42,917 bases of DNA. It comes from Bacteroidales bacterium. GTDB lineage: Bacteria; Bacteroidota; Bacteroidia; Bacteroidales; Marinilabiliaceae. The notes under the pieces were generated by a model. It did not search any database. It worked only from the letters and a program-made list of their open reading frames with translations, and was not told the origin of the DNA. The DNA is taken from the NCBI GenBank assembly GCA_017417385.1, contig JAFPZF010000070.1, forward strand, positions 1 to 42,917. The letters are read 5' to 3'. Both the position numbers and the translations under genes were made by a program. Shown here in pieces: positions 1 through 42,917 of the stretch. Positions within the stretch are counted from its first letter, which is position 1, and each line of letters opens with the position of its first letter.

Positions 1-2
1 AC

Positions 3-113
3 AAATACAACAGAAGATACTTCTACAATGACAGTCCCACAAACCTGAAAGAAAGGTTGGAAGTGGCATGCGTTGAGCGAGTGTCTACGTTTAAGCACAG
101 AACTTACAGATAG
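3..113 (+). CDS. C-terminal fragment of an unidentified basic protein, possibly a transposase end (starts before the window)
   Basis: An open frame enters from the left edge and runs 36 codons to TAG at 111-113. The peptide is basic and well mixed (KYNRRYFYNDS near the start, FKHRTYR at the end), unlike a chance reading, and it resembles the tail of small DDE transposases; I cannot name a family. Its stop codon overlaps by ten bases the 3' end of the minus-strand surface-protein gene, whose second domain ends abruptly there. This fits insertion of a mobile element that supplied the new stop region. Only a fragment is visible, so the identity is a guess. Confidence 0.35.
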   Translation, partial: KYNRRYFYNDSPTNLKERLEVACVERVSTFKHRTYR

Positions 114-1207
114 TATTCACTTGGTTGCGGATATGCATTTTCGTCTTTTGTGCAGTACTTAGTCAACTTATCCTTGGCGGAGCCCCACTTGTAGGTTGTC
201 CAATTGTAGAGGTCCTTCACCTCTGTCTCTCCCCAAGCGAAGTAGTCACCGATCTCCTCAGGCTTGGCAGCGCCGAGGTTGCAAGAAGCCCACTTGACAG
301 AGAGGCCGAGGTCGACGAGACCATCACCTTCCTCGACAGCAACAGAAGAGAAGCTGATGCTATCGACCTCTGTTGCGATCGACTCCATAAGGTTCACGCC
401 ACGGCTCCAGACGCAGGTGGCCAAGGTGCCAGACTCGTCGGCTGAAGGAGATGGAGAGCTTTCGGCAGCGGTAGTGACGGGTCGGACAGAGGTCCCGAGA
501 CATCTCATTCCGTAGCTCAGGTACGTTCCACTCTCAGAGAAATACAGACCACTTGCCGACTGAGGCTCGAAAGAGAGGGAGGAAGACGCATAGGCGCCAT
601 CGTGGCTAGAGGTGTTGTCTCCGGGGAGGAAGATATACTTGTCCTCGAAGCCCGTCTTAGTAGATGTCACCTTGTAGCCGTAGATGCCATTAAGCTGCGT
701 CCACTCCCAACTGCTGTTATTGAGAAGCTCCCGCCAGTCGTCGGCGGTCGGGATACGCCACTTGTCGCCGAGTGCTGCGGTAGCGGCATCGTCGTCGGGG
801 TCGAGAGTCGTCTTATCGTCGAAGAAGCCATTGTAGCCATAGTCGGCAGCATGCTTCTCGCGGACATACTTAGTCAGTTTATTGTAGCTACCATTGCAAT
901 ACTTATAGTCGGACCAGCCGTAACTGGTCTTAGTAGAGGTCTCGCCCCAGGCATAGAGGTTGCCCAGCTCTTCAGGCTTAGAGGCGCCGAGGTTGCAAGA
1001 GGCCCACTTGACAGAGAGACCGAGGTCGATGACATCAGCGGACTCCTGAGCCTTCACGTTCTTGTGGAAGGCGATGCTATCGACGAAATAGGAATCGATA
1101 GAGAGGAGCTTCTCACCATTTTTCCAGACAGAGACAGTCTCGGCGTAGGCAGAAGAGAAGTTGAGAAGGGAGACGAGGAGGATAAGCCCTTTTAGAATAG
1201 TTTTCAT
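104..1207 (-). CDS. Secreted protein with tandem Fib_succ_major/DUF1566-like domains, second copy truncated
   Basis: 367 aa with a signal peptide (about residues 1-22, ending SSAYA). Two units follow. Each begins with a short module of the type VxVWKxG...VDSIxF (residues 24-48 and about 262-288), then a domain opening with VDLGLSVKWASCNLGA and YAWGET. The first domain (about 60-246) is full length and contains the typical DDDAATAALGDKWRIPT and a closing RCLGTSVRPV. The second starts near residue 297 and stops after about 70 residues, at LTKYC plus a short unrelated tail, so more than half of it is missing. Such proteins are surface or exported proteins of unknown function in Bacteroidales. 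It lies 18 bp after the 152-aa gene and probably shares its promoter. Confidence 0.75.
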   Translation of the reverse strand: MKTILKGLILLVSLLNFSSAYAETVSVWKNGEKLLSIDSYFVDSIAFHKNVKAQESADVIDLGLSVKWASCNLGASKPEELGNLYAWGETSTKTSYGWSDYKYCNGSYNKLTKYVREKHAADYGYNGFFDDKTTLDPDDDAATAALGDKWRIPTADDWRELLNNSSWEWTQLNGIYGYKVTSTKTGFEDKYIFLPGDNTSSHDGAYASSSLSFEPQSASGLYFSESGTYLSYGMRCLGTSVRPVTTAAESSPSPSADESGTLATCVWSRGVNLMESIATEVDSISFSSVAVEEGDGLVDLGLSVKWASCNLGAAKPEEIGDYFAWGETEVKDLYNWTTYKWGSAKDKLTKYCTKDENAYPQPSEYYL

Positions 1208-1225
1208 AAACGATTGATAGTGTGT

Positions 1226-1684
1226 TTATTTAACGATAATCTTGGCTGCCTTGCCACCAGAGACGACGATGTAGACGCCAGCTGGGAGATCAAGAGTAGA
1301 GACGCTGCCGTATGAGGAGGTGCGGACGAGGGCGCCACCGAGAGAATAGACGCGGACCGTAGCGTCAGTAGTGTTGGAGAGCAGGCTTCCATTCTCGACA
1401 ATGAAGGCGTCGAGAGAAGACGGACTGGCAGGCTTGAGGTCCTCGGCAACGAAGCTGATGCGGGAGAGGGAGGCGAGGCTACCCGAGGCGAGTATCGCAC
1501 CGTCCTCGCGAGCGACGAGGCGATAGGCAGTGCCACCATCGGTCAGTTCGAAGCGGCCGACGAGGCTTAGGTCGTAGACGGCACCAGTACCGTCGAGATT
1601 GACGAGCGTCACATCGGCAGCCGAGGCGGAGCCCAAAGCGAGCCAAGAAGCCGCGACGAAAGCAAAGATTTTAGTTCTGAGCAT
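1226..1684 (-). CDS. Small secreted protein with T9SS-type C-terminal sorting domain
   Basis: 152 aa. A signal peptide (MLRTKIFAF...LGSASA) is followed by a short module with the LxxLSRISF signature also seen in the next gene. The last 45 residues, with VYSLGGALVRT, LPAGVYIVVSGG and the final KIIVK, have the pattern of the Por secretion (type IX) C-terminal sorting domain, which directs proteins through the outer membrane and is then removed. The central part is too short for an enzyme, so this is probably a small surface protein or the remnant of a larger one. First gene of a two-gene unit with the truncated tandem-domain protein. Confidence 0.7.
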   Translation of the reverse strand: MLRTKIFAFVAASWLALGSASAADVTLVNLDGTGAVYDLSLVGRFELTDGGTAYRLVAREDGAILASGSLASLSRISFVAEDLKPASPSSLDAFIVENGSLLSNTTDATVRVYSLGGALVRTSSYGSVSTLDLPAGVYIVVSGGKAAKIIVK

Positions 1685-1806
1685 AGTTAATTATAAAAGT
1701 TCAACGAGAGCAGTGGGAAACTGCGTGACACAGAGACATGTGGCTCGAGAGAGCCGATGAATCAGGTCTTTATCCACAAAGTTTCGCACATGCAATAACA
1801 TGAGGA

Positions 1807-1814
1807 CAAATGTA
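1807..1814 (-). promoter_or_regulatory. -7 promoter box (TACATTTG) for the secreted-protein pair
   Basis: On the minus strand TACATTTG matches the Bacteroidetes -7 consensus TAnnTTTG. Transcription would start near 1800 and give a leader of about 115 nt, which contains the small hairpin GGCTC-GAGA-GAGCC at 1742-1755. No convincing -33 TTTG is visible. Confidence 0.45.
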
Positions 1815-2083
1815 GAGAAAGATTGCCAGATGGCTACTAAAGAACTGTTAAAAGTCGGTGCGAATTGTCGAAATACATCTAAAACGAGAGTGGCAGGCGA
1901 TGAGAGATAAGAGAGGGGGAAAAGGGGGAAAAAGGGTATCAGCTCTAATACAGGTCTAACCCAGAGACGTAAAAAAGTGGGTCTCGGGCATGGGGATGAG
2001 CGAAAATGTAGTCGAGGGAAATGAAAAAGGAAAATGGAGAAGAAAAAAGAGATGGGGGAAGGACTATGGAATAGGAGTTTTAG
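1815..2083. other. Intergenic region without a gene
   Basis: No believable coding frame. It contains a motif found in two other spacers of the window (CTAATACA at 1945-1952 followed by GGTCTAACC) and an imperfect stem-loop, CCCAGAGAC at 1970-1978 with GTCTCGGG at 1981-1988. The rest is purine-rich on the + strand. Confidence 0.5.
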
Positions 2084-2091
2084 TATCTTTG
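2084..2091 (+). promoter_or_regulatory. -7 promoter box (TATCTTTG) for the folded leader/ncRNA and methyltransferase
   Basis: TATCTTTG is a perfect TAnnTTTG box. The start would be near 2098, just before the hairpin CGGCAC-TAG-GTGCCG at 2100-2114. No clear -33 element. Confidence 0.5.
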
Positions 2092-2097
2092 TAGATG

Positions 2098-2375
2098 TTC
2101 GGCACTAGGTGCCGGCGAGAGAATAAAGACATAGTAAGAAACATAAAGCAATCGCTATTATTTCGCGTTTAGCCAAGAGCCTCGGAAACTCTATTTGGAT
2201 ATAACAAGCACGGAAATAATATGTGACAGGTAGTCTCTGTAAGGTGGCTTCTGTTCCATCGTTGATAGCGATGTGCTACGCTCAAAAAGCGTAGTGCATC
2301 TTAGCAGATGGACAGAGGTTTCCGTTCCGAGGCCACCTCTTGCTAAACGCGATAAGAAGGCACTACGCCCTTTTT
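2098..2375 (+). ncRNA. Candidate structured RNA or regulatory leader with alternative pairings
   Basis: Nested complementary segments give a rod: CGCGTTTAGC (2164-2173) with GCTAAACGCG (2342-2351); AAGA (2175-2178) with TCTT (2338-2341); GCCTCGGAA (2179-2187) with TTCCGAGGC (2325-2333); TCTG/TCCATC (2250-2260) with GATGGA/CAGA (2307-2316); and a terminal hairpin CTACGCT (2276-2282) with AGCGTAG (2288-2294). About 60 nt on the 5' side stay open. A competing pair exists: GCGTAGTGC (2289-2297) also matches GCACTACGC (2360-2368), which runs into CC and five T. It could be a free RNA (6S-like rods look similar, but I see no proof) or a leader controlling the methyltransferase, whose ATG is 62 nt further on. 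No coding frame fits the region. Confidence 0.5.
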
Positions 2376-2436
2376 ATGTGCGGACACCGATGCAAGCGAC
2401 TGATAGTGAATGCAAAGGCAAAAACTATCTATCGCA

Positions 2437-3531
2437 ATGGCAAACAAGACATTGGGAAAGGCAAAGAGTGCAAAGAACGACGAGTTCTACACCCAGTATG
2501 CCGACATACAGAAGGAGGTCAATGCCTATCTCGAATATGACGAGAACGCATTCAGAGACAAGACGGTTCTACTGCCGTGTGACGACCCGGAATGGAGCAA
2601 CTTCACGAAGTTCTTTGCTCAGAACTTTGAGAGCCTCGGATTGAAGAAGCTGATCTCGACGAGCTATGCCATCGAGAGCAAGAACTACAAGCTGCAATGG
2701 CAGCCGACGCTCTTCGAGCAGGAGAACCCGAACTACGACATCAGCAAGAGCAAGACCAACGGGAAGATATTTACACTCGAGAGGGATACGAACGGGAACG
2801 GGGTGATAGACATTGACGACCTCGAATGGGACTACTTGGAGGGTGATGGTGACTTCCGGTCAGACGAGGTAAGGAGGCTGCGGGACGAAGCAGACATAAT
2901 AGTGACGAATCCGCCATTCAGTCTATTCAGAGAGTTCCTGCCGTGGATAATGGAGGCAGGGAAGAAGTTCTTGATAATAGGGAACATAAATGCAATAACA
3001 TATTCATGTACATTTCCTCTCATCAAAGACAACAAAGTGTGGATTGGAGCAACAAACTTCAATGTCGGCATGTTCTTTCGCGTACCAGACAACTTCGCTT
3101 ATGCAGCAACATACAAGTCAGCAAGGGAGATAGATGGGGAGAAGGTGAACAGGGTTCCAAGTTGTTGTTGGTATACTAACATGGAACATGGAAGAAGGCA
3201 TCAGCCATTGCGGTTGATGACTATGGAGGACAATAGGAAGTTCAGCAAGCACGAAGAAGTGAAAGGTATAGGCTATTTTAAGTACGAGAATTACGATGCC
3301 TTAGAGGTGCCGTATTTTGATGCCATACCATCGGACTATGATGAAGTGATAGGAGTCCCTATAACATTTCTCGACAAATATTGCCCAGAGCAATTCGAGA
3401 TAGTAGGGGCGTCAGAGAGCGAGGGTGTAGGCTTTTCGAATGGGCTTTGGAAAGAGAATTCAACAGTAGCACAACCGCTACTAAATGGAGTGAGGAAGTA
3501 CAAAAGATTGTTCATAAGAAAAAAGAGATAG
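2437..3531 (+). CDS. EcoRI-type adenine-specific DNA methyltransferase
   Basis: 364 aa from the chosen ATG; an in-frame ATG at 2410 would add nine residues of no family character, whereas [20 protein letters not shown] is the usual start. Methylates adenine N6 in DNA using S-adenosylmethionine. The catalytic motif IV is NPPF (158-161) in [14 protein letters not shown], followed by [12 protein letters not shown] as in M.EcoRI-like enzymes. Before it lies an acidic loop, [12 protein letters not shown] at 117-128, with the spacing of an EF-hand calcium site, then LEGDGDFRS. The gene ends 2 bp before a DUF262-HNH nuclease gene, so the pair is probably a restriction-modification unit with the methylase protecting host DNA. 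The target sequence cannot be read from the protein. Confidence 0.87.
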
Positions 3532-3533
3532 CA

Positions 3534-4691
3534 ATGGAGACGACACTACACACAGAGATGACCGTTGCAGAGGTATGCAAAGGGTTTGCGTACAACGAGC
3601 TGGAGGGCAAGGGGCTGTATGGGCTATCGGGGAAGCTGACGATACAGCCGGAGTATCAGAGGAACTACATCTATGCGGACGGGAACAAGGACGTGGCAGT
3701 CATAGAGAGCATCATCAAGGGCTACCCACTCGGGCTCATATACTTCAATGAGACAGAGGAGGGGCGATATGAGGTGCTAGACGGGCAGCAGAGGATAACG
3801 AGCATCGGGAGATTCCTGACGGGAAAGTTCTCCGTCATGATAGACGGCAAGCCAATCTACTATAATACATTGGACAAGGAGATCAGGAAAAAGATAGACG
3901 AGACGCGACTGCTCGTATACATCTGCAAGGGGACAGAGCAAGAGATCAAGGAGTGGTTCAAAACCATAAACATAGCGGGAGTGCCGTTGAACGAGCAGGA
4001 ACTGCTGAACGCAGTCTACTCTGGACCATTCGTCACGGCGGCGAAGGCTGAATTCAGCAATTCGAGGAACTCGAACGTACAGAAGTGGAGTGCATACGTC
4101 AAGGGGAACGTGAAGAGACAGGAGTTTCTCCAGACGGCACTCGAATGGGTCAGCAAGGGACAGAGGGCCGACTACATGGCGAAGCACAGGGCTGACGGCA
4201 ACATAGACGAACTAAAGACATACTTCGGGAGCGTGATAGACTGGGTCAGCACGACATTCAAGGGGATAGAGAAAGAGATGTGCGGGCAAGAATGGGGGAG
4301 CCTCTACGAGAAATTCCACACGACGGCATACGATCCGGACAAGATATGGGAGAAAGTTCAGGAGCTGTATCGCGACCCGTACGTCAAGAACAAGAGGGGC
4401 GTATTTGAGTACGTGCTGGAAGGGTGCATGAGGCCGGAGCTGCTGGACATCAGGATATTCGACGAGGCGACGAAGAGAACAGTCTATCAGAAACAGACCG
4501 AGGAGGCGAGGTCGAAGGGAGTCAGTAACTGTCCGCATTGCGCTATGGCGGAGGCAACGAAGACAAAGATATGGGAGCTGAAGGACATGGATGCAGACCA
4601 CGTGACGGCATGGAGCAAGGGAGGGGCGACGACGAAGGACAACTGCCAGATGCTATGCAAGACACACAACAGGGCGAAGGGGAACAGATGA
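3534..4691 (+). CDS. DUF262 (GmrSD-like) protein with C-terminal HNH endonuclease domain
   Basis: 385 aa from the ATG at 3534, 2 bp after the methylase stop; the frame stays open upstream inside the methylase gene, but the family begins about here. The N-terminal DUF262 domain (about 8-210) has the DGQQRITS signature (83-90), the ParB-like NTP-binding motif of GmrS and related nucleases. The C-terminus is an HNH nuclease: zinc pair CPHC (333-336), DADH (353-356), N370, C375 and TH (377-378), with CKTHNRAKG at the end. DUF262-HNH proteins cut DNA, often modified DNA, in defence systems. Coupled to an EcoRI-like methylase it is the likely restriction subunit; whether it cuts unmethylated or modified DNA is unknown. 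Confidence 0.83.
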
Positions 4692-4706
4692 CGCAATAGA
4701 GAGAGA

Positions 4707-6440
4707 CTACCAGACCTTTAGTTCGGCGAGAGACCAGCCACGGAAGACCATAGCGGCGCGGTGGAGCGTCCAATTACGGGCAGCAGCACGAGAGAGGAGG
4801 GAGTGGTCCACAGCATAGCGGTCAGCCTGACTCACAGCATCGTCGAGGAGAGACTTGACCTCGGAGTCGGGAGCAGAAGCCTTGCAGTATTTCAGTTCGA
4901 TGATGACACCGTGGTCGACATCGGTACGAGGCTCGAGGAAGATGTCCATATAGCCCTTAGAGGCCTCACGCTCGGACTGAGCATAGTAGCTGGAAGTGCG
5001 GCATAGGTGGCTGAGCATGAAGCCCTTGACGAAAGCCTCACCCTCTGGGCCAAAGTCGCGGACAGAGCTATTCTCCTTAACAAGAGAAGCCAGATATGCG
5101 AGGAGAGCCTCGCAGTCTCCATCGTAGGCGAAGCCACTCCACAGTTCGTCGAGGACAGCCACGTCTGGCTGCCAGTCGATAGTGTGGGCGTAGCACTCCG
5201 TCATGTAGTGGTAGTATTGCTGACGGACGACCTCGTTAGGGATGACAAAGACGGCACGTCCACGCTCGTCGGGCCCCCAGGAGAGGAGGCCCATATAGTA
5301 GAGGAGGCTGACGACGTTGGAAGGTTTGAGGAGGTCTCCGAGACTAAACTCGCGGACAAGTTCGCTACGCCACCAGCCTTGCAGAGTTATCTTCTGAAGG
5401 AGACGGCTCTTCTGCTCAAAGCGACGCTCGAAACGCACGAGCATCTTCATCTTGTTGTAGTCCGTAGAGATATTAGTGTCGATCATCTGGTCTGGGAGGC
5501 TGCCATTCTTTCTGACGTACTCCTTCAAGAAATAGAGAGCCATGTCAGAATTGAACATGCGCTCGTCGTTGACACATTCTACGGCGAAGCAGTTGCTGTC
5601 GTAGTAAGGTTTCATGATGCCAACAAGCTCATCGACAGAGTGCTTGAAGACGCCTGTCTCGTGCTCGTAGTAGGCGAGCATATTGCGGACCTCGGTCTCG
5701 GAGAAGCCTATGGCGGAGTTAAGGCGGAAGTCCAAAGAATAGTTGGAGCCAATATTGAAGCCGCTCGTCACGTCACTGAGGCAAAGGGGACTCACACCAG
5801 TGATAAACATACGGTCGATAGGGGCATCGTTCATCGTAGTCCCCGCCTTAAGGATATTAAAGAAGAGACGGAAGAAACCGTCTGCATGCGTCATGTCCGT
5901 ATAGCCTTTCTCGTCGTAGGAGAGGATAGTATTGGCGAAGTTGTCGTACTCGTCGATCATGACGTACATACGCTGGTGGGCTATATGGATAACCTTTATC
6001 AACCATTTCAGATAGGCATCTGAGCGTTCACGGTTACGGATACGGTCCGATTCGTCGTAATCAAAAAAGCCAGTATAAGTCTTAATAAACTCATCGATAG
6101 TATTTATCACAGAGTCGTTGAACGAAGGCTGTACATTATTGGAGTTACAGCCAACGTCGGAGAAGTTGAACTTCAAGACGAGGTAAGAACTGTGAATCGA
6201 AGTGGGGTCGTGAGCAATGGCGAGACCGGAGAAAAGAGAATCGAAATTATCCTTCTCAAGGACGTCATAGTAGGTGGCGAGCATATTGAGAAATAGGCTC
6301 TTACCGAAACGGCGAGGGCGGAGGAGGAACACGTAACGATCCTGCTCAACGATAGGTATAGCCCAAGAATGATCTACAAAATAGTAGTTCTCCTTTCTGA
6401 CGACTTTGAAGTCAGAGACTCCATACGGTATCTTTTTCAT
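4707..6440 (-). CDS. AAA-ATPase_like / PD-(D/E)XK nuclease-superfamily protein (DUF1703-type)
   Basis: 577 aa. The N-terminus (GVSDFKVV...YYFVDH) and the Walker A-like RPRRFGKS (41-48) are typical of the Bacteroidetes AAA-ATPase_like family; Walker B is MYVMIDEYD near 165. The C-terminal part, about residues 480-560, has the PDDEXK_9 pattern: GYMDIFLEP then VIIELKYCK, supplying D, E and K of the nuclease fold. These proteins occur in many near-identical copies in Bacteroidales genomes; role unknown, with mobile-element or defence functions suggested. It converges with the restriction-modification pair, 15 bp between the stops, and has its own promoter at 6464-6471. Confidence 0.85.
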   Translation of the reverse strand: MKKIPYGVSDFKVVRKENYYFVDHSWAIPIVEQDRYVFLLRPRRFGKSLFLNMLATYYDVLEKDNFDSLFSGLAIAHDPTSIHSSYLVLKFNFSDVGCNSNNVQPSFNDSVINTIDEFIKTYTGFFDYDESDRIRNRERSDAYLKWLIKVIHIAHQRMYVMIDEYDNFANTILSYDEKGYTDMTHADGFFRLFFNILKAGTTMNDAPIDRMFITGVSPLCLSDVTSGFNIGSNYSLDFRLNSAIGFSETEVRNMLAYYEHETGVFKHSVDELVGIMKPYYDSNCFAVECVNDERMFNSDMALYFLKEYVRKNGSLPDQMIDTNISTDYNKMKMLVRFERRFEQKSRLLQKITLQGWWRSELVREFSLGDLLKPSNVVSLLYYMGLLSWGPDERGRAVFVIPNEVVRQQYYHYMTECYAHTIDWQPDVAVLDELWSGFAYDGDCEALLAYLASLVKENSSVRDFGPEGEAFVKGFMLSHLCRTSSYYAQSEREASKGYMDIFLEPRTDVDHGVIIELKYCKASAPDSEVKSLLDDAVSQADRYAVDHSLLSRAAARNWTLHRAAMVFRGWSLAELKVW

Positions 6441-6463
6441 GACGCCCTAATTGATTTACAGTA

Positions 6464-6471
6464 CAAATATA
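6464..6471 (-). promoter_or_regulatory. -7 promoter box (TATATTTG)
   Basis: Minus-strand TATATTTG lies 23 bp before the ATG of the AAA/PD-(D/E)XK gene, leaving a leader of roughly 15 nt. Confidence 0.5.
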
Positions 6472-6553
6472 AGAAGATTTATAGAGAAAAGAGAAATGGG
6501 GTGAAACCGAACGGAAGAGGACAGAGACAGAGGCACGAGAGAGGAGGGAGTGG

Positions 6554-7558
6554 TCAATCAGGGACGGCAGTCTGGGTCGGGTGGAGGCAGGAGTCGCGGA
6601 ACTCCTTGGGGGAGAGGCCATAGTTCTTGCGGAAAGCGGTAGAGAAGTGACTCTGGGAGGAGAAGCCGAGCAAGGAGGCGATATTGCTGATAGAGTCGGA
6701 AGTATCCGAGAGGAGGCGGGCGGCCTTGTTCATACGAAGGTCGTTGACATAGTCGAAGACCGTCATGGAGAAGACCTGCTTGAAGACCTTCTTGAGAGTG
6801 CACTCGTTGGTGCCGACGGTGGCGGCGAGCTCACGGAGAGAAGGAGGGTTCTGGAAATTCTCGTTGAGGACATTGCGAGCCTGGAAGATCTTGCGGCAGA
6901 CAGTGTAGCTATCGGGCAGAGGCTTATGGAACTGCTCGTAGTAGTAGTTGACGAGACACTCGACGACTAGACCTTCGACGAAGAAAGGGTTGACAGACTT
7001 GGAGAACACAGAGTTCTGGATATCTCGTGCGGCCTCGAGAATCTTACCTTTGGTATCGATAACCTCGTCGACGAAGGGTCGACCGGAGTCCAAGAGCCCC
7101 TTGAAGCCGGAGAAGATAATCGGGTAACGCTCGTTGTAGATATTAAAATCGGACTCGGAGATCATGATAGTAATCTTCTCGAAATGGCTACCGGCGGCGA
7201 GCTGAAGCATGTGAGTGTTAGAAGAAGGCACAATACCCATATTGACAGCGCCCTCGCCATGCTCGACGTGCTGATTGCCAATAATCTCGCAGGCGGAGCC
7301 GCCTGTCACGACAGAGAAGACGAGGGCACGCTCGTCGGTCCGATAGTTTTCGATAGTGCAATCCTTGAGGACATTGCAGCTGCCATACATAATGATACTA
7401 TTGTCGTGAGTGCAGAGGTGCGTCGTAATCTCGCAATGGTCTCGGACAGTGACGGAGGAGCGGAAAATAGAATCAGGGTTGCCCCTTAGCTCAGCCGGAG
7501 AGGGCAAAAACATAGATATGGGAGAGCCGGAGGAGCAGTTTATGGTAGACTTGAGCAT
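6554..7558 (-). CDS. AraC-family transcriptional regulator
   Basis: 334 aa from the ATG at 7558. The frame is open much further upstream, but that part is low-complexity and covers the next promoter region. The C-terminal ~100 residues form the double HTH of AraC/XylS proteins: LRELAATVGTNECTLKKVFKQ (first helix pair) and SNIASLLGFSSQSHFSTAFRK followed by GLSPKEFR. The N-terminal ~220 residues are a ligand-sensing region with no motif I recognise; the overall layout is like PchR-type regulators of iron or siderophore receptors. It is divergent from a TonB-receptor operon, which it probably controls. Confidence 0.85.
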   Translation of the reverse strand: MLKSTINCSSGSPISMFLPSPAELRGNPDSIFRSSVTVRDHCEITTHLCTHDNSIIMYGSCNVLKDCTIENYRTDERALVFSVVTGGSACEIIGNQHVEHGEGAVNMGIVPSSNTHMLQLAAGSHFEKITIMISESDFNIYNERYPIIFSGFKGLLDSGRPFVDEVIDTKGKILEAARDIQNSVFSKSVNPFFVEGLVVECLVNYYYEQFHKPLPDSYTVCRKIFQARNVLNENFQNPPSLRELAATVGTNECTLKKVFKQVFSMTVFDYVNDLRMNKAARLLSDTSDSISNIASLLGFSSQSHFSTAFRKNYGLSPKEFRDSCLHPTQTAVPD

Positions 7559-7581
7559 AGTAGTAGTCAGAGAGTTTATAT

Positions 7582-7589
7582 CAAAGTTA
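7582..7589 (-). promoter_or_regulatory. -7 promoter box (TAACTTTG) of the AraC regulator gene
   Basis: Minus-strand TAACTTTG, 23 bp before the ATG at 7558. This supports the short start of the regulator rather than a longer protein. Confidence 0.5.
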
Positions 7590-7666
7590 GTATTTTTCGC
7601 GTTATTACACAAGAAAGGGAGGGCAGGAGGAAGACGGGAGAGGCGAAAAGCCAGCGAACAAGCGGC

Positions 7667-7741
7667 GGGAGGAGGAGGGGAGAGAAGGGAGGGGAAGGGA
7701 AGAGAAGGGAAGAGAAGGAGGGAAGAGAGGAAAGAAGAGAA
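7667..7741 (+). repeat. 75-nt uninterrupted homopurine tract between divergent promoters
   Basis: Every base from 7667 to 7741 on the + strand is A or G. The tract is built from GGGAAGAGAA-like blocks and contains mirror-symmetric stretches, as required for intramolecular triplex DNA. It sits between the AraC promoter (7582-7589) and the receptor promoter (7809-7816). Confidence 0.9.
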
Positions 7742-7808
7742 TTCCCCCAGATGAAAAACAACGGCAAAGAATTCCGCATTTTGCAACATAGTTGCGATAG
7801 AGGCATAG

Positions 7809-7816
7809 TAGATTTG
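7809..7816 (+). promoter_or_regulatory. -7 promoter box (TAGATTTG) of the TonB-receptor operon
   Basis: TAGATTTG matches TAnnTTTG; a TTTTG at 7779-7783 could be the -33 element, though its spacing is slightly long. The leader before the GTG at 7839 would be about 16 nt. Confidence 0.45.
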
Positions 7817-7838
7817 CAGCCAGAAAAAACACACGATA

Positions 7839-10121
7839 GTGAAAGCGTTACTGACAACAATTATGGCATTTGTAGCAGTATTGGTTACTGCACAGACGAG
7901 AGTCACAGGGATTGTGACAGGGACAGACGGGAAGCCGCTCCCGTTCGTGACGATATCAGAGAAGGGGACGACGAACGGAGCAGTCTCAGAGCCGGACGGG
8001 AGTTTCACAGTCAAGGTGAAGAAGATGCCTGCGACACTAGTATTCAACTGCCTCGGATACGTGAGCGTAGAGAAGGTTGTCGCGTCGGGGAGCGAGAGCG
8101 TGAGCGTCACGCTAGAGCAGGCGACGGAGGAGATAGCGGAGGTCAAGGTGACGGGGAGAGGACGCAGCAGGACAGACAACGTCATAATAGGCGTCGAGAA
8201 CATCCAGATGTCAGAGATGGCAAAAGTCCCGGCGCTTATGGGCGAGAGGGACGTCATCAAATCCATCCAGCTACTGCCAGGCATCAAGAGCGAGGGAGAC
8301 GGCTCGTGCGGATTCCAGGTGAGAGGTGGGACGGCGGCACAGAACGCCATATACATCGATAATGCGACCATATACAATGCGGGGCACTTGATGGGAGTGT
8401 TCTCGACATTCAACGACGAGGCGTTGACGCAGGCGTCGCTGTACAAGGGTGCGATACCGGCACAGTTTGGCGACGCGTCGTCGTCAGTCTTCGACATCAA
8501 GACAAGATCTGGCGACATGGAGTGTTATGGGGGCAACCTGTCGATAGGGCTACTATCGTCGAAGTTCTCGTTTGACGGGCCGATAGTAAAAGACAAGGCG
8601 TCGTTCTTCGTAGCGGCGAGGCGGACATACTTCGAGATATTCCTAAAGCCGACGAAGAAGTACAAAGACAAAGTCTTGAACTTCTATGACGTAAACTCGA
8701 AGATAACGCTGAGGCCGTGGAAGAACGGGGAGCTGAACGTCATGTTCTTCAGAGGGAGGGACAACATGGAGATGGACAACCACATAGCAGAGATACACTG
8801 GGGGAACATGGCGGGAGCCGTCGACTACAGGCACAGTTTCGGAAACATGGTGAATGCGAAGACCTCGTTCGTCATGAGCAAATATGACTTCGAGGAGTCG
8901 ATGAACGTCCTGCAGATAAAGGAGAGCTTCGACGGGTACCTCAAGCACAGAGTCATCAGGGAGGACATAACCATCGCGCCGAGCGACAAGCAGAGGATAG
9001 ACATCGGCGGGCAGATAGACCACATAGACATCAAGACCGGCGAGCTCGAATCCAGCAACGGGCTGGTAGAAAAAGAGATACGAGAGGGAAACGAGATCTC
9101 GTTCTGGATAGGGGACGACATAAAGACCGAGTGGGGGCTGGAAGTCATGGCGGGCGTCAGAGGCGTCGTCTATAACGCACTAGGCGGGAACCCATATTAC
9201 AGACTGAACGAGGAGAGACTGATAGAAGATACACTCAGATATAAGAAAGGCGAAGTCGTCAAGCAATATAGCGGGATAGAGCCGAGGCTGAGCATGAAGT
9301 ATCAGATATGCGACCATCAGAGCGTCAAGGCAGGATATTGCAGGACGTCGCAGCACGTCCAGAACATACTGAACGACGGGATGTCGTCGCCGATAGGGCG
9401 GTCGGTTCTCTCGAGCAACAACATAAAGCCCCAGACGGCAGACCAGGTGAGCGTCGGGTACGTCCAGGAGACAGACAACAAGACGTATGAGTTCTCGATA
9501 GAGGCGTATTACAAGAAGATAGACAACGTCTATGACTACAAGGACGGGAAGAACCTCGTCTCGGCGATAGAGATGGAGAGCCTGCTGCTGAACGGCAAGG
9601 GGAGGGCGTATGGAGTCGAGCTATACATGAAGAAGAACATAGGCGACCTGACCGGATGGCTCTCGTACACGCTGTCGTGGTCGGAGAACAAAGTCGACGG
9701 CATCAACGGAAACAAGTGGTACACAGCGTCGAACGACAGGCGGCATGACGTCTCGATAGTCGGGATGTACAAGCTCAGCGACAAGTGGGACCTCTCGGCG
9801 ACGTGGGTATACACATCAGGGCAGGCGTTGACGGCGCCGAGTGCGAAGTATGACATCGACGAGTGGACACACTACTACTATGCAGAGAGGAACGGATATA
9901 GGGCGCCAGCATATCACAGGCTGGACGTCGGAGTCAACAACACCAAGGAGCGGAAGTATTACACGAGGATATGGTCGTTCGGAATATACAACCTGTACAA
10001 CCATTACAATCCTTACGTGATAGCATTCGAGAATGACGACACGAAGGCGACGGGGACCAAGACAGAGCAGGTGTCTCTCTTCGGGATAATACCGTCGATA
10101 ACATTCACAATGAAATTCTAA
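7839..10121 (+). CDS. TonB-dependent outer-membrane receptor with carboxypeptidase-D-like N-terminal domain
   Basis: 760 aa, apparently starting at GTG (7839), which gives a full signal peptide MKALLTTIMAFVAVLVTAQ; the next ATG (7863) would lose its basic part. Residues about 20-95 are a CarboxypepD_reg-like beta-sandwich (VTGIVTGTDGKPLPFVTI). The plug follows, with IQLLPGIKSEGDG and GFQVRGGTAAQNAIYIDNATIYN. The rest is a 22-strand barrel ending in aromatic F (SITFTMKF). It imports an unknown ligand with energy from TonB-ExbBD. At 760 aa it is shorter than SusC-type glycan receptors. AraC regulator, receptor and DUF4249 lipoprotein in this order is a common Bacteroidetes arrangement; the ligand may be a metal chelate or peptide. 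Confidence 0.88.
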   Translation: MKALLTTIMAFVAVLVTAQTRVTGIVTGTDGKPLPFVTISEKGTTNGAVSEPDGSFTVKVKKMPATLVFNCLGYVSVEKVVASGSESVSVTLEQATEEIAEVKVTGRGRSRTDNVIIGVENIQMSEMAKVPALMGERDVIKSIQLLPGIKSEGDGSCGFQVRGGTAAQNAIYIDNATIYNAGHLMGVFSTFNDEALTQASLYKGAIPAQFGDASSSVFDIKTRSGDMECYGGNLSIGLLSSKFSFDGPIVKDKASFFVAARRTYFEIFLKPTKKYKDKVLNFYDVNSKITLRPWKNGELNVMFFRGRDNMEMDNHIAEIHWGNMAGAVDYRHSFGNMVNAKTSFVMSKYDFEESMNVLQIKESFDGYLKHRVIREDITIAPSDKQRIDIGGQIDHIDIKTGELESSNGLVEKEIREGNEISFWIGDDIKTEWGLEVMAGVRGVVYNALGGNPYYRLNEERLIEDTLRYKKGEVVKQYSGIEPRLSMKYQICDHQSVKAGYCRTSQHVQNILNDGMSSPIGRSVLSSNNIKPQTADQVSVGYVQETDNKTYEFSIEAYYKKIDNVYDYKDGKNLVSAIEMESLLLNGKGRAYGVELYMKKNIGDLTGWLSYTLSWSENKVDGINGNKWYTASNDRRHDVSIVGMYKLSDKWDLSATWVYTSGQALTAPSAKYDIDEWTHYYYAERNGYRAPAYHRLDVGVNNTKERKYYTRIWSFGIYNLYNHYNPYVIAFENDDTKATGTKTEQVSLFGIIPSITFTMKF

Positions 10122-10140
10122 GTCGATAACAGAAGAGGAA

Positions 10141-10935
10141 ATGGGAAGGATAGCATATATAGCAGCGATGATAGCAGTTCTCTGCAGCTGCACGAAGGAG
10201 ATAGACATCGACTATCATGAGATAGATGCGATACCGGTGATAGAGGGACACCTGTCGATGGACAGTGCGACAGTCAAGATCACGACGACGAGGAACATGG
10301 ACGACTCCGTCAAGACGGCGGGGAAGAGAGTCGATGACGTCAGGATAGTAGGTCCGGACGGGAGAGCGACGCTGCTCGACTACTGCAGTGACGGGACATA
10401 CAGGCCAGTCGAGAAGATAACGCCGGCGGAGGGGGAGACGTATCAGCTACAGGTCACGATAGACGGGGTCGTGTACAGCGGTTCGTCGACGCTGATGCCG
10501 AGGATAGAGATCACGGAGCCTCAGTTCCTATGGGTGAACTTCATGGACTGGATGCAGGTGATGGAGTTTGAGACGACGAACGTCCCGATCGGGAGCGAGG
10601 TATATGGATGGGTGAGGATACACAGGAACGGGGAGATATACTTCTCGGACGCCGGGCGATGCAAGGGCGACTCGCCGTTTGACATCGGTCTGTATTACGA
10701 CAGCGACATGGAGAATGACGAGGAGATGATATTATACAACGGTGACAAGCTGAGGCTGGAAGTCAGGACGATAGACGAGAACGTCTATTATTATCTTGCG
10801 GAGTACAACAACACGAAGAAGAATCCGAAGCAGTTCTTCACGCCATCAGTTGACGGCAAGGTGTGCCTAGGGTTCTTTGCAGTATATGACAGAGTAGTGA
10901 TAGACATGGTATATGAGAAGACCGCACACGAGTAG
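10141..10935 (+). CDS. DUF4249-family lipoprotein
   Basis: 264 aa. The N-terminus MGRIAYIAAMIAVLCSC is a lipoprotein signal with Cys at 16 and 18. The mature part begins KEIDIDYHEIDAIPVIEGHL, the typical DUF4249 opening, with beta-rich sequence such as VRIVGPDGR and YQLQVTIDG. DUF4249 proteins are encoded directly after short TonB-dependent receptors and are thought to act with them at the cell surface. The start is 19 bp after the receptor stop, so the two are co-transcribed. Confidence 0.82.
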   Translation: MGRIAYIAAMIAVLCSCTKEIDIDYHEIDAIPVIEGHLSMDSATVKITTTRNMDDSVKTAGKRVDDVRIVGPDGRATLLDYCSDGTYRPVEKITPAEGETYQLQVTIDGVVYSGSSTLMPRIEITEPQFLWVNFMDWMQVMEFETTNVPIGSEVYGWVRIHRNGEIYFSDAGRCKGDSPFDIGLYYDSDMENDEEMILYNGDKLRLEVRTIDENVYYYLAEYNNTKKNPKQFFTPSVDGKVCLGFFAVYDRVVIDMVYEKTAHE

Positions 10936-10940
10936 ATAGG

Positions 10941-11063
10941 AGGGCTCCTATAAATTGCTTATTTCTGCGTTGCACTTCGGACTTTGAAATCCTCATGTAG
11001 CTACAGTACACTCCGGTATTCAAAGCCTTGTGCGCCTTGAAAAACCTAATTTATAAAAGCCCT
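10941..11063. repeat. MITE/REP-like imperfect palindromic element
   Basis: The 123-bp element begins AGGGCTCCTATAAATT and ends AATTTATAAAAGCCCT, terminal inverted repeats with few mismatches. Inside, GGACTTTGAA pairs with TTCAAAGCC. A diverged relative with the same ends lies at 30068-30205. The core (TTGCTTATTTCTGCGTTGC) is familiar from intergenic repeats of Prevotella and Bacteroides. Confidence 0.7.
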
Positions 11064-11098
11064 CACAATTATTAGGTTTGTTTGTAGGGTTAGTGATG

Positions 11099-11130
11099 CC
11101 CAGCGTCGTGGTGACGCTGGGTGTTTTTTT
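11099..11130 (+). terminator. Intrinsic terminator of the receptor operon
   Basis: CCCAGCGTC (11099-11107) pairs with GACGCTGGG (11113-11121) around a 5-nt loop and is followed by GTG and seven T. Confidence 0.85.
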
Positions 11131-11246
11131 GCTATAATGAGAGGGGAAAAGAGTATAGCAGGGCTAATACATGGCTAACCTAAGAGGGAGAGAAGAAACA
11201 AATGATCATTCTATACGTAACACACTGAACACTCAATGACAAAAAA
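11131..11246. other. Spacer before the CoiA-like gene
   Basis: No gene. Carries the second copy of the CTAATACA (11164-11171) TGGCTAACC motif. No TAnnTTTG box is visible upstream of the CoiA-like gene. Confidence 0.4.
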
Positions 11247-12272
11247 ATGATACAATACCTATTTGCTAAAGATGATAATGATAATCTAGTTTGCATTAAT
11301 GATGTAAGAAAAGAACAAACGAAACCTCATCATTATTGCATCGAATGTGGTGCGGAAATGACTGCAGTTCAAGGCACCCAAAAACAATGGCACTTCCGTC
11401 ATAAAGGCGCACATTGCAGTAGAGAAAGCTATTTACACAAGTTAGGGAAAATGGTCGTAGTAAAGCGATTCAAAGAATGTGACAAGTTAGTTATAAGATA
11501 TAAAGCCACACGTACTTGTGAACATTCAGAGGAATGCTTGTTTCGTCGTAAACTAAACTGTTGTCCTGAAACCCCTGTAGACGTCGACTATGATTTGAAA
11601 CAATACTACACTTCATGTCAAGAGGAGGGTTGTTTCGGCAAAAATAATTGGCGAGCTGACGTTCTGCTTTCGAACGAAAGCTACAAATTAGCGATAGAAA
11701 TTGACTTTACTAACAAATGTACTAAAGAAAAAGTCGATAGTGGATTTAAAATCATTGAAATAGCAGTCAATAGCGAATATGATTTGGTCAATTTATATAA
11801 GAGAAGCATATGGGAGAAGGGGAAAGGAATGACATTCTATAATTTCAAAGAAAAATGTAAGCAAGAGCCACAACAATTAATAAAACTCACCTTCAACCAA
11901 AGCGAAGATGGTTACATCATTTGGGAGTTCACTCATGTCAAGTGTAACAGTTTTGAGCAGAATAAGAATTGCTTATTAGAAATTGTTGCTCTTATTGAGA
12001 ACGCAGAAGACAGATTGCGATCAGAACTACTAAGATATGCTTGGAGTATCGGGATAAGACGAGGTGTTTTACCAAACAATTGCAAATTATGTTCTAATCG
12101 TTGCCGGTATGTAGTCAAATTAAATGGGATTGAATACGAACCTAGAAGTCTTAATTGTCGGTCTTGTATTGAAATAGGGAAACAATGTAAGGGTTTCTGG
12201 TTGAATACAAGAGAATATTTTGAAATTGAAAGAAAACCACATTGGATATATGTCAATAGTCGTGAAGACTAA
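11247..12272 (+). CDS. CoiA-like nuclease/zinc-ribbon protein
   Basis: 341 aa. The N-terminus has the CoiA layout: AKDDNDNLVCI, then a zinc pair in HYCIECGAEM, WHFRHKG, and ESYLHKLGK. A PD-(D/E)XK-like core follows at about 146-172 with WRADVLL and LAIEIDFTN. The C-terminus is rich in cysteines (CKLCSNRC, then CRSC, C near 312), suggesting a second metal site. CoiA-family proteins take part in DNA uptake and recombination, but in Bacteroidetes similar proteins sit in mobile islands with unclear roles. Unlike its neighbours the gene is AT-rich and lacks the strand-wide purine excess, suggesting recent acquisition. It converges with the metallophosphoesterase gene. Confidence 0.65.
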   Translation: MIQYLFAKDDNDNLVCINDVRKEQTKPHHYCIECGAEMTAVQGTQKQWHFRHKGAHCSRESYLHKLGKMVVVKRFKECDKLVIRYKATRTCEHSEECLFRRKLNCCPETPVDVDYDLKQYYTSCQEEGCFGKNNWRADVLLSNESYKLAIEIDFTNKCTKEKVDSGFKIIEIAVNSEYDLVNLYKRSIWEKGKGMTFYNFKEKCKQEPQQLIKLTFNQSEDGYIIWEFTHVKCNSFEQNKNCLLEIVALIENAEDRLRSELLRYAWSIGIRRGVLPNNCKLCSNRCRYVVKLNGIEYEPRSLNCRSCIEIGKQCKGFWLNTREYFEIERKPHWIYVNSRED

Positions 12273-12325
12273 AGGTACATGAAACGAAATAACTTATGCG
12301 CTGTTGAAAGAAGTAACAGAAGTAG

Positions 12326-13123
12326 TTATGGCAGAGATAAGGATTCGATTTTGCCGCTGGAGTTGATAATGAAAGGGCGGCGGCAGTCGAGGTCGGCGTA
12401 GTGCTTCTTGATGACAGGTCTCTTCCTCTGCTGGGAGTGGCCGAAGACCTGATAGACGTGAGGGGGGAAGGAAGGTCTCCGTTTATGCTCGACGAGGTCA
12501 GCCCAGAGGCAGGAGCCAGCATCGGCCTTGCCACCACGACGCGGTGTCACCTCCATCAGGGCGTCGTCGATAAAAGAGCCAAGAGTAATCATATCCGCCA
12601 TCTTAGCGTTGAGGGCGTTGCAGATAGAAGGGGCGTCGGCGGGAACTGAAGGGAAGAACTTGCGCCACCAGGGCTCCAGAACGCCGGCGTGAGTAAAGAG
12701 AAAAGACTTGCCAGCGACGACAGAATGCGTGGCGAGGGAGAAGAGCTGCAAGTTGTCGACAAGCAAAACGTGAATCAGCTCAGCGTTGACAGTATCCTTC
12801 CTACTGAAGCGGTAGGCAGTGTCGAGATAGTGAATCTCGTGGTTGCCGAGGAGGAGAGTCACCCTCTCCATGTTAGCACGCTTGAAGTCGAGAATCTCCT
12901 TGAAATTAGCGAGCGCCTCGCTGGGCGAGATACCCTCGCGGGAATAGGGGTCCAGATAGTCGCCCAAGAAAATGACAGGGATGTCGGGGTGGGCGGCAGT
13001 AGCAGACTTCCAGAAAGGGCGGCCATGAACATCGGGGATGACAAGGATCTGCGCTGGGGCGTAGGTTGAAAGGCCCGTAAACGTAAAGAAGGCGCACAGA
13101 GCACGAAGGAGATACCTCTTCAT
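12326..13123 (-). CDS. Exported calcineurin-like metallophosphoesterase
   Basis: 265 aa from the ATG at 13123, which gives the signal peptide MKRYLLRALCAFFTF...YAPAQ; an earlier in-frame ATG at 13174 would put 17 residues before it. All metallophosphoesterase motifs are present: ILVIPDVHGR (DxH), FLGDYLD (GDxxD), LLGNHEIHY (GNHE), FTHAGV and VFGHSQQ (GHxx). The enzyme probably uses two metal ions to hydrolyse a phosphoester in the periplasm; substrate unknown. Last gene of the SWIM-MoxR-VWA operon, 65 bp after the VWA stop; it may be a passenger rather than a core member. Confidence 0.8.
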   Translation of the reverse strand: MKRYLLRALCAFFTFTGLSTYAPAQILVIPDVHGRPFWKSATAAHPDIPVIFLGDYLDPYSREGISPSEALANFKEILDFKRANMERVTLLLGNHEIHYLDTAYRFSRKDTVNAELIHVLLVDNLQLFSLATHSVVAGKSFLFTHAGVLEPWWRKFFPSVPADAPSICNALNAKMADMITLGSFIDDALMEVTPRRGGKADAGSCLWADLVEHKRRPSFPPHVYQVFGHSQQRKRPVIKKHYADLDCRRPFIINSSGKIESLSLP

Positions 13124-13188
13124 AAGAGGGAAAAATGAAGCCGAGAGGCGTTGCGACGAGAGATTCATAGCCATATCAAAGAGATTAT

Positions 13189-14295
13189 TTAATTCTGAGA
13201 AATCGGACGATTGGAGAGGGCGGCCGAGAGAAGGTCCGGGAACTTGTCTGGCGAGCAGGAGAAGACCGGGCAGCCGAGGGACGCCATGTAGCGCGCGTTG
13301 GCATGGTCGTAGGAAGGCGTTCCGTTGTCGGAGAGGGCGAGGAGCCCAATAAGATTGACGCCAGAGGCTGCGATATCCGCCATAGACTGCTGCATAGGAC
13401 GGTCGTCGCCACCCTCGTAGAGGTCGGTGACGAGGATGAGGACAGTATCTGAAGGGCGGTGGATAATCGACTGACAGTATTTCAGAGCCTGGTTGATGTC
13501 CGTACCACCGCCGAGCTGGACACCCATAAGAAGTTCGGCAGGGTCCGACAGCTGGTCGGTCAAGTCGACAACAGAAGTGTCGAAGACCACGAAAGAAGTC
13601 GAGACAGAGGGGATAGCCACCATGACAGAGGCGATGACAGCCGAATAGACAAGAGAGGACGCCATAGAGCCACTCTGGTCGACACAGAGAATCACGTCTT
13701 TCAGCTGACGGCGGCGGCGAGAGCGACCGATAGTCACTTCAGGGATGATAGTCTTGTAGTCCGGCTGATAGTTGCGGAGGTTGCGATGAATAGTAGCGTT
13801 CCAATCGACATCGGCGAGACGGGGATTGCGGCGGCGTGCGGAGGAGACGTGGGCGCCAGAGACAGCCTGAGCGATGGGGAGGGAGAGACGCTGGAGAACC
13901 TGGTCGATGACAGCGCGGGCAATATGGCGAACCACCTCCTTGTTCTTGGCGGGGATGGCAGTCCCGAGAGACATGACAGTCGTCAGGAGATTCATATCGG
14001 GGACGACAGAGTCCATAAGTTCTGGGACGGAGAGAAGCTGCTTGATATTCAGTTGCTTGACGACGTCCTTCTGAATAACCTCTGCGACAGACTGGGGGAA
14101 GAGCGACTTAATCTCGCCGAGCCAGTAGCATATCTTAGGGGCGGAGGCTTCGAGCCCGCCCTTAGAGTTGGCGTCGTAGACCGTAGAGAGGGCGGAGTCG
14201 ATACGCTGTTCCTCGGCAGAGAGAGCGACGCCAGTAGCGTCGGCATCGTCGCCACCGAGAATCAGGCGCCAGCGTTTCAAGTCGTTGTCAGTCAT
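13189..14295 (-). CDS. VWA-domain protein of the SWIM/MoxR/DUF5682 module
   Basis: 368 aa from the ATG at 14295; a GTG at 14301 in the same frame would overlap the DUF5682 stop. The N-terminal ~195 residues are helical and precede an Arg-rich stretch (SRRRRQ). The C-terminal von Willebrand A domain has an intact MIDAS: DQSGSM near 210, the GGGTDIN loop (T) and LILVTDLYEGG (D). VWA proteins paired with MoxR ATPases bind metal and act as substrate adaptors or effectors. Position after the MoxR and DUF5682 genes is the conserved order of this module. Confidence 0.83.
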   Translation of the reverse strand: MTDNDLKRWRLILGGDDADATGVALSAEEQRIDSALSTVYDANSKGGLEASAPKICYWLGEIKSLFPQSVAEVIQKDVVKQLNIKQLLSVPELMDSVVPDMNLLTTVMSLGTAIPAKNKEVVRHIARAVIDQVLQRLSLPIAQAVSGAHVSSARRRNPRLADVDWNATIHRNLRNYQPDYKTIIPEVTIGRSRRRRQLKDVILCVDQSGSMASSLVYSAVIASVMVAIPSVSTSFVVFDTSVVDLTDQLSDPAELLMGVQLGGGTDINQALKYCQSIIHRPSDTVLILVTDLYEGGDDRPMQQSMADIAASGVNLIGLLALSDNGTPSYDHANARYMASLGCPVFSCSPDKFPDLLSAALSNRPISQN

Positions 14296-14300
14296 AGCCA

Positions 14301-16640
14301 CTAAGATTGAGAATTATTAGAGGGCGAGGTGCCGAAGAAAAGTTCGATAAGAGGGAGGACAGCGGCTGCCGAGTCGTGGCAGACATTCCACTCCGAGGAG
14401 CCAGCCGAAGAGGAGACACGAGACGACGAGGACAAGGAGGAAGACGACAGCAGCGACTTAGCCTTCTCGCCAATACGTCGACGCTCGGGTGAAGAGAAGC
14501 GATGGAAGGAGCGACGGAGGACAGGGAGGACATAAGTATAATCCTCGTCGGATAGGGAGTGCAACCAAGAGTTGACAGCGTCGAAGAGGTCGTCGTCGAT
14601 AAGGAGAGTCGAGGCGGAGCCATAGAGGAAGCCGTCCAGAAAGAGGGCGAGGTCGAGAGGTGGAGTCCCGACAGAGGAAGCGACGGAGAGACGGCGGGAG
14701 ACCTCGGAAGTATCAATAGAATGATGATTGTAGAGGAGGCGGGAGGAGTAGCCGAGGATAAGGGGATACACCTCGTCGGTAGAAGAGAGGCGCGAGAGGA
14801 GGTCGAGCCATTCGGACGTAATATCCTCATCGTCGAGGATAGAGACAGAGTAGTCGACAGGGGAGAAAAGGTCGAACATAGCATCGACGGAGTCGACCTC
14901 CGGGTTGATACAAGCCTTGACGCCGCCGGCGTTGATACGGGCGAAGAGGACGTCGAGCATACGGCGGACAGAGGAGTAGTCCTGATTGCGGACCGTCCCA
15001 TATCGGACGATGCGGGCGAGGTGGGGGACAGCCTTCATCATATCGACAAAGTCGGAAGAAGTGGCGGCGAGACTGTCAATACACGCCGTCAGAGTATCGA
15101 CCGCAGAGGGGAGGTCGGCAGCCATGACAGACTCCAGAAGGTCGGCGAGAGAAGCAATGTCAGAATCTGAAGCGAGACAGACAGCAGAGACGAAGGAAGT
15201 ACAGGCAGTCTCGAGAGTATTGCCGTAGGCAGCACGTTCGACCATACGGATAGCGATCTCCGGGCTATAGTGGAGAGTCCAGACCTCCTTGAAAGTACCG
15301 GCAGCGTTGGCGATCTCCTCACGAGAAGCGAGATCAAGACCAAAGAGTTGGCAGCGGTTGAAGAATATGCTGCGCTGCAGATGGAGATCCGTACGGAGGT
15401 CGAGCGTCAGTTGCTTATCCTGTTCGGAGAGGGAGATCTTGAGACGCTTCAGCTGTGCGTAGAAGTCGGCGAGGAGGGGGACGTTAGTCATGTCGTCTGG
15501 GACAGAGCCGTAGACAGTGCCTATCGTCAGTTTCTTGCGGACGAGAGAGAGGAGAGTGTCGTCGCCGAAGCCCATGACCGTCGTGACAGCCTCGTCGAAC
15601 TCGGCGAGACCTGGGCGGCTGATGCCACGGAGTGCGGCGAGAGACTTGGCGAGGTTGAGAGCCTCGATGACGTGGGCGACCGAGATGTCGTTGCCATTAT
15701 CACGGAGCACCCGAGCGACGTGGGAGAGCCAAAGAGAGCCGTCGTCGGAGGGGTTGTCCCACTGATGCTGGTAGAAGCCCGGGGAGACGATACCGGCGCC
15801 ATAGCCGCTATACATAGAGAGACGGGAGAAAGCCCATGGCACCCAAGTCATCTCGGTCATCTTGACCTTAGGGAGACCACGGAGGAGGTCGTTATCGTCT
15901 TTCACCTTGACCTTAGCGCGGAGGGCTGGCACGTGCCAAGCGCCACAGACGACCACAATAGTACCATCGGGGCAGTCCTTCTCAGCCTCGCGAAGGCAGC
16001 GCCTCATCCAAGCCTCGCGGATAGCGAACTCGCGGGAGGAAGTCGTCAGGGAGTCAGAAGAGAGACGGAGAGCCGTGACAGCCTCCTCGATAGCGAGGAA
16101 CATATCGAGAGGGTCGTCAGAATGCGTAGCCTCGACACGGGCGTCCCACCATTCGTCGGTGTCTGCCATACCATCGAGACATGCCAAGGAGTCGAAAGAG
16201 TCGCCTATTGCGGTGGGGGCGTCATCTCCCCTACCCTCTTCGGCGTTATCACCACCAGACTCTTCGTTGTCAGACTCCGCCTCGGCTGGTTTATCGTCCT
16301 TATCGTCAGATTCCTCCTTGTGAAGGGCGAGCATGTGAGCGAGGGGGAGGTCGAAGGGGCGTATCTCGACAGAATGCGACTTAGCAAAGAGCATAGTCTG
16401 CCATTCCGGGGAGAACTCGGCGAGCGGGTAGAAGGAAGCATTCTTCGGGTTGGCGGCCTCGAAGCCCATCATAGCCACAGGGGGGACGAGCTCCGGGTTG
16501 TCCACGTGTGGCATAAGGGGGGCAGTCTCTGCTGGCCCTTCGAGGAGGATAAGGTCAGGGTTGAGAGCCTCGAGAGCCTCGACGAGACGTCGGGCAGTGC
16601 CGTAGCCGTGGTGGCGAATACCGAGAAGACAGGTAGGCAT
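14301..16640 (-). CDS. DUF5682 family protein (ChaN/EreA/TraB-like N-terminal fold)
   Basis: 779 aa. The N-terminal ~245 residues carry GIRHHG (7-12), LLEGP (32-36) and CGAWHVPAL (232-240): two GxxH-type motifs and an acidic residue, the pattern of the TIKI/TraB/EreA/ChaN superfamily of metal-dependent hydrolase-like proteins. An acidic low-complexity insert lies between them (about 109-143, rich in D and E). The remainder is a long helical, repeat-like region, ending in a Ser-rich stretch and a short tail. No signal peptide, so cytoplasmic. It starts 7 bp after MoxR and ends just before VWA. The family travels with MoxR, VWA, SWIM and DUF5691 genes; its reaction is unknown. Confidence 0.82.
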   Translation of the reverse strand: MPTCLLGIRHHGYGTARRLVEALEALNPDLILLEGPAETAPLMPHVDNPELVPPVAMMGFEAANPKNASFYPLAEFSPEWQTMLFAKSHSVEIRPFDLPLAHMLALHKEESDDKDDKPAEAESDNEESGGDNAEEGRGDDAPTAIGDSFDSLACLDGMADTDEWWDARVEATHSDDPLDMFLAIEEAVTALRLSSDSLTTSSREFAIREAWMRRCLREAEKDCPDGTIVVVCGAWHVPALRAKVKVKDDNDLLRGLPKVKMTEMTWVPWAFSRLSMYSGYGAGIVSPGFYQHQWDNPSDDGSLWLSHVARVLRDNGNDISVAHVIEALNLAKSLAALRGISRPGLAEFDEAVTTVMGFGDDTLLSLVRKKLTIGTVYGSVPDDMTNVPLLADFYAQLKRLKISLSEQDKQLTLDLRTDLHLQRSIFFNRCQLFGLDLASREEIANAAGTFKEVWTLHYSPEIAIRMVERAAYGNTLETACTSFVSAVCLASDSDIASLADLLESVMAADLPSAVDTLTACIDSLAATSSDFVDMMKAVPHLARIVRYGTVRNQDYSSVRRMLDVLFARINAGGVKACINPEVDSVDAMFDLFSPVDYSVSILDDEDITSEWLDLLSRLSSTDEVYPLILGYSSRLLYNHHSIDTSEVSRRLSVASSVGTPPLDLALFLDGFLYGSASTLLIDDDLFDAVNSWLHSLSDEDYTYVLPVLRRSFHRFSSPERRRIGEKAKSLLSSSSLSSSSRVSSSAGSSEWNVCHDSAAAVLPLIELFFGTSPSNNSQS

Positions 16641-16647
16641 AGAGAAG

Positions 16648-17727
16648 TCAGATTATATCACGCTGAGCGCGGTAGAGGTCGGACCAGCCGTCGCGGTGCT
16701 TGACGACAGACTCCATATATTCCTGCCAGACAATCTTGTCCTGGACAGGGTCCTTGACGACAGCGCCGACGATGCCACTCATCAGGTCGGAGGCGTGGAG
16801 AGCGCCGTCGCCGAAGTAGCCAGCCATAGTGAGGCCGTTGTTGACGACAGAGATAGCCTCGGCAGTCGAGAGAGTCCCGGATGGTTGTTTCAGTTTCGTC
16901 TTGCCGTCCTCGGTGAGCCCTTGGCGGAGTTCGCGGAAGATAGTGACCACACGACGGATCTCCTCGGCGGCAGGCTTCTCGGCCGGGATGTTCATAGCCG
17001 AGGAGAAGTCGGACACACGACGGCGGACAATATCCACCTCCTCGTCGACAGAGTCTGGGAGTGGGAGGATGACAGTGTTGAAGCGACGCTTGAGGGCCGA
17101 GCTAAGCTCGTTGACACCCTTGTCGCGGTTGTTGGCAGTAGCGATGACGTTGAAGCCACGGACAGCCTGCACCTCAGTGTTGAGTTCGGGGATAGGGAGA
17201 GCCTTCTCGGAGAGGATCGTTATGAGAGAGTCCTGGACGTCGCTGCCGATACGGGTCAGTTCCTCGATACGGACAGACTTGCCGAGGCGCATAGCCTTCA
17301 TGACAGGCGTCTCGACGAGAGCCTTCTCGGAGGGGCCTTCGGCGAGGAGGCGGGCGTAGTTCCAGCCGTAGCGAATAGACTCCTCGCCAGTGCCGGCAGT
17401 ACCTTGCACGATGAGAGTCGAGTCTCCACTGATAGCTGCGGCGAGATGTTCGCTGACCCAGCTCTTAGCAGTACCTGGGAGACCATAGAGGAGGAGGGCT
17501 CGGTCCGTCAGGAGAGTGGCGACAGCGATCTCCATCAGACGGCGGTTGCCAATATACTTAGGGGAGACCTCGAAGCCATCTTTCAGTTTGCCACCCATGA
17601 GGTAGGTGACGACACTCTGGGGGCTCATCTGCCAGTTGTCTGGGACAGCGTTTTTCTCGTTGCGCTTGAGGGCGTCGAGTTCCTCGGCATATTGTTGTTC
17701 GGCGTGGGCGCGAAGAATAGAAGACAT
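16648..17727 (-). CDS. MoxR-type AAA+ ATPase
   Basis: 359 aa. A helical start (residues 1-55) precedes the ATPase core: Walker A GLPGTAKSW (82-90), Walker B in VRIEELTRIG (near 175), sensor 1 IATANNRDKG (near 220) and the arginine finger ALKRRFN (near 233). The unusual basic position after the first GEE (GTGEESIRYGWNY) is common in this subgroup. MoxR proteins form hexamers that remodel partner proteins together with VWA proteins. Flanked by DUF5691 (40 bp upstream) and DUF5682 (7 bp downstream). Confidence 0.88.
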   Translation of the reverse strand: MSSILRAHAEQQYAEELDALKRNEKNAVPDNWQMSPQSVVTYLMGGKLKDGFEVSPKYIGNRRLMEIAVATLLTDRALLLYGLPGTAKSWVSEHLAAAISGDSTLIVQGTAGTGEESIRYGWNYARLLAEGPSEKALVETPVMKAMRLGKSVRIEELTRIGSDVQDSLITILSEKALPIPELNTEVQAVRGFNVIATANNRDKGVNELSSALKRRFNTVILPLPDSVDEEVDIVRRRVSDFSSAMNIPAEKPAAEEIRRVVTIFRELRQGLTEDGKTKLKQPSGTLSTAEAISVVNNGLTMAGYFGDGALHASDLMSGIVGAVVKDPVQDKIVWQEYMESVVKHRDGWSDLYRAQRDII

Positions 17728-17767
17728 AGGGTAATAATATTTTAGGAGATAATAATTTCAAAGGAAG

Positions 17768-19294
17768 TCATACACATAGAGCATTGTAGACAGTGGTTCG
17801 GACGAGGAGAAGTTGCCTGAAGAGATTGGTAAACTTGTTAGGTCTCTCGTCGGCGGAAGCCGTCAGTATATCGTTGCTACAGGAGACGTTGAGTTTCAGC
17901 AAAACAGACTCGAAAGCTCTGATAGGGCAAGTAAATGAATACTCGCCTTGAGTCCAAGTGCCATAGATATACTCTGCCATACACCCAGAAAAGTTAGGTC
18001 CCCAAGGACCTTGCAGTTTCGCCATCTGTTCGGGCTCTATTCTTGCTCCTCTAGGTGCCAAATTACGAATGACCTTGTAGCCAACAGTCTCGAGATCGGA
18101 AGGAGGCAAGAGGGGGAGCAGCCTGAGACATTCGGGGCTATCGAAATCATGACTGATGATAGCGCAAGCCCAGCGGGAGTCTCGGTTGTTGATGACGCCA
18201 GTAGAGAACGGAAGAGGGTGGCGGTTGTAGGTCGCACTGAGCATACGGGAGGGGGCGTCCTCGGGCTTACAGTCAAGCATCTCGACCCAGAAGGAAGGAG
18301 GCATCATGTCAGTCATCTGAGCGAGGAGATAGTCAGGGTCCACCTTCTCACGTGATTCGAAGGCTGTGTCGAGACCATAGTCGCGGAAGATGTCGGCAGC
18401 ATCTGGGGAGGGGGAGTATTTCCAATGGCGGAAGAGGCGGCTATAGGAGAGGTGGGAACGGAGATAGTCTGCGCAGCGGAGGACGAGGGAGGAGTCTGGG
18501 ATGAGGAGAAAAAGCTCGCGAGCGAGGGCGACGACCTTTTCGCTCTTGTCGGCACGCATGACGTCGAGGAGGAACGGCTCGTCGGCCTTAGATAATTTCT
18601 CGCGGAGACATTCGAGGAGAGAGAAGCGAGAGTTGACGCTATCCTTACCGAAGTCCGAACGGAGGAGGTCGAGGGCGGCAGAAGGGTCGTTACTGCGGAG
18701 GACGGAGAGAAGTGCGACACGCTCGGGGAGAGAGGACGTATGATAATCCTCGAAGGAGCAGGAGACGACAGAATCGGCGAGGACAGACTTGAGCCAAGCG
18801 ACGCGGTTGCCGCCAACAACGTCGAGGAGGACGCGGAGTTTGTGGCGGAACGTGTCGACAGGGCGTTGACAGTAGGCGAGAGAGAACACGTCGTAGAGGA
18901 CGTGGTAGGGAAGGAGGAGATCTCGAGACTTGAGCTGCCTGAGGATAAAGAGAAGGAGCTCGTAGTACTTTTCAGACAGACATAGGCGGACTGCGGCGCA
19001 TATTTCCTTAGGGGCGTAGGGGCGAGACTCCGGGGCAGACTGCGAAGGGGAGGAGACGCTACCTGGCAGGCGAACAGAGCGGAGACCAGCCATGTCGTAG
19101 GCATGGGCAGCGGAGAAGAGACGCAGGAGAGAGTCTTCGGGAGAGGGGGCGGAGGCTGCAAGACGGGAGAACGAGTCGGCGGCAGCAGGAGGCACAGCAG
19201 AGCACAGGGCAGAGAGTGCGGACTCCAGCTGCGGGGCAGAGGAGGCAGTCCCGAGCAGAGCGACCTTAGTCAGGGAATCCAGAGGTGTAGACAT
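17768..19294 (-). CDS. DUF5691 family protein
   Basis: 508 aa from the ATG at 19294, which overlaps the SWIM stop as ATGA; a longer frame starting at 19342 adds 16 residues of no family character. The start MSTPLDSLTKVALLGT is typical of DUF5691. The protein is helical and HEAT-like, with repeated pieces such as RVALLSVLRSNDP and FSLLECLREKLS, and no catalytic motif. Role inferred only from context: a helical scaffold translationally coupled to the SWIM zinc-finger protein and followed by MoxR. Confidence 0.75.
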   Translation of the reverse strand: MSTPLDSLTKVALLGTASSAPQLESALSALCSAVPPAAADSFSRLAASAPSPEDSLLRLFSAAHAYDMAGLRSVRLPGSVSSPSQSAPESRPYAPKEICAAVRLCLSEKYYELLLFILRQLKSRDLLLPYHVLYDVFSLAYCQRPVDTFRHKLRVLLDVVGGNRVAWLKSVLADSVVSCSFEDYHTSSLPERVALLSVLRSNDPSAALDLLRSDFGKDSVNSRFSLLECLREKLSKADEPFLLDVMRADKSEKVVALARELFLLIPDSSLVLRCADYLRSHLSYSRLFRHWKYSPSPDAADIFRDYGLDTAFESREKVDPDYLLAQMTDMMPPSFWVEMLDCKPEDAPSRMLSATYNRHPLPFSTGVINNRDSRWACAIISHDFDSPECLRLLPLLPPSDLETVGYKVIRNLAPRGARIEPEQMAKLQGPWGPNFSGCMAEYIYGTWTQGEYSFTCPIRAFESVLLKLNVSCSNDILTASADERPNKFTNLFRQLLLVRTTVYNALCV

Positions 19295-20604
19295 CAGATA
19301 GCAGGTTGAGGTTGGTGAGTCGTGACGACACAGACAGACCATTCGTTTCCGAGGTGGATAAGGAGACCGAGGAAGGGGAAGCCGCCAGTCCAGGCGAGGA
19401 GGTTGTCGTAGCTCTCAGGCTCCATGCTAACCGGGAGAGCGTTCGAGTCCTCGTCGAAAACGTAGAAAGAATCGGAGGTGCGGGCGAGGCGGAGATTGTC
19501 GGCGACCATGAAGGGGGAGGAGAAAGGGTTGGCGGACACCTCTGCACGCACCTCGGCGAGAGCCTCTTCGAGAGAGTGCTGAGGAGGGAGAGAGACGTCG
19601 GTGACAGGCGTGTAGGAGCGGGCCGCCGCGCGAAAGCGGCTGACGCCGGGGTAGAAGCAGAGGTCGGCCTCGTAGGCATAGCCCGGGACGAACTGTTGTT
19701 CGCTCATAGAGCCTTGAATAATAAAGTTGAGGATCTGCGCCTTACGGCCAGAGTTTACGCCGAGGAGGTAGTAAGTCTCCGTCGTCATATTGTTGTCGTT
19801 CTTGGCGATAGCGACACCGAGGACGAACCATAAGTCGTGGACAGGAGTGCCAGCGAGAATCTCCTCACGGCGGACAGTCACCCCTATTAGAGTGCTAATC
19901 TCAGCCTGCCAGTCGGGGCTGAGGGTGTCGTAACGGCGGTAGGCCTCGGCGATAGTGCAGGACGAGGCGAGCGCGGAGAGGAAGGCCCGAGAGCTAGCGA
20001 CATCGGAGAAGAGGAGAGACTGGTCGGAGAAGTCGAGTCGGGAGGCGAGACCGGAGGCCTTGGCGTCGATAAGACGGCGAGACATATCGGAGATGGAGGA
20101 CGGGGCGAGGGAGGAGAAGTTGACGAGACCGCTACGGACAATATCTCGCGCCCAGTTCTCGAAGTCGTCGAGGAAGGCGACAGTCTGCCGGCGGCGGTTG
20201 GCGGAGCGTTTCTCACGAGCAGCGGCATCTGCGGGTGCAGTAGCGGCAGCCTTCTCCTCTTTCTTCTTAGCGTTAGACTCACGCTTATTGAGCCACTCAG
20301 AGACCCAGTCCGGCTCAAGCTCTGGAGAGAAAGATGAAGGGTTGCGAGCGAGGATGAGGTAGAGAGCGAGGGCGTGCTTACAGGGGAACTTACGACTCGG
20401 GCAAGAGCATTTGAAGGCAGTCTGCCGGAGGTCGATAGCGACCTGGTAGGGCTTGGAGCCGCTACCCTGGCAGAGGCCCCATAGGGCGGAGTCGGAATAG
20501 GAGAGGGAGAGCCAACGAGAGGGTACAGCCAAACCATTGGCGGCCTTGATAGAAGCGTCGTCTGGTGAGAGGGAAAGGACTTGTTGCTCTGTGATCTGAA
20601 TCAT
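19294..20604 (-). CDS. SWIM zinc-finger protein
   Basis: 436 aa. The SWIM signature CxCx(n)CxH is at C66, C68, C75 and H77 (FKCSCPSRKFPCKHAL). SWIM domains bind zinc and contact DNA or protein. After an Ala/Lys/Glu-rich linker (about 112-140) a larger, unassigned beta-rich region follows, with TYYLLGVNSGRKAQILNF. First gene of the six-gene operon. A TAACTTTG box ends only 5 bp before the ATG, so the transcript should be nearly leaderless. The last codons overlap the DUF5691 start. Confidence 0.82.
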   Translation of the reverse strand: MIQITEQQVLSLSPDDASIKAANGLAVPSRWLSLSYSDSALWGLCQGSGSKPYQVAIDLRQTAFKCSCPSRKFPCKHALALYLILARNPSSFSPELEPDWVSEWLNKRESNAKKKEEKAAATAPADAAAREKRSANRRRQTVAFLDDFENWARDIVRSGLVNFSSLAPSSISDMSRRLIDAKASGLASRLDFSDQSLLFSDVASSRAFLSALASSCTIAEAYRRYDTLSPDWQAEISTLIGVTVRREEILAGTPVHDLWFVLGVAIAKNDNNMTTETYYLLGVNSGRKAQILNFIIQGSMSEQQFVPGYAYEADLCFYPGVSRFRAAARSYTPVTDVSLPPQHSLEEALAEVRAEVSANPFSSPFMVADNLRLARTSDSFYVFDEDSNALPVSMEPESYDNLLAWTGGFPFLGLLIHLGNEWSVCVVTTHQPQPAI

Positions 20605-20609
20605 AGAGT

Positions 20610-20617
20610 CAAAGTTA
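20610..20617 (-). promoter_or_regulatory. -7 promoter box (TAACTTTG) directly before the SWIM-MoxR-VWA operon
   Basis: TAACTTTG on the minus strand at 20617-20610; the ATG is at 20604-20602. With a start 5-7 nt after the box, transcription would begin at or next to the A of the ATG. Confidence 0.55.
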
Positions 20618-20696
20618 GGGAAAAAAGGGGAAAGAGGGAAGAGGATTTTTTAAGAAATGAGAGGGAGGGAGGGGGAAGGAAATGAGAGAAAGGAAG

Positions 20697-21152
20697 TTAT
20701 ACTTCAATTTTTATATTCAACTCTTTTTCAGCCGTTTCTTTTAGGCGTTTTAGTTCTTCGTAGTTACTCTTGTTCTTGGAAATCAGTTGAAAAAGCTGGT
20801 TAGCAATTTCAGTTCGTTCATCGCCATCGGGGAATCTGTCCGGGTGCACAGCCCTTGCGAGCTTATCATAGAGAGCTTTTGCCATGAACATACTATTGAT
20901 GACGTTAGACATGTCGACTTCCTTATTCTCGCTGGCGACACGCACTTGTCCTTGCTTGCGTCTCTGAGCAACGTAGATCAATGCCAGGAGAGCAAAGACA
21001 ACAAGAGTTACCCCAATAGAGATGAGAAGCCATGTAGAAGTACCACCCTCTGAGTCTTTAATAGTTTCCGCAATAGAAGCGTTAAGGTTCTCACTATCAG
21101 TCAAAGCGCCGAACGCAATAGTCGCCAATATACCGTATCCCATACTATTCAA
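20697..21152 (-). CDS. Membrane-anchored J-domain-like protein
   Basis: 151 aa. A short N-terminal part is followed by one membrane helix (41-63, WLLISIGVTLVVFALLALIY) and a cytoplasmic domain. That domain contains YDKLARAVHPDRFPDG with the HPD tripeptide (103-105) and a helix ending NYEELKRLKE, the hallmarks of a J domain, though helix I is short. J domains call on DnaK; here it would recruit the chaperone to the membrane. The start overlaps the preceding gene by 8 bp. Its partners upstream are unknown proteins, so the client is unknown. Confidence 0.6.
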   Translation of the reverse strand: MNSMGYGILATIAFGALTDSENLNASIAETIKDSEGGTSTWLLISIGVTLVVFALLALIYVAQRRKQGQVRVASENKEVDMSNVINSMFMAKALYDKLARAVHPDRFPDGDERTEIANQLFQLISKNKSNYEELKRLKETAEKELNIKIEV

Positions 21153-21531
21153 TCATTAAGAAATCCTTCAAAGCCCAACTGCATCCAATATTTCCGACGT
21201 CGCAATGCACTTCGAGAGTGTCAAAGCCCAGAACGACAAGTTTTCTCGTAAGAGTCGCGTCGCTCAATATGACACTGCCGACGAAGACCATTTCATCCTT
21301 AGACAATTGCTTGCCAGACAACACCTTGATTCTGAATCCACTGCTGAACCAGTCGGAGAATTGATGTTTATAGGCGCTGTTGCCTCTTGACACTTTGGCT
21401 TCGAGCAGCGTAGGCACTTTACCAGAGATGAAGGCCATTCTTGCAGTCGAATTAAAGTCTCTTAGCAGATTCTGACGATCTTTTCTGTCAGAAAACCACT
21501 GCTTGATAGTATACCAAATGTTGCTAAACAT
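21145..21531 (-). CDS. Conserved-looking hypothetical protein, 128 aa
   Basis: Not recognised. Soluble, mixed alpha/beta: a basic, aromatic N-terminus (MFSNIWYTIKQWFSDRKDR) that may lie on the membrane surface, then a beta-rich middle with FRIKVLSGKQLSKDEMVFVG and VVLGFDTLEVHCD. It sits between a coiled-coil membrane protein (18 bp upstream) and the J-domain-like protein (8-bp overlap), so the three are likely made together. Confidence 0.55.
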   Translation of the reverse strand: MFSNIWYTIKQWFSDRKDRQNLLRDFNSTARMAFISGKVPTLLEAKVSRGNSAYKHQFSDWFSSGFRIKVLSGKQLSKDEMVFVGSVILSDATLTRKLVVLGFDTLEVHCDVGNIGCSWALKDFLMIE

Positions 21532-21548
21532 GATTGAGTTATGATGTC

Positions 21549-22349
21549 TTATTCTCCACGTTCAGATTTTCGAATATACAACTCCAACCAAATAGCTAAA
21601 GGAGTCGTTATCAATAAGGAAATAATGGGCGGGGCTGGATATGGCATTCCCATTTTATACAAAATCAAATTGATAGATAACAGTCCAAACATTCCCATCA
21701 TCAAGATAAATATTATAAGCCTAAAGGTGGAAAAACATGAATTCGTCACCTTCTCCTTTTCCTTTTCTATCCGTTCACGTTCCTTCTGCCTATGTTCCTC
21801 TATTCTTCTTTGCCTTCTCTCTTCCCTTGCCTTCTCCTCTTCGCGTTCTTTATTCCTCTCTTGAATAAATGTTCTTGCCTTCTCCTTTACCTCTTCAAGA
21901 GTTTGGATGTTGGTGGCGTTTTCGATTATTAAGGCGTAGAGTTCATTAGCGCGACTGACCTTTGCTGCGTCGTAGGCACCTTGCTTGGTGTATAATCTCG
22001 GGTCGCAATACCCCATCAATTCGTTGTATAGTGCTTCAGTAGAAAACACTATGCCTAATTGCTGTATAGCCTGATTTCTAAGTTGCTTGACCCAACTGGA
22101 CTCAGCGTTCCCTTTGGATCGCAAGTTCAGAGCTTTTGAATACAGTACATTTGCCAACTCAACCTTAGCCTTATCGTAAGGGTCCATGAAGTTAGAGGGA
22201 TTGCAACGAAGAAGAACCTCGTCGAGGGTCGAGTTGCAGCCGGATGGTTTCGGGATGTAGTTGACTTTAGGCATCACAGGCGCTGACTCACCAGTGCCTT
22301 TGTAATCATTAGGAGTGACAGGGATAAATCGAATATCGTCTTCGCTCAT
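21549..22349 (-). CDS. Coiled-coil membrane protein of unknown function, 266 aa
   Basis: Not recognised. Residues 1-130 are soluble and helical (YDKAKVELANVLYSKALNLRS and YDAAKVSRANELYALIIENA look like two related helical repeats). A strongly charged coiled coil (about 150-200, rich in E, R, K) follows, then two membrane helices near 205-225 and 232-252 and a short basic tail. First gene of the three-gene unit that ends with the J-domain-like protein. Its base composition is closer to 40% GC than the operon before it. Confidence 0.55.
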   Translation of the reverse strand: MSEDDIRFIPVTPNDYKGTGESAPVMPKVNYIPKPSGCNSTLDEVLLRCNPSNFMDPYDKAKVELANVLYSKALNLRSKGNAESSWVKQLRNQAIQQLGIVFSTEALYNELMGYCDPRLYTKQGAYDAAKVSRANELYALIIENATNIQTLEEVKEKARTFIQERNKEREEEKAREERRQRRIEEHRQKERERIEKEKEKVTNSCFSTFRLIIFILMMGMFGLLSINLILYKMGMPYPAPPIISLLITTPLAIWLELYIRKSERGE

Positions 22350-22440
22350 ATTAGTAGTTCAGACCATCATATTCCTCAATGCCCCGATAAGGATAATCGT
22401 TACCAATAAAGAAAGCGAGGGCATCTACCTTAGCTTGCTC

Positions 22441-22694
22441 GAGTATCGAGGCCTACCACAGCCCTAAAAGTCAAACAAGCAAGGAGATGCCGACGACTAG
22501 AGGTATTGACACCCATAGAGCGTGTCTGAGGTTCTAAGACCTCAGCACGCCTACGGGAAATGACTATACCACACCCGTAGCATCTACCTTCGCAATGTTC
22601 TTGACTTTTATTCAGAGGTGGTAGTTCCGATACTCAAGATACAAAGCTCCAGCAAACGCTTTCCTTTGTTAATATGTATGCTACGACAAGCGTA
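22441..22694 (-). ncRNA. Candidate rod-shaped structured RNA
   Basis: The + strand segment 22441-22635 folds on itself as nested perfect stems: GAGTATCG (22441-22448) with CGATACTC (22628-22635); CTACCAC (22453-22459) with GTGGTAG (22618-22624); TAAAAGTCAA (22465-22474) with TTGACTTTTA (22601-22610); AAGG-AGATGC (22481-22490) with GCATCT-A-CCTT (22580-22590); and a terminal hairpin GCGTG/CTGAGGT (22520-22532) with ACCTCAG/CACGC (22539-22550). A TAACTTTG box on the minus strand at 22708-22701 would start a transcript near 22694, so I assign minus. The long rod is reminiscent of 6S RNA; this is shape only. No coding frame fits. Confidence 0.5.
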
Positions 22695-22700
22695 GCGAGT

Positions 22701-22708
22701 CAAAGTTA
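22701..22708 (-). promoter_or_regulatory. -7 promoter box (TAACTTTG) for the rod-shaped RNA
   Basis: Minus-strand TAACTTTG located 66 bp before the outer stem. The intervening DNA holds the hairpin CTACG-ACAAG-CGTAG (22681-22695). The wider spacer 22350-22792 has no protein gene; 22720-22790 is purine-rich. Confidence 0.4.
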
Positions 22709-22792
22709 GAGAAATAATCTGAAAAGGAGAAAGAGAAGAGATAGAATTTTAGAAATGAGAGGGGAGGGAGGGGGAGAGAATGGTGATAACTG

Positions 22793-23680
22793 TCAATACT
22801 TGATTCGGAAGTAGTCGAGGATGGCTTTATAGTTGTCCTGGGCGGAGAGGCAGGTGTCAGAGAGGAAGCCCTTGATCTTAGGCCAGTTCTGGAGGCCGCG
22901 GTAGTAGAACATTTTCAGTTCGTCGGTAATGATGAAGGGCACGACATCGTGGTTGAGACATTCCTTGAACATAATGAGACGGCCGATGCGACCGTTGCCA
23001 TCCTGAAAAGGGTGGATAGATTCAAAGCGATGGTGGAAGTCGATGATGTCATCTAAAGACACGTTTTTGAGAGCCTTGTAATCTCTGAGCAGTTTACGAA
23101 TCTCCCTTCCGACCAATTCAGGGGGGACAGTCTCCAGACCGCCGACCTCGTTGGGAAGCTGCTTGTAGTCACCGACGGCGAACCAGGGCTTAGAAGCATC
23201 GGAGGTAGCGTTTTTCATCATGGCATGTAGATGCTTAATCATGTGCTCAGTCAGTTGGTCCTTAGCGTGGTCGATGATAAAGTCGATACAACGGAAATGA
23301 TTGGTAGTCTCGATGATATCGTCGACACAGATAGCAGACTCGGAGACACCGATAGTGTTGGTCTCGAAAATATAGCGAGTCTGATCCTTTGACAAGCGGC
23401 TACCCTCGATATGGTTTGAATTGTAAGTGAGGTCAATCTGAGTGCGGTGATATATTCCGCCTTTCATCTTAGACTCCTTCTGTTCTTTCAAAGCCTGGAG
23501 CAGAGGCGAGATATGAGATAAGGCGTTTTTACGTTGAGGGAGAGGAGCGTCGGCGGGGATACTCCAAGTCTTACCGACAAGCCGAGCACCGGAAATCTTG
23601 CCTTCGGCACAATAGTTCCGTATAGTTCTTTCAGCCAAACCATGCTGCTTGGCGTAGTCAGAGACAGAGATGAAATCCAT
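22793..23680 (-). CDS. Fic/DOC-domain protein (class II, N-terminal inhibitory motif) with HTH
   Basis: 295 aa from the ATG at 23680 (ATG at 23692 is an alternative; the longer frame lies across the promoter). Residues 1-45 look like a MerR/excisionase-type HTH (ISVSDYAKQHGLAERTIRNY). The inhibitory helix motif S/TxxxEG is SNHIEG (88-93). The Fic core HPFQDGNGRIGR (223-234) has the catalytic His and the GNGR loop. Fic proteins usually transfer AMP from ATP to Ser, Thr or Tyr of a target; the SxxxEG helix blocks ATP until relieved. A perfect inverted repeat overlies the promoter, which suggests autoregulation through the HTH. Confidence 0.87.
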   Translation of the reverse strand: MDFISVSDYAKQHGLAERTIRNYCAEGKISGARLVGKTWSIPADAPLPQRKNALSHISPLLQALKEQKESKMKGGIYHRTQIDLTYNSNHIEGSRLSKDQTRYIFETNTIGVSESAICVDDIIETTNHFRCIDFIIDHAKDQLTEHMIKHLHAMMKNATSDASKPWFAVGDYKQLPNEVGGLETVPPELVGREIRKLLRDYKALKNVSLDDIIDFHHRFESIHPFQDGNGRIGRLIMFKECLNHDVVPFIITDELKMFYYRGLQNWPKIKGFLSDTCLSAQDNYKAILDYFRIKY

Positions 23681-23711
23681 AAGTATCGGCATAAAAGGAT
23701 GAGATATGCCA

Positions 23712-23719
23712 CAAAAGTA
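23712..23719 (-). promoter_or_regulatory. -7 promoter box (TACTTTTG) of the fic gene
   Basis: Minus-strand TACTTTTG, 31 bp before the ATG at 23680. The operator-like inverted repeat begins 4 bp upstream of it. Confidence 0.5.
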
Positions 23720-23723
23720 ATCA

Positions 23724-23749
23724 TTTTCTTGCCGATAACGGCAAGAAAA
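23724..23749. promoter_or_regulatory. Perfect inverted repeat, probable operator of the fic gene
   Basis: TTTTCTTGCCG (23724-23734), spacer ATAA, CGGCAAGAAAA (23739-23749): two 11-bp arms without mismatch. It covers the stretch just upstream of the -7 box, where a bound protein would block RNA polymerase. The fic product carries an N-terminal HTH, so it is the obvious binder. Confidence 0.65.
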
Positions 23750-23821
23750 TGCAGAATGGAGGGGGACGAGTAAGGATAAGAGGAGGGAAAGAAGGGTGGA
23801 AGAGTAAGGAGGGGAATAGAA

Positions 23822-23857
23822 AGAGGGGTGTTGCCCGAAGATGGACGACACCCCTCT
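23822..23857 (-). terminator. Stem-loop after the small lipoprotein gene
   Basis: AGAGGGGTGT (23822-23831) pairs perfectly with ACACCCCTCT (23848-23857) and, on the minus strand, is followed by CTTTCTATTCCCC. Located 24 bp after the lipoprotein stop; the U-run is weak. Confidence 0.55.
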
Positions 23858-23881
23858 ATGAGAGTTCTCTTAGGTAGAGGC

Positions 23882-24331
23882 TTACTGCTGCATAGCTGCG
23901 TTAGTCGTAGCAGCGAGCTCCTGCTGGAAGTCAGCGTCCTCTGCGATAGCCTGAGCGGCGCCAGTCTCGTTAGCGACAGCCATGAAAGCCTGCGTCAGCT
24001 CCTGATACTTCGGGAGGAACTCGGCGAGCTCCTCAGCAGCCTTCTCGTACTTCTGAGCTGCGGCAGCAGCGTCAGCCTGCGTCTCCTGCAACATCTGAGC
24101 ATTGAGGCGGAGGTAAGGCAGAGAGAGCTTGTTGAGCTCCCTGTAAGCGTTCTTCCAGTCGTCGAGTTCCCAGCTCTCGCCATTGGACTTAGCTTGCTCG
24201 ATGATCTCGGACATGCCCGTAGTGATAGCCTGAGTATCAACACCGTACTCGCTGAGAGATGGGCCAGCGGCGCCCCCACATGATGTCAGCAGAGCCAAAG
24301 CAGCAGCTGCTGAAAGGATAAATTTCTTCAT
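23882..24331 (-). CDS. Small Ala-rich lipoprotein
   Basis: 149 aa from the ATG at 24331, chosen because it gives a clean lipoprotein signal MKKFILSAAAALALLTSC; the upstream 16 codons overlap the promoter. The mature part is almost all helix with Ala/Glu/Gln repeats (DAAAAAQKYEKAAEELAEF), probably a coiled-coil bundle. No family recognised. It has its own promoter (24390-24397) and a stem-loop at the end, so it is a one-gene unit between GH43 and fic. Confidence 0.7.
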   Translation of the reverse strand: MKKFILSAAAALALLTSCGGAAGPSLSEYGVDTQAITTGMSEIIEQAKSNGESWELDDWKNAYRELNKLSLPYLRLNAQMLQETQADAAAAAQKYEKAAEELAEFLPKYQELTQAFMAVANETGAAQAIAEDADFQQELAATTNAAMQQ

Positions 24332-24389
24332 CTTTATAGTAAATATAAAACGTCTGAGTGCTTCACACATAGAGCACACAAATCGGTCA

Positions 24390-24397
24390 CAAAGTTA
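24390..24397 (-). promoter_or_regulatory. -7 promoter box (TAACTTTG) of the small lipoprotein gene
   Basis: Minus-strand TAACTTTG 58 bp before the ATG at 24331, giving a leader of about 50 nt. Confidence 0.5.
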
Positions 24398-24419
24398 TGA
24401 AGAATTTGTTACAATAGAC

Positions 24420-24457
24420 AAAAAACCGTCAAATATATAGAGAATAGTTATTTGACG
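24420..24457 (-). terminator. Intrinsic terminator overlapping the end of the GH43 gene
   Basis: On the minus strand CGTCAAATA (24457-24449) pairs with TATTTGACG (24435-24427), followed by G and six T (24425-24420). The upstream arm lies in the last codons and stop of the GH43 gene. Confidence 0.6.
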
Positions 24458-26421
24458 ACGAGCTTGTCTCCGGAGAGGTCGACCTCGAAGAAGTGAGGGA
24501 TGCGGACGGTGCGCCCCTTGTCGTCCTTAGCATGACTATGGACAGACATCATCCACTGACCGTCGAAGCGCTGGAAGAGCATCGAGTGGCCGAAGTTAGG
24601 CGGGGTGACCGGCTGAGGGTCCTGAATCCAAGGGCCGTCGAGAGTGCCGCTCTCGCTATAGGCGACGCCCTGAGTGTAATCGCCGAAGACCCAGGAAGTC
24701 CAGAGCATGCCGAGGCGTCCCGTGCCAGTACGGAAGAGCCATGGTCCGTCGGTGACCTTGTTCCACTTAACATTACCCTTGTCGTCCTTCTCGCGGCTCC
24801 AAGGGGAGTCGCTGGCGCGGAAGAGCACCTTAGGTTCGCCGACCGTTCCGCTCAGGTCGGGCTTGAGCTCGATCTTCTCGATAGTTCCGTTCCAGTCCTT
24901 GAGCCATTCGCCGCAGAAGACCATGTAAGGCTTGCCGTCAGAGTCTCGCCAGAAAGTGCCATCGAGCGTAGGGCGGTCAGCGGGCAGATAGGTAGAGTCG
25001 CCAAAGGCACGGTAGGGACCCATAGGGTTGTCGGCGCGGAGGACCTGAGAAGCGCGGCGCTCGATGACGTTGCCACGGACAGAGTCGATACGCACGGCGC
25101 GATTGGTGAACGTCGCGAAGTAGTAATAGTAGTTGTCGCCGGGGTTGCGATGGAGCTCGGCAGCCCAGATCATCGGACGGGGCCCCATCCAGGAGTCGGC
25201 GTCGAACTCAGTGACACGGAAAGGGCCGTCCCAGAGCTTGAGGTCCGAGCTGCGCCAGAGGAGTCCGGAGGTGCCCGTCATATAGTAAGTATGCGAGGCG
25301 CTGTCGGCGAGGATAGCGGGGTCGCTGAGGCGGATAGAGTCCGTCGGGACGCCGGTGCGGGCGAACCTGTTGCGATAGTTCTCGCTCCAATACTGTTCGA
25401 GACGGTGAGCCTCGTCGAGAGTGATATGGATGACGCTGCCGTGCTTAGGGGAGGTGAAGTTCTTCATCTTCATGACGCCCTCGTTGAAGCGGCCGAGCGG
25501 GGTGAAAGTCTTGAAATCCGAAGTCTCGACGAAGCCGAAGTTGTGAGGGTGGACGCTATAGATGTCGTACATGACGACCCACTTGTCCTCGCCGATACGC
25601 TTCCAGACGTTAGGAGCCTCGCAGCCCTTCGGCTCCGTATCGATCTGCTCGTCGTGGTAGTCGTCGAAGTGGTTGATACAGTCAGAGTACATATACTTTA
25701 TGCCGCCGGGGTTCTCCTGCGCGACATAGGACATAAAGTAGCGGCCGTCGGGCATCGGGCAGATATCGGCGTCGAGCACCTGGATAGTAGTGTCGGGGTA
25801 TTCGAAGAGGAGCTTAGGCTCAGTCTCGAGCGTCGTGAAGGCCTCGTCGGCGTAGCTGTAGTACATCTTAGTACGAGCGCCGGGCTTCTGACGGATCGTG
25901 AAGTAGACCATAGGCTTGCCGACCTTCGGGTCCCAGATAGTCTGAGGAGCCCAGGCGCAGCCGAGGTCGCCAAAGTTGTCTGGGAAGAGGAGGTCGATAC
26001 GGGCCTCGTTGTGAGTCCAGTGGATAAGGTCGTCGCTTGCCATGAGGACGAGGCCACGGTTGTTGCCCCAGCCGTACTCGTCGGGGCGCTCCCAGCGCGT
26101 CGTGCGGAGCCCCCTCTCGCGTCCGAAGACGTGGAGGTCTGTCATAGCGATATAGAACTTACCGTTAGGGGCGCGGTAGATGTGAGGGTCGCGGATGCCA
26201 CGCTGGTCGGCTATGCTATCGCCGGAGATGATAGGCTCGCCACCGTTGAGGGGTGTGAAGTTGTAGCCGTCGTAGCTGACAGCCATGAAGAGCGAGTGCG
26301 TCGGGTCGCTGAAGTAGGTGAAAAGATATGCGCCCATATCTTTCTCGGAGAGTTGGTGTCGGTCGGAGCACGAAGACAGAAGTGCCACGGAGGCCGCCAG
26401 GAGGACTGATAGCTTTTTCAT
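24448..26421 (-). CDS. Lipoprotein with two tandem glycoside hydrolase family 43 domains
   Basis: 657 aa with a lipoprotein signal (MKKLSVLLAASVALLSSC). Two GH43-type five-bladed propellers follow. The first (about 27-345) shows RGIRDPHIYRAPNGKFYIAMTD and WAPQTIWDPKVGKPMVYFT, with catalytic-base and pKa-modulator Asp candidates. The second (about 355-655) shows LSDPAILADSASHTYYMTG, PMIWAAELHRNPGDNYYYYFA and TLDGTFWRDSDGKPYMVFCGEW. GH43 enzymes release arabinose or xylose from plant glycans; tandem forms occur in Bacteroidales. It is not next to SusCD genes here. Own promoter and terminator. Confidence 0.87.
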   Translation of the reverse strand: MKKLSVLLAASVALLSSCSDRHQLSEKDMGAYLFTYFSDPTHSLFMAVSYDGYNFTPLNGGEPIISGDSIADQRGIRDPHIYRAPNGKFYIAMTDLHVFGRERGLRTTRWERPDEYGWGNNRGLVLMASDDLIHWTHNEARIDLLFPDNFGDLGCAWAPQTIWDPKVGKPMVYFTIRQKPGARTKMYYSYADEAFTTLETEPKLLFEYPDTTIQVLDADICPMPDGRYFMSYVAQENPGGIKYMYSDCINHFDDYHDEQIDTEPKGCEAPNVWKRIGEDKWVVMYDIYSVHPHNFGFVETSDFKTFTPLGRFNEGVMKMKNFTSPKHGSVIHITLDEAHRLEQYWSENYRNRFARTGVPTDSIRLSDPAILADSASHTYYMTGTSGLLWRSSDLKLWDGPFRVTEFDADSWMGPRPMIWAAELHRNPGDNYYYYFATFTNRAVRIDSVRGNVIERRASQVLRADNPMGPYRAFGDSTYLPADRPTLDGTFWRDSDGKPYMVFCGEWLKDWNGTIEKIELKPDLSGTVGEPKVLFRASDSPWSREKDDKGNVKWNKVTDGPWLFRTGTGRLGMLWTSWVFGDYTQGVAYSESGTLDGPWIQDPQPVTPPNFGHSMLFQRFDGQWMMSVHSHAKDDKGRTVRIPHFFEVDLSGDKLVVK

Positions 26422-26466
26422 GATAAGATGGTTGGTTATAACACAAGGGAGAGATGGATATCAAGA

Positions 26467-26474
26467 CAAAAGTA
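26467..26474 (-). promoter_or_regulatory. -7 promoter box (TACTTTTG) of the GH43 gene
   Basis: Minus-strand TACTTTTG, 45 bp before the ATG. Confidence 0.5.
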
Positions 26475-26505
26475 GCAATAAAAGAGGAGAATACAAGGGG
26501 GATGA

Positions 26506-26845
26506 GCAATTAGGAATTATGAATGAGGAATTGTCGGAGTCGGCAGCCACCTAAGGCGGGTGCCCTAGGCTTGGACTATTTTGCCCTTACAGGGCGATGG
26601 TTACCGTGGCACCCATTCCCCAGGGCGAGTGCCCTGGGCTTGGATTGTTTTGCGCTTTAGCTTCGCTGGCTTTTCTCTCGCTCGGCAATTTGCAAGCGAG
26701 CTTGCATTGCACTCGCTTAATCGAAAAGTTCAGCGCGACGTTTCCCCGAACACACATTCGTGAAATCAGAGTTTTCGGAGGGGACTGAGGTCAGTGATTC
26801 TTTTAACCTCACACAGAGGGCAAGCAATTAGGGATGTGCAATGTG
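26506..26845. repeat. Cluster of intergenic repeats
   Basis: No gene. Three repeat types are visible. (1) AATTAGGAAT...GAATGAGGAATTGTCGGAG at 26508-26539, related to copies at 26826-26893 and 27754-27787. (2) A direct repeat of about 35 bp, 26551-26585 and 26620-26653, sharing TGCCCT-GGCTTGGA and ATT/GTTTTGC. (3) A palindromic module at 26676-26723 (CTCGCTCGGCAATT...TGCAAGC-GA-GCTTGCA...CTCGCTTAATCG) also found inside the element at 30068-30205. Confidence 0.65.
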
Positions 26846-26848
26846 CAA

Positions 26849-27304
26849 TTAGCAATGAGGAATGAGAAATGAGGAATGAGGAATTGTCGGAGGAGGCGGG
26901 GAAAGCGGAGAGGGGGAAGAGGGGGAAGAGTAGCTATACGCCTTGCGGGACAAGAGCCGAATGATAGCGACGACAGCAGCAGAGACGAATAGACAGACAG
27001 CACCAACGACAATAAAGGAGTCGCAGCGGAAACATTTCTTTAGCTCGGAAGAGTCCATAGCCTCGACATCTTCTTTAGTCTCTTCGTAATAGCCACTACT
27101 TGCATTGATTATACACATCACAATCGAGGAAGCAGCGGCAAGGGTGCCTATTGTTAAAATAGAATTATAAGTAAATAAATTACTAAACAACAGACCTATC
27201 CACAGAATGACACCCATCACACCTGCCACGACAACAACCATCGCGTAACAATAAACTCCGAACTTATCTTCCAAACGAATACTCTTCAGTTTCTCGGCAA
27301 TCAA
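26849..27304 (-). CDS. Small multi-pass membrane protein, unknown function
   Basis: 151 aa, not recognised. Three to four membrane helices: about 18-42 (YAMVVVVAGVMGVILWIGLLF), 48-68 and 96-117, with a charged loop YYEETKEDVEAMDSSELKK between the last two. The final ~25 residues (SPSSPSPLSPPPPTIPHSSFLIPHC) are low-complexity and are encoded by the purine tract and the AATTAGG/GAGGAAT repeat, so the original stop was probably lost to a repeat insertion. No promoter or neighbour hints at its role. Confidence 0.5.
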   Translation of the reverse strand: MIAEKLKSIRLEDKFGVYCYAMVVVVAGVMGVILWIGLLFSNLFTYNSILTIGTLAAASSIVMCIINASSGYYEETKEDVEAMDSSELKKCFRCDSFIVVGAVCLFVSAAVVAIIRLLSRKAYSYSSPSSPSPLSPPPPTIPHSSFLIPHC

Positions 27305-27424
27305 AAGACGACGAATAAAACGCTTTATAACATAATACGTAAATAATTAACTACGCAAATTAAGATATTCATTATCCGCAACTAAATGAGGGAGAACAAG
27401 ATATGGCAAAGAGAGGTCGATGAC

Positions 27425-27721
27425 TCAACGGAGTCGCCATGAGACAAGAATGAAGGACTCGTCGGAGACATCGTTGCTTGCCAAAAAGTCAACAAAAGGC
27501 TTATGCTGTTTGCAGAAAGGCTTCTCCTTGAGGGAAGGAGCTGGCACAATGTAATAGAATTTGTCATTGAGTTTTCCCATAGGATAGTAGAAAAATGGGG
27601 ACTCCTTACTCTTCTTCGTTTTCCAATAGAAAACATCATGAGTCTTCTTGTTCTTAACACCACCTAAGTTCAAGTTGATAATGCAACAGTAGGCAATCTT
27701 CAGAGGGGTGGTTAATAACAT
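27425..27721 (-). pseudogene. Gene fragment or small ORF of unknown origin
   Basis: An open frame of 98 codons from a possible ATG at 27721. The stretch from about GGVKNKKTHDVFYWKTK through YYPMGKLNDKFYYIVPAPS to SFILVSWRLR reads like the end of a real protein, with no start, signal or promoter. It could be the decayed 3' end of a propeller lipoprotein like the upstream gene, cut off by the repeat at 27754-27787. Assignment is weak. Confidence 0.3.
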
Positions 27722-27753
27722 AAGAGGGGTCAAGTCTAATAGAGGGCTAATAC

Positions 27754-27787
27754 AATTAGGAATGAGGAATGAGGAATTGTCGGAGGA
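27754..27787. repeat. AATTAGGAATGAGGAAT...TTGTCGGAGGA repeat
   Basis: Third copy of the GAGGAAT repeat, ending one base before the stop codon of the BF3164-like lipoprotein gene. Just before it lies the third CTAATACA motif (27747-27754). Confidence 0.65.
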
Positions 27788-27788
27788 A

Positions 27789-28823
27789 TCATAGGTCGAT
27801 GATACCGTTGAGGTCGTACTCGATGTAGAGAGATTCGGGGATATGAGAAAGACACAATAGCTTCTTGCGGTCCTTGTCGTAGGCAATAGAGTTAACCTTC
27901 TTGTCGAGGACGAGGCGCACGACGGGAGTCCCGTTCCAAGAGTAGACTAAGACATCCTTGCCGATACTTGTTTCGTCTGACTCATAGCCTGCACCACTAT
28001 ACAGGAAGACAGCATGATTATCAGTACCAATAGCATCGGTGGCGTTTGCTCGGCTATCATCGGCTGGGAGAATGTAGCCGTCAATAATGTCTAGTATCTT
28101 CATGTCGCTATAGACATATCCCTTATCTATAAGCAAACTATCATGTTCGATACGCCCAAAGCCATATTGCTCGGAGTAACACACTCCGTAGGCAAACTTA
28201 GTGGCATCAGGAGAGTTCGCCACACACGTATTCATATATATGCTCCTCTGGACTTGCTCGTCAAAGCCAGACAAGACAGTGTTTTCAGGGAATGGTATTG
28301 ATGACAGAGCTCTTCCCTTCTTGTAATCAACTATATTAAGGAAACCGGCAGTATCATAATTAATTGCCAAAGCCTTATTGTCGCCTAACAAGCTGCTACA
28401 ACTACAGAAACAATTGAACGGATCTACTCTGACGACCTTCAGAGAATCATTCTGGACATCAAGTTTCATGCTTCGTCTATAGTTGACATCTACATAATAT
28501 AAACTATCAGCCAGAACGTACAAACGAGGAACACCATTAGAAATTTCATTAGGTCCTTGCCCTTTTGATAGACCTCTGTAGATATGATCAAAAGACTTGT
28601 CTATCAAAGCAATACAACCAGTATTTGTTGCCCCTTCAAATAAGCCAATTCTGCCCCGAGAAATGACAATGAGCCACGGATTCAATATATCATAATCCTC
28701 TAAGTCGACAGTCTTAGAAGACGTCAGTTGAATAGTCTTGTCGAAATGGGTTAAAGGACCAGAATTGTCGTTACAGGAAGAGAGAACAAACAGCAAAAAC
28801 AAATAGACAAATAATCTTTTCAT
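27789..28823 (-). CDS. BF3164-like / TolB-like beta-propeller lipoprotein
   Basis: 344 aa with lipoprotein signal MKRLFVYLFLLFVLSSC. The rest shows repeated blade-like strands: FDHIYRGLSKGQGPNEIS, LYVLADSLYYVDVNYRRSMKLD, FGRIEHDSLLIDKGYVYSDM and VLVYSWNGTPVVRLVLDKKVNSIAYD. The GxGPxE pattern is typical of the Bacteroides 6-bladed propeller (BF3164, TolB_like) lipoproteins, whose ligand is unknown. It starts 19 bp after the serine ammonia-lyase stop and may be read from the same message. Its AT-richer composition differs from that gene. Confidence 0.7.
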   Translation of the reverse strand: MKRLFVYLFLLFVLSSCNDNSGPLTHFDKTIQLTSSKTVDLEDYDILNPWLIVISRGRIGLFEGATNTGCIALIDKSFDHIYRGLSKGQGPNEISNGVPRLYVLADSLYYVDVNYRRSMKLDVQNDSLKVVRVDPFNCFCSCSSLLGDNKALAINYDTAGFLNIVDYKKGRALSSIPFPENTVLSGFDEQVQRSIYMNTCVANSPDATKFAYGVCYSEQYGFGRIEHDSLLIDKGYVYSDMKILDIIDGYILPADDSRANATDAIGTDNHAVFLYSGAGYESDETSIGKDVLVYSWNGTPVVRLVLDKKVNSIAYDKDRKKLLCLSHIPESLYIEYDLNGIIDL

Positions 28824-28842
28824 ACATTATCGTTGATAGACG

Positions 28843-30054
<1,212 letters not shown>

Positions 30055-30067
30055 AGTCAACGAATGA

Positions 30068-30205
30068 AGGGAACCTCTATAAATTGCTTTTTCGGCGTTG
30101 ACGTTGCCTTCATTCCTCACGCTCGGAAATTGGAGCAAGCTCCATTTCTCTCGCTTAATCGGAATGTTGCAATCAACTTTGAAATCTAATTTCTAGAGCT
30201 TCCCT
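30068..30205. repeat. MITE/REP-like imperfect palindromic element, diverged copy
   Basis: Begins AGGGAACCTCTATAAATT and ends AATTTCTAGAGCTTCCCT, matching inverted ends and the same core (TATAAATTGCTT.TTTC.GCGTTG) as the element at 10941-11063. Inside, TTGGAGC-AA-GCTCCA and the CTCGCTTAATCG module are shared with 26676-26723. The remaining spacer 30206-30375 shows no gene and no clear promoter box. Confidence 0.65.
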
Positions 30206-30375
30206 AACGTAGTAGGGAGGAGGATTGGGGGGCTTAGCAGACTCAAAGATGGAAAAATTTCAGTAAAATTACACCATGTATTCAAAAAAAGATTAATTTA
30301 GCGGCGACAAATGGCACAGATAGTGCTGTAAGTTACGCAATGAGAATAACAATTTCTATTAAAAACCGAAGGAAG

Positions 30376-31950
30376 ATGAACATCAAGAAATGCTTTGTAT
30401 CGGCCATCGCCATGGTAGCAGCAACGGCTTTGAGCATTCAGAGTGTTGACGCGCAGGGGTTTGGCAAGAGCCTTCTGAGCAAGGCTAAGAGTGCAGTCAC
30501 GACAGGATCGTCGAGCAGTTCGGCGTCGTCGTCGACACCATCGAGCAGTGCGTCGTCGAACAGCAGCAAGAGCAGCAGTTCGACAGAGGTAACGTCGAAG
30601 GGCAAGAAGCAGGCATCGAGCGAGATGGCGTCGAGCAGCAATGCAGGAGCAGGTGCAGGCGTCACGTATTACGTATCGATGAACGGAGGGGCAAGGGCAA
30701 ACGGACTATCACCGGAGACGCCGATGAAGGACATCCAGAAGGCCCTGAACAAGATCAAGGAGAACAAGGAAGACGGAGCGACCGTCAAGGTGGCAGAGGG
30801 CAACTATCTCGGCTCGATGAATGCGGGCTACATAGAGGTCAGCAACTTCATCACGCTTGAGGGTGGCTACAGTGAGGACTTCAGCAAGAGGGATCCGCAG
30901 AAGTACATCACGAGGATACAGCCTACGCAGGAGCAGAACGGCACGAACGGCAACAAGGCGCTCATCACGATGAGCGGACTTGACGACGTAACATTCGAGA
31001 GCGTAGTACGTGGCACGATCATCATCGACGGCTTCTGCCTCGATCATGGACTGCAGAACTTCTACCTGCCGGCAAAGCCAGACGACCCAAGGAACGGATG
31101 CCCGAGTGACAAGTTCGAGACTGGTCGTATCGTCGACGACGGCAGCAAGCAGCTGAGCCATCAGTCGATCCACAGTGACGCAGCGGTAGCGGGCAACGTC
31201 ATCATCAGGAACTGCCTGATAGCTAACAGCCCGTACTTCGGCATACAGTTCAACCAGAGGAACGGCAAGGTCGAGATCTACAACAACGTCATCATCGGCA
31301 ACAGGTTTGGTGGTGTACGCATCGACGGATGGGACAAGACGGCCGAGAGGTGCAAGGTAGACTTCCATCACAACACCGTAATCTTCTCATGGTGCCGCGA
31401 CAAGGAGATGGGCGACATGGGGTATGGCTATGAGTTCATGAACAACATCAACGGAGACCTGCACCACAACATCTTCGCTTGCAACAACTACGCAGCAGTA
31501 GCACGTACGCGCATCAACAGCGACAAGAAGCTGGAGGCCAAGAAGGTGACAAACCTGCATCACAACGCATTCTTCATGAACGCAGCCGACCTTCAGTTGC
31601 CATCTAAGGGAGGCGGGAAGTGGACGAACGTCAAGTGCGCAAACTTCGAGGATCTCGACGAGAGCCTGATACCAGAGGTCGATGGCAACTTCGAGTTGCA
31701 GAGCGGTGACCCATTCATCCAGGCGATAGACCAGGACTACCTTAAGGGTTTTGCAACGCTGAAGGTCGTCAGCAGCCAGTCGTTCAACGGCAATTCGGCA
31801 GCAAACCAGTTCCGTTCGGCGATGGGCATGAACCAGCAGGGCACGGAGACCATACGAGTCTCAATGTATGGCAACCGCTACAACTTCGACAAGGCCATGA
31901 AGCTCTTCGGTGCTAAGGAAGGTTACGGAGCACAGAAGTTCAGCAAGTAA
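30376..31950 (+). CDS. Secreted right-handed parallel beta-helix protein
   Basis: 524 aa from the ATG at 30376, which starts a signal peptide MNIKKCFVSAIAMVAATALS...VDAQ. A Ser-rich flexible linker (about 45-95) separates it from a helix of short beta turns beginning YYVSMNGGARANGLSPETPMKDIQKAL, the standard start of pectate-lyase-like or DUF1565-like repeats. Rungs such as GNVIIRNCLIANSPYFGIQF, VEIYNNVIIGNRFGGVRI and VDFHHNTVIFSW are clear. It may bind or cleave a polysaccharide, but no catalytic set can be pointed to. Separated from the next gene by a stem-loop. Confidence 0.77.
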   Translation: MNIKKCFVSAIAMVAATALSIQSVDAQGFGKSLLSKAKSAVTTGSSSSSASSSTPSSSASSNSSKSSSSTEVTSKGKKQASSEMASSSNAGAGAGVTYYVSMNGGARANGLSPETPMKDIQKALNKIKENKEDGATVKVAEGNYLGSMNAGYIEVSNFITLEGGYSEDFSKRDPQKYITRIQPTQEQNGTNGNKALITMSGLDDVTFESVVRGTIIIDGFCLDHGLQNFYLPAKPDDPRNGCPSDKFETGRIVDDGSKQLSHQSIHSDAAVAGNVIIRNCLIANSPYFGIQFNQRNGKVEIYNNVIIGNRFGGVRIDGWDKTAERCKVDFHHNTVIFSWCRDKEMGDMGYGYEFMNNINGDLHHNIFACNNYAAVARTRINSDKKLEAKKVTNLHHNAFFMNAADLQLPSKGGGKWTNVKCANFEDLDESLIPEVDGNFELQSGDPFIQAIDQDYLKGFATLKVVSSQSFNGNSAANQFRSAMGMNQQGTETIRVSMYGNRYNFDKAMKLFGAKEGYGAQKFSK

Positions 31951-31985
31951 GAGAGGAAGATTTCTATAACAGAGAGAAAACAACA

Positions 31986-32018
31986 CATAGAGGCGTAGCG
32001 GAGAGCTACGTCTCTATG
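31986..32018 (+). terminator. Stem-loop after the beta-helix gene
   Basis: CATAGAG-G-CGTAGC (31986-31999) pairs with GCTACG-T-CTCTATG (32005-32018), 13 pairs with one mismatch and a 5-nt loop. There is no T-run, so it may be a terminator or a processing/stabilising structure. Confidence 0.5.
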
Positions 32019-32092
32019 GTTGGTAAATAACCAAATAGAACAACAATACTCTGCACGGAGAAAAGTGTGTGGGGGGCAAAAACACGAAAGAG

Positions 32093-33349
32093 ATGGCAGT
32101 AACCGAGACAGAGACAATAGGCTACGGGTCGAGAGTAGGAAGCTCGTTCAAGGCGATGGGCTTCGGTGCCTTGCTAGTATTGGCGGGCATCGTCCTACTA
32201 TGGTGGAACGAAGGGCGGACAGTGCACAGGGCAGACACCATAGCCGAGGCGCAGGACGCATACGTAGAGATGGACAACATCTCGACAGTAGATCCGTCGT
32301 TTGCGGGGAAGCTCGTACATGCTACGGGCACGGCGACTACGAGCGAGACACTGAACGACTACGCATTTGGCATCAGCGTGAATGCAATCGCCCTTGAGAG
32401 GGAGGTCGAATACTATCAGTGGGACGAGACCAAGAAGACCGAGACGAAGGACAACCTCGGGGGCTCTCAGACAAAGACCACGACATACGACTACAAGAAG
32501 AGGTGGTGCAACAACCCAGTCAAGGATGACGAGTTCAAGGACGAGGCGTACAGGGGAAAGAACTTCACGCTGAGGGACTACAAGGACGAGGCATGGACGG
32601 CGGAGGTCGTAAACTTCGGCGCGTACAAGCTCTCGAAGGCGCAGATCTCATCCATCGGCAATGCGGAGGACTACAACGTCGAGCTGAAGGGCGAGAAGAG
32701 GCAGCAGTGGAACGAGGAAGTAAGGAACAAGTACAAGAAGGTGACCGGTGCCGAGGGTGTCGAGGTTGACGATGCAGAGTGGGTACACACGGCTGGCAAC
32801 GTCGTCTATTTCGGCAAGGACCCGGAGAATCCTCAGATAGGTGACGTCAGGGTAACATTCACGTATGTAAAACCGACGACGGAGCTCAGCACGATAGCAG
32901 TCGTCTCTGGGACAACATTCGCAGCGTTCCACACGAAGACGGGCGACTTCATAGAGACGTCGGTCGGCATACGCAGTGCGGGCGAGATGTTCACGAGTGC
33001 TGAGGAGAGCAACAACTTCATCAAGTGGTTGTGCAGACTTGGCGGCTTCCTGTTGATCTACTTCGGATTGAAGAACCTGTTCGGCCTGCTCGTCACGATA
33101 CTGAAGATCGTCCCGGCATTGGCGTCGATCATGAACTTCGGCGTAGGCATAGTATGTGGCATCTTGGCGGCAGCTATTTCACTCGTCGTCATAGCAATAG
33201 CATGGTTCTTCTACAGGCCGATACTTAGCATCTGCCTGTTGGCGGTAGCAGGATTCCTAGTATGGGTCTTTGCGTTCAAGGGCAAGGACAAGCTGAAGGA
33301 GCTAGCCAACAGGGGCAAGCAGCCGGCGGAGGCGCCAGTCCAGCAGTAG
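32093..33349 (+). CDS. TMEM43-family membrane protein
   Basis: 418 aa from the ATG at 32093 (an in-frame GTG lies 24 bp upstream). One membrane helix near the N-terminus (FKAMGFGALLVLAGIVLLWWNEGRTV) with the WWNEGR signature of TMEM43 proteins, a large extracytoplasmic domain (VLTGxA-like steps, LEREVEYYQWDE), and a C-terminal cluster of three to four helices (about 315-400). Bacterial TMEM43 homologues have no settled role; the eukaryotic protein organises inner nuclear membrane proteins. First gene of the lipoprotein/AAA+ run, 34 bp before the next start. Confidence 0.8.
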   Translation: MAVTETETIGYGSRVGSSFKAMGFGALLVLAGIVLLWWNEGRTVHRADTIAEAQDAYVEMDNISTVDPSFAGKLVHATGTATTSETLNDYAFGISVNAIALEREVEYYQWDETKKTETKDNLGGSQTKTTTYDYKKRWCNNPVKDDEFKDEAYRGKNFTLRDYKDEAWTAEVVNFGAYKLSKAQISSIGNAEDYNVELKGEKRQQWNEEVRNKYKKVTGAEGVEVDDAEWVHTAGNVVYFGKDPENPQIGDVRVTFTYVKPTTELSTIAVVSGTTFAAFHTKTGDFIETSVGIRSAGEMFTSAEESNNFIKWLCRLGGFLLIYFGLKNLFGLLVTILKIVPALASIMNFGVGIVCGILAAAISLVVIAIAWFFYRPILSICLLAVAGFLVWVFAFKGKDKLKELANRGKQPAEAPVQQ

Positions 33350-33383
33350 ACCACTGAAGGCAAAGGAAGAGAATACGAAAGCT

Positions 33384-33974
33384 ATGAAGCGAGTATTTCA
33401 AGCACTTACTCTGTGTGTGTGTTGCATCTCATGCACACAGACACAGAGTAATGTTTCTAAGGAAGAGGGCCAGAGCGAGGTCCAGGCAGAGAGCAAGGCT
33501 CCGGAGAAGCCGTCGCTAGAGGCAGAGGACCCGGCAAAGTATGTCGAGGAAGTGTACAGACTTGTCGGAGTCGCATATTCAGAGTTTCCGCCCCAGACAT
33601 CGGAGTTCGAGGGGAAAGTAGTCTCGAAGGGATGGAAAGAGGCGTGCGACCTCGTCATGAAGCGAGACGAGGAGATAAGTAAGTATGACGAGGACTACAT
33701 AGGGTTCTTCGATGCGGACTACTGGATCATGGGACAGGACATAGACCAGGCGTTCGGAGTCAGGGACATCAAGACCCAGATGGTCCAGAAAGACAAGGCA
33801 GTCGTAAGCATCATCGTCCACAACTTCAGCGACACGGAGGTAGAGGTCACACTCGTCAGGGAAGATGGGAAGTGGAAGGTTGACAACCTGAAGGACGTGA
33901 AGGCCGACATAGACTGGAGGAAAGGAATGGCGGAATATACGCACGAGATGACGACGAATCCGAGGGGAGAATAG
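33384..33974 (+). CDS. NTF2-like (DUF3828-like) lipoprotein
   Basis: 196 aa with lipoprotein signal MKRVFQALTLCVCCISC. After a charged linker, one domain (about 50-175) runs from VEEVYRLVGVAYSEF to VEVTLVREDGKWKVDNLKDV. The ending [VT]LVREDGKWKVDN and the preceding Asp-rich YDEDYIGFFDADYWIMGQD fit DUF3828 and related NTF2-fold lipoproteins. The same unit, in diverged form, is repeated in the following lipoproteins, so this is the simple member of the set. Confidence 0.68.
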   Translation: MKRVFQALTLCVCCISCTQTQSNVSKEEGQSEVQAESKAPEKPSLEAEDPAKYVEEVYRLVGVAYSEFPPQTSEFEGKVVSKGWKEACDLVMKRDEEISKYDEDYIGFFDADYWIMGQDIDQAFGVRDIKTQMVQKDKAVVSIIVHNFSDTEVEVTLVREDGKWKVDNLKDVKADIDWRKGMAEYTHEMTTNPRGE

Positions 33975-34154
33975 GGGAAGGGGAAGAAGGAGTGAGAGAA
34001 GAGAGAGGAGGGGAAGAAGGTGAAGAGAAGGGGAATAATGTAATAGAAGGAAGTGAAGAAGGGGAAGAGAAGAGAGAGACAGTAGATGTGACGAGGGGGT
34101 GAAGGCGCAGACTGGTCTCCCCCCCGAAAATGAGAAAGAGCAAAATCAGACACC
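33975..34154 (+). other. Purine-rich spacer with a G/C hairpin
   Basis: Nearly all purine from 33975 to 34080 (GGGGAAGAAGG-type blocks). A possible hairpin pairs GGGGG (34095-34099) with CCCCC within 34119-34125, 30 bp before the next ATG; it could tune expression of the paralogue trio. No gene and no TAnnTTTG box seen. Confidence 0.45.
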
Positions 34155-36038
34155 ATGAAAACTCTAAGAATAGCAGCGACGGGAATAGTAGCGTTGATGA
34201 TAGCGAGCTGCGGAGGCGGAAGTGGAAGCCAACAGCAGAGCACATCGACAGCGGAGCAGACACAGGAAGGGACTGCGGCGGACATGATGCAGGAGAGCGG
34301 CGTCGTGCGTCGGGTCAACGAGATGTATGATGACATCATAGCCACATACAAAGGAGACTGGAAGAAAAACAACGACGGGAGACTAGAGAACAAGTACCTG
34401 GCGGAAGAGACGAGGCAGCTCTGGAGCAAACATACAGAGCTCGAGCCGAGCTACATATTCCCGTGGTTCGTAGACAACAACTACGACTATGAAAGCTGCA
34501 GGGAGTTCGCCATAAAGTTCGTAGAAGTCGAGGAGCTCAGCATAGAGCCAGCGGCGGCGACCGTCCGCCTCACAGTACGCCCCGAGTGCAGCACGAAAAT
34601 GACAGTCGGGCACCTGAAGCTCGTCGTCGAGGACAACCAGTGGAAAGTCGATGACATAATCGAAGAGAACGACTACAAGTACATACGCAACGAGAAGGGC
34701 AGACTCGAGAAAGACGTCGAAGTCCTGACGAAGGTGAAAGAGATGTATGGCGAATACATCGAAGGATATAACAAAGGGAAGAAGTACGGAGAAGCAGAGC
34801 GGAAGTTCTGGTCGGAGGAGCTCAACGGAGAGTTCACCACGTATGAAACCACAGTAAGCCAGGTAGAGACAGGCTGGACGTGGGGAGTCGAAGGCGAGAG
34901 CATCAAGCAAGGGCTCATGCATATACTCGTAGGACCGAACGAGGATAAGCCCTCGTATTACGAGATAGGAGTAATAGTCGAGGGGAGCAAGACGAGCGCA
35001 GAGAACGTCGTCATAATGGACAAGGAGAATGGAGAATACAAGATAGTCGACTTTGCGGAGCTCGAAGGAGTCGAAGGAGAGTGGACGACGGGCGAGCGGT
35101 TCTCTCAGTACATGCGGAACGAGGTCAGCAAGGTCCAGTATGAGGCAGAGGCGAAAGAAATGTGGGCTCGTCTTGACGAGAGGACAGACGAGGACGTCTC
35201 GACAGCGCGCGAGCTCGTAGAGGCGCTGACGAGGAACATCAACAACATCGTCATAGCAGAAGGGGCCGTCATCAACCTGACAGAGATATTGAACGACAAG
35301 GAGTTCTTCCAGGAGGACGGCAGATACTGCAACGACGAGTACATAGACCCGAAAGACATCGATGCGAACGTCATCTGGCAGGGACAGAGCGACGGAGCGG
35401 AGCTCGTCATAAACAAGCTCGAGAGACTCGTGATACGCGGACAAGGGAAGGGCGCTACGATACTGATAGACAGTCGATATGCGAGGATATTCAGGTTCAC
35501 CAACTGCCAATATGTCGCGATAGACAACCTGACGCTCGGACATACCCAGGGAGGCTATTGCGAGGGTGAGGTCCTTGGGCTAGAGGACGTGACGGGCTTC
35601 CAGATATTGAACTGCGGACTGTATGGATGCGGTACGTGCGGAGTCTATATGTGGAACTGCACAGGAGTCGAGGTGAAGAACACGGCGATATATGACTGTT
35701 CGGAGGCGATAGCGAGGATAGACAATAGCGTCAGGACAAAGTTCACGAAATGCGACATGTATGGCAACGGCAGGGAAGGCAGCTGCATGCTCTATGCCTC
35801 GGGAGGAGAACCGGTAGAGATGACAGACTGCCACATCTTCGACAATGCGGCGAACATCCTATTCTGCCTCCATGCAGGGGCGAAACTGAAGGACTGCAAA
35901 GTGCAGCACGACGAAAATAACATAGGCGAGATAGAGGGGTATGAAATAAAGAACTGCGACATGAACGCCTCGGGCCTGAAGAAGAGAGAGGACGTCGGAC
36001 CACATCAACACATACTCATACCATGGGCAAAGAGATAA
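34155..36038 (+). CDS. Lipoprotein with two NTF2-like units and a Cys-rich beta-helix (paralogue 1)
   Basis: 627 aa, lipoprotein signal MKTLRIAATGIVALMIASC. Two NTF2-like units follow: about 48-170 (VNEMYDDIIATY ... LVVEDNQWKVDDI) and 185-300 (VKEMYGEYIEGY ... NGEYKIVDF). The C-terminal ~250 residues are a right-handed beta-helix: IAEGAVINLTEIL, GKGATILIDSRYARI, NLTLGHTQGG (near 460), ILNCGLYGCGTCGVYMWN, then short rungs with a Cys in each turn. No enzyme motif is visible; a surface binding role is plausible. Its end overlaps the next gene by 16 bp, and large parts are alike at the nucleotide level, so the pair arose by tandem duplication. Confidence 0.72.
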   Translation: MKTLRIAATGIVALMIASCGGGSGSQQQSTSTAEQTQEGTAADMMQESGVVRRVNEMYDDIIATYKGDWKKNNDGRLENKYLAEETRQLWSKHTELEPSYIFPWFVDNNYDYESCREFAIKFVEVEELSIEPAAATVRLTVRPECSTKMTVGHLKLVVEDNQWKVDDIIEENDYKYIRNEKGRLEKDVEVLTKVKEMYGEYIEGYNKGKKYGEAERKFWSEELNGEFTTYETTVSQVETGWTWGVEGESIKQGLMHILVGPNEDKPSYYEIGVIVEGSKTSAENVVIMDKENGEYKIVDFAELEGVEGEWTTGERFSQYMRNEVSKVQYEAEAKEMWARLDERTDEDVSTARELVEALTRNINNIVIAEGAVINLTEILNDKEFFQEDGRYCNDEYIDPKDIDANVIWQGQSDGAELVINKLERLVIRGQGKGATILIDSRYARIFRFTNCQYVAIDNLTLGHTQGGYCEGEVLGLEDVTGFQILNCGLYGCGTCGVYMWNCTGVEVKNTAIYDCSEAIARIDNSVRTKFTKCDMYGNGREGSCMLYASGGEPVEMTDCHIFDNAANILFCLHAGAKLKDCKVQHDENNIGEIEGYEIKNCDMNASGLKKREDVGPHQHILIPWAKR

Positions 36039-37858
36039 AGTGGCTGTTGACAGTCTCGGCAGCCGCACTATTCGGCTGTGCAGGAGGCAACACCCAGCAG
36101 GGAGAGAGTGCGACGGGCAGTGGCGAGCTGATGAACGAGACATCCGTCACGAACAGAGTCCGCGACATATATGCAGATGCCGTAGCCGTCTACGGGAAGA
36201 GCGAGGAGAAGAACGGAGAGCTCGAAAAGAAGTATTTCTCGGAAGAGTATCGGAAGCAATATGAAGAGTATAAGAGCTACGACAAAGACTATTTGCCGGA
36301 GTGGTTCGACTTCTATGCGGACGGGTATTGCAAGAATTTCACGGTCACCGGTATCAAGATAGAAGAGATGAGCGAGTCGCCAGCAGAGGCGACAGTCAGA
36401 GTCGACATCAAGCCGGAAGTGTATGAGAGCACAGGCTACATGAAGTTGAGACTCGTCGAGGAAGGCGGGGAGCTGAAGATAAGCGACATGATCAACGACC
36501 GGTGGACACAGACGGCAAGAAGTGCGAGGGAACAGCTCCAGGACAGACTGAAAGTCTATAAGCGAATCGGCGAGATATATGCAGACTACAGCAAGGGAGA
36601 CCGGGCAGTAGGCGCATACGAGACACTGTATTGCACAGACGAATACAACAAGGCATACAAGGAGTACATAGACGCCGTCGGGCTGGACGAAGCCGACTGC
36701 CCATGGACAGGAATGGCGAGCAACGAGGCCAAGATAGAGAACATGGCCATCATGATAGAGCCGAGGAAGTATAGCACCGAGGAAGAGAGCGACGGAGAAT
36801 ACACAGTCATGGTACAGTTCGGTGGTGCGAACGGGAAAGACGGGGACAGAGTGTGCGTCATGATGGCGCCGGCAGGAGACACCTATAAAATAGCCAACTT
36901 CGGAACCGTCGATGAAGAGGAAGGCGGCGGATATTACGTCAACGAAGCGTTCACACAGGTGATGGAGGTTGCAATCGACGAGAAGAAGATGGAGAAAGAG
37001 GGTGAGGAGATGTGGAGAAGGACGAACGAGAGGGGAACAAAGGAAGTCAGCAACGGGAAGGAGTTCGTCGAAGCGTTGACAGAAGGAAAGAGCAACATAG
37101 CCATAGCAGAGGGGGCCGTCATCAACCTGACAGAAGTCCTAAGCGACGCAGAGTACTTCAAGAAAGACGGGCGATATGACCTCGGAGATGACGAGACAAT
37201 AGCAGAAGTCAAGGCGAGAGTCATCAGGGAGGAGATGCCCGACGGGAGCCAGCTGACGCTGAAGGGGCTGGAGAGGTATAAGATAGAGGGACGAGGGAAG
37301 GGTGCTACGCTACTGATAGACAGTCGGTATGCGCGGGTACTGAGCTTCGTCGACTGCCAGTACATACAGATAGAGAATCTGACACTCGGACATACACAGG
37401 GTGGCTCGTGCCTCGGCGAAGTGCTGAGCCTACAGAACGTCAAGGGTTGCAAGATAGACAACTGCGACCTGTACGGATGTGGGACGTGCGGCATATATGC
37501 AGAGGGCGGAAACGGGCTTGACGTCAGGAACACAGCTATCAGGGAGTGCTCCGAGGCGATAGTGAACCTCATCGGGAACTACAGGCCGAAGTTCACCAGG
37601 TGTGACTTCTACAAGAATGGCGAAGAGGGCGGACATCTGTTCAATGCCATGGAAGGCTGCGGAGGAGTAGAGGTCGAGGACTGCTATTTCTTCGGGAACA
37701 GCAACGAGCTGTTCGGAATGGAAGGCCACCTGAAGCGATGCAAAGTCTCTCATGAAGTAGATCAGCTCGGCGAGACGTACAGCATAGAGTTTGAGGACTG
37801 CGACATGAATCCTGGGCAGTTGACAAAGCGGAGCGACGTCGGGCCTGGGGCGCATTAA
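36023..37858 (+). CDS. Lipoprotein with two NTF2-like units and a Cys-rich beta-helix (paralogue 2)
   Basis: 611 aa, lipoprotein signal MGKEIKWLLTVSAAALFGC. Same plan as the preceding gene: NTF2-like units at about 45-165 (VRDIYADAVAVY ... VEEGGELKISDM) and 180-310 (GEIYADYSKGD ... AGDTYKIANFG), then the beta-helix with AEGAVINLTEVL, GRGKGATLLIDSRYARV, NLTLGHTQGG (near 454) and LYGCGTCGIYAEGG. The start codon lies inside the previous gene (16-bp overlap), so translation is coupled. The divergence is greatest in the NTF2-like units and least in the beta-helix, suggesting the helix is the conserved functional part. Confidence 0.72.
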   Translation: MGKEIKWLLTVSAAALFGCAGGNTQQGESATGSGELMNETSVTNRVRDIYADAVAVYGKSEEKNGELEKKYFSEEYRKQYEEYKSYDKDYLPEWFDFYADGYCKNFTVTGIKIEEMSESPAEATVRVDIKPEVYESTGYMKLRLVEEGGELKISDMINDRWTQTARSAREQLQDRLKVYKRIGEIYADYSKGDRAVGAYETLYCTDEYNKAYKEYIDAVGLDEADCPWTGMASNEAKIENMAIMIEPRKYSTEEESDGEYTVMVQFGGANGKDGDRVCVMMAPAGDTYKIANFGTVDEEEGGGYYVNEAFTQVMEVAIDEKKMEKEGEEMWRRTNERGTKEVSNGKEFVEALTEGKSNIAIAEGAVINLTEVLSDAEYFKKDGRYDLGDDETIAEVKARVIREEMPDGSQLTLKGLERYKIEGRGKGATLLIDSRYARVLSFVDCQYIQIENLTLGHTQGGSCLGEVLSLQNVKGCKIDNCDLYGCGTCGIYAEGGNGLDVRNTAIRECSEAIVNLIGNYRPKFTRCDFYKNGEEGGHLFNAMEGCGGVEVEDCYFFGNSNELFGMEGHLKRCKVSHEVDQLGETYSIEFEDCDMNPGQLTKRSDVGPGAH

Positions 37859-37869
37859 AGACGAGAGCT

Positions 37870-39375
37870 ATGGGAAAGAAGTTGGTGATAGGAATAGCCG
37901 TGGCGGCAGTGCTGGCAAGCTGCACGACGGGAGGTGGCGGACAGCCGCAGAAAGAAGACCCGATGGCGAAGTTCACGGCTGCAGACAGCATGAAGGCCGA
38001 GTACGTCGAGACGTATGCTGAGAAGATGTATAGCGACGTCATCGAGGCATACACAAAGGGCGATGAGGGCCGAGTGAACACCATCACCAACAAGGACAAG
38101 CAGTACCTCTCAGAAAGCCTCCTATATCTAGAATCCAACTTCGGCGGTGAGGGAGACTCGTACAGCAGATGGTTCTTCAACGAGAAGTGTGACAGCATCA
38201 AGGTCAGGAACCTAAGAGTCGAGACAATGTACCCGACAGACAGGCGAGCCATGGTGATATTCGACGTAGAGGGTTGCACGAAGGGGGTACAGAAAGACTG
38301 CAGGATAATGATGAGGAGGGAAGGCGGAGAGTGGAGAGTAGACAACTTCATCTGGGAGCTGACAGACCAAGACGCCAACTACGGTAAGTACAGGTATATC
38401 ATGAGCGAGAAGCAGACATTGCAAGACATCGAGCAGCAGTTTATCGACCAGGAGCGAGCAGAGATAGAGAGAGAAGAGGGCGGAGTCGAATGGGAAGATG
38501 GGAAAGAAGGAGGAGAAGGGGAAGAAGGCTTGGAAGAATACAAGAGCGAGATAGGGATGACGTGGGACGGGACAGCAGTCACGACACCAGGAGCGTTACT
38601 GGCAGCGATAGAGACTGAGCCGAAAGTCGTCGAGATAGCAGAGGGCGTCACGCTCAACCTCACGGAGTTACTCGAGAAGACGAAAGGCGTCTTGTATGCA
38701 AGAGTACAGAGCACAGGGACGGGGCTCGTATTGAACGAGATGGGGGCGATAACAATCAAGGGCCTCGGCAAAGGTGCGAAGATAGTCATAGACGACCAGC
38801 AGAGTGACGTGCTCTACTTGAGGAACTGCACGGGCATAAAGATAGAGAATCTGACCCTCGGGCACACAGGAGGAGGAGCAGAAGAAGGGGGAGACGGAAG
38901 AGAAAGGAGAGGGACAGCCATAAACATAACAGACAGCAAGAACATAGAGATAGAGAAGTGCGAGCTAAGCAGTAGCGGGTCGGTAGGCGTCTCGGCATAC
39001 AACACAGAGAACCTACGGGTCAAGAACACACTGATAAAAGACTGCGCTGACGGAGGGACGATAGCCATACACTGCAAGCATGTCACGTTCAAGCACTGCG
39101 AGATAACGAAATGCGGGAGAGCCAGCAGGTACCTAATAAAAGCATACGAAGGCGAGGGGCTGACATTCGAAGACTGCCTCATACATAGAAATGATAATGA
39201 CGAGGTCGTGTTCGACGTCAACTACAAGACAGAGCTTGAAAACTGCGACGTCGGGACAGACGGGATGCTAACAGATGGAGAGTCCGTTGAGTTCGTCAAA
39301 TACAACGAGAACAGCATGTTCGGTTGCAACAATTGTCCGGGAGCGGGCGGAAACGGAGCAGGCCCAGGGCGGTAG
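37870..39375 (+). CDS. Lipoprotein with one NTF2-like unit and beta-helix (paralogue 3)
   Basis: 501 aa, lipoprotein signal MGKKLVIGIAVAAVLASC. A single NTF2-like unit (about 40-165, ending MMRREGGEWRVDNFIWE), a low-complexity Glu/Gly linker (about 205-225, from the purine tract GGAGAAGGGGAAGAAGG) and a beta-helix with ITIKGLGKGAKIVIDD, NLTLGHTGGG (near 329) and rungs each carrying a Cys. The helix is shorter than in the two paralogues and has an extra insertion after the GHTGGG motif. It ends in a Gly/Asn-rich tail with CNNC. Starts 11 bp after paralogue 2. Confidence 0.7.
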   Translation: MGKKLVIGIAVAAVLASCTTGGGGQPQKEDPMAKFTAADSMKAEYVETYAEKMYSDVIEAYTKGDEGRVNTITNKDKQYLSESLLYLESNFGGEGDSYSRWFFNEKCDSIKVRNLRVETMYPTDRRAMVIFDVEGCTKGVQKDCRIMMRREGGEWRVDNFIWELTDQDANYGKYRYIMSEKQTLQDIEQQFIDQERAEIEREEGGVEWEDGKEGGEGEEGLEEYKSEIGMTWDGTAVTTPGALLAAIETEPKVVEIAEGVTLNLTELLEKTKGVLYARVQSTGTGLVLNEMGAITIKGLGKGAKIVIDDQQSDVLYLRNCTGIKIENLTLGHTGGGAEEGGDGRERRGTAINITDSKNIEIEKCELSSSGSVGVSAYNTENLRVKNTLIKDCADGGTIAIHCKHVTFKHCEITKCGRASRYLIKAYEGEGLTFEDCLIHRNDNDEVVFDVNYKTELENCDVGTDGMLTDGESVEFVKYNENSMFGCNNCPGAGGNGAGPGR

Positions 39376-39390
39376 CGTGGCGGAGGGAAG

Positions 39391-39870
39391 ATGAGCGAAA
39401 GAGGGCGATACATGACAGCAGCCATAGTGTTAATCGTAGCAGGCGGCCTGTTGTACCTCCTATTCAGGACTAAGCACGTCTTGTTCATAAAGCTACTCTG
39501 CGACGGAGGGCTGGAGTGGGCAGTTGACGCAGTACAGTCTGAGGAGATGCAGGAGTGGATGATGAAGACGGCGGCAGGGCGGTTCGTCGTCGAGTCGTTG
39601 CCTGGGGGACTATGGTCGGCGGGGTATGTCGTAGCATCAGTGCCTTACACGCGAAGTGATAGGACTGGCGAGAAGCTACTGTGGGCCAGCGTGATACCCT
39701 GCATGGGAGTAGGATCCGAAATCATGCAGTACTACGGGATGCTGCCAGGCATGTGGGACGTCAGGGACATAGTAAGCTACGCGGTGCCGTGGATAGCATT
39801 TGCGGCAGTCGAAATATACAGAGAGAAGGGGGATAAAGAGAGAGAAGAAGAAGCGGGAGCGAGGACGTAG
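39391..39870 (+). CDS. VanZ-like small membrane protein
   Basis: 159 aa. Helices at about 8-24, 30-45, 90-108 and 122-142. The segment GVGSEIMQYYGMLPGMWDVRDIVSYAVPW resembles the ExxQ...R/D...D pattern of VanZ-like proteins, a large family of unclear function. The C-terminus is charged (KGDKEREEEAG). Placed 15 bp after paralogue 3 and before the AAA+ gene. Identification is by pattern only. Confidence 0.45.
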   Translation: MSERGRYMTAAIVLIVAGGLLYLLFRTKHVLFIKLLCDGGLEWAVDAVQSEEMQEWMMKTAAGRFVVESLPGGLWSAGYVVASVPYTRSDRTGEKLLWASVIPCMGVGSEIMQYYGMLPGMWDVRDIVSYAVPWIAFAAVEIYREKGDKEREEEAGART

Positions 39871-39928
39871 AAAGGCAAGAAATGAAGAGAAATATATACG
39901 AGCAGATAGAAAATTAAAGAGAAATAAA

Positions 39929-39936
39929 TATCTTTA
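39929..39936 (+). promoter_or_regulatory. Possible -7 box (TATCTTTA) before the AAA+ gene
   Basis: TATCTTTA differs from TAnnTTTG in the last base. It lies in the only long gap (92 bp) of this part of the run, 27 bp before the ATG at 39963, so it may be an internal promoter. Confidence 0.3.
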
Positions 39937-39962
39937 CATAAAACAACACAAAGAGACAAACC

Positions 39963-41060
39963 ATGAAGATAGAATTGAGCAAGAATGCGCTGATAGCCAT
40001 AATAGTCGTATTTGTAGGACTTGGGGCATTCACTGTCTACATAGACAGGAAGGGGGAGAATGATTCAAAAGAATTTGTCGAAGAGGCGAAGAGAGAGGCA
40101 GAGAACCAGCTCGCCAACCAGAACAATAGTGACGGGACATCGAAGAAAGGAAGCGGGCTCGACAAGCTACGCCAGGGAGTAGAAGAGGAAGAGGCGAAGA
40201 AGAAGGCAGAGGCGCAGAAGCCACAGGAGGAAGAGACAGACCCATACGAGGAGCTCAACGAGCTGATAGGCCTCGGGAGCGTAAAGAAGGAAGTGATGGA
40301 GCTGGCGAACTTCGTCAACGTACAGAACGAGAGGCGGAAGCAGGGCATGAAGACTCCGAAGATGTCTTACCACCTCGTCTTCACAGGCAATCCGGGAACA
40401 GGAAAGACGACAGTCGCGCGAATCATAGCGAGGATATACAAGGACCTCGGGATCCTGAAGAAAGGCCACCTCGTCGAGACAGACAGGGCGGGACTGGTAG
40501 GCTCGTACGTCGGGCAGACAGCGCCGAAGACCAACCACATCTGCGACTCGGCATTAGGAGGCGTGCTCTTCATCGACGAGGCATATTCGCTGACGCCTGA
40601 GCATGGAGACTCGTACGGCGAGGAGGCAGTCTCGACACTGCTGAAGCGCATGGAGGACGACAGGGAGAACCTCGTAGTCATCGTAGCGGGATACAACAAG
40701 GAGATGAAGAGGTTCATAGAGTCGAACCCAGGACTCCAGTCACGATTCACGAGGTACATAGACTTCCCGGACTACTCGGCGAGCGAGCTCGTCGGTATCT
40801 ACAAGATGTACATGAAGAAGAACACGTATGAGTTGACGGCAGACGGCGAGCAGAAGCTGATAGAGAAATTGAACTATGCAGTAGCACACAAGGACAGGAA
40901 CTTCGGCAATGCGAGGTACGTCAGGAACATATTCGAGAAGTCGGCACAGTTCCAGGCGAACAGGATAGCGCAGGTCAGCAGTCCGACGACTCAGCAGTTG
41001 AAGGAGATAACCGGAGACGACATCGAGAAGGCCTTTGCATCCGTCAAGACCTCGATGTAG
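39963..41060 (+). CDS. Membrane-anchored CbxX/CfxQ-type AAA+ ATPase
   Basis: 365 aa. An N-terminal membrane helix (8-27, NALIAIIVVFVGLGAFTVYI) and a charged coiled linker (30-95) precede a CbbX/SpoVK-type AAA+ core. Walker A is GNPGTGKT (142-149), the pore loop is SYVGQTAPKT (near 178), Walker B is GGVLFIDEAYSL (near 195), sensor 1 is VVIVAGYN and the arginine finger GLQSRF (near 265), followed by the helical lid. CbbX-like ATPases form rings that remodel partner proteins. The anchor is unusual: most relatives are soluble or fused to other domains. It lies between lipoprotein genes. Confidence 0.87.
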   Translation: MKIELSKNALIAIIVVFVGLGAFTVYIDRKGENDSKEFVEEAKREAENQLANQNNSDGTSKKGSGLDKLRQGVEEEEAKKKAEAQKPQEEETDPYEELNELIGLGSVKKEVMELANFVNVQNERRKQGMKTPKMSYHLVFTGNPGTGKTTVARIIARIYKDLGILKKGHLVETDRAGLVGSYVGQTAPKTNHICDSALGGVLFIDEAYSLTPEHGDSYGEEAVSTLLKRMEDDRENLVVIVAGYNKEMKRFIESNPGLQSRFTRYIDFPDYSASELVGIYKMYMKKNTYELTADGEQKLIEKLNYAVAHKDRNFGNARYVRNIFEKSAQFQANRIAQVSSPTTQQLKEITGDDIEKAFASVKTSM

Positions 41061-41094
41061 GGTAAACAGAGAAACCAGACAAAACACGGGCAAG

Positions 41095-42078
41095 ATGAGA
41101 AGCAGACTAGTATACATAGCGCTGCTCGGGGGATTGTTATCCTCGTGCAACGCAGGAACAGGGAGTTCTGACAACAGTCAGGCGACAGAGACAGTAGCTG
41201 GAGACAAAGCAGGAAGCGCAGTGGAGGGGAGAGAAGGGGAACAGGTAAAAGAAGGGGGAAGCGAGATAGATAAGGCGAAGGTTGAGAGCGAGGTAAAGGA
41301 AAGAGTCGAGGCAATATACAAAGAACTCGAGACGAGCAGTGACGCCGAAATAGACGCGAAGTACATGAGTCAGGCGCTGCTGAAGACATACAGGGCAGCC
41401 AGCGAGGCGAGCAAGGTTGTCGGAGGGATATTTGAAGACGCGAGCCACTGGAAGGAGTGCAATGACATGCCGGAGAGAGTGAAGAGCGAGGTAGGAGACG
41501 TAAAGATAGAGACGGGGGAGAAAGCAAAAGTAGAGGTCAGGCTCAGCGTAGAAGGAGAGAGCGAGAAGAAGATAGAGCTCGAGATGACGAAAGAAGAGGG
41601 GAAATGGAAAGTCTCTGACATAGTGAGGACAATAGAGGGCGAGGAGTACAGCCTCAGGGAAAGCACGGAGAAGATGGTAGAAGTCGGGAAAGCCACGGAC
41701 AAGATACTCGACAATATAGGAGGAGAATGGGGATGGGCGACGAAGGGAGCACCAGAGCTCATAATAGAGATAGGAGTCGAGACATACGGGGAGATAAGGG
41801 AGGCGAAGTTGAAGAGCTGTTACCTATATAGGGACATAGACTTCAAGAATACGAACCTATTCATGAACGCAGAGGAGGGGACAATAAACCTTTACACGCC
41901 GTCGAACATGACGAACAGAGTAGATGCCAAGTTGAAGATAGAGAGGGACGGAGTCATGAAGGGGACGATAAAAGTAAAAAGAGGGGAAGAAGGGGAAGAA
42001 GGTGAAGGAGGAACCTGGAGTGAGGAGAAAGAAATCGAGATGAGACGGGATTACAACTTTTACGACGAAGCAAGGTAG
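41095..42078 (+). CDS. NTF2-like lipoprotein with C-terminal beta-sandwich-like region
   Basis: 327 aa from the ATG at 41095, which starts the lipoprotein signal MRSRLVYIALLGGLLSSC; an earlier frame start at 41035 lies inside the AAA+ gene. After a charged linker, one NTF2-like unit (about 65-180) ends EMTKEEGKWKVSDIVRTIE, the same signature as in the tandem paralogues. The last ~130 residues are beta-rich (LIIEIGVETYGEIREAKLK, AKLKIERDGVMKGTIKVK), interrupted by a Gly/Glu run from the purine tract. Last gene of the run, 34 bp after the AAA+ stop. Confidence 0.65.
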   Translation: MRSRLVYIALLGGLLSSCNAGTGSSDNSQATETVAGDKAGSAVEGREGEQVKEGGSEIDKAKVESEVKERVEAIYKELETSSDAEIDAKYMSQALLKTYRAASEASKVVGGIFEDASHWKECNDMPERVKSEVGDVKIETGEKAKVEVRLSVEGESEKKIELEMTKEEGKWKVSDIVRTIEGEEYSLRESTEKMVEVGKATDKILDNIGGEWGWATKGAPELIIEIGVETYGEIREAKLKSCYLYRDIDFKNTNLFMNAEEGTINLYTPSNMTNRVDAKLKIERDGVMKGTIKVKRGEEGEEGEGGTWSEEKEIEMRRDYNFYDEAR

Positions 42079-42274
42079 AGTGCAAGAGGGGGAAAGGATA
42101 GCGACAACGTCACATAGAAAAGGGAGACAAGGATAAAGAAAGAGTAGACAAGAAGGCTGAGGGTAAAAAAACAGAGGGAGTCTGGTGTACGGGATTGAGG
42201 CTATTAGAAAACGGGCACAGCACACAAAGCAAGTCAAACAAGGCTAGCAATCAAGACATTAGGAGATTTAGCAT
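42079..42274. other. Spacer without a gene
   Basis: Purine-rich, no plausible coding frame, promoter box or stem-loop seen. Confidence 0.4.
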
Positions 42275-42312
42275 GATTATCAAAAAAAGGACATGTCCTT
42301 TTTTTGATAATC
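42275..42312. repeat. Perfect 38-bp palindrome
   Basis: GATTATC, seven A, GGACATGTCC, seven T, GATAATC reads identically on both strands without a spacer. The GC core flanked by A7 and T7 would act as an intrinsic terminator in both directions (after the lipoprotein gene and for anything reading leftward), or could be a protein-binding site for the sRNA promoter 16 bp further on. Confidence 0.85.
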
Positions 42313-42327
42313 GTAAGAGAGACGAAA

Positions 42328-42392
42328 GTACGAAACGTGATAGAAATTGTCCGAAATATGAAACTGCGAGAAATCAAGTCGGCGTAACTTTG
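42328..42392 (+). promoter_or_regulatory. sRNA copy 1 promoter with two GTnCGAAA boxes
   Basis: GTACGAAA (42328-42335) and GTCCGAAA (42349-42356) start 21 bp apart; the second starts 36 bp before the -7 box TAACTTTG (42385-42392). The same geometry recurs at copy 2. Confidence 0.65.
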
Positions 42393-42398
42393 CAGTCG

Positions 42399-42528
42399 AA
42401 AAAGGAAGACAACCGCTATGACCTAAAGATATAGGGTCGGCTAACGATGAGAAATCATAGTCCGGGTTTCGCACACATGGAGATTATGGTAGCACAGAGT
42501 CCGAAGGGAGTCTGTGCTACCATTTTTT
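42399..42528 (+). ncRNA. Small RNA gene, copy 1
   Basis: Start inferred about 7 nt after the -7 box, end at the terminator T-run, about 130 nt. Blocks conserved with copy 2: ACCGCTATGACCTA, ATAGGGTCG, CGATGAGAA and TCCGGGTTTCGCACACATGG. A hairpin GACC...GGTC forms around AAAGATATA, and ATGA-GAAA-TCAT forms a tetraloop hairpin. No open frame of note. The RNA ends in a strong intrinsic terminator, so it is a free RNA and not a leader. Family unknown to me. Confidence 0.7.
42486..42528 (+). terminator. Intrinsic terminator of sRNA copy 1
   Basis: ATGGTAGCACAGA (42486-42498) pairs with TCTGTGCTACCAT (42511-42523) without mismatch, and T continues for six bases (42523-42528). Confidence 0.9.
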
Positions 42529-42745
42529 ATGGGGTAAAGAGAAGAGGGAACGCTAAGAAGGGACGCAAAGGGAGGAGAGGGCAAGGAGAAGAGATCTATC
42601 AAGAAAGAGGGAGGAGAGCGTATGTCTGGGGGTGGAGAGTAGAAATGAAGGGGAGTGCGACAAGAAAGAGATGTGAGAGAAACGGTTGAAATGAGTATAA
42701 GAAAAAGGAGAATGTACCAAAAGGGATAGGGAAAAGGCGAAGAAA
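42529..42745. other. Purine-rich spacer between sRNA copies
   Basis: No gene or stem-loop seen; long A/G runs on the + strand. Confidence 0.4.
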
Positions 42746-42810
42746 GTCCGAAAATTGATAGAAAATGTACGAAACGTGAAATAGCATGTCGGGGAGGCGG
42801 GGTAACTTTG
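42746..42810 (+). promoter_or_regulatory. sRNA copy 2 promoter with two GTnCGAAA boxes
   Basis: GTCCGAAA (42746-42753) and GTACGAAA (42767-42774) start 21 bp apart; the second starts 36 bp before TAACTTTG (42803-42810). The order of the two box variants is swapped relative to copy 1, the distances are identical. Confidence 0.65.
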
Positions 42811-42816
42811 CAACAA

Positions 42817-42917
42817 GAAAAGATCATAACCGCTATGACCTAGACAATAGGGTCGTCAAACACGATGAGAAGTCACATTCCGGGTTTCGCACACATGGGA
42901 ATTGGGTAGCACTGGGG
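42817..42917 (+). ncRNA. Small RNA gene, copy 2 (runs off the window)
   Basis: Same blocks as copy 1 in the same order: ACCGCTATGACCTA, ATAGGGTCG, ACGATGAGAA and TCCGGGTTTCGCACACATGG, then GGTAGCAC, the start of the terminator stem. Linkers between the blocks differ, so the copies are not a recent duplication. The 3' end lies beyond the window. Confidence 0.65.

Follow-up and report, generated by a model that had tools for sequence, protein, structure and literature searches.

The window, a stretch of 42,917 nucleotides that constitutes contig C27 of a 3.6-Mb genome in 97 contigs, ends in two units resembling small-RNA genes, both on the forward strand. Their cores start at positions 42461 and 42879, 418 bp apart, which agrees with the pair of RNA genes described in the original prediction. 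Copy 1 extends from 42411 to 42528 as a covariance-model match of 123.6 bits, a score obtained with a model derived from all five copies of the family, this one included, and its RNA was originally estimated to start near 42399. The 20-nt core of this copy, TCCGGGTTTCGCACACATGG (42461..42480), is identical in all five copies. It is followed by an intrinsic terminator (42486..42528), recognized by sequence, self-complementarity and folding, in which a perfect 13-bp stem (42486-42498 with 42511-42523) precedes a T run reaching 42528, as had been predicted. This terminator was absent from the list of a simple terminator scan, probably because the scan allows 8 loop bases and the stem encloses 12. 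Copy 2 (42828..42917, covariance model), with an identical core at 42879..42898, is cut by the end of the window and continues as C41:51-170. Just before the promoter of copy 1 lies a 38-bp perfect palindrome with A7/T7 arms (42275..42312), read from the sequence and likewise missed by the simple scan, which is perhaps a two-way terminator between the upstream lipoprotein gene and copy 1.

When up to 3 mismatches are allowed, the 20-nt core occurs at six places genome-wide, exact in each case (control: 0). Because the last 140 bp of the window are identical to C41:1-140, this overlap doubles one copy and the six places amount to five distinct copies: the two in the window, copy 3 at C41:491-610 (covariance model), and copies 4 and 5, both on contig C89. 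The longer array suspected beyond the window edge was thus recovered, with at least three copies across C27-C41 plus the two on C89. The exact 140-bp overlap between the end of C27 and the start of C41 looks like an assembly-graph break inside a repeat, and the array could exceed three copies.

Lipoprotein-like genes occupy positions 34155-39375 and 41095-42078 of the window; three of them match right-handed beta-helix families and two match DUF3828, in one case below the cut-off. A further lipoprotein-like gene starting at C41:645 has distant relatives at C27:36113, C27:41188 and C22:21365, and gave no match in 14 congeneric genomes. On C89, the spacer between copies 4 and 5 (L013, ~5280-6200) contains, as judged by eye, diverged repeats of ~165 bp (CACAGAGTTTTTAAGGCCTCACACAGAGG ...), and ~600 bp downstream of copy 5 lies a gene for a 2155-aa repeat protein (L073:182-6649), probably secreted, whose family matches are all weak and repeat-like. 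A tRNA/tmRNA search of the window found none, a search against plasmid sequences gave no match, and the phage sequence search gave one 22-bp match (E 0.1).

Promoter geometry and candidate regulator

The promoter of copy 1 consists of box 1 (GTACGAAACGTGATA, 42328..42342), located by pattern search and alignment of the copies, box 2 (GTCCGAAATATGAAA, 42349..42363), which starts 21 bp after the start of box 1, and a -7 box (TAACTTTG, 42385..42392), which begins 36 bp downstream of the box 2 start and fits the consensus TAnnTTTG quoted in the excerpted text of PMC7366714. The corresponding elements of copy 2 are box 1 (GTCCGAAAATTGATA, 42746..42760; pattern search and alignment of the copies), box 2 (GTACGAAACGTGAAA, 42767..42781; box pattern searches) and the -7 box (TAACTTTG, 42803..42810; alignment of the copies). 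The spacings originally reported are therefore accurate: the GTnCGAAA boxes start 21 bp apart in both copies (42328/42349 and 42746/42767), the nearer box starts 36 bp before the -7 box (42385 and 42803), and the box variants are swapped, with GTACGAAACGTGA in box 1 of copy 1 and in box 2 of copy 2. All five RNA promoters have this 21/36 geometry, and the -7 box and a terminator hairpin are present in every copy. From these positions, two direct-repeat boxes of ~15 bp each appear to sit just upstream of the -33 region; in both C89 copies an additional, third box is located two 21-bp periods (42 bp) farther upstream.

With at most one mismatch the two-box pattern occurs at five places in the 3.6 Mb of this genome, all before these RNAs (0 for a reversed-pattern control), and with up to three mismatches at seven places, versus one for the reversed control. 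One two-box site, on C83 with three mismatches, looks coding by eye. A single box followed at 36 bp by TAnnTTTG, with at most one mismatch, is found in this genome at the other six of these places only (control: 0). Among nine stretches of the genome scanned for box pairs at 21 bp spacing with at most two mismatches per box, TAnnTTTG lies at +36 in six of seven pairs; the exception is a weak pair at position 39382 of the window.

The sixth place lies before a protein gene. A two-box promoter with the 21/36 geometry is located at C82:21354: its second box starts exactly 36 bp before the -7 box TAGTTTTG, and 52 bp beyond the start of this -7 box begins an ORF encoding a 1602-aa protein. The protein is probably secreted, based on a signal-peptide-like start judged by eye, and searches against Pfam and NCBIfam gave no family match. 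The idea that the two-box promoter is a signature of the RNA genes had to be abandoned, since the same promoter also precedes this protein gene; it rather defines a regulon that includes at least one protein gene.

The excerpted text of PMC3878776 describes the sites of Bacteroides AraC-type hybrid two-component regulators (HTCS) as direct repeats averaging 21 bp apart, with the monomers on one side of the DNA. The initially postulated regulator, which would bind two sites on one DNA face, matches this published geometry: as in HTCS regulons, two direct-repeat sites lie exactly 21 bp apart in all six promoters, and 36 bp separate the start of box 2 from the TAnnTTTG -7 box in all six. The genome encodes nine AraC-type domains, all above the Pfam cut-off; three belong to multidomain proteins. 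Two proteins combine AraC with kinase and receiver matches (one on C25, and one on C22 in which the receiver and HisKA matches are below the Pfam cut-off), and the AraC-type domain on C77 adjoins a sub-threshold Y_Y_Y match. One AraC-type regulator is encoded in the window itself (6593-6829), about 36 kb from the RNAs. The regulator is therefore predicted, at the level of class only, to be of the AraC type, most likely a hybrid two-component protein or another of the nine AraC-type proteins.

The boxes might instead be bound by another direct-repeat regulator, for example of the LytTR type, or form part of a non-standard sigma-factor promoter, an explanation compatible with the other readings of the RNA. 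Site geometry alone names no protein, repeats spaced by about two turns are also typical of LytTR sites, and the stretches around seven of the nine AraC-type genes yielded three single boxes, each with one mismatch, and no pair spaced by 21 bp. Against this, the -7 box fits the primary-sigma consensus (PMC7366714), and 21 bp is the average given for AraC-type HTCS sites in the excerpt of PMC3878776. We consider a regulator outside the AraC class rather unlikely.

Structure, conservation and distribution of the RNA

The window and the C41, C82 and C89 stretches (L012, L013, L072, L073) contain no Rfam match above the curated cut-off, in line with the earlier expectation that the RNA matches no known family. 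At a relaxed E-value three sub-threshold matches appeared: the terminator resembled miRNA families in two of them, and the purine-rich spacer a snoRNA family in the third. The RNA had also been proposed to be structured. This holds for the terminator hairpin, which occurs in every copy and is the sure element of the modelled structures; the 5' fold is almost devoid of covariation support, with one of 32 pairs changed on both sides, a count equalled by 359 of 500 shuffles. Single-sequence folding, which covered copies 1-4 and not copy 5, gave copy 1 a better fold than its shuffles (z -5.8), the values for copies 2, 3 and 4 being -2.0, -3.1 and -4.0. In model R1 the 5' domain is drawn with two stems, one of which closes it, and two small hairpins. 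RNAalifold, applied to the uncorrected alignment, predicts a different 5' fold, in which a small hairpin takes up much of the core, with the terminator common to both folds, and the three-way junction of model R1 is thus to be regarded as hypothetical. The core is likely exposed according to the models: the minimum-energy fold of copy 1 leaves UCGCACAC unpaired and pairs the final four bases of the core, and the centroid structures of copies 2 and 3 keep the core unpaired. In the minimum-energy folds of copies 2 to 4, by comparison, parts of the core are paired. This dependence of core openness on the fold slightly lowers our confidence in the best explanation.

Conservation, which is seen solely among the copies inside this one genome, is distributed very unevenly. 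Between copies 1 and 4 the core is identical (20/20) and the -7 box nearly so (7/8), followed by the boxes (12/15 and 11/15), the 5' domain (38/53) and the terminator (29/43), and then by the linker between the boxes and the -7 box (12/21), the 5' leader (8/18) and the downstream spacer (63/201). We regard this uneven decay as the best evidence that selection may act on the core and the promoter. Two pairs of copies are near-identical from the boxes to the terminator (5' domain 50/51 for copies 2/3 and 52/53 for copies 4/5) and have diverged flanks (downstream 95/222 and 77/198, respectively). Near-identical units in differing surroundings indicate about three unit lineages, and suggest that copying of a short unit has probably happened.

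Outside its own genome, the family was not convincingly found. A DNA search of 41 genomes recovered the own genome only (1/41), as did the covariance model in an order sample of 393 genomes (1/393). In 71 genomes of the taxonomic family the model matched two, the own genome and the congener G011, and we rejected the latter as a member: its 31 bits are carried by the terminator hairpin, and many 5' pairs are broken. The G011 terminator itself (L027:1551-1603, AATTGGTAGCACTAGA...TCTAGTGCTGC) closely resembles the 3' end of the family and may represent a remnant or a terminator that is shared. Stricter filters applied in these model searches, and no more than 50 (71 family genomes) or 9 (393 order genomes) first-look candidates were scored per listed genome, so that weak relatives could escape. 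In 14 congeners, the two-box pattern with up to three mismatches gave 17 matches (2-3 mismatches each), against 12 with the pattern reversed; five matches were inspected by eye, and none of the 17 is claimed here. A single box with TAnnTTTG at 36 bp gave five matches in the congeners, four with one mismatch, and the sole exact one (G003) lies inside a coding frame. Neither the RNA nor the two-box promoter was thus convincingly found in the 14 congeners, and one outcome that the original prediction had named as refuting it, a lack of conservation in related genomes, applies outside the own genome. The core 17-mer gave no match in viral contigs, and two gapped-pattern matches in genome contigs (Omnitrophota and Mycobacterium) had no covariance-model match at E up to 1 and were taken as chance. 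Within what was searched, the small-RNA family is likely restricted to one species. The core sequence is absent from the open literature searched (subscription papers and most preprints lie outside it), and the same literature contains no paper combining hybrid two-component system, Bacteroides, small RNA, AraC and sRNA.

Proposed function and alternative explanations

The multiple copies, their fixed geometry, the identical core, the promoter shared with a protein gene and the terminator hairpins can all be read directly from the genome. They are best explained, with a probability of roughly one half, by a species-restricted multicopy small-RNA family that is switched on together with a surface protein by one AraC-type activator, a reading in which expression, regulator, pairing and targets are inferred. 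Each copy would be an independent small-RNA gene, presumably transcribed from its own primary-sigma promoter into an RNA of ~120-130 nt ending in the terminator hairpin. One AraC-type activator dimer would bind both boxes, and its binding would turn on the RNAs along with the gene for the large, probably secreted protein. The RNA would comprise a folded 5' part, the invariant core around UUUCGCACACAUGG, either open or in a weak hairpin, and the terminator hairpin. The core would probably pair with target mRNAs, a role suggested by its invariance and by the closest analogue, FopS of Bacteroides thetaiotaomicron, which represses SusC-type mRNAs. The RNA could then act as the repressing arm of a surface-protein regulon, with several copies raising dose and speed.

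Searches for targets returned no clear candidate. The complement of the core, with at most two mismatches, occurs at eight places genome-wide, six of which are the RNAs themselves, and no near-perfect target was found; the other two are about what is expected by chance according to our estimate, and the one inspected looks coding by eye. When 86 5' regions, among them those of shadow ORFs, were searched for duplexes, 68 of 100 shuffled queries equalled the RNA.

The empty near-perfect search would also be expected if the RNA acted by binding a protein without pairing to mRNAs, the core and stems forming the binding site and the copies titrating the protein in a CsrB- or 6S-like manner. A core invariant to the letter in five copies, the multiplication of the copies, the consensus fold that places the core in a hairpin, and the one RRM_1 protein encoded in the genome would all fit such a role. 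However, each transcript contains a single core and no array of motifs, no Rfam family was matched, 6S and Csr-type included, and missing targets are weak evidence when the search consisted of 86 5' regions and one genome-wide near-perfect pattern. Action through protein binding seems to us rather unlikely, though it is a serious rival.

It is improbable that the copies are a functionless short repeat, recently spread and alike through recent copying. Such an origin would account for the lack of relatives in the other genomes tested, apart from the terminator match, for the location of copies in repeat-rich spacers, and for the near-identity of copies 2/3 and 4/5 within the unit and not in the flanks, which is what short-unit copying predicts. 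Without selection, however, decay as uneven as that between a fully conserved core and a largely diverged spacer in copies 1 and 4 would be unexpected, as would the recurrence of this promoter geometry ahead of an unrelated gene for a protein.

Distinctly improbable, too, is a cis-acting leader or attenuator, in which the terminator would lie between promoter and gene and the RNA would sense for the downstream gene. Copy 3 could be read in this way, as it ends at C41:610 and the lipoprotein-like ORF starts at C41:645. Yet copies 1 and 2 are followed by the promoter of the next copy, copy 4 by a spacer of ~1 kb and then copy 5, and copy 5 by ~600 bp before the next large ORF, and each copy has a complete promoter and terminator; we rejected this explanation for the four of five copies that lack a close downstream gene. 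Finally, we give hardly any weight to a small-peptide or type I toxin gene, suggested by a short frame seen by eye in copies 2 and 3, with its ATG immediately ahead of the core and its stop codon ahead of the terminator, that could encode a 14-residue peptide across the core, and rejected because the frame of copy 1 continues through the terminator (80-aa ORF, 42447-42689), copies 4 and 5 lack an ATG at that place, and, by eye, the core is identical even at third codon positions and changes just before it alter amino acids.

Relation to known systems and significance

Most of what is known about small RNAs in Bacteroidota comes from Bacteroides. The system most similar to the multicopy family proposed here is FopS, whose 14 members in B. 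thetaiotaomicron repress SusC-type mRNAs at the start region, according to the excerpted text of PMC11697453; the same excerpt names RbpB, an RRM_1-domain protein, as a partner of multicopy sRNAs in Bacteroides. Common to both are multicopy paralogous sRNAs with their own primary-sigma promoters in the same bacterial order (the host order here being judged by the earlier reader and from the TAnnTTTG box), an invariant segment read as a seed, a terminator hairpin, and an RRM_1 protein in the genome. The differences are nevertheless considerable. FopS RNAs measure ~65-70 nt, with a single-stranded 5' seed and a terminator, whereas the RNAs described here would reach ~120-130 nt, a length predicted from sequence, and have a 5' domain predicted to be folded. 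According to its authors, FopS has been placed in Rfam; the present RNAs match no family in the Rfam library searched. FopS promoters are described in the excerpt as canonical and possibly enhanced by an unknown regulator, in contrast to a two-box promoter common to a protein gene, and FopS is spread through the Bacteroidaceae (PMC11697453), whereas the new RNA was found in one genome.

The promoter, for its part, resembles those of HTCS regulons in its two direct-repeat sites about 21 bp apart, mannan HTCSs having 16-bp sites with a 5-bp spacer according to the excerpt of PMC3878776. The regulons described there contain glycan-utilization genes, whereas five of the six promoters found here precede small RNAs, and the protein product of the sixth belongs to no Pfam or NCBIfam family. 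A second parallel is GibS with PM2, a Bacteroides intergenic sRNA with a non-standard promoter element common to protein genes, although PM2 is near-palindromic with elements at -10 and -30, unlike two direct repeats upstream of a standard -7 box (excerpt of PMC7366714). SnoA, presented in PMC13370916 as an antisense RNA locus, is unrelated to these RNAs.

The proposed small-RNA family appears to be new. The kind of sRNA and the type of promoter are already known, and it is their combination and the confinement to one species that are of interest. It is possible, if doubtful, that the RNA family was born and multiplied within one AraC-type regulon: five RNA copies were found per single protein gene, and non-coding RNA would then be the main output of this regulon. 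If real, these RNAs would constitute a separate multicopy family with a promoter that can be read letter by letter, and an activator common to a large protein gene, so that the regulator and its trigger could be searched for directly. The question of how sRNA families arise could also be approached more easily with an RNA gene family limited to a single species.
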